Shown one piece after another: positions 1-32,873 of a DNA stretch of 32,873 nt. Below the pieces are notes generated by a model that was given only the letters and a program-made list of their open reading frames with translations, did not search any database and was not told where the DNA came from. This DNA comes from Fimbriiglobus ruber (GTDB taxonomy: Bacteria > Planctomycetota > Planctomycetia > Gemmatales > Gemmataceae). The stretch's first letter is position 1. The number at the start of each line of letters is the position of its first letter. The stretch is from NCBI RefSeq assembly GCF_002197845.1, contig NZ_NIDE01000016.1, positions 1-32,873 on the forward strand, written 5' to 3'. Made by a program: the position numbers and the translations under genes.

Positions 1-1710
1 CTGATCGTAAAATGGGTGATTCGCACCGCGAGACGGATGCCGCCAGGGAGGCGTGCGAGGTCCAACTGGCAATCGCGCTCGCGACGGGCCGTCCGACCGC
101 ATTGAGAACCGCGCCCGGAGACACGGAATAGGCGGTCTTCGCCAGCGATCGTCCGACCACAGCGAACGCGGCATGCGGCGACCAGGTGCCGATGGCCGTG
201 GCGGTGGATCTCCCGGCAAAGCTGGCCGTACTTGCCGCAACCCACGTCGCGACCCCGCTGGTCGCCCGCCGGCCGACGGCCGAGAAGACTCCCTGGCCGG
301 TCCAGGTGGTGGTCGCTTTTGCGAGTGGTCGCCCGACCGCCGCGAATGATGCGGCCGAGGCCCACGTGACGGTCGATTTCTTGGTCGACCTTCCCACGGC
401 GGCGAATGCGGCACTGGCAGCCCAGGTGACGATGCCCTTCGCGAGTGGCACGCCCTTGGGCGTAAAACTCCCGACCCCGTTCCAGGTCGCGGTCGCCTTC
501 TTGACTGCCACGCCCGTGGGTGAGAACACCCCGGCCGAAGCGATGCTGACGGAACTTTTGGCCAGACTTCCGCCCTTGGGGCTGAATGATGCGGCGGCCG
601 TAATGGTGAGGGTCGACTTGACCAGCTTGGAGCCCGATGCGGCCAGGAGGGCGGACGCGGACCACGTCGCGGCGGGGCTGGCGTTGGAGAATTCGACGAC
701 CTTGTACCCGACGGTACACGTGATACTGCTGCCGGTGGTATTGACCGTCGCAGTTACGGTAGTCGCGTTCGTCAGGGCGACACCGGGAAATGTCTCCGCC
801 GGGTCGCCGGCCGCCAAGGAGCTGGAAAAGTTGTTCAGGTTCGCGACGGCGTGGGACGTGCTGACGGACGTGATGGTGGCGGTGTTACTGGTGACGTTGT
901 GCAGGGCGATGGTGCCGCGCTGCACGCTGTTCAGCACGCCGCTGGCGAACTCGACCACCGTGTAATTCATGGTGCGCGAAGTCGTGCTTGTGCCGCCGCG
1001 TGTCAGAGTGACCGTGGTGCTGCCCGTGAGCTGCGGCACGTAGAAGAACGTGCTTGGGGCGTTGTTGGCGCCCACTTGGCAACCGGCGTACACCACCATC
1101 GCATTGGCGGTCACGACGCTGGTGATGGTGTCCGTGTCGCTGGTATTCGCGGTGGTCAGCGTGACGGATCGCGGCTGGACGGAGTTGATAAGCCCACTCG
1201 CAAAATTCACCACCGCGTAGCCGATGGTCACCGCCTGGCCGTTCGAGTTCTTTGCCGCCGTCACCGTGGTGCTGTTGGTGAGCGCCAACGTGGTCCAGAT
1301 ATCCGCCTGGGTCGAGCTGGTGCCGGACGTCGTAAGCCCCAGGTAAAACACGGACGAATCCGCAGTCGTGACGCTGCTAATCGTCGCGGTGCCGCTGGTC
1401 ACCGACGAACTCATGGTAATGGTGCCCGTCTGGACCGATGTTGCCATCGCGGCGGAGGTGAATTCGACGACAGTCCCGTAGACGGTGCAGGCGTTCCCGC
1501 TGCTGTTGATCGTCGCGGTGACGGTGGTGGAGTTGGTGAGCGCCACCCGGGCCAGGGCGAATTCGGCCAGCGAACTGGCGTAGGCGGTGTGAACCCCTGA
1601 AAAAACACGACCGCGTTCGAGGTGTTGACGGTCGTGATCGTCGCGGTGGCCGACGTGCTGCCCGACCCGATCGCGATCGAGAACGGCTGGATCGAGGCGA
1701 TGACGGTCAC
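1..1710 (-). CDS. Tail fibre / solenoid protein, partial, one frame break
   Basis: The gene starts at a GTG at 1710 and runs off the left window edge. The N-terminal part (1710-695) holds four copies of an 80-90-residue module with the recurring elements SVQ-GTI, TATITSV, LTNSTTVTAT and YxVVEF. This arrangement is familiar from phage tail fibre and appendage proteins. From 694 leftwards the protein changes to exact 20-residue repeats. The frame breaks once at about 1595-1605, at a run of six T (minus strand); after that the frame stays open to the edge. The preceding gene ends with TAG in the same frame only two codons before this GTG, and there is no good ribosome site, so coupling or read-through is possible. 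I infer a fibrous tail appendage; the receptor is unknown. Confidence 0.6.
35..694 (-). repeat. Eleven tandem 60-bp (20-residue) repeats inside the fibre gene
   Basis: Read on the minus strand from 694 to 35, the protein falls into eleven consecutive units of exactly 20 residues. Ten start at 634, 574, 514, 454, 394, 334, 274, 214, 154 and 94; the one before them, from 694, is degenerate. The pattern is G-R-x-x-x-K-x-x-x-T-W-x-x-x-A-x-F-x-x-V, for example GRSTKKSTVTWASAASFAAV and GRPLAKATTTWTGQGVFSAV. DNA copies differ substantially while the register holds, so the repeats are old and selected at protein level. Such regularity suggests a beta-solenoid shaft. Confidence 0.8.
695..1710 (-). repeat. 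Four 80-90-residue tail-fibre modules
   Basis: Approximate module limits are 1710-1444, 1443-1186, 1185-937 and 936-695. Each module contains, in order, an SVQ/SIQ start, an ATIxSV strand, a variable middle, an LTNSTTVTA strand and a VVEF-type end. The first module contains the frame break near 1600. Confidence 0.6.
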
Positions 1711-1713
1711 GGG

Positions 1714-2198
1714 CTACCCGTTGGGGATCGGCTGGCTGACGGCGGTAAACGTGGGGCCGGGACCAGGGTCGTGCCGGGAAGGATCGGGAGACCGGCGGCC
1801 GAGAGCGACCGGTTCACGTCGTTGATCGTGTCCTGATCGATGTCGGTTTTGGGGTCGAGGACGCCACTTTTAACGGCGCTCACCAGGTTGTAGATCGCGA
1901 CGCTAGGCCTGCCGGGGTCGTACGCGGGCGGGACGACCACCAAATTGCCCGCGGCGTCCCGCGTCGGTGCCCCGGTGCCGTCCAATACGAACGACCAGCC
2001 GCTGTCCACGACCGCGCCGTAGCTCGACGTGCTGCCGTCCGGTTGGGTCACCGTGACGGTAGCCGGGATCATCTGCGACACTGTCAACGTGTTCCCGGAG
2101 AGGATGCCATCTGCCGGAACCGCGGAGCCGATGACGCTCCCGCTCCGGCCCCCGATGTGGCCGGTCGAATCGAAGGTGTAGAGGGTGCAGGAGGCCAT
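1714..2198 (-). CDS. Tail-fibre-region protein, unknown function
   Basis: This ORF begins with ATG at 2198, one base after the preceding gene's TAA. It starts MASCTLYTFDSTGHIGGRSG and later has a stretch like chaperone or attachment domains (SVAIYNLVSAVKSGVLDP, then INDVNRSLSAAGLPILPG). The uncorrected frame ends at 1707. A single-base break near 1760 restores a more natural end, TFTAVSQPIPNG, followed by TAG at 1716-1714. The C-terminal half resembles the end of the neighbouring 2200-2805 protein (an IND...AGxPxxP pattern), which hints at related ends. I do not recognise a family. Position between fibre genes suggests a tail component. Confidence 0.5.
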
Positions 2199-2199
2199 A

Positions 2200-2805
2200 T
2201 TATTCGACCCCGTACGCGCGAAGGGATTTCATCTTGCTGATCGATTCCGTCATGGTGGCCGTGGCGGTTCTGGTCACCGGAATGACGGGCACGCCGGCGC
2301 GTTGGAGTTCGTCGTTGATGGCCTCGTACAGTTTCGGCGGCAACACGGCGGCGTCCAGCATGCCGGCGTCGAAGAGTTTACGGGCGGTGCTGGCGATCGG
2401 GTGCAGGTCGGGTGGCAGCACCACCGGATCGGTATTGCAGATCACGACGTGGGGGCAGAACGAGCCGTGCGTTTGCACGAATTCGGCCGCGTTCTGGGCC
2501 GGGATGCCGTTGTCGATCCAGAACTGCTCGGATCGGTGTTCGGGGGGCGCGGCGTTCAGCAACATCGGGAGGGTGGATACGCGGAGGAAAATCTCCCCTT
2601 GGCCGCGCTCGTGCGCCCCGATGGCAATGTCGGTGAGTATCTGCCCGGAGTCCTTCTGCACGGCCGGGAAGAACACGTCCAGTTTCACGTTCCCGAAGTC
2701 GTCGGAGAACTCCACCGGCAGGCGCGAGTATCCCTCGTAGGAAACTTCTTGATCAAGTTGCGAGTCCGGTCGGCCGGTATGCAGGGAGACGTACGCGGTC
2801 ACCAT
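2200..2805 (-). CDS. Tail-fibre-region protein with YVSLHT domain
   Basis: This is a 201-residue ORF starting at ATG 2805, one base after the TAG of the Tad2-like gene. The N-terminus (AYVSLHTGRP, then SYEGYSRLPV) has the same layout as the protein at 3063-3491 (VYVSLHTADP, then YTSYARVGV), a short domain found in phage tail proteins. The middle (residues about 75-120) and C-terminus are not recognised; the end is rich in Thr, Ala and Met. No signal peptide or membrane segment is visible. It is probably a tail or fibre component by position. Confidence 0.5.
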   Translation of the reverse strand: MVTAYVSLHTGRPDSQLDQEVSYEGYSRLPVEFSDDFGNVKLDVFFPAVQKDSGQILTDIAIGAHERGQGEIFLRVSTLPMLLNAAPPEHRSEQFWIDNGIPAQNAAEFVQTHGSFCPHVVICNTDPVVLPPDLHPIASTARKLFDAGMLDAAVLPPKLYEAINDELQRAGVPVIPVTRTATATMTESISKMKSLRAYGVE

Positions 2806-2806
2806 G

Positions 2807-2992
2807 CTAGGCCTGCCAGTCTTCCGCCAACATGTCGCCGGCGTTGGGGTGGTAGACCTGCGGGGGATGGTCCTTCGATTGCCATTGGATCACGCCTTCG
2901 CTCAGGAAGATGTGGGCGCCGTTGGCTGCCCACTCCTGGCGGGTGGCATTTCCCCCGGCCTTCACGGCCGCTAGTGCTTGTCCGAAATCCAT
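2807..2992 (-). CDS. DUF2829 / Tad2-like protein, candidate Thoeris anti-defence
   Basis: This is a 61-residue protein with a strong ribosome site (AAGGAGAAACT before ATG). It begins MDFGQALAAVKAGGNATRQE, continues WAANGAHIFLS, and ends PNAGDMLAEDWQA. The MxFgeALxxlKaGxxvxRxgW start and the DxLAeDW end are the two hallmarks of the DUF2829 family. Members of this family from several phages (Tad2) bind and sequester the cyclic ADP-ribose-type signal of the Thoeris defence system. This copy is shorter than the roughly 90-residue examples: the loop between the hallmarks is reduced. Its place between two fibre genes is a typical slot for accessory cargo. Family assignment is fairly secure from the motifs; anti-Thoeris activity is inference. 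Confidence 0.7.
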   Translation of the reverse strand: MDFGQALAAVKAGGNATRQEWAANGAHIFLSEGVIQWQSKDHPPQVYHPNAGDMLAEDWQA

Positions 2993-3062
2993 AGTTTCTC
3001 CTTGGGTTTGAAAATAAAAGACGGCGGTAGTCTAAAAGTGATAGCAGATTACAAAAAGCGCC

Positions 3063-3491
3063 TCAACTCAATGTCAGCGTCGAACTCGTAGAAAGTTGGG
3101 GCGTGACGCCGTTACTCACTGCAATTGTTGGAGAAATCGCGCCTGCGAAGAACAACAGGGTGGACCCGCTGGCGGACTGGCCGAGGCCGGCGTAAGATTC
3201 GGTTTCGGTGCCGCCCGTGGCGGCCGGGAAGCTGATCGTGGCGACCGGGACCACCGTATTCGTGCTGACCGTCCACCCGCCGGACGTGCGGGCGACGCCG
3301 ACGCGGGCGTAGCTGGTGTACGCCGCCTCGCTGGTGGCCTGGGTGCCGCTGGTGGGGTCGGCCGTGTGCAGGGAGACATAGACGTTCGTGATCGGGGACG
3401 AGGTGGCGTTGATCGCGATGTTGGCGATGGTGGTGGCGTTGAAAATCAGGGCCAGAAGATCGCCTGCGAAGGTCGGGTTAGTGCCGGTCAT
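3063..3491 (-). CDS. Tail-fibre-region protein with VYVSLHTADP domain
   Basis: This is a 142-residue intact ORF, ATG at 3491 with AAAAGGA upstream, ending TGA. The sequence NVYVSLHTADPTSGTQATSE followed by YTSYARVGVARTSGGW is a conserved phage tail-protein domain. The C-terminal half is Ser/Thr/Ala-rich beta-type sequence (VATISFPAATGGTETESYAG). There are no cysteines or membrane segments. It follows a 245-base gap and precedes the Tad2-like gene by 70 bases. It is likely a fibre or fibre-associated structural protein; exact role unknown. Confidence 0.55.
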   Translation of the reverse strand: MTGTNPTFAGDLLALIFNATTIANIAINATSSPITNVYVSLHTADPTSGTQATSEAAYTSYARVGVARTSGGWTVSTNTVVPVATISFPAATGGTETESYAGLGQSASGSTLLFFAGAISPTIAVSNGVTPQLSTSSTLTLS

Positions 3492-3736
3492 AAGCGGTGT
3501 CCTTTTATGTTGTGGAAGTGAGGGAAATGCGTGTTCGGAAATGCCGTCCCCGAGTCCCGGGTGGCATCACTCGCTTCGGAGACAAGCATGCTCGGCGTCG
3601 GGCGCGAGGCAGAGGGGATAACGGACATGAACGGCTTTCGCGAACGAGATGCGGTGTGTCAGATTTGTGCCATTCCGACTTCAAAACATCTCGATGCGAG
3701 AACGGCTGGTAACCATTAAACGTATGATTGAATTAA
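3492..3736. other. Intergenic gap, no gene supported
   Basis: This 245-base gap separates the tail spike from the next tail gene. Several short plus-strand frames cross it but lack family resemblance or convincing ribosome sites. I see no clear terminator hairpin with a T-tract and no consensus promoter. The only functional element visible is the AAAAGGA ribosome site for the 3491 start. Confidence 0.5.
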
Positions 3737-5195
3737 TTAGTTATAGATACCTCCGTTGTTGGTGCTGCCGGCGGCATTGCCGGGCAGAAATGTCGCGCCG
3801 GAGCCGCCGGTGTAGATGATGCCGCCCGTCGACGCGAGATAGCGGGTGCCGGTGGCCGAGCCGCTGAACGTGCTGGCCGAGCAGGTAATGACCCCTCCGC
3901 CGTGGCGAACGCGAATTGATTACTGAAAGCGGGCGTGCCCGTGAGGGTAACGGTGTTGCCGGCTTGGAGGAGAAAGGTGGAACAGGATTCGGCTTCGATA
4001 TGGGCCGCGGCGTTGCCGGAAATGGTGTATCCGTTATTCGCGATAATCGCGGCACTGTACCCGGAAACCATGTGCGTTTGGCTGGTACTCGTGCCAAAAA
4101 TAATTCCCGCATTCAGTTGAATGACGCCGCCGTACTCCGCCTGCAAACAATTATTGCTGGTATTCGCCAATTCGAGATTTTCCAGCGTGAGATTCGACCC
4201 GCTGCCTTGCACCATGACGGTGCCGCTAATAATGGTGCTGCTGGGCGAACCGGAATTGCCATTAATGAGGACGCTGTTGACGCCGCCCCCGACCCACGGC
4301 TGCGAAACTGTTGCGGTTCCGGAATACGTGCCGTTCGCCAAGCTGATCGTGGCCGTAAACCCATTCAAATCATAGGAGTTTGCGAGCACAGTTATGGCGT
4401 GCTGGATGGTGGCCCAGGGGGTGCCAGAAGCCAGGCCGGTGTTCGAGTCGCTCCCGGTCGTCGAGACGTAAAACGTCGCGTTGGCCCCGAGGCGGGTACG
4501 GCCGGGTAGGTCTTTCGCCCAGTAATTCGATCCGTCGGAGAAGACCGCGCAGCGTTGGCCGGGACCGAGGATGATGGTGCCGGTGCTGCTGCCGTTGAGG
4601 TCGGTCCCACTGCCCGGGGAGAAGGCATATAGCGCGGAGGTGTCGTTGTTTTCGGCGATCGTGCTCCACCCCTGGGCGAGAACCCCGGGGCTGGTTCCCG
4701 GAAGTGTATCCGTCATCAGGGTGCCGGAGTTGGAGCGGAGGGTGAGATACCCGTTGTCGCCGGCCGCGAACGTGTGCGACGTGCCGGTGATGGTCTGGGT
4801 CGTTTGGACCTGCGTGACGGGGTTGACGACCACCCACTTCGCGGAGGGCGGGTATCGGTGTTCGAGCCGACCAGCGATTGGTAGACCACTCCGGCGGATA
4901 GGACGCGGGCGTATTGCCCGTACGAAAACGGGGTGCCGCCGTTCATGGTGGTCGTGATGAACGGGGGCGTGCCGAACTGCTGGTACGCCTGGATCGCCGT
5001 GGTGATGTCGTTGAGAACCTGGTTGATCGACGTCCGCGGGACGTTGAACCCGCCGGACCCGACGGGCGTGCTGTAGCCGACCGGGTAGCCTTGTTCGTAG
5101 CTGACCGTGCCACTGGGTTGGGTGGCGTCGGGAATGGTATTGAGGTCGCCGCCGACGGCGAACGGGATGTCGAAATAGCCGTCAATTGGGCACAT
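3737..5195 (-). CDS. Tail spike with predicted parallel beta-helix, two frame breaks
   Basis: The gene begins at ATG 5195 with TTTGGAGG eight bases upstream, inside the end of the DUF2612 gene. The N-terminal 110 residues (MCPIDGYFDIPFAVGGD..., then SINQVLNDITTAIQAYQQFG) look like a baseplate-attachment region. After a linker comes FYVSTTGSDSNTG followed by TPWATIQHAI, the usual entry to a pectate-lyase-type right-handed beta-helix. Repetitive turns follow (TLENLELANTSNN, GYTISGNAAAHIEAES). Frame breaks occur near 4850 and 3900; the corrected end reads GATFLPGNAAGSTNNGGIYN before TAA at 3739-3737. I infer a receptor-binding spike, possibly a polysaccharide depolymerase. No catalytic residues can be assigned by eye. 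Confidence 0.65.
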
Positions 5196-5198
5196 GCG

Positions 5199-5868
5199 TT
5201 AGCCTCCAAAGATTCCGTTGTCGAAGTTGAAGTCCCCGGTCGCGAAGCCGAAGTAGACGAGCGTGGCGTCGATCCAGGTGGACTGAACGCCGGCCGGCCG
5301 GGGTAGGATGTCGTAGCTGTTGAACAGGTACTCCAGATCGAACGTGACCGGGAAGTTGAACACGTAGGCCTGGGCCATGTCGTGGTAGTCGATGAGCCAC
5401 GCCTGCCCGAAGTTGCGGAAGACGTACGCGAGCATCCGGTTAGTTTCCGGCACGGTCCCGCTGCTCGTCAGTTGGAAGTACCGCAGTTGCAGGGCGATCC
5501 GCTTGGTTTCGGTGGGCAGGTCGTAGCTCGTACTCCCGCCGAAGATGCCGTTGTCGAAGTTGTACCCGGTCTGGGCGTCGAACCCGAAGACCGGGCCCGT
5601 GGGCGTGCCGGTATTCACGAACAGGGGGAGGCCCAGAATGATCGACCAGACACTCAGGCCGAAGTCGTTTGCCGTCGCCAGGTCGAAGACGTTCGTGTAC
5701 CAGTCTTCCCAGAACTGCGTCTGGTTGGCGTATACCAGGCGGCTTCTGATTCAGCAACCCCTGAAGATTCGTGGCTGTTGTGTATTGCCAGATAATCGCC
5801 CGCAGCAGGTCGACCGAGAAATCGAACTGCTGGATCGCTCCGGTATCCTCGTCATTTGTGAACGACAT
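5199..5868 (-). CDS. DUF2612 baseplate protein, one frame break
   Basis: The start is ATG 5868 (MSFTNDEDTGAIQQF). A break near 5745 switches to the frame reading RLVYANQTQFWEDWYTNVFD, then LATANDFGLSVWSIILG. That FWxxWxxxVxxLxTAxxxGLxxWxxIxG pattern is the signature of DUF2612, found directly after baseplate J in many myoviruses. A long C-terminal part follows, with two similar segments: YNFDNGIFGGSTSYDLPTET and the terminal FNFDNGIFGG. Family role: baseplate wedge or tail-tip protein next to the fibres. It overlaps the ribosome site of the spike gene. Family confidence is good; precise role is inferred from position. Confidence 0.7.
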
Positions 5869-5873
5869 ATCCC

Positions 5874-7066
5874 CTACGCAATGATCACGCTGACGTATGA
5901 CGCCTGGGTCTGGGCGATTTCGTTGACCCCGATCGCGATGACGCTGGTGGTGTAACTGACCGGGCTGGTGAGGCTAATCTCGACCTGGCTGATGTAATAC
6001 CCGGGAACTCGCTCATGATCGCGCCCGCAATCTCGAACGGCGACACGCTCGCCCCGACGACGAACCGGCCAGTCCGTTAATATTCCTGCCGCGTAGTCGA
6101 GGATCGCCTGATGATGTTCGCCTCGTTGCCGTTGGTGGTCGTGACCTTGACCAGAATGCCAACCTGCGTCGGGCGGTCGAACAGGACGGTATACGACTGG
6201 CCGCTGGCCGGCTCGACGACGCTTACCGAGGTGCCCCCGTTCCACGCGCACCCGGAGCTTTTGTTCTCCAGCAGGGCGGCCGCGACCGCGGTGTCCGTCC
6301 CACCCTCGATACAAGCGTAGATCGAGTGCCCGACCATCGAGATGCCGTTGATCGTCTGGGTGCTCGCGGACACGTTCTCCTGGAAGGTCAGGCTCGTCAC
6401 TCCTTGCACGTTGTACAGGGCCGACGTGATGGCCTCGGCCAGCGAAACCCCTTGAAAGGCGAGGGTGTTTTGCCGCAGCGCCCGCGCGGCCTGGTCGGAC
6501 TGGGTGACGGTCCCGAGTGTCGTGGCGGAGGCAGGCGTCCCGGAGGGGTTGTTGGTCACCGTCTCCCAGCCGAGGACGGCGGAGACGATGGTCGTGAGTG
6601 CCGACCCCGCGCAGGGAATCGGGCCGGTCGCGACGGATTGGAAGTTGACGGTCGCCGTGCCGCTCACCAGGGTGACGGTCGAGACGGACTGGAATTGGTC
6701 GCCCGCGGAAGTGGCCGCCAGCGACCCGGCGGGAATCACAGTTCCGGACACCCCGGTTAACGAGACGTTGGTGACGACCGTTGGTGTCGCGACGGTCCGC
6801 TGCATGCCCGTGAGCGCCATGAGGGCGTCGAGAAACACGCCCCCGGCGACGTTCGGGTTGATTTGATTGGCCACCGCCGCGTTGTTGTTGACGACCTCGG
6901 TCCGGGCCAGGGTTTCGGCGGTGATCAGAACGCCCTGGGGGGTATCGGGGGTGACAACGAGGTCCGCCCCGAACACGGCTTGGTACTCGGACTGGACATC
7001 GGTCAGGAGGCCGGACGTGTCGGGTAAAATAACGCCCGTCGGCTCGACGTACTCGTAATCAGCCAT
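5874..7066 (-). CDS. Baseplate J-like protein, three frame breaks
   Basis: The ORF starts at ATG 7066, overlapping the gp25-like gene by eight bases. The N-terminus (ILPDTSGLLTDVQSEYQAVF, then PDTPQGVLI) and the segments VSGTVIPAGSLAATSAGDQF and SDQAARALRQNT are characteristic of the baseplate J family, which forms the wedge of contractile tails. The open frame covers 329 residues. Conserved sequence then continues in other frames: breaks near 6105, 6060 and 6005 lead through FVVGASVSPFEIAGAIMSEF to GYYISQVEISLTSPVSYTTS and a TAG stop at 5876-5874. The product is wedge protein J joined to its neighbours gp25-like and DUF2612. Confidence 0.8.
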
Positions 7067-7406
7067 TGACGACCGTGCTCCCGTAAATCGTTTGAATCTC
7101 CGCCGTGAAGCGCAGCACGTTGTCCAGCGCGGTCAAGTTGACCGACTGCACCGCCGTGACCCCCTCGACGGCGAGCAGGGTGTTTTGCAAGTACGACTGC
7201 CACAGAGCGTAGTCGGGGACACCGACCCACACCGTCTGGAAGTTGGGCAGGCCGACCCCGGTCTGGAGGACGCACTCGCCGAGTTGGGTGCGGCAGGCGG
7301 TGACGCAGGCTCCCGCGATCGCCTGAATCCCGGAGAGGACGGCGAGGTTGCCATCGGCCCCGAGGTAAATGTCGCCGCTCAGATTCGTACCGAATGTTTG
7401 GACCAT
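7059..7406 (-). CDS. gp25/XkdS-like baseplate wedge protein
   Basis: This 115-residue intact ORF starts at ATG 7406. It reads GDIYLGADGNLAVLSGIQAI, then ACVTACRTQLGECVLQTGVGL, matching the layout of small baseplate proteins (P2 W, T4 gp25, XkdS). These open with a declared value near the start and contain a conserved stretch where the polypeptide meets the tail end (here GECVLQTGVGLPN). It lies between the spike and J genes, the classical position. Three cysteines are present. The name is by position plus partial similarity; a different small baseplate family is possible. Confidence 0.6.
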   Translation of the reverse strand: MVQTFGTNLSGDIYLGADGNLAVLSGIQAIAGACVTACRTQLGECVLQTGVGLPNFQTVWVGVPDYALWQSYLQNTLLAVEGVTAVQSVNLTALDNVLRFTAEIQTIYGSTVVNG

Positions 7407-7407
7407 G

Positions 7408-8114
7408 TCAGCTCCAGGCGCTGCCGTTGTAGGTGGAAAGCCCCAGTTCAGTCGTGTCGTAGACTGTCATGCCGATCTTGGGTGACGGGATGGCCAGTTT
7501 CTGGGCCGTCGTCATCCGCGGGGGTAGGAACGCTTGCGTCGTGCTTTGCAGGTCGAGAATCGCATTTGCGTCCGGCGTGCCGTTGATGCCCACACCTTGC
7601 GGGGCCAGGATTTTGATCAGGTCGCTCCACAGTGCCACCTTGACCGTCCCGGCGAAGTTCTGGAGGACGGCGTTGGCCGCGTCCTCGGTTGCGATCGTGA
7701 CGCCGTTCAGGAGGGTGTCGGGGAAGAACATGGCGTCGGCGAAGTCGTGCAGCCGGGCGGTGTTCGGCGATGAGGCAGCGGTCGTCTGCTTGAATAGTGA
7801 AATGTCGCGGTCGTTGGCCTTGATCCACCCGGTATCCCCGGTCATCACGGGGAAACTGAGGACGAACCCGCCGCCGCCGTACTGGAAGACCGGCACGGAC
7901 GCCACCTGCGCCCGTTGGACGACCTGGTTGGCCGTGGTCACGACCGCGATCAGCGGTTGGACCTGGGCGCGTTCGTCGTTCGGTCGTAGGCGATGACCCG
8001 GGCCGGGAGCATGTCGGCGGTGTTCTGCAAGGCTTTGGTCAGGACCAGTTTCAACAGCCCAGTCAGCGTGTCGTTGTCGGCCGGGTTTCGCGACGGCGGG
8101 GCGTAATCCGTCAT
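7408..8114 (-). CDS. Gp138-type central spike protein with fibre-like C-terminus, one frame break
   Basis: The start is ATG 8114, overlapping the hub stop as ATGA. The first 46 residues (MTDYAPPSRNPADNDTLTG, then ALQNTADMLPARVIAYDRT) are in a different frame from the rest; a missing base near 7975 joins them to ERAQVQPLIAVVTTANQVVQ. RVxxYDRxxxRAQVQPLI and the later PVMTGDTGWIKANDRDISLF are the hallmarks of the Gp138 N-terminal (OB-fold) domain of membrane-piercing baseplate spikes. The last 50 residues (AFLPPRMTTAQKLAIPSPK, then GMTVYDTTELGLSTYNGSAW) are instead a motif common at the C-termini of tail fibres. The protein thus looks like a spike tip with a fibre-type module. Confidence 0.7.
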
Positions 8115-8994
8115 CCGGCCGAGCCCTGGAAGACGGCGAGGTTGGAGCAGAGCAGGGTGAACCAGAACGGCTGGTCGCGGCTGGCAATCTCGTAGTCCAT
8201 CTTCATCACCTTGAACGTGCCGTTAGCCGCGGGGTTGGTAATACTCTGGATCGTCACCTGGCCCCCGATCTGAATCGCGCTGGTCAGCATCACCCGGACG
8301 GTCACACCCTGGTCGGAAACTTGCGGGATGCCGACCATGCCGGTGCCTTCAGAGATCAGGTAACCGGTGTTCTTCCGCGAGGTCCCGGCGTTGGTGACCC
8401 AGAGGGTCTGGTTGTCGGCCCCGGCCTGAATCCCCCAGTCTGGTTGAGTTTCACGAGGTTGGCCTGGAGGGAGCCGGTGAAGTTGTAGTTGTCGATCTGC
8501 CGGTCGGTCGCCTCGAAGTCGAGGAACAGGCCGTTGGCCAGGGCGATCTGCTGGGCGATTTCCGACAGGAGGGGACGGCCGGCTGTTGAATGCCCATCAC
8601 GATGCCGGTGTTGAAGTTGTTGGTCAGGGACCGGAGGGTGATCCCGATGTCCGGGGCTGGGTGACCTCGCAGGAGATGACGTTGCCGGTGTAGAGCAGGA
8701 ACGTCCCGGTCGACTCGCGGCCCGCCTTCAGGTTCAGGATGACGGGTTTTCGCGGTCCCGCCGAAGGATTGTTGGCGGGCGGGTTGATGAGGGGGGAGCC
8801 AAGGTCAGGATCGTGTTCCGCAGCTCGGCGGTGAGGTTGTAAATCCGGCACTCGCAGGTGTTCATGTTGGCGTTGCCGAACTTGATGCCAGAGGCCAAGA
8901 TCGCGAACCCTTGGGAGTCGGCGGAGAACGTGTAGGTCTGGCCCGGCAGGACGATGTCGACCTCAACCAGCCGCGAATCGAACGCGCTGGTCAC
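8111..8994 (-). CDS. Baseplate hub protein, about four frame breaks
   Basis: The gene starts with GTG at 8994 (GTGA overlap with the plug gene). It opens TSAFDSRLVEVDIVLPGQTY, then GIKFGNANMNTCECRIYNL. Breaks near 8805, 8655, 8590 and 8440 separate conserved blocks: KPVILNLKAGRESTGTFLLY, PDIGITLRSLTNNFNTGIVM, EIAQQIALANGLFLDFEATD, WGIQAGADNQTLWVTNAGTS, and finally GMVGIPQVSDQGVTVRVML to the TGA at 8111. This order (beta-rich domain 1, GIVM...L loop region, final GxxGxPxxxxxGVxVxxML) is that of gp44/gpD/gp27-type hub proteins, which bind the central spike. The spike gene follows directly. Confidence 0.65.
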
Positions 8995-9380
8995 ATGTAC
9001 CCCTGGGGCGCGAAGCGCAAGGGGAGCGCGGCAATCGGGTTGAAGTCGGCGGCCGTGATCGGCGGGGCGGGTGGCGTCCGGAAGACGGCCAGTTCCGCGG
9101 CGCTGACGTAGACGAGCGACTGGGTCACCCCGAACTGGGTGTAGTAGGGCAACTGGTTGTTCGACGAGAGGAAGAGGAAGTTGCCGCTCTCCTCGTACTG
9201 CGAGGGGATGATCAGCGCTCCGGCAACGGCCCGGGCACTATCGAGCAGGTCCGTGTTATTGAGCGTCAGGCTGACGACGGTGGTGTCCTCGACGGTCTTG
9301 AGCGTGACGGCCCACGTGTTGTTGTCGAGGATGACTGTCAGGGTCTGGTTCGGGACGGCCTGGAGGGGGACCTGCATCAT
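8991..9380 (-). CDS. Baseplate plug protein (DUF6983-like)
   Basis: This is a 129-residue intact ORF starting ATGATG at 9380, with ATGA overlap on the Dit-like gene stop. The sequence MMQVPLQAVPNQTLTVILDN, then NTDLLDSARAVAGALIIPSQ resembles the small phage baseplate plug family, which starts xxPLxxxPNQTFxVxLDGxxY and sits next to hub and Dit-like genes. The C-terminal 40 residues (FRTPPAPPITAADFNPIAAL) are proline-rich. There is no frame break. Plug proteins are thought to sit at the tail tube end below the tape measure. Confidence 0.55.
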   Translation of the reverse strand: MMQVPLQAVPNQTLTVILDNNTWAVTLKTVEDTTVVSLTLNNTDLLDSARAVAGALIIPSQYEESGNFLFLSSNNQLPYYTQFGVTQSLVYVSAAELAVFRTPPAPPITAADFNPIAALPLRFAPQGYM

Positions 9381-10039
9381 AAGAATTTCCCCAACTTGAC
9401 GTAACTCAGGGCGGCCCCGACCGCGTTCGACGCTTGCGTCCCCAGAGCGGCGGCTTGCTGTAAGCCCCCCGCGAGGGTATTGCTGTTCAGCGGGTCGGCG
9501 GGCTGGAAGTTGACCAGTTGGCCCCCGCCCGGGACGACGTATAGAACCTGCTTGAGCCGCAGGTTAATGGTGATCACGTCGTACATGTCCGCCTCTTCCT
9601 CGTGCGGCATGTCGGCAACGATCATATCGGAGTAGATGCCGACGCGGGTCTTGACCGAGAGGGCGGTGGCGTTCACGAACGCCTGGCGGATCTGGTTGTA
9701 GGTGGCGGCGTAATATTGCGAACTGATGATCAGCGGGAGGTCGATCTCGACCGGGTTGATGATGTGGTGGTCGGCGATCATGGACCCGGTTTCGACCGGG
9801 TGCTCCATGACCTTCGAGGTCTCGCGGACGGTCGCCTTCATGGGCCGGGCGTTCGCGAACAGTTGCCCGAACGCGGGGGCGTTCGACGTGCCCAGGATGG
9901 AGTTCAGGATCGTGCTGTTGACGGCTGCGGTCGGGTTGTTCGTGTCCGCCCCGTTGGCGTAGATGCCGACCACGTCGACCTGCTGCCCGAACGAGCTGAG
10001 CAGCCCGAGACCGAAGTTGATGTCGGACAGGAGGGTCAT
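9377..10039 (-). CDS. Dit-like baseplate/tail protein
   Basis: This is a 220-residue intact ORF; ATG at 10039 shares a base with the tape measure stop (TAATG). The central block ATVRETSKVMEHPVETGSMI, then ADHHIINPVEIDLPLIISSQ is the hallmark of the Dit-like N-terminal family, which links tube and baseplate in myoviruses. NQIRQAFVNATALSVKTRVG and HEEEADMYDVITINLRLKQV follow, also as in this family. The C-terminus is Ala/Gly-rich. It probably forms the ring between tape measure end and hub. Confidence 0.7.
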   Translation of the reverse strand: MTLLSDINFGLGLLSSFGQQVDVVGIYANGADTNNPTAAVNSTILNSILGTSNAPAFGQLFANARPMKATVRETSKVMEHPVETGSMIADHHIINPVEIDLPLIISSQYYAATYNQIRQAFVNATALSVKTRVGIYSDMIVADMPHEEEADMYDVITINLRLKQVLYVVPGGGQLVNFQPADPLNSNTLAGGLQQAAALGTQASNAVGAALSYVKLGKFL

Positions 10040-11688
10040 TACGCGGAGACTCCGTCGTCGAAATTGCTCATGGCCATGCGGATCTGGTTTTTCAACTCGA
10101 CGCCCACCTCGCGGGCGATCCCGGCGCTGTCGCTGGCCTGGGTCTGAATGGTGATGTTGTCGATTTTCACGTTGGTGTTCCGGCCCGGAGTGGACGCGCC
10201 GAGCGAGGGAATGGACGGAACCGCTCCGTAGCTGTTAGCGATCGCGGCTCGTTTCGCTGCCTCGCTGGCAAGTCCACCTGCGGTGAGGGAGGGAACCTCG
10301 AACCGGTTGCTGATGGCTGCCGCGGATTGTCCGGCGTTGTCCGGGAGGGCGTTCGGCCCGAGGCCCATGTTGCCCGCTTCCCAGGCGGCCGCCCGGAGCT
10401 GGTCTTGTAAGCTGGCGGTCGCCACGTCGATGCCGAGGGCGGCCTTGATCTTCGCCCGGCGCCGCCGACCACTGATAAATCCGAAATGGTGCCGTTGCTG
10501 GCGGAAGGATTGAAGCTGCTCTCGGCCTGGGCGTTCGCCGCCCACCCCGCAGCAGCGCCGGGGCTATACCCTGCGACTGCCAGAAGGACAGGACTTGATC
10601 TCGGGACGAACCCCGATGACGGGGGCGGGAGATGCCGACCCGCCGCCTTGAACGAATTGGCGATTTTCGCCCCCAGCGCTTCCGGATCGCCGAAGCTTCG
10701 TAAAAACTCGCCGCGACTAGCGCGGGAAATGCGAGACCGACACCGCCCGCTCCGGCCAGACCTTCGGACGCGGCGGGAACGGCCCCGCCCCCAGCAATCG
10801 ACCGAACAGGCCGCGCGACAGCCATTTCCCCAATTTCAAGCCGCCGAGCGCTCCCAACAGTCCCGCCGCTTCCGTCCGACCGGGGTGCCCTTCAAACGTT
10901 TCCGCCAGCCGGGTCAGGGCGGCATTCAACCGTTTGATGACGCCCGCCAGGTCCGTGTCGACCTCGGTCGCCAGCTTGCCGAATGCGATGTTTCGCTCGG
11001 AGGCCGACTTCTCGTTCGCAAGCGCGGCCTGGAAGTCCTTGTCCGACCCGGCGAAGGCGAAGCCCTCGTCGAGCTTCTTGCGGAACTCGCCATCCGGCAA
11101 GGTGACCAGGGGCGCGAGGCCCGCGCCGCCCGGGACTTGCAAGAGCTTGGTCAGGAAGGACGGATCGTTCTGGACGTTGGTGTGGATGTTCTCGATGGCC
11201 CGCTTGAGGTCGAACGGGAGCCGCTTGCCCGCCAGATCGGTGCCCTCGGCCGCCACGAAGTTGTACAGGGACTGGGCGTCGCCGCCCGAGAGTTGAAGGG
11301 CTTGCCCGAACGCCTTGATGTCCCGCGGACTTTGACTGAACGTCTTGCCCAGAATCGTCAGTGACGAGTTTAGCTTGTTGGCGTCGATGAGGGCGGTCTT
11401 CAGCGCACCGAACGTGGCGTAGGCGGTGACCGCCCCGACGGCGTTCTCGATCATCCCGGCGAACGAATCCCCGAGTTTGTCGGTCTCTTGCCGCTGCTGC
11501 TTGGTGGCGTCGAGGAGTTCCTTGCGCTGCTTCTTGAGGACTTCGTACTGCTTGTTTTCGTCCTCGGTCCGCTTCTTCCCCTTCTTGCCCATCTCGTCGA
11601 GCTGCTTGTCGAGCTTGGCGATGTCGGCCCCGGCTTCCTTCGGGATGTCGGTCTTAAAGACGAGAAGGAAGGTATCGAGAATGGTCAT
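10039..11688 (-). CDS. Tape measure protein with embedded phage tail lysozyme domain, several frame breaks
   Basis: The gene starts at ATG 11688, overlapping the chaperone stop as ATGA, and is about 550 residues long, short for the family. The N-terminus is strongly helical and charged (DIAKLDKQLDEMGKKGKKRT, then NKQYEVLKKQRKELLDATKQ). The middle (AVTAYATFGALKTALIDANK) is hydrophobic, as in tape measures. Near the C-terminus (about 10600-10370), frames must be joined at about 10570, 10490 and 10462. They then give VLSFWQSQGYSP, AAGWAANAQAESSFNPSAS, IYQWSA and RRAKIKAALGIDVATASLQD. This is the phage tail lysozyme fold, with the catalytic Glu expected in the AES motif. The final part (RNTNVKIDNITIQTQASDSA) is typical of tape measure ends. 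Further breaks lie near 10785 and 10700. Confidence 0.75.
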
Positions 11689-12244
11689 TTCCGTTCCTTC
11701 CGGGCGTGTTCCGCGGCCAGCCAGTCGTTATGCGCGGAGACGGCGATGACCTCCCACAGGAGCCAAGCGTCCTCAATGGTGTACACCGTTCTCAGTTCGT
11801 GGAGGGTGGCGAGTTTGGCGTCGATGACGGCGGCGAGGAGGGGGTCAAGATTTCTTGGATCTTCGCGAGGGACGTCCGCATGATGTCGGCGAAGAAATCG
11901 GAGATCGTCCCGTTCCGAAAAAAACTGTTGTTGTACTGCACCTCCGCGAGGAGGAGTTTGGCCAAGCACTCCCAGTCGCCGACGTGGTTGTCGATCAGGG
12001 CCTGGGTGGTCAAGGGAACGGACTTGCCGTTGATCTCGACGGCCACGTACTTCAGGATTTTGCGCTGAAGATCCTCCACCACCGGCCACTCGCTGAGTTT
12101 GGGGATGGCCGCCATGGCAAGGCTGGTCGGGTAGCGGGCCATGATTTCCAGGCCCTCAAAGGCCGGCATTTTGGACAGGATGAAAGGCCGCTCGCGGCCG
12201 TCGCCGTCGGTCAGGGAGATGGATTTCGGATCGCGGAGGTCCAT
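11685..12244 (-). CDS. Tail assembly chaperone, short and -1 frameshifted long form
   Basis: Translation starts at ATG 12244 (MDLRDPKSISLTDGDGRERP), one base after the tail tube TAG. The zero frame stays open for 150 residues to TGA at 11792. The conserved-looking continuation is in the -1 frame: DPLLAAVIDAKLATLHELRT, VYTIEDAWLLWEVIAVSAHN, ending TGA at 11687-11685, which overlaps the tape measure ATG. Moving -1 at a run of five C (11844-11840) gives a 186-residue product. Lying between tube and tape measure and needing a -1 shift is the classic lambda G/GT-type arrangement. A simple sequencing error is the alternative, given the many breaks nearby. Confidence 0.7.
11840..11844 (-). other. 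Candidate -1 frameshift site (C5 run)
   Basis: On the minus strand the zero-frame codons are TTG ACC CCC TCC, and the downstream chaperone part reads GAC CCC CTC CTC GCC. A tRNA-Pro on CCC could slip one base back on the C run and still pair fully. It is not a canonical X-XXY-YYZ heptamer, because the ACC before it would not re-pair. The alternative is one missing C in the sequence. Confidence 0.4.
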
Positions 12245-12245
12245 G

Positions 12246-12695
12246 CTACACCGTGCCCGTGACGGCCTGAAAGACAAATCCGTAAGTCTTCGTTTTCAGA
12301 CGCCCACTGCTCGCGAGGGAATTACCAAACGGGGCATCGGTCAGGAACCCGTTCGAGAAGGTGATGACGCTCCCGTCGGGGTAAAGGATGGTGATGGTTA
12401 TCACGTCCTGCGCGTTGGCCTGCCCCTGGGTCGCATTGTTGGCGGCGGCGAGGGTGGCCAGGTTGATGTCGTCGAGTGATCCCGGGATGACGCTGATGGT
12501 GACCGGCTTGCCGATCGCCCGGCTCCACTTGATGAGATCCCCGTTCACGCCCATCGCGGTGTCTGCGACTTTCACGCTCGCCATGTCGAACGGGTCGGAA
12601 TCGTCGGCCAGTTGGGTGATCGCGATGCCGACCGGGAAGGTACTCGACGCGACGAGGCTGATCGCCGAGCCGAAGCCAGTAATATCGTTTGCCAT
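12246..12695 (-). CDS. Tail tube protein
   Basis: This is a 149-residue intact ORF with GGAG eight bases before ATG 12695. It begins ITGFGSAISLVASSTFPVGI and continues TQLADDSDPFDMASVKVADT, SVIPGSLDDINLATL, DVITITILYPDGSVITFSNG and RLKTKTYGFVFQAV. This matches small tail tube proteins that follow DUF3383-type sheaths in myoviruses. They share the ADDxDPFD and VIPGSxDDxNLxxL motifs and the GRxKTKTYxFxF end. It forms the inner tube rings through which DNA passes. Downstream is the chaperone, as expected. It ends with TAG. Confidence 0.8.
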   Translation of the reverse strand: MANDITGFGSAISLVASSTFPVGIAITQLADDSDPFDMASVKVADTAMGVNGDLIKWSRAIGKPVTISVIPGSLDDINLATLAAANNATQGQANAQDVITITILYPDGSVITFSNGFLTDAPFGNSLASSGRLKTKTYGFVFQAVTGTV

Positions 12696-12708
12696 GTGTT
12701 AAACTCCG

Positions 12709-14234
12709 TTAAATTAAGATGTCGCTGCCTTGGATCAAACGAATGTCATCATCTTTGCTGTATATCAATGTGTAGACCGCCTTGTATTCGGTGACCCCGT
12801 TGACCACGTAGGATTCGATGACGACGTTCACCCAGTACCCGATGTTCTGGACCTGCTTCCAGGCGGTCGCACTCCCGGTGACCTGGGCGATGTAAAGCTG
12901 CTGGTCGACCGAGAGCGTTTTGCCGACCGAGATCGTCCCGTTGAACAGGGCCTGGTTGATGATGCTCTGCAAGGTGGAGAGGATCTGCACTTGGCCGGCG
13001 GCGTTCGCCGGAACCTGGGACAACGCGAGGAGCAGGTTCATCAACGCGGCGCCGAGGGCGTCCTTGAACCAGATCTCGTCGGCGTACACGTTCTGGTCGG
13101 ACGGGTTGACGGGCAGGCCCAGCATGACCCCGCGCTGGTAGAAGGAGAGCAACTGTCCGGCGGTTTGGGTCTGGCCGTAGTAATTGACCAGGAGGGCGTC
13201 GTAGGTTTGCTGGAACGCAGAGGTCGTGACCGAGGGGTCAGGGCGAATTGCTGGAACATGTAGTTCTGGACGCTGTTCCGCTGGGTGTAGTCGGTCGCGG
13301 CCAGGATCATCATCGGGGCCATTTCGGGGAATTCTGCGGTGGCAACGGGGGCGGGGGATTGAAGCGTGAGGGAGACGCCGCCGATGTCGGCCAGAGCCGC
13401 AGACCATGACGAGGCGTTGGCGGGGGTGACGTTGACCGAGTAGATGAACTGGATGTTCGGGGTAAGGCTGTTGTTCCAGGTCGCGGCCGCAACGGTGTTG
13501 GCTTCGGACAGGGCCAGTGCGAAGGTGGTGGTGAACGAACCGAAGTTGTTGCTGACGCCGATCAATGCGTTCAGATTCGCGGAGACCGTCTGCGCCGTCG
13601 TGCCGTTCGAGAGGATCGCTCCGGTCAGCCAACCGAGCGGCCCGGCGAGGTCGTTACTCACGGCCGCCGTCACGGCGATCGTGTCCGCCCCGGTCGCCCC
13701 GCCGGTGAGCGTGAAGCGGCTGTTGGTCGAGTCGTAGGCGACGGTCGCGCCCGTCCACGCGGCCCCGCCCGCGCTGTACGCCTGGATGGCCGTCTGGATG
13801 TCGGTGGCGACCGCCGCGAGGCTCCCGGCCGAGCCGAGGTTGATGCCGGTCAGGGTGTGGGTGAAGCCGCCCATCGTCAGGGTGAGTTCGCCGGACGTGA
13901 TCGCAGTGAAGGTCGCGAGTGCGTACGTCCCGCTGGCGCCGTAGATCAGATCGGCGGTCGCCACGTCATCGTTCCAGAACCAGAAGCTGATCTGCTGGGG
14001 GGCGGTGATGTTCTTGCTCACCCACCCGAAGTAGAACTCGGCGCGGGCGTATTCTTCCGACCCGGTGCCGAAATACGTGCCCACATCCGCCGCCGAAGTG
14101 AAGCTCTTGACTACTCCGCTCGGGACGAGCGCGTTGCCCGTGATGATCAATGCCCCGAGGTTGCGGGTGGAGACGTTCGAGGCCGCGCCGATGCCGGATG
14201 TGATCGAGACGTAATTTGAAATTGGTATAGGCAT
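12709..14234 (-). CDS. Tail sheath protein (DUF3383 family), one frame break
   Basis: The start is ATG 14234 with TAGGAGAATCAG before it. The protein runs about 508 residues once a single missing C near 13237 is restored; the joint reads FQQFALTPSVTTSAFQQTYD. The N-terminus SNYVSITSGIGAASNVSTRN, the middle FYFGWVSKNITAPQQISFWF, EMAPMMILAATDYTQRNSVQ, and the C-terminal part NPSDQNVYADEIWFKDALGA, YWVNVVIESYVVNGVTEYKA follow the DUF3383 family. This family supplies the contractile sheath in a group of myoviruses. The tail tube gene follows 14 bases after the stop. The frame break is in a C-run, typical of a sequence error. Confidence 0.8.
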
Positions 14235-14272
14235 CTGATTCTCCTATGTTTTTTCCTGATGCTGGTCCGTGA

Positions 14273-14812
14273 TTACACGGTTGCGATTTGAATCTCGGTG
14301 GTCTGTAGGATCGGCGCCGTCGTAACAATGACTTGTTTATGGCATAAGGTTACGTCGAATGAGGGACTCGCCTCGAACCGGTCGCGGTCGTCTGAGAAGT
14401 ACGGGTTTCGCACGTCGGTGATTCGCTCGACACCGACCCCTTGGGCTTCCAAGGCCGCGACGGTCGCGCTGCTTTGCAAGATGTAAGCGATCGCATTGAG
14501 TATGTCGGACGCGGTGTACTGAGTCGGGGTACTCGGATTCTGGGTGGCCAGGGCACTGAACTGGAGGGTCGTCTCGTACTGCTGGGTTTCGGTGTGGACC
14601 ATCTGACTGTTGACCGCGTCCCAGATGTCGGTCACGCCGCGGAACCCGTACCGCTTGTCGCCGACCTTGTAGAGGTAGACGGTCGGCACGGTGTTCACCC
14701 CTTGCTGCGTCGGTTGGAAGGCCTGCGCGAGGGGGGTTCCAGCAATCCCGGCAGCCGCTTCCTGGGCGATGATGGTGCTGATAACCAGAGATATCAGTTG
14801 GTTATCTAACAT
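14273..14812 (-). CDS. Tail terminator / neck protein (LIC_12616-like)
   Basis: This is a 179-residue intact ORF, ATG at 14812. The block VPTVYLYKVGDKRYGFRGVT, then HTETQQYETTLQFSALATQN, followed later by GVGVERITDVRNPYFSDDRD, matches a small family of phage neck/tail terminator proteins. These sit directly before the sheath gene and contain YRVGDRRYGW...HTESQxYExTFQ. It likely caps the tail tube and joins tail to head. Its start is separated from the upstream minus-strand gene by the plus-strand imm-like gene, and the imm promoter begins one base outside this ATG. Late transcription must therefore read through imm antisense or start nearby. Confidence 0.65.
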   Translation of the reverse strand: MLDNQLISLVISTIIAQEAAAGIAGTPLAQAFQPTQQGVNTVPTVYLYKVGDKRYGFRGVTDIWDAVNSQMVHTETQQYETTLQFSALATQNPSTPTQYTASDILNAIAYILQSSATVAALEAQGVGVERITDVRNPYFSDDRDRFEASPSFDVTLCHKQVIVTTAPILQTTEIQIATV

Positions 14813-14840
14813 TTGACATTCTTACCCAGTTTGTTATGCT
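14813..14840 (+). promoter_or_regulatory. Sigma70-type promoter for the immunity gene
   Basis: A perfect -35 TTGACA at 14813-14818 is followed, after 16 bases, by TATGCT (4 of 6 consensus matches) at 14835-14840. The spacing and the gene 28 bases downstream, with ribosome site GGAGG at 14859-14863, make this the most convincing promoter in the window. Confidence 0.75.
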
Positions 14841-14867
14841 TAACGGGCTTTAACGGATGGAGGACTT

Positions 14868-15176
14868 ATGGATGCCGACACGTCACTGACCACCGATCTC
14901 ACATTGCTCGCGAGCGATCCGAAGCTGTGGCTGATTCTGACCTTCTATTTCCTGCCGACTCTGTTGGCCGCGTGGAACAAGAGCGCCACTCTGCCCCTCT
15001 GCTTTTGGGTCAATCTTCTGGCCGGGTGGACACTCATCGGATGGATCGCTGCCGCTCTTCTCTCGCTCGCTCCGAGCAAAAATGACATGGCATACCGCAA
15101 CCGGGTGAGGCAAGCGAAAGACGACTTCTACCTTCGCGAGGCGGAGAAGTCCCTCAGCACGCCGCCGGCTCCGTAA
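14868..15176 (+). CDS. Superinfection immunity membrane protein (T4 Imm-like)
   Basis: This 102-residue protein is the only plus-strand gene inside the structural block. Residues about 17-37 and 43-68 are two hydrophobic segments. YFLPTLLAAWNKSATLP, then CFWVNLLAGWTLIGWIAAA, matches the superinfection immunity family, whose signature is YFLPTxxA...xNLxxGWTxxGWxxAL. T4 Imm sits in the inner membrane and blocks DNA entry of related phages. The C-terminal 35 residues are charged and cytoplasmic-looking. It has its own promoter and GGAGG site, and its last 23 bases overlap the convergent collar gene end. It is a typical moron: expressible from a prophage or early, independent of late genes. The family is clear; phenotype is inference. 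Confidence 0.85.
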   Translation: MDADTSLTTDLTLLASDPKLWLILTFYFLPTLLAAWNKSATLPLCFWVNLLAGWTLIGWIAAALLSLAPSKNDMAYRNRVRQAKDDFYLREAEKSLSTPPAP

Positions 15177-15531
15177 TCAGAACGCAGAGAACGGCGTCCC
15201 AGCCGTCGATGGCGTCCCACGCGGTCTTTGAGAGGCACTGGTAGGTCGCGCCGTTGAACGCGATCTGATCACCCGACACGTCCCGGGCCACGTCGATGAC
15301 GTTTCGCTGCAAGTAGACATTCACGTAGCTCCGCTGGAACTCCAGGCCGTACCGCTCGTAGAGGTCGCGGGGGACCGGTTGGACGCTCCCGTAGAAAGTA
15401 ACCGGCGGGGCATAAGTGGTGACGTATTGCCCGACGTCGTTCGGGGTGCGGGATTGGTAGGCGTAATACTGAAAACACTGCTTTCCGAGGACGCGAAGGG
15501 CCATTGAGAGGATATTTGAACCTGGAATCAT
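15154..15531 (-). CDS. Phage collar / head-tail connector protein
   Basis: This is a 125-residue intact ORF starting ATG 15531 with ATGA overlap. The C-terminal half VNVYLQRNVIDVARDVSGDQ, then IAFNGATYQCLSKTAWDAID, GWDAVLCVLI is the layout of small collar proteins in myoviruses (VYG...IVDVxRxxSGDxFxFNGxxYxxxSxxDWxxxDGWxxVxC). The N-terminal half FQYYAYQSRTPNDVGQYVTT also fits. It is part of the neck between portal and tail. The 3' end overlaps the opposing immunity gene by 23 bases. Confidence 0.6.
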   Translation of the reverse strand: MIPGSNILSMALRVLGKQCFQYYAYQSRTPNDVGQYVTTYAPPVTFYGSVQPVPRDLYERYGLEFQRSYVNVYLQRNVIDVARDVSGDQIAFNGATYQCLSKTAWDAIDGWDAVLCVLITEPAAC

Positions 15532-16076
15532 TTCGCTTCGGTCGTATGCGTCAGGGTTGTAATTAAGTTTTTGGTGTCCACAAGTGGCTTATCCGGTGTC
15601 CCGCTGGCTAGCTGGTAGCCGGGTTGGCGAACACGCGCGGCGGCTTCGCCGACGGTCGCGCCGCTGATTTTCAGAGCCGGGTTCTTGTACTTCATCGCGC
15701 GGAGTTCCAAGGTGATGGGTGAGAGCGGCGGGGATGTGATCTGGTTAATCGTTTCTTTCACGTCCTCCTGGGCTCGTTCCCCGAGGCCGTCCATCACTGC
15801 GAACGCTGTGAGTGAACCTTTCAGGACAGCTTTCGCACCCTGAGCGGCGTACTGTTTCCAGTTGTTTTCTTCCGCAGCGATCGTCGGCCGGAAGAACGGG
15901 CGGGGTGGGATCGGACCGTGACCGAATTCCTGAACGGATGCCACAAGGGCGACAGGCGTTCCGTCCTCGTAGGTTGCTGAGGGGAACCATCCGACTTTCG
16001 TTTCGATTCCCGAGAGTTCTTTCAGTTTCGCGGCCAGCGTCTCGAACGCCTTGGGGTTGCCGCGCTTGACTTCCAT
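15528..16076 (-). CDS. Head/tail completion protein (HK97-gp10-like)
   Basis: The best start is ATG 16076 (MEVKRGNPKAFETLAAKLKE), sharing a base with the previous stop (TAATG); the longer frame upstream lies inside that gene. The protein of about 182 residues contains GWFPSATYEDGTPVALVASV, QEFGHGPIPPRPFFRPTIAA, and VDTKNLITTLTHTTEAK at the end. The EFG...IPPRPFFRP motif with a final D(S/T)xxLxxSIxxxV-like element is characteristic of gp10/virion-morphogenesis neck proteins. It is likely a minor tail-completion protein. Confidence 0.65.
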   Translation of the reverse strand: MEVKRGNPKAFETLAAKLKELSGIETKVGWFPSATYEDGTPVALVASVQEFGHGPIPPRPFFRPTIAAEENNWKQYAAQGAKAVLKGSLTAFAVMDGLGERAQEDVKETINQITSPPLSPITLELRAMKYKNPALKISGATVGEAAARVRQPGYQLASGTPDKPLVDTKNLITTLTHTTEAK

Positions 16077-16522
16077 TACCAGCCGTTCCCGAACCGGAAC
16101 CCGGCTTGCCCCGGAACACTCGTCGTGACGTAGAAGCCGCCCGCCGAAACCACCTGCAACAGCGCGAGAAGCTGCTGCCCGTAAGGGCTCGATTGCAACC
16201 AATACTGCCACGCGTTCGGGGCCGGAGGCGGCTCCAGAGTGACACTGATCTTGTCGATCGTCGCGCCGGTCATCACGCCGGGAGTGTTTCCCGTAGCGAT
16301 TTGCCCGTTTAGGAAGAGGAGGTGGGCCGTCATCTGATTGAGGGCCAAGGTCTGCTGGGCCACGGTCATGCCGCCGGTGTAGCAGCCGCCCTTACGGTTG
16401 CTGACGTACGCGGTGGCCGTGTCCCAAAACGCCTGGACCATCGTGGCCGGGTAGAGGACCGTGTTGGCGTAAGGAGAGAAGAGAGCCCGGAAGGCCGGAT
16501 CGTTGTAGTTGATGCAGCCCAC
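16076..16522 (-). CDS. DUF4054 head-tail adaptor
   Basis: This is a 148-residue intact ORF starting with GTG 16522; the ribosome site is GGAGG five bases before it. Features are NDPAFRALFSPYANTVLYPA, FWDTATAYVSNRKGG, AHLLFLNGQIA, TGATIDKISVTLEPPP and WQYWLQSSPYGQQLLALLQV. AHLLxL, the xASVDKVSVS strand and the WLxxTPYGxxLLxLL helix define DUF4054, which is found between capsid and tail completion genes. It is likely a connector ring protein under the portal. Confidence 0.75.
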   Translation of the reverse strand: MGCINYNDPAFRALFSPYANTVLYPATMVQAFWDTATAYVSNRKGGCYTGGMTVAQQTLALNQMTAHLLFLNGQIATGNTPGVMTGATIDKISVTLEPPPAPNAWQYWLQSSPYGQQLLALLQVVSAGGFYVTTSVPGQAGFRFGNGW

Positions 16523-16533
16523 CCGATCCTCCG

Positions 16534-16929
16534 TTACGCCGCTTTAGCCTTCTTGTTCACCACGGGCTTCAGCGTCTCTTTCTTGGCATCGTCCTTGAAA
16601 TCCTGGGGGACGATCGGGCAGGCGTCGGTCTTGCGGTCATGAGTCACCATGTCCGCGGCCGCCACTTCGGGGTCGGTCTTGTGCTTCTGCACGGCGATGT
16701 ACCCGTTCGCCATGTGCTGCTTGAAGGCGAAGTCGTCCTTCAGCCACTCCATGTCCGCGTCTTCCACGGCGGTGTGGACGCCGAGCGGGGTCTGGAAGTG
16801 CTTTTTATTCACCCCCGCCCCGCCCTTGATCAGCACCGACCGCTCGGCCACGTTAACCCCGTTGGGGCCGTGCTGGCTGTAGCGGACGTACTCGTTGTTG
16901 TTGGCCATCGTTGAATAGATGTGATGCAT
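16534..16929 (-). CDS. Virion-associated protein of unknown function
   Basis: This is a 131-residue intact ORF. ATG 16929 has AAGGA six bases before it, so I prefer it to the internal ATG 16908 (MANNNEY). Visible parts are AERSVLIKGGAGVNKKHFQT, PLGVHTAVEDADMEWLKDDF, and a lysine-rich tail ending KKAKAA. Proteins of this style (VTVKGGAGVA...TPxGVxTxVTDxELExLKxxxxFxxHxxNGF) lie between the major capsid and neck genes of related phages, but I know no assigned role. It is probably a minor head component. Confidence 0.5.
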   Translation of the reverse strand: MHHIYSTMANNNEYVRYSQHGPNGVNVAERSVLIKGGAGVNKKHFQTPLGVHTAVEDADMEWLKDDFAFKQHMANGYIAVQKHKTDPEVAAADMVTHDRKTDACPIVPQDFKDDAKKETLKPVVNKKAKAA

Positions 16930-16953
16930 ACGCGATCCTTCGGTTTGTGAGAA

Positions 16954-18054
16954 TTAAATGCCGCTATACCGAACGCAGGCCCACGGACGTTTCACCATCA
17001 CGCCGGCGGTGGCGTTCGAGTAGTCCTCCTCGTAGCCCTTCGTGAGCTGCTGCACGCCGAGCACCTGGAACTTGGCCGGGACGAGTTGGGCGAACGTCTT
17101 GCCGTCGTCCGAGGACAGGTCCCTCACCGCGTCGGCGTAGATGTAGAACACGTTCGCGCCGCCGTTCGCACCGTTCAGTTGCGGGGCCGACACGACCCGG
17201 CACTTCGGGTACGTCTGGCGGAGCCACTCGCGGACCGACAGGCCGAAGTCGGTGGTCACGGACAGGTACTGGTAGTCCGCCGTCGCCAGTGCCAGGGTCG
17301 TCGGCACGTCTTCCGGGTTAATGGTGTCCTGGGACTGGGTCTGGAGTTGGGCGAAGGCGGTGATCAGGTCGGCGGTGATCTCCTGGAAGTTCTTGGTCGA
17401 CCACAGGGTCGAACTACCCGTCCCGGACGCGGCCACGGTCTTGTAGGCGGGCAGGTTCGGGTCGTTCAGGAACCCGTAGGTGTAGTTATTCCCGGAGTTG
17501 TACCCGTAGAAACCCACCATGTTCCGCTGCTGCTCCAGGATCAGACCGCACGACTCGCGCTTGCGACCGGCGGTGTCCACCATGATCCGGGCCGAGCGTT
17601 TGGCTTCGAGGTAATCGACCCGCATTCCGAGCTCGAACCGGACCACCGTGCGGGGCACCCAGTTCTCGTTCCAGCTGGCCAGCGGGACGTTGGTCTCGTC
17701 GCCGTACGGCACCGCGGTCCCGGTGTTTTCGATGACGCCCTGGACGACCTCTTCGTCCTCCCAGTTGCCGGCGGTGTTGATGCCGATCAACTCGTCGATC
17801 TTGCGGGCGGCGGTCATAACGTACACGAAGCCGGGCAGGAACTGCTGGAGGAACTGGAGTTGGACGGGGATCGACGCGGTCGTCACGCCGGTCTGGATCG
17901 AGTCCGCCGCGAACCGGTCGGCCAGGCCGCCGGACATGATCTCGTCGAACCCGCCGAGGCCGATGCGGTGCAGGTCGTCGTAGTCCTCGACGTTCTTGAA
18001 CACGAGGGGTCGGACGCTGTGGCCATCCAACGCGGAGTGAGTAATGGTTTCCAT
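16954..18054 (-). CDS. Major capsid protein (DUF2184 family)
   Basis: This is a 366-residue intact ORF with AAGGAGACTCTCC before ATG 18054, one of the strongest ribosome sites here. Key stretches are ADSIQTGVTTASIPVQLQFL, RKIDELIGINTAGNWEDEEV, EQQRNMVGFYGYNSGNNYTY, GFLNDPNLPAY, TTLALATADYQYLS, REWLRQTYPKCRVVSAPQLN, and AGVMVKRPWACVRYSGI at the end. These follow the DUF2184 major capsid family of HK97 fold (GFxNDPxL, then SxxEWxxxTYPxxxixxxPEL, then R.P.xxxRxxGI). It forms the icosahedral shell. It lies downstream of scaffold and decoration genes. Confidence 0.85.
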   Translation of the reverse strand: METITHSALDGHSVRPLVFKNVEDYDDLHRIGLGGFDEIMSGGLADRFAADSIQTGVTTASIPVQLQFLQQFLPGFVYVMTAARKIDELIGINTAGNWEDEEVVQGVIENTGTAVPYGDETNVPLASWNENWVPRTVVRFELGMRVDYLEAKRSARIMVDTAGRKRESCGLILEQQRNMVGFYGYNSGNNYTYGFLNDPNLPAYKTVAASGTGSSTLWSTKNFQEITADLITAFAQLQTQSQDTINPEDVPTTLALATADYQYLSVTTDFGLSVREWLRQTYPKCRVVSAPQLNGANGGANVFYIYADAVRDLSSDDGKTFAQLVPAKFQVLGVQQLTKGYEEDYSNATAGVMVKRPWACVRYSGI

Positions 18055-18083
18055 GGAGAGTCTCCTTATGTGTTGGATGTGAT

Positions 18084-19061
18084 TTAGTTGGTCAGCTTGA
18101 TGACCGCGAGGCCGCCGGTGGTGTTGGTCGTGAACCGGTCGACCACGCAGTTCGGCACGAACAGGTTGGCCGGGCCGGTCATGGCCTCGGGGCTGCCCGA
18201 ACTGGCGACCGTCTGGCCGCTGGTGTTGAGCGTGTAGGTGCCGGTCCCGCCGGTGCCACTGCCGAACGCGGTGATGACCGTGTTGGGTGCCACGCCGGTG
18301 CCGAACACCTGCTGGCCGATGAGCACTTCACCGGAAGTCAGCGTGGCGATGTGGAGGGTGTCCACGCCAGTCGAAGTGGTGATGTAGGCGGCGGACGCGG
18401 CGAACGCCGGGGCCGGTTGGTTGGCCGCGGTCATGGCGGTGGCCGAGCCCACGGTCTGGCTGACGCTGATCGTGTACGTGCCGGTGTAGCCCGTACCCGT
18501 CCCCAGCGCGGTGATCCGGGTGCCCGGGGTGACGCCGGTGCCGGAGATCAACTGGCCGACGGCGAGTTGGCCGGCGGTCACGGCGGACACCGTGAGGGTG
18601 GTCGTGCTGATCGTGCCGGTGAAGCTCGTGGTCGGCGTGATGCTGTTCAGGTTGCCGGTGAGCGGGTCGTAGGTCACCAGGTCGCCGACGTTCGCGGGCC
18701 CGGGCAAGCTCACCCACCAGTAGCCCATCGTGGCGAGGAAACCGACCGAGTAGTCGGGAAGTACGAGGGTCGGGTTCAGTGGGCCGTTGGTCGTGCCGTA
18801 GGAGGCGTAGTCCTTGGGGTTGACCAGGATGCCGCCGAACACGCCCGATCCGCCGACGGTGGCGGTGCCGGCGACGGCGCTGTTGCCGGACGGTTCGGGG
18901 TTGCCGCCGCTGGAGACGGTAAACGCATTGCCGACGAGGTTCGGCGTGCCGCTCGAAAAGAGGTTGTACGGGGCGACGCGGTTGGGGCCTTCGAAGGCCA
19001 GTTCGCCGACGACGCCGGCGGCCGACCAGATGTTAACGGTAGATTGGAACGATGCAACCAT
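18084..19061 (-). CDS. Capsid decoration protein with two inserted beta modules
   Basis: This is a 325-residue intact ORF with AAGGAGA before ATG 19061. Residues 1-147 ([36 protein letters not shown], then [20 protein letters not shown]) and the C-terminal 25 residues ([20 protein letters not shown]) resemble the structural cement proteins encoded before DUF2184 capsids. Between them lie two related segments, residues about 148-211 and 233-296. Both have the form [31 protein letters not shown], then [16 protein letters not shown]. These look like beta-sandwich modules displayed from a surface loop. Function of the modules is unknown; surface attachment is a guess. Confidence 0.65.
18174..18365 (-). 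repeat. Decoration protein module, second copy
   Basis: Residues about 233-296: [36 protein letters not shown], then [13 protein letters not shown]. It aligns along its full length with the copy at 18429-18620; the V-GTGVxPxTxITAxGxGTG core is shared. Confidence 0.65.
18429..18620 (-). repeat. Decoration protein module, first copy
   Basis: Residues about 148-211: [35 protein letters not shown], then [13 protein letters not shown]. Partner of the copy at 18174-18365. Confidence 0.65.
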
Positions 19062-19089
19062 GATGGGTTCTCCTTGGGGGTTTGGACCG

Positions 19090-20796
<1,707 letters not shown>

Positions 20797-21642
20797 CTAA
20801 TCCTCGTTAAATTGCAAAATTGGCTGGGCCCTGCACGCACATCCTGGCAACTCACCGGGTTTCACGTTTTTCTTCACGGCGGAATCGTAAAGCCCCTCGG
20901 AAATGTTGAACGGTTTGCCGTCCATATCGATGTGCGTCTTGCGCGGATGTCTTGAGCCTGAAGTATGACGCCAGATCGCGGAGGTGATACCGACACGCTT
21001 CATTCGCTCGAAACTCAGCGCCGTCATTGCCTTTTTTGTTTGATCCTGGGCGATAAACCGGGCCCGCCGCAGAGTAATCCCCTTGTGCTTTTGCAGGTAC
21101 GGCACCAGGTCTTGCATCCCGTTGCCGGTGGTGATCGACCGCATCACAGCACCCTGGACGCCACTCAGATACTGGGCCGGGATGGACTTGATGAGCCCGA
21201 CGTTCTCCGCCACGGTGGCGGTCAGGATGTCGTTCAGCGGACCCGAGTTGATCGTTTTCGTCGGGAGCGTAAGTTCGTCGCTCAGGTGCCGAATGCTCGA
21301 TTTCACAGCGATGTCGCTGGACTTGTTCGATTCCCGGGCGAACTCTTCGGCCATCGGCCGGGAGAGGGAGGCGAACAGGTCGGTGTACTTCTTGATGAGG
21401 GCGTTCGTCAGGATGCGGGCCTGACTCGATATGCTCGCGTCCTGGGCGAAGTATTCCTCGGCATGCTCGGTCTTGAAGAGCTTCTTCAGTTCTAGTTCCG
21501 TCTCGGCAATCATCCTTGCGATGAGGACGTGCAGGGCGTTGTAGTAACGCTGCTCGATTGCGGCGGACGGGGTCAGAGGTTTGCCCTTAACGATGCCCTT
21601 CTGCGAACGATTCGACCAGGGCTGCTTGCGAATCGTCTGCAT
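20797..21642 (-). CDS. Mu F-like phage head morphogenesis protein
   Basis: The start I choose is ATG 21642 (MQTIRKQPWSNRSQKGIVKG), which shares a base with the HNH gene stop (TAATG); a longer upstream frame overlaps that gene. The protein of 281 residues has a helical middle (ESNKSSDIAVKSSIRHLSDE) and the typical C-terminal Mu F end: ARFIAQDQTKKAMTALSFER, IWRHTSGSRHPRKTHIDMDG, then PGELPGCACRAQPIL. SxHPRxxHxxxDGK and the GCxCxxxP ending are diagnostic. It is a minor head protein needed for assembly, placed between portal and protease as usual. It ends TAG immediately before the next ATG. Confidence 0.8.
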   Translation of the reverse strand: MQTIRKQPWSNRSQKGIVKGKPLTPSAAIEQRYYNALHVLIARMIAETELELKKLFKTEHAEEYFAQDASISSQARILTNALIKKYTDLFASLSRPMAEEFARESNKSSDIAVKSSIRHLSDELTLPTKTINSGPLNDILTATVAENVGLIKSIPAQYLSGVQGAVMRSITTGNGMQDLVPYLQKHKGITLRRARFIAQDQTKKAMTALSFERMKRVGITSAIWRHTSGSRHPRKTHIDMDGKPFNISEGLYDSAVKKNVKPGELPGCACRAQPILQFNED

Positions 21643-21935
21643 TATGCGGCCTTGGCCAACGGAGCCTTTTCTTTGATGTTGTTCCAAGAGTTGTTCAGTT
21701 TGTTGCCGTCGGCGTGAACGATCTCGTGAGCCGGCCATTCCCCCGTCATGATGAGCCATGCAAGCTGATCGGCGGGATAGACGGTGCCGTCGATTTCGGC
21801 CTGGAGATAGCCATCTTCATGCGTGCCAGAACGGGGCGACACGTCCCCAAGCCACGTTTGCCAAACAAACGGCTCTTTTAACTCATAGGACTTGTAATAA
21901 AGCAGCGATCTGACTCGTTCTGCGGTGGGTTTCAT
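21642..21935 (-). CDS. HNH endonuclease-like protein
   Basis: This is a 97-residue ORF with GAAGGAG upstream of ATG 21935, inserted between portal and Mu F-like genes. DGYLQAEIDGTVYPADQLAW, LIMTGEWPAHEIVHADGNKL, NNSWNNI follows the HNH_3 pattern: GYxxxxxDGxxYxxHRLAWLxxxGxWPxxxxxHxDGxxxNNxxxNL. The second His (H74) and the Asn pair (N81-N82) are present. At the first position the usual His is replaced by Asp56-Gln57, so catalysis may be altered. Free-standing HNH genes in structural blocks are usually homing elements, though some HNH proteins assist packaging. Confidence 0.65.
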   Translation of the reverse strand: MKPTAERVRSLLYYKSYELKEPFVWQTWLGDVSPRSGTHEDGYLQAEIDGTVYPADQLAWLIMTGEWPAHEIVHADGNKLNNSWNNIKEKAPLAKAA

Positions 21936-21949
21936 CTTGGCTTCTCCTT

Positions 21950-23509
21950 CTATTCGGCCGTTTCATTCTCGCCCGGATTCACTTCCGATTCCGACAACTG
22001 AGCCGCGAGTGCCGCCTGAAATTCCCGATCGCCCGGTCCATTTGGCACCACCGGGTCCATCCCGTTTAAGCCCGAGTCTGGATCGGCAATCAGCCGCTGG
22101 CGAATGTCTGTGCCGTCGATGGCGCCGGCCTCTGAGAGGTGGGCGTCGGTTTGGGCCTTCTTCAGGTTCACCTCGGCCTGCTCGTCCGCAGTTAAGGCAT
22201 CGACCGGTTTCCAGACCGCTTCCGTATTAAATGCGGCGATCTTGAACTTCGGGGCGACGTGCGAACGGATCAGGAGCAAATGGTGACGGTTCACCAGTGG
22301 TGAGAGGTCGTGCTGCTGGATGCTTTCCAGTTCCTCGTGGTAGCTCGATTCCTCAAATTCGCCGGTCGCGTTGAAGCCCTTGGGACTCGTTCCCAGAAGT
22401 TTGGTCGCCGGGACGGACGCGGCGGCCGCCACGAGCTGGTATTGCGTCATGATGGCGGCATCGAGGTCGGCCAGCGCCGTGTCGTACTGCTGGACCTCGT
22501 CCGCCTCGCCGATGATCTTCACCCCGAAGTTGTTCATCAACTCCGTCCACAACGTCATCCTGGCGTTGAACGCCTCCGGGTTGGCGACCGCCTGGGTGAT
22601 GTCGCATTTGAGAACGGTCAGCCGCTTGGTCATGGCCAGCATGGGAGCCTCGTTGGCTGTCCGCTCGGCCGCGTACACCCGCTCCGCGATCTTTTGCGGG
22701 ACCGGGATGCCTCCGTACAAATAAGCAGGCTTCAAGATGTCCGGCAGGTTGTCGTTGCGGAAGATGACCAGGTGAGTGCGGTGGACCCGCTTTCCGTTCA
22801 CCCGCCACCACGTCGGTTCGTAGAAATCGGCGGCCGCGGGGTTGCCCGCCGCTTCCCCGCCGAGTTCGGGGGTGATCCAGTACGGGTCGATTTGCGAGAT
22901 CCCTTTGTAGCTCCCCGGTTTCACCCCGTCCGGGTTGAATGGTTTCGTGTAATAGTCCGGATCGTTGGAGTCGACCAGGAAGAGCGCGATGCGAATGCCG
23001 AACACGCGCCCCAGATCGACCATCTCGACGCAGTTGCGGAGGACCTCGAACTTTTTGTCCTGCTCGCGGATGTAGTCGAGTACCTCAGCTTCAACCTCGG
23101 TGCCGTCGTTGACGCTGATCTCGTACCCGTTGCGGACCGCGTCCTTGGCCGGCATCGCGCAGGCTTTCTTGACCAACCAGTTCTGGCTGATCAGGGCGGC
23201 GGCTTGGTACCCGATGAACCCCTGCCCGCAGTACCAGGCGAACTGTGTATCGGGAATGAACCCACCGAGTCCGACACCGTTCTTGAGCCGGGCGGTGTCG
23301 CCGCTGTCCATCGCGAGAGACTGACCGTTCTCGTCGACCGGCTTCAGATCTTCGATCGTCCGCTGAAACGTGAGGGCCATTTGGTCCTGCATCCGCCGGA
23401 ATCGCTGAACGGTATTGTCACGAGCCGGAAACGTGCCCTCGGTGGAAAAGAAACTGTTACGTGGGAGTACGGACGGAACCGAAGGTGCTTTCGACTTCCA
23501 AGGCCACAT
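21950..23509 (-). CDS. Portal protein (DUF1073 family)
   Basis: This is a 519-residue intact ORF, ATG 23509, seven bases after the terminase stop. Features are [120 protein letters not shown] and [20 protein letters not shown]. All are signature parts of the DUF1073 portal family of myoviruses and related phages (IAxxPAxDAxRxGxE, then PxTxLxGxxPxGFNATGExE). It forms the dodecameric gate at one capsid vertex. The C-terminus is acidic. It ends TAG. Confidence 0.85.
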
Positions 23510-23516
23510 GAAGATC

Positions 23517-25055
23517 CTACGTTACGTCAAAGAATGATTTCGGCTTCGCCGCCAGCATGTCGGCGATGGCGTCGCACATCGGGTCGATCTGGTCGTCATG
23601 GGCGTGGCTGTCGTCGGCCGTGAACGCCTCGCATTCGACCAGGAAGTCGCTCACGAAAGCCGCCTCTTCGGGGAGGACTACGAACCCGGCTTCGATGAAC
23701 CCGACGGCGTCCATGACCCGGGTGAGTTTGTCTTTGTTGCGCTCCATCCCGCGCACGGGAATCCGCTCGGTGCGTTTGATCTCCTGAATCAGCCCGGTGC
23801 CGCTCGATTTGTCTTCCACCACCAGTTCCCGCAGGACTCCAAGGCCGGTGACGGCGTGGTGTTTGTTCCAGAAGTCGATCGCCTGGCGCTTCAATTCCGG
23901 GGCTTCCCACTTTCCCCGCAGGAGGTCGAGCAGGTGGATTTTCTTGTCCTCGCCGTACCCCCAGCACTCGAACACCGTGTAGTCGTTACGTTCTGCCGTC
24001 TTCTGGGCCGTGTCGCCGTAAATCTTCCGAAAGAGGATCTTCGGCGGGTTCGCTCGGGGGAACCAAAGTCCCTTGATGATGTTGCCGCCGATGGCCGTGG
24101 GTGCCTGCTGGTACTAGCTGGAGAACACGTGCCGACTTACTCGTTTGCCGTCAGGATCGGTGCCGTTTCCGGCTTCCAGCGCGAGGAGATCTCCCAAGGG
24201 CTCCTTGTACGGCCAGTACGAGAATCGTCCCTTGTCGTCGCGCTCGTCGCTGATCACGAGGGAGCGGAGTCGTTCGGGTAGTGTCGCGACGTAAGCGTCG
24301 TCGATGACCGCTGGAATGATCAAGAATTCCCATTTGCCGGGCAGGTTGCCGCCCTTAATGAACCCCGTGGGGTCGTTCTCGCCGACCCGCTGCATGATCA
24401 GGACCACCGGGGTGGCCGGATTCGCTTTCCGCGACTTGACGGTACTGAGTAGTTTTCGGTTCGCGGCCTTGATCGCGGCCGGGCTGTAGGCATCGTCGGC
24501 CTTGATAATATCGTCCAGGATGATCGCGCCCTGGAATCCGGGGGCCATATGACCTGCACGGAAGCCGGTGATCTGCCCGCCAAGGGAGACGGCATACACG
24601 CCGCCGGCCTTCTTTCCGTCGACCAGGACGTTCCACCGCTTCTTGGCCTTGGCGTCGTCGGCCACCTTCAGGGGCCACAGCGCCTGGTACTCGTCGCTCT
24701 GAACGATGTCCCGGGCCGTCTGCGAGTTGAGCAGGGCGAGATCGTCGCCCGAGGTGATGTGCAGGAAGCGAGCATTCGGGTTCAGCGAGAGGCCGCGGGC
24801 GATAAAGCTGATGACCGCGTTCTCGGTCTTACTGCTTCCGGGCGCGACGTTAATGACCAGATTCTCGCACTGCCCGTCAATCACTCGTTGGATGGCGTCG
24901 GCGATCAGGAAGTGGTGCCAGTTAAGCCGGAACTTAATTCCCTGTCGCTGCTTGAAGAAATACCGGGTGAAGAACAGGTGATCCAGTTCGCACTCAGCCT
25001 TGATGACCGCCTGGCGGAGTTCGTCGGGAGTGGCTCTCGGCTCAGAACTCGTCAC
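23517..25055 (-). CDS. terL: Large terminase (TerL), interrupted by an in-frame TAG
   Basis: ATG 25055 overlaps the small terminase by 14 bases. Residues 70-77 (VAPGSSKT) are the ATPase Walker A site and 177-182 (AIILDD) Walker B. Codon 314 (24116-24114) is TAG. The same frame then continues unbroken to TAG at 23519-23517, giving 512 codons, the usual size. After the amber come [20 protein letters not shown] and [20 protein letters not shown], the nuclease domain with its first catalytic Asp (D348). Related terminases read FxxQYQQxP exactly here, so TAG replaces a Gln codon by one base (CAG to TAG). If TAG is a true stop, a nuclease-less 313-residue product results. Confidence 0.85.
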
Positions 25056-25671
25056 GAACTTGCTGAATGATGTCCTTCACGGCCTCGGCGGTGACGGCGA
25101 TCACGGCCGATGGGAGGGGCGTCCCGTTCGGACCGGAGATCTCGGTCTTGTCGGTGAACATTCCCAGGTGGCGGGCAAGGGAATCGAGGGCGCCCTTCTT
25201 GTCCGTAAGTTTGATTTTGTGCAGGCGGGTCGAGAGGTCTGCGTGTGCCCGTTTCAGAGCCCCGCCGTGCGGCTGGGATTCGTATTCGTCAGATGCCTCG
25301 CCGAACACCCGTTTGACTTCCACCTCCAAGCCGGAAATGGCCGCTGCGGTGTCGTCGTCCATCTCGTGGATCGGTTTCAGATTCCCGTCCGAATCGAATG
25401 CTTTGCGGATGTCGAGGAATGCGAGTTTGGCGTACTCGGCGACGACACGATCGATGGTGACTTCGTGACGCTTCAGGTGAAGCCGTTGTAAATCTTCGAT
25501 TCTTAGGGCGACTTTAGGGTTTTGAAGCAATCGACAGGCCTCGACCCCGATCGCCTCGGGGCTCATGTTTTCGGCGTCATATGCCTGGCGGTACGCTTCG
25601 CTCGCGTTCCCGAGTTCGATGTACTTCTGGCAGAATTTTTCTTGTTTGGGCGTGGGGTGGTCGGAGGTCAT
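25042..25671 (-). CDS. terS: Small terminase subunit (TerS)
   Basis: This is a 209-residue intact ORF; ATG 25671 overlaps the previous stop (ATGA). The N-terminus [57 protein letters not shown] is the terminase_2 DNA-binding domain. The following [20 protein letters not shown] and [16 protein letters not shown] are also standard. It recognises the packaging site and recruits TerL, whose gene follows. The C-terminal [15 protein letters not shown] is helical, probably the TerL contact. Confidence 0.85.
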
Positions 25672-25877
25672 AAACGAGCTTGCTCTGAATTCTTTTTGTA
25701 CGTCTTGTAGGCTGGGGTTCTCTTAACGAACCGCATTACGGCCTTAAAGCAGATTTGACACATCGTGAGCCGGCGGAAGTCGAGCGGATCGTCGGGATAC
25801 GCGAGAGGAAACCGTTTCGTGTGCTTGAGTGTTTTGCAGGCCGAGCATTCTCTGGAATTGACTCTGCTGCTGGTCAT
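25668..25877 (-). CDS. Small zinc-ribbon protein
   Basis: This 69-residue ORF (ATG 25877) is the first gene of the late operon and overlaps terS as ATGA. RECSACKTLKHTKRFPLAYP and LTMCQICFKAVMRF give two CxxC pairs about 28 residues apart, a four-cysteine zinc-binding arrangement. The remainder is basic ([18 protein letters not shown]). It may bind DNA or help packaging; I know no family name. The ribosome site is weak. Confidence 0.5.
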   Translation of the reverse strand: MTSSRVNSRECSACKTLKHTKRFPLAYPDDPLDFRRLTMCQICFKAVMRFVKRTPAYKTYKKNSEQARL

Positions 25878-25916
25878 TCACAAGCCCGATGTCATGATTC
25901 GCCCATTATGGATAAT

Positions 25917-25946
25917 ATTATCGCATTATTTCGCGCATTCGTGCAA
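25917..25946 (-). promoter_or_regulatory. Possible promoter of the packaging/structural operon
   Basis: On the minus strand TTGCAC (25946-25941), 18 bases, then GATAAT (25922-25917). It lies in an unusually AT-rich 110-base gap just before the zinc-ribbon and terminase genes. The -10 is good (5 of 6), the -35 poor (3 of 6), consistent with an activated late promoter. Confidence 0.4.
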
Positions 25947-25986
25947 CGGGTTTTTTATTATTTTCAAATCGACGCCTACGCCGCCC

Positions 25987-26382
25987 TTATTTCACCTTGC
26001 CGCATTCGATCGCATGCGTCAGCCCGTGTACCCCAAACCGGAACCGCTCACGGCAGGTGTTCGGCGCTAATCCCACGCGGCCCGCGATGCTCCGCCAAGA
26101 CCGGTTTTCCGCGCGATACCAAATGATCCTGGAGTATTCCGCATCCTCGCCGTACTGCGATAGCCACGCCATCCAACGGATCACCTGGTCCATCTGGGTG
26201 AGTTGCCGCGCCGTGGGAACGATCTTCGGCTGGACGGGGTCGGTGTACCCGTAAGCGTCCATGAAATTCAGAACCACCTCGGGCCAGTTGCAGAAGCGGG
26301 ATTTCACGCCGACGCGGGGAAGCTTTTTGAGAGTGCGGGTGGCCCGTTCGATCTGGTCCATGACTTCGACGGCATCAAGCAT
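25987..26382 (-). CDS. DUF6362 helix-turn-helix protein
   Basis: This is a 131-residue intact ORF, ATG 26382. DQIERATRTLKKLPRVGVKS, WPEVVLNFMDAYGY, PTARQLTQMDQVIRWMAWLS, RIIWYRAENRSWRSIAGRVG and CRERFRFGVHGLTHAI follow the DUF6362 family: ExAxxTLRRLP...WPxVVxxxxxAYG...PxxxxIxRMDExLxWLxWL...RIxWxRAxGxxWRxIAxRxGxSRxTxxRR. The last 45 residues form a helix-turn-helix. The family often precedes terminase genes, so a late regulatory role is possible. Confidence 0.65.
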   Translation of the reverse strand: MLDAVEVMDQIERATRTLKKLPRVGVKSRFCNWPEVVLNFMDAYGYTDPVQPKIVPTARQLTQMDQVIRWMAWLSQYGEDAEYSRIIWYRAENRSWRSIAGRVGLAPNTCRERFRFGVHGLTHAIECGKVK

Positions 26383-26451
26383 TCAAATCGATTCCCCCGC
26401 GTTTGCCGAAGTGTAGCGCGGCACAAGCGGAAGCGCAAGCGGTAGTGTTGC

Positions 26452-26781
26452 TTACAATTCGACCCACATTCTGAGGTATTTGACCCGTTGCTCGTCGAAG
26501 AACTCCTTGCCTGCGAAGTGGCTCTCCCCATGCTGGTGTTGGAGGAGATGTTCCGCTTGAGTCATTGGCACGCACGCATACTCGCCCTTGAATCCAGTTC
26601 CAGATTCCCCCGCCCGGCGGATATGGGCAGCAACGCACCGGCCTTCCCCGGAATCCAAGAACTCGCTGAACCGACCGGAAATGCAAGACGGTTTCTTCTG
26701 GACCCATTCCCGGAACTGCTTGTCGGTGCCCTTTGCGCGGGCACGGTCGAGGAGGGCCGACAGTTCCGCGCCCTGGCTCAC
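26452..26781 (-). CDS. DUF968/Ref-like HNH-type nuclease
   Basis: This is a 109-residue ORF starting GTG 26781 (GTGA overlap). KKPSCISGRFSEFLDSGEGR, CVAAHIRRAGESGTGFKGEY, ACVPMTQAEHLLQHQHGESH and FAGKEFFDEQRVKYLRMWV resemble small phage proteins of the DUF968/Ref type. In these, CxxAHxRR, GTGxKPxYxxVPLxxxxHxxQHxxGE and WFDxxxxxYxxxW form a zinc-bound HNH fold. The histidines and cysteines are kept here. It is probably a recombination or replication nuclease. Next to it are replication genes. Confidence 0.55.
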   Translation of the reverse strand: MSQGAELSALLDRARAKGTDKQFREWVQKKPSCISGRFSEFLDSGEGRCVAAHIRRAGESGTGFKGEYACVPMTQAEHLLQHQHGESHFAGKEFFDEQRVKYLRMWVEL

Positions 26782-27470
26782 GCCGCAACCTCAACCGAAA
26801 CACCATGTTCACGGGCAAACTGCTCGACATCCTCCGTAGACGCCCCGGATTCTCGCATGGCCGTGATCGTGGCCCGGACTTTCTCTTCGGTCGTCCGCAA
26901 GGGTGGCTCGATTCCCTTTACGATCCGAGCTTCGTGGAGGAGTTTGGCCAATCGCTTGCACTCCTTGCGAAAGTCAATCAGTTCGATGCGGAGACGCCGA
27001 TTTTCCTGCTGCACCTCTTCGGCCTGCCGTGCGTCGTGTGGCCCCTCGAACTCTTCCCGCTGTTGGGCTTCGTACTCCCGTAGGTATTGCCAGTCCTCCG
27101 GTGAGCGGTCCTCGCCGGCTTTCTTCTGAATCGCGATGTAAACCGCCTGCGACAACGGCGGTTTGCCATTCCGCTTGATGAGCCCGACAATGTCGGCCGG
27201 CGTCGGGAATTCTTGGGATCGTTCCAGCCAAACCTCAAACGCCCGCGTGACGGCGTTCGCGGGGAATTTGCCCAGGATCGAGTGGAACGTCTGGTTAATG
27301 ATCTCGATGTTTTCCGGCTGGCGACCGTAGAGTTTTTGGATGACGAAACAGCCGGCAATCAGGCCGTCAAGTCGATCCTGAGCTTCCCTGTTCTCGCGCA
27401 GCGCGGGCACGGGCAGTGCCTTCACGGAGGATATCAACTGTTGATGGCTTTCCGGTTGGGTGTTTGGCAT
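26778..27470 (-). CDS. Phage replication accessory protein with coiled coil
   Basis: This is a 230-residue intact ORF. ATG 27470 has AAAGGAGACC before it, so I keep this start although it overlaps the upstream gene by 104 bases. The N-terminal half is an all-helical domain ending SILGKFPANAVTRAFEVWLE, EFPTPADIVGLIKRNG, a layout seen in phage replication organisers or helicase-loader-like proteins. Residues about 135-185 (QQREEFEGPHDARQAEEVQQ, ENRRLRIELIDFRKECKRLA) are coiled coil. The C-terminus, ATITAMRESGASTEDVEQFA, is another helix pair. The replication role is inferred from context. Confidence 0.5.
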   Translation of the reverse strand: MPNTQPESHQQLISSVKALPVPALRENREAQDRLDGLIAGCFVIQKLYGRQPENIEIINQTFHSILGKFPANAVTRAFEVWLERSQEFPTPADIVGLIKRNGKPPLSQAVYIAIQKKAGEDRSPEDWQYLREYEAQQREEFEGPHDARQAEEVQQENRRLRIELIDFRKECKRLAKLLHEARIVKGIEPPLRTTEEKVRATITAMRESGASTEDVEQFAREHGVSVEVAA

Positions 27471-28128
27471 TCTGGTCTCCTTTCAGTGGGTAAACGTCTT
27501 TCCATCCGTTACGGATGGACTGCTCGATCACGGCAGTCGGATCGTGTCCCTGCTGGCGAAGGAGGTCGAGTCGGCGGATCATCAGTTCTTCGGCTTTCGG
27601 AGTGAGTGGATCTTTCTTGCTGACTCGCATCTCCTGGAATGCCGCCCAGAGGAGCGGATCGAACCAGGCGGGCGCCTGCGGACCCAACGCCTCTTTTGTT
27701 GTATTCATTTCATTAGTTTCTTTATCATTATATATAGGTGCGTCGCCGGTGCGTCGTTTGCGCGTCTTCGGTTTGGCCTTCAGTGCGTCGGCAGTGTTTT
27801 CGGGCGATTGATATTCGTCGTAGTTACATATGGTTATGATGGTGCCCCGGTGCGTCGCCAGTGTAGCTATCATTGCGTCGTCAGATAGGGCGTTAATGAG
27901 TCGCCTCACTCGGACCTCGGAGCAGCAAAATTGTACGGCCAAGTCCCGCATCGACACGACGATCTGCCCGCGTTTCAGTTCCACCCGCGTCCCATTGGCG
28001 TACGCACGCAAGTCTTGCCACGCCGCGTTCTGGTATAAATAGTTCCAGATTGCGGCATCCAGCAGGTCGCGGAAGATGACATGACTCCATGCCCTGCGGT
28101 ATGCGATTACGTACCCGTTGTCCGTCAC
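27367..28128 (-). CDS. Phage replication initiator-like protein (winged helix)
   Basis: This is a 253-residue intact ORF starting GTG 28128 (GTGA overlap). The N-terminus VIAYRRAWSHVIFRDLLDAA, IWNYLYQNAAW, ELKRGQIVVSMRDLAVQFCC, SEVRVRRLINALSDDAMIAT and THRGTIITICNYDEYQSPEN is the winged-helix domain of phage O/DnaD-type initiators. GQxxVSxRxLAxxxxxSxxxVRxxLxxLexdxmI...xTxITixNYdxYQ is diagnostic. A basic linker (KAKPKTRKRRTGD) and a C-terminal helical domain follow. It probably binds the phage origin and loads helicase. The origin itself is not obvious in this window. Confidence 0.7.
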   Translation of the reverse strand: MTDNGYVIAYRRAWSHVIFRDLLDAAIWNYLYQNAAWQDLRAYANGTRVELKRGQIVVSMRDLAVQFCCSEVRVRRLINALSDDAMIATLATHRGTIITICNYDEYQSPENTADALKAKPKTRKRRTGDAPIYNDKETNEMNTTKEALGPQAPAWFDPLLWAAFQEMRVSKKDPLTPKAEELMIRRLDLLRQQGHDPTAVIEQSIRNGWKDVYPLKGDQNAKHPTGKPSTVDILREGTARARAAREQGSSGST

Positions 28129-28331
28129 GCCACCGCCCCGCTAGTGGTAGAGTGAGCAATAAAATCGGCGATCTCCCGGGGAAGCCGCCTCTTCTCAAAA
28201 TAGCATTGATGGACGCGGCTTGTGATATTGCTGGTTTTGCGCTCGACGCGAGTGAAATGAACTCGCCGGGTGATTTCGGTCCGTATTTTCTGCCCGCGCG
28301 GAGCGCGTAGCAATGCCGAATAAGCCGTCAT
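28125..28331 (-). CDS. Small basic protein, unknown
   Basis: This 68-residue ORF (ATG 28331) ends TGA overlapping the GTG of the initiator gene, which supports real translation. It is basic (ALLRAPRGQKIRTEITRRVH, then QCYFEKRRLPREIADFIAHS) without known motifs. It is first in the replication operon; a role in regulation is possible but not shown. There is no strong ribosome site. Confidence 0.35.
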   Translation of the reverse strand: MTAYSALLRAPRGQKIRTEITRRVHFTRVERKTSNITSRVHQCYFEKRRLPREIADFIAHSTTSGAVA

Positions 28332-28345
28332 ATCGCCCCCGAGGC

Positions 28346-28383
28346 GGTGTAGGCCGAGCGGTAGAGGCCACCCGGCCTACACC
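28346..28383. promoter_or_regulatory. Perfect 11-bp inverted repeat (operator or leader hairpin)
   Basis: GGTGTAGGCCG at 28346-28356 and CGGCCTACACC at 28373-28383 are exact reverse complements separated by 16 bases. It lies 15 bases upstream of the ATG at 28331, within the presumed leader. No T-tract follows on either strand, so operator or translational control is likelier than termination. Confidence 0.6.
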
Positions 28384-28493
28384 ATAAAACTAAACGATTT
28401 GGGGAGTAACCTTCATAACCAGCGTCCTCTACAAAGCTGTCCCGCCACCTTGATGAAAAATTGATGCCGTGTCCAGCACTTTCGCATTGCTCC

Positions 28494-28522
28494 ATTATTT
28501 TTAGCTTTTAATAAAATAGCAA
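28494..28522 (-). promoter_or_regulatory. Candidate promoter of the replication operon
   Basis: On the minus strand TTGCTA (28522-28517), 17 bases, then AATAAT (28499-28494). Spacing is ideal; matches are 4 of 6 and 5 of 6. The transcript leader of about 155 bases would contain the inverted repeat. Confidence 0.45.
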
Positions 28523-28603
28523 CCAATTACTTACTTTGCGTTAACCTCCCTACTGTATGTTCACTCTTACCGGGCAATCCCGCCCGGGTGTAGAGGAGCC
28601 TGT

Positions 28604-28744
28604 ATGAAAAATATTATGCTGACCTGGAGTCTGACGAGCTTGTTCTTCGTGACCATCATCCTGGCCGAGTTCGCGACGGGTGACGCGATGCACGTCAAGT
28701 TGGTGCATGCCGCCAACGCCGCTGACATCTTTGCGGGGCGATAG
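28604..28744 (+). CDS. Small membrane protein, 46 residues
   Basis: ATG 28604 is preceded by AGAGGAG with a five-base spacer. The protein (MKNIMLTWSLTSLFFVTIIL, AEFATGDAMHVKLVHAANAA, DIFAGR) has one hydrophobic helix over residues about 4-22 and a short polar end. It faces the VRR-NUC gene, with 26 bases between the two stops. Such single-helix proteins occur among phage host-takeover and lysis genes, but there is no evidence for either role. Confidence 0.5.
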   Translation: MKNIMLTWSLTSLFFVTIILAEFATGDAMHVKLVHAANAADIFAGR

Positions 28745-28751
28745 TGGGAGG

Positions 28752-28771
28752 GGCCGGGCGCGAGTCCGGCC
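28752..28771. terminator. Hairpin between convergent genes
   Basis: GGCCGG (28752-28757) and CCGGCC (28766-28771) form a six-pair GC stem with an eight-base loop, between the stop codons of the convergent genes. There is no long T-tract on either side, so it may be a weak bidirectional terminator. Confidence 0.4.
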
Positions 28772-29210
28772 TACCATTCCTTTGCCAGAATGTCCTTTTT
28801 GCGGGCTTCCAGGTCTTCGATGCTTCGGAAGAGAACGTACACCCCACCCGGCGTTCGACCTCTTGCTGGCGCTCGATCTGTTCCGGGCTTTGGCTCCCAT
28901 CCTGACTTTTCGCCTCGGCTTCTACCCAGCGTCCATGAGGACTAATGGCCAGGAGGTCAGCGCTTCCGGGCTTCCCGAACCGGATGAAGCGGCCCTCGTG
29001 GGCGTGGAAGACATATTTCCCCTTCACGTACGGGAAAAGCCATCCGGCCGCGACATTGTTCCGGATGACATTGCAGCCGTGATACTCCAGCCAGGCGTGT
29101 CCCGCCTCCCGAACGGGGTTTTCCGTGGTGTTGTTTTTCGTTTTGCGGGCACGTTTCGGGAGTTGGAGGCCGGGAAGGATGCGTTGCAGATCCTTCTCGG
29201 AAATCCTCAC
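28771..29210 (-). CDS. VRR-NUC domain nuclease, one frame break
   Basis: The best start is GTG 29210, giving a GTGA overlap with the previous stop; GTG 29219 is an alternative. ENPVREAGHAWLEYHGCNVI, RNNVAAGWLF, RFIRFGKPGSADLLAISPHG and RWVEAEAKSQDGSQSPEQIE contain the VRR-NUC signature: GxPGxxDL, then ExK (E-A-K), then a Q further on. The uncorrected frame runs past the true end. A break near 28848 restores GVYVLFRSIEDLEARKKDIL, AKEW and TAG at 28773-28771. The family comprises virus-type replication/repair nuclease domains of the PD-(D/E)XK superfamily, probably acting in recombination or DNA processing. Confidence 0.75.
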
Positions 29211-29539
29211 GGGAGCCACCCGGGTTTTTTACCCACCGGCGGCATATTCTTCGCCCTCCGGATGCGGTTTGTCTCCAGCATCAAGTCGTCGAGACCAATG
29301 GGGTACCCGTCGAGCAGAAAACCCATCCGGTCATCGATTCGCAAGCGGAATCCGAACGCGATCGACCATGCGTTGCGAAGGCTGTCGGGATCAACCTCCT
29401 TGCGGACGGCAGGTGGACCTTCCTGGCAGCCGCCGCGGTGGGCCGGCTCGTGCCGCTTCTTTTGCGATCCTTCGGGGCTGACCTTCTTCCGCTTGCGGAG
29501 GTGAACGACGATGGGAGTGGATTTCGGCGGTTTTCTCAT
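29207..29539 (-). CDS. Hypothetical basic protein
   Basis: This is a 110-residue ORF with ATGA overlap to the gene before and GTGA to the gene after. The N-terminal 45 residues are very basic (HLRKRKKVSPEGSQKKRHEP). The C-terminal 50 are better ordered (AFGFRLRIDDRMGFLLDGYP, IGLDDLMLETNRIRRAK). No known family. Likely DNA- or RNA-binding from charge alone. Confidence 0.45.
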   Translation of the reverse strand: MRKPPKSTPIVVHLRKRKKVSPEGSQKKRHEPAHRGGCQEGPPAVRKEVDPDSLRNAWSIAFGFRLRIDDRMGFLLDGYPIGLDDLMLETNRIRRAKNMPPVGKKPGWLP

Positions 29540-29757
29540 TCCGTCTGCCCGCGCGTGGTAATGGCAAATAACTCGGCCCGGATCTTTGCCAATTGCTCGT
29601 CCAGGTACTCCTGAAGGGCAACCGCCACCCCCCGATCACCGGGGCTCAAATGGGTGAACCGGCTGGCCTCGTGCTTCGGGTGGCCGAGGATGTGGGCGCA
29701 CTCGTGTGCCCGAACGAGCAGATCAGTCTTTTTTCCTCTGAGGTCCAATTTTGTCAC
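29536..29757 (-). CDS. Small protein with HEXXH motif
   Basis: This is a 73-residue ORF, GTG 29757 start, ending TGA in an ATGA overlap. Residues 12-31 read DLLVRAHECAHILGHPKHEA: H18-E19-C-A-H22 fits the zinc metallopeptidase HEXXH motif inside a helix. No third zinc ligand can be named. The start overlaps the AlpA-like gene by 35 bases and has no good ribosome site, so the true start may be an internal codon. It could be a minimal ImmA-type remnant or a chance motif. Confidence 0.4.
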   Translation of the reverse strand: MTKLDLRGKKTDLLVRAHECAHILGHPKHEASRFTHLSPGDRGVAVALQEYLDEQLAKIRAELFAITTRGQTE

Positions 29758-29947
29758 CCTTCCGGCGTCGCGCCTTTCGTTCTTGGTTCCAGATCTCGAC
29801 CGCGCCCCGGTCGAAATACCGCGCGCCGTCCACTTTCACTGCTTCCGGCCCCTGAGCGGAGTCCAGAAGGCGGTAGAAGAGGGTGCGCGAAATGCCGCAC
29901 AGACGGGCCGCGTTCTTGAGGTTAACCAGTTGATCTGTATTGTTCAT
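29723..29947 (-). CDS. AlpA/excisionase-like helix-turn-helix regulator
   Basis: This is a 74-residue ORF, ATG 29947. LVNLKNAARLCGISRTLFYR, LLDSAQGPEAVKVDGARYFD, RGAVEIW is the MerR-like winged helix of AlpA/Xis proteins (helix-turn-helix, then a wing ending R(Y/W)xxxxVxxW). The C-terminus is strongly basic (KARRRKGDKIGPQRKKD). It heads the minus-strand operon with the HEXXH and VRR-NUC genes. Possible roles are excision or transcription control. Confidence 0.65.
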   Translation of the reverse strand: MNNTDQLVNLKNAARLCGISRTLFYRLLDSAQGPEAVKVDGARYFDRGAVEIWNQERKARRRKGDKIGPQRKKD

Positions 29948-30004
29948 TGCATTTATGTGTGTACAGCGTGTAAATATTGCTTGCGCGAGTCTTTTGCCAG
30001 GCGT
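29948..30004. promoter_or_regulatory. Divergent promoter/operator gap
   Basis: 57 bases separate the AlpA-like ATG (minus) and the plus-strand operon. It contains TACAGCGTGTA, a small palindrome-like element, and an AT-rich core (TAAATATT). Promoters for both directions must fit here or upstream, but I cannot call -35/-10 pairs reliably. Confidence 0.35.
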
Positions 30005-30160
30005 ATGGTGAACCGAATGGAACGCACTGTCAACAGCTTAATGAGGTTCGGTATGCGGCATGCCTTTATCTGCCTGGCCAAGTGGTATCTCTTTGCCATA
30101 GTTACTTTCCTCGGGATGGAAGAGTTTTTCCTGACCGCAATCCATCGGGGGTGGCTATGA
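30005..30160 (+). CDS. Small membrane protein, 51 residues
   Basis: The frame from ATG 30005 ends TGA at 30160, overlapping the next ATG (ATGA). FGMRHAFICLAKWYLFAIVT, FLGMEEFFLTAIHRGWL shows one hydrophobic helix of about 18 residues. Later in-frame ATGs at 30017, 30041 and 30053 are possible starts, and the Shine-Dalgarno is weak in all cases. Function unknown. Confidence 0.4.
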   Translation: MVNRMERTVNSLMRFGMRHAFICLAKWYLFAIVTFLGMEEFFLTAIHRGWL

Positions 30161-30330
30161 GTACCTTCGACCGAATCCTCATGCATGGCTGGATGTCCTC
30201 TCTGTTCATGATGGCCCTGATCGGGATGGCCGTCAGCGCGTTTCCTCCGACTGAATTCGGGCAACCGGTTCACCTCTACCGCTTAGTTCGGGGCATCCCG
30301 GCTGCGCGAACGGCAAGTGGAACTGCGTGA
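30157..30330 (+). CDS. Small membrane protein, 57 residues
   Basis: ATG 30157 follows CGGGGGTGG and overlaps the previous stop. MSTFDRILMHGWMSSLFMMA, LIGMAVSAFPP gives one helix, with a polar C-terminal half (GQPVHLYRLVRGIPAARTAS). Coupled with its neighbour, it may form a two-component membrane pair. Function unknown. Confidence 0.4.
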   Translation: MSTFDRILMHGWMSSLFMMALIGMAVSAFPPTEFGQPVHLYRLVRGIPAARTASGTA

Positions 30331-30385
30331 GCCGCGTTGACCAAGGCAAGCGGACTGTGTTCATGTCGCACGTCGAGGCTCGCCC

Positions 30386-30562
30386 GTGACCCGCACATTT
30401 CTGCTACCGCTCGCCCACGAAGCCCTGCTCGGAACCTATTGGCCCGTCGACGGGCTCGGGATGTTCCTATGCGTTCCGGGCGAACGGCGGCAGTTTCACG
30501 GAGTCGAGTGGCAATTCCCGCCGCGGTGGGAGTTGGAAGAAACCCATGAAACAGGGAGGTAA
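30386..30562 (+). CDS. Hypothetical protein, 58 residues
   Basis: GTG 30386 overlaps the TGA of a 20-residue frame (30327-30389) that itself overlaps the previous stop as GTGA. TFLLPLAHEALLGTYWPVDG, LGMFLCVPGERRQFHGVEWQ, FPPRWELEETHETGR is Trp-rich and looks like a compact folded domain. Its end supplies the GGGAGG ribosome site of the next gene. No family recognised. Confidence 0.35.
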   Translation: MTRTFLLPLAHEALLGTYWPVDGLGMFLCVPGERRQFHGVEWQFPPRWELEETHETGR

Positions 30563-30565
30563 GTC

Positions 30566-30767
30566 ATGCGACCAACTAACTGGGACCGAGCCAAGCTGGA
30601 CCGGGCAATCGTGGTCCTTCTTCACCGCCTGGTGGGGATGGACGTTAGCAAGCGCTGCCGCATCTCTGCAGCGAATCGCCAACGCCTACGGGCCGATTCC
30701 GACGCCATCCAGCACTTGCTCGAATTCGCGGAATACGCAGTGCAACAATTCGACATTGGAGGAAGTG
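30566..30767 (+). CDS. Hypothetical helical protein, end uncertain
   Basis: ATG 30566 has GGGAGG six bases upstream. MRPTNWDRAKLDRAIVVLLH, RLVGMDVSKRCRISAANRQR, LRADSDAIQHLLEFAEYAVQ is helical and plausible. The frame stays open to 31003, but a second, stronger start with its own site lies at 30768, and another frame has TGA overlapping it. I therefore think the gene ends near 30768 after a frame break. Confidence 0.35.
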
Positions 30768-31035
30768 ATGTTACCAATCAAGTTGTGGTGGAATTGCCGA
30801 CCAAGCGACGGCCTCACCTGGATCACGCGGACTGGGTCGCCTTCGATTCCGTCCTGCGGAACCTGGCGACGTTGGGCACGTTGCCCACTTCGACGCTCAC
30901 GGAAGGCCTGTATTCGTTCAGCGGGATGACCAGGGCCCACTTACCGCCGAGCAGGTTCTTGATCAGATCGAAGTCTCTACCACGATCCTGCGAGTCAAGC
31001 TGAACAACGACCGGGCATCGAAAAGCGAGCTTTAG
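30768..31035 (+). CDS. Hypothetical protein, frame broken
   Basis: ATG 30768 follows GGAGGAAG at a good distance. The start MLPIKLWWNCRPSDGLTWIT changes frame near 30840; a coding-like end (GRPVFVQRDDQGPLTAEQVL, then TTILRVKLNNDRASKSEL) stops TAG at 31035, 13 bases before gp157. The join is uncertain. Unknown function. Confidence 0.35.
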
Positions 31036-31048
31036 AAAGAGAGGTGTT

Positions 31049-31552
31049 ATGCAACAAGGTGAGAACGATATCCGTGCGAAGATCCGACGTCTTCGTGAAC
31101 TCCGGTACGCGGTTGAATCGGAAGATTTCGGCGACATGTCCGATGGGTTGACGGGCGCGGAGGATTTCCGGCCTCTGTGTCTCGAGCTCGCGGAGGAAGC
31201 GGTCGAACGGGAGATGCTGGCCGAGGCCATTGAGTCGCGGATCAAAGACCTTCAGGCGCGAAAGCAGCGCTTCCTCCACGGCGCCGAGATGCTGCGGACC
31301 CTCGTTTTACAGTGCATGGACACCCGTGGCGAGAAAGCGATTTCCTCCCCCGAACTGACGCTGGGCATTACGACCCGGTCGCCGGACGTGGTCGTCACCG
31401 ACGAGGCCGCCGTGCCGTCCCGGTTCTTCACCCCCCAGCCTCCGAAGCTGGACAAGAAGGCCCTGAAGGACGCGGTCTTGACCGACGGGGAGGTGATCGA
31501 CGGGGTCTCGCTCGGGAACGGGAAAATCAGCTTGACCATCCGGAGGAAATAA
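31049..31552 (+). CDS. Gp157 family protein
   Basis: This is a 167-residue intact ORF with GAGAGG before ATG 31049. Features are ESRIKDLQARKQRFLHGAEM, LRTLVLQCMD, then SSPELTLGITTRSPDVVVTD, VPSRFFTPQPPKLDKKALKD and GEVIDGVSLGNGKISLTIRR. These are the hallmarks of siphovirus Gp157: a helical N-terminus, then a PxxPxxVxVxDExxxPxxF...KxxIKxxLKxGxxVxGxxL-like C-terminus. It is commonly encoded beside annealing proteins and once linked to phage resistance in Streptococcus. Its stop overlaps the next ATG (TAATG). Confidence 0.8.
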   Translation: MQQGENDIRAKIRRLRELRYAVESEDFGDMSDGLTGAEDFRPLCLELAEEAVEREMLAEAIESRIKDLQARKQRFLHGAEMLRTLVLQCMDTRGEKAISSPELTLGITTRSPDVVVTDEAAVPSRFFTPQPPKLDKKALKDAVLTDGEVIDGVSLGNGKISLTIRRK

Positions 31553-32513
31553 TGACCGACATCGCCCACAGGAGTTACTCCGCGCCCCAGCTCTCGCTCA
31601 TTCGCCGGACGGTCGCCAAGGACACTAACCAGGATGAATTCGACCTGTTCATCGAGATCTGCAAACAGCAGGGATTGGACCCGTTCAAAAAGCAGATCTT
31701 CGCCCAGGTCTACAACAAGGATAAGGCGGACAAGCGGCAGATCGTGATCGTGACCAGCATCGACGGCTACCGGGCGAAGGCCCAGCGGTGCGGGGATTAC
31801 CGGCCGGCCGAGGAGGAAACCCGCTTCGAAGCCGATGCCGCGCTGAAGATCCGCAGGCAACCGATGGGGTCATTCGTGCGGTCGTGCGGTCTTCAAGTTC
31901 GGCCCGGACAAGGTGTGGTATCCCGTGTCGGCGAGGCCCGGTGGGATGAGTTCGCCCCGCTGGATGATGCCGAATTCGACTGGGTGGACACGGGCGAGAC
32001 GTGGCCGGATACCGGGAAGCCGAAGAAGAAGAAAGTGGCCAAGAGCGCGAAGAAAACGCTGAAAGAAGGCAACTGGAAGAACATGCCGCACGTCATGCTC
32101 GGCAAGTGTGCGGAGGCGCAAGCGTTGGGAGGGGGTGGCCGGAAGCGCTCAGCGGCCTGTACGTCCAAGAGGAGATGGACAAGGTCCACCTGGACATGAC
32201 CGCCACGGAGGCAGTCGAGGCGTACGAGCGGGACGAACGGCTCAAACGAACCGCCACGAAGGAGACGGTGCCGGCGATCTTCGAGATGACCGAGGGTCTC
32301 CAACTTGTGCCCCTGGGCCGGTTCGCCGATCGGGTCATGGAGTACGTACAGTCCCTCGACGACGTAACGTCTTTCGACTTCTGGAAGGGTCAGAACGTCC
32401 GGGCGCTCCAGCAATATTGGGCCGTGGCCTCGTCGGATGCGTTGCAGTTGAAGAAAGACCTGGAGCAACATCGGGCGAAGCTGGTCGAGAGCCCGCTCGG
32501 GTCGGCCGCATGA
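31552..32513 (+). CDS. bet: Bet/RecT-type single-strand annealing protein, four frame breaks
   Basis: GGAGG precedes ATG 31552. DEFDLFIEICKQQGLDPFKK, QIFAQVYNK, QIVIVTSIDGYRAKAQRCGD and later VFKFGPDKVWYPVS, GEARWDEFAPL, NWKNMPHVMLGKCAEAQALG, then RGWPEALSGLYVQEEMD are the conserved core of phage Bet proteins: IxxxxxLxPFxxxI, SIDGxRxxAxRxGxY, and a MLxKCAEAxALRxAFPxxLSGLYxxEEM region. Breaks near 31853, 31890, 31937 and 32127 split it. The C-terminal 100 residues (VMEYVQSLDDVTSFDFWKGQ) are ordinary. It anneals ssDNA during phage recombination. It ends TGA overlapping the next ATG. Confidence 0.8.
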
Positions 32514-32873
32514 GCTTTGTTTTGTCCGTACTGCGGGAGCGGGGCCAAGCTCGTCCTGGGTCGGGCGATCTATGCCGACCGGTGGCCGAACCTATCCGAC
32601 AAAGCGTTCTGGCCTGTGAACGCTACCCGACCTGCGACGCCTATGTGGGGTGCCATCCGGGGACCGAGACACCCCTGGGACGGTTGGCGAACAAAGAGCT
32701 TCGGGCTGGAAGCTCAAAGCTCACAATAGCTTCGATCCCCTCTGGAAAGCGAAGCTAGCGAAGCGACAGCGGGAGCAGGGTCCAGACCCGAAACCGGGCG
32801 CGAGGCACCGGCTATCAGTGGCTGGCTGGTCAACTCGGCATCCCGGTCGAGCAGTGTCACATCGGACTGTTTG
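32510..32873 (+). CDS. DUF3268 zinc-finger protein, partial, about four frame breaks
   Basis: ATG 32510 overlaps the bet stop (ATGA), and the window ends before the stop. Conserved blocks occur in shifting frames: CPYCGSGAKLVLGRAIYAD, ACERYPTCDAYVGCHPGTET, PLGRLANKELRA, KAHNSFDPLWKAKLAKR, YQWLAGQLGIPVEQCHIGLF. These match zinc-finger-containing phage proteins of DUF3268 (CxYCxxxA, CxxCxAYVGxHxxTxxPLGRLAxxxLR, AHxxFDxLW, YxWLAxxLxxxxxxCHIGxF). Four cysteines in CxxC or CxxxxxC pairs probably bind zinc. The role is unknown; it is usually beside replication and recombination genes. Confidence 0.7.

Follow-up and report, generated by a model that had tools for sequence, protein, structure and literature searches.

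A short Tad2-like gene between two Gp80-type genes in a tail module of Fimbriiglobus ruber

The gene, its neighbours and its copies

The window analysed here, 32,873 nucleotides long, is the entire contig C16 of the Fimbriiglobus ruber genome (12.36 Mb in 20 contigs; the carrier genome below). A short open reading frame (ORF) of 61 residues is read on the minus strand from 2992 down to 2807; plus-strand reading of 2807–2992 gives a different product with a stop. The product starts with MDFGQALAAVKAGG and also contains DMLAEDW, and the 61-residue protein with both ends of the DUF2829/Tad2 signature, proposed earlier from the letters of the sequence, is thus present. Its proposed place among tail-module genes is borne out as well, with a Gp80-family gene upstream and a second Gp80-like gene (Gp80-like2) downstream. 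The locus has the following features:

2200–2805, minus strand: Gp80-like2 gene, downstream, 201 aa, starting 1 nt after the Tad2-like stop (PF23140 18.8 bits, below the cut-off; relatives follow the Tad2-like gene in outside loci L120, L121, L122 and L267)
2807–2992, minus strand: short Tad2-like ORF, 61 aa plus stop (ORF call, PF11195 46.9 bits, predicted Tad2 fold, six of six own-genome copies intact, pN/pS 0.13)
2849–2884, minus strand: codons 37–48 (WQSKDHPPQVYH), clade motif in the beta-3/beta-4 hairpin (invariants in four lineages; hairpin in the model of the L267 relative)
2915–2938, minus strand: codons 19–26, stretch from beta-1 to beta-2, W-A-A-N where longer members have WNG (alignments and DSSP of two models)
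2998–3003, minus strand: ribosome-binding site AAGGAG, 5' of the start codon (sequence; in all six copies)
3063–3491, minus strand: Gp80-family gene, upstream, 142 aa (PF23140 fibre family 41.4 bits, cut-off 27; best PHROGs match phrog_240, 'head protein')

The profile search against DUF2829/Tad2 that had been proposed as a check gave a PF11195 (Tad2-like) match above cut-off, at E 3.9e-12 and 46.9 bits (cut-off 25) over positions 1–71 of the 73 in the profile. By its score, this match is far from chance. The closest PDB relatives of the protein by sequence are solved Tad2 sequences, and a profile built from a 32-row alignment retrieved seven distinct solved Tad2/AcrIIA7 sequences in the PDB. 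In PHROGs the protein matched phrog_1048 and phrog_872, families of longer proteins of unknown function. NCBIfam gave no match for the three proteins searched, and PADLOC gave none for five proteins; as a canonical relative was among the five, this negative is uninformative.

The labels for the upstream gene disagree, Pfam placing it in the Gp80 fibre family and PHROGs in phrog_240, 'head protein'. Judging by an excerpt of the paper on Anabaena phage A-1(L), the gp80 of that phage is another protein of the same name. Genes further upstream match tail fibre and baseplate families (PHROGs), and the window also holds homologues of tail sheath, major head, portal and terminase proteins; we therefore take it to be a contractile-tailed prophage or part of one. 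A consensus scan of 2700–3600 for sigma-70-type promoters, with other promoter types outside its range, gave no match, and a moron-style promoter of the gene's own was dropped on this result.

In the carrier genome the gene is present six times, on five contigs (C1, C4, two on C5, C15 and C16). All six copies are intact, encode four protein alleles and have an AAGGAG box before the start. Over ten pairs of five copies (C15 was left out, its gene being identical to that of C16), pooled pN/pS was 0.13; the downstream gene gave 0.15 and Gp80 0.14. The variable sites of the Tad2-like gene fell 4, 2 and 14 times on codon positions 1, 2 and 3. Because the copies are intact and pN/pS is 0.13, we conclude that this is a working gene; it is under purifying selection comparable to that on its neighbours. 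It is extremely improbable that the ORF is a decaying remnant or a chance frame. Frame-shifts are apparent in some neighbouring fibre-type genes, both of the window and of other copies, but every copy of the Tad2-like gene is intact under strong constraint, and 15 residues are invariant in its outside relatives. A chance ORF is ruled out by the profile score, the constraint and the outside relatives. Among 392 genomes drawn from the phylum, PF11195 was found in two, the carrier genome counted, and a profile of the clade described below in the carrier genome only.

The six copies of the gene lie in related tail regions (loci L045–L049 and the window) that share 79–99.8% identity over aligned pieces, with 99.6% between C15 and C16 over 9.1 kb. 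Between Gp80 and the Tad2-like gene, four of the six (C1, C4 and both on C5) carry an ORF with helix-turn-helix and HNH domains (L049:11996–12793, minus strand), which is absent from C15 and the window; its domains were checked in the C1 copy. By eye, an ORF 3' of Gp80 in L166/L167 resembles it. In the window, the fibre and DUF2612 genes at 3733–5868 (minus strand) show apparent frame-shifts. In C15 the fibre frame is open over a longer stretch (486 aa), and other copies have their own breaks. The breaks may be real decay or sequencing error.

Predicted fold and pocket motifs

AlphaFold2 modelled the 61-aa protein with a mean pLDDT of 88.9 in the best of five models (range 69.9–88.9). A second structural aligner superposed all 61 residues of this model on ten solved Tad2 entries (Z 9.1–10.4, rmsd 1.4–1.9), the next row after the Tad2 entries standing at Z 4.1. 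With Foldseek, the 21 best matches were all Tad2 structures (query TM-score 0.79–0.86, E 0.004–0.03), with no match at E 0.001 or better in the two libraries searched. The model of the relative from outside locus L267 reached pLDDT 96.6 and Z 10.6–12.0 against solved Tad2, and its six Foldseek matches at E 0.001 or better were all Tad2. For both models, the non-Tad2 rows for the fold were mitoribosomal proteins (Z 2.8–4.4), and the non-Tad2 matches among the 50 Foldseek rows listed for each were weak, with no clear tail protein among them. On the evidence of these models the 61-aa protein is predicted to have the Tad2 fold. The assignment to the Tad2 family and fold thus held up, with the PF11195 match and 61 of 61 residues aligned to solved chains. 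Several of the solved fold relatives have nucleotide-type ligands, judging by entry titles.

The earlier statement that the protein lacks most of the middle of the family signature needs qualification. Its centre is short relative to solved Tad2 proteins of 88–104 aa, but only about 10–11 residues are missing relative to 71-aa relatives. The deletion lies in the link from beta-2 to beta-3 and spares the other strands.

A review of Tad2, in the part available, places the gcADPR pocket in the beta-1/beta-2 loop, the beta-3/beta-4 loop, strand beta-4, the beta-4/alpha-3 loop and helix alpha-3, describes a homotetramer with pockets between protomers in which helix alpha-2 is part of the dimer interface, and ties a long insertion of some members to cyclic dinucleotide binding. 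We compared pockets at the level of these elements, assuming that the review's strand numbers are those of our models. By the alignments and DSSP of the models, WNG falls in the stretch that joins beta-1 to beta-2, and W..SQ lies at strand beta-4 and the loop after it. All seven solved Tad2/AcrIIA7 sequences have GWNG, and five of them W..SQ (the two ModTad2 sequences read W..SV). In the 32-row alignment, GWNG occurs in 28 of 28 and W..SQ in 25 of 28 rows other than the own-genome alleles. Neither motif occurs in any of the four own-genome alleles; in the 61-aa protein the WNG columns read W-A-A-N and the W-x-x-S-Q columns Y-H-P-N-A, where SPO1 has W-V-P-S-Q. The loss of WNG weighs more than that of W..SQ, because ModTad2 lacks the Q.

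Counted by domain length, WNG was found in none of 15 domains of 62 residues or fewer and in 110 of 120 longer ones, so that its loss, seen also in 10 longer domains, is not confined to short ones; W-x-x-SQ-x-D, found in one of the 15 and in 104 of the 120, is common and not universal. A first count covered 145 domains (129 distinct, one partial one skipped), with WNG in 0/14 short and 107/115 longer domains and W-x-x-SQ-x-D in 1/14 and 99/115. Six loci were added to it, one short with neither motif and five longer (WNG in 3/5, W-x-x-SQ-x-D in 5/5). The 15 short domains come from only four groups (four from the tail-linked clade, eight rhizobial, two rumen bacterial and L088) and were partly retrieved with short queries, so the rows of the length count are not independent.

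The original prediction saw a minimal sponge for the Thoeris signal in this gene, which our comparison does not support: WNG and W..SQ, which lie in elements that the review reports as lining the gcADPR pocket, are lost, and this argues against the usual binding of gcADPR or His-ADPR. Loss of all pocket residues, named beforehand as a finding that would speak against a Tad2 role, was seen in part. WNG and W..SQ are gone, but the C-terminal D53, A56, D58 and W59 (D-x-x-A-x-D-W) are retained and a different conserved motif occupies the same region. The protein also lacks the long insertion between the middle strands of the HgmTad2/SptTad2 type, which speaks against a cyclic dinucleotide site like that of other members. 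No helix is modelled in the deleted middle. Given the place of helix alpha-2 in the dimer interface reported by the review, assembly may differ, and the usual Tad2 dimer interface may be missing in the short protein.

The solved members show how far the likeness goes. SPO1 Tad2 (gp34.65; PDB 8sme, 8smf, 8smg, 8wje) shares the predicted fold over 61 of 61 residues (Z 9.4–10.4) and the N- and C-terminal signatures, but has 90 residues and the WNG and W..SQ that the short protein lacks. ModTad2 (8v3e, 9eib), SptTad2 (8wjd) and HgmTad2/AcrIIA7 (8kbi group) share the predicted fold at Z 9.1–10.4. ModTad2 resembles the short protein in missing the Q of W..SQ, and differs from it in keeping GWNG; the SptTad2/HgmTad2 type differs in the insertion that the review ties to cyclic dinucleotide binding.

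These comparisons bear on whether the gene is an accessory 'moron' encoding a classical anti-Thoeris Tad2, which would, for all its divergent residues, bind 1''-3' gcADPR or His-ADPR. Family, fold and the retained D-x-x-A-x-D-W speak for this, W..SQ is not strict even in solved binders (W..SV in ModTad2), and a structural module of Klebsiella phage NKA196 also has a longer Tad2-like gene, which follows the one for the major capsid protein. We nevertheless consider it decidedly unlikely: all 15 short domains lack WNG, which 110 of the 120 longer domains and all seven solved sequences keep, Y-H-P-N-A replaces the W..SQ segment, and no Thoeris locus was detected in the carrier genome, in searches whose STALD part was without a working positive control. 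That genome gave no match to ThsB-type TIR (ThsB_TIR) or to SMODS cyclase, the controls of both searches being positive; with STALD it gave no match and the positive control was likewise silent. It has nine TIR_2 and five SIR2_2 matches, every TIR_2 being at least about 200 kb away from any SIR2_2. These Thoeris and CBASS results say little about other hosts of the phage.

Relatives in other phage loci

With Gp80 as bait we obtained 66 viral loci, four from the carrier genome and 62 from outside. A Tad2-like ORF follows Gp80 directly in three of the 62 by profile (L120, L121 and L122, two distinct sequences, as L121 and L122 are identical over the 700 bases compared), and a second bait, an alignment of the downstream protein, added L267. 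Against PF11195, the three distinct outside proteins score above the cut-off, at 33.0, 31.3 and 35.6 bits. The order Gp80, Tad2-like gene, Gp80-like2 thus recurs in three distinct outside loci (L120; L121/L122; L267), where the Tad2-like stop overlaps the next start; in the window 1 nt separates them. In L119 and L123, Gp80 is followed by Gp80-like2 with no Tad2-like gene between, so that three of the five distinct outside loci in which the Gp80/Gp80-like2 pair was seen have the gene. Identity between window and outside loci is 38% for the Tad2-like protein, 35–41% for Gp80-like2 and 66–76% for Gp80. In L267, the Gp80 frame (2388–2811) is split near its start.

The Tad2-like proteins of the window and the outside loci share their length class and, at only 38% identity, the motif W37-x-S39-x-D41-H42-x-x-Q45-x-x-H48, all six residues of which are invariant across four lineages. 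Of the 15 residues invariant across these lineages, six fall within the 12-residue segment 37–48 and nine in the other 49. The segment comprises the end of beta-3, the beta-3/beta-4 turn and strand beta-4 (a hairpin in the L267 model), and the turn and strand beta-4 are among the elements that the review reports as lining the Tad2 pocket. Fisher tests of the segment gave 0.096, 0.025 and 0.005 for three pairs and 0.033 for the invariants, values that are descriptive only, the segment having been picked after seeing the alignment. We read this tail-linked short variant of the Tad2 family as new, and our searches of an open-licence library gave no published report of it. Shortness alone is not new, as short DUF2829 proteins are already in databases.

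The tight and repeated coupling to Gp80-type genes points to a tail role, and is weakened by the loci without the gene. The Tad2 fold may have been re-used in the tail module, where the protein would serve Gp80 or Gp80-like2 as a small partner, chaperone or subunit and its D-H...Q..H motif would perhaps bind a surface sugar or ion; we regard this as the main alternative, if a somewhat improbable one. The shared three-gene order, with stop and start overlapping or 1 nt apart, fits it, as do the similar divergence of the Tad2-like protein and Gp80-like2 beside a more conserved Gp80 and a pN/pS like those of the flanking genes. Nor is the fold limited to phage proteins that stand alone: in two rumen bacterial loci (L050:4116–5210 and L060:3006–4118) a short Tad2-like domain forms the C terminus of a GDSL-lipase-like protein, with an MBOAT acyltransferase gene upstream of the fusion in L050. 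However, L119, L123 and the low count of three in 62 outside Gp80 loci mark the gene as dispensable for such a module, and the fold searches listed no clear tail protein. Two further matches were dropped as chance, one to a Thermus phage 'lectin-like' entry (E 0.5), which lay on the opposite strand of an annotated gene, and one to Pseudomonas phage Haddon (E 5).

Other short members of the family occur in different surroundings. Rhizobium phages encode short DUF2829 proteins (16-3 p046, RHph_TM3_3_14B and relatives) that resemble the 61-aa protein in length, in matching PF11195 (in the two tested) and in lacking WNG (in eight), but the three named ones lie near genes for MazG-like NTP pyrophosphohydrolases or HD-type hydrolases (L089:3570–5004, L100:3001–4705, L101:2639–3974) and the three aligned ones lack D-H-x-x-Q-x-x-H. 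The 60-aa DUF2829 protein of Klebsiella phage KpS110, compared by predicted structure, is similar in length and fold (TM 0.85 over the query). Elsewhere Tad2-like genes also lie beside ribonucleotide reductase, and among the neighbours of longer relatives no PHROGs family was dominant (92 of 110 listed neighbours; none above 2/92). With Tad2-like genes in so many contexts, a domain match alone gives no function.

Candidate functions

Fold and selection together indicate that the protein does something. The reading we prefer, which we hold tentatively and put a little short of an even chance, is that it belongs to a distinct clade of Tad2-fold proteins, is short and stand-alone, and is predicted to bind a small ligand with changed specificity and so to blunt a host defence. 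The gene, between two Gp80-type genes in the tail module, would be read in close coupling with the downstream one. The ligand would most likely be a signal induced by infection and derived from a nucleotide or NAD, but different from 1''-3' gcADPR. From the conserved hairpin motif in the pocket region we infer that binding was kept and re-specified. We count for the ligand binder the PF11195 match, the Tad2-fold models, the purifying selection, the hairpin invariants and the nucleotide-type ligands of solved relatives. Against it we count the loss of residues typical of solved binders, the lack of a helix in the deleted middle and, in the carrier genome, the absence of ThsB-type TIR and SMODS matches and of any TIR_2 within about 200 kb of SIR2_2. 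In addition, given the negative sigma-70-type scan and the tail-module position, the gene may be expressed late, which would be odd for a sponge.

In a further reading, which we think unlikely, a Tad2-fold protein would have become part of the phage tail or be loaded by it. As a subunit that binds a ligand and is produced in step with a Gp80-like protein, it would either recognise a surface ligand or be carried in at injection to capture an alarm signal ahead of phage gene expression.

For the family, this clade shows that replacement of the usual family motif residues need not break the predicted fold, and it ties a short Tad2-like form to the tail module in several phages. PF11195 proteins are being called anti-Thoeris on their domain match, for example in a rhizobiophage paper, whose authors, in the text available, state that its role remains to be determined. 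If the D-H...Q..H motif of the short ligand binder proposed here does bind another signal, it would point to a defence messenger or surface ligand as a new partner of the Tad2 fold; if not, the clade would be a warning against calling anti-defence function from PF11195 matches alone.
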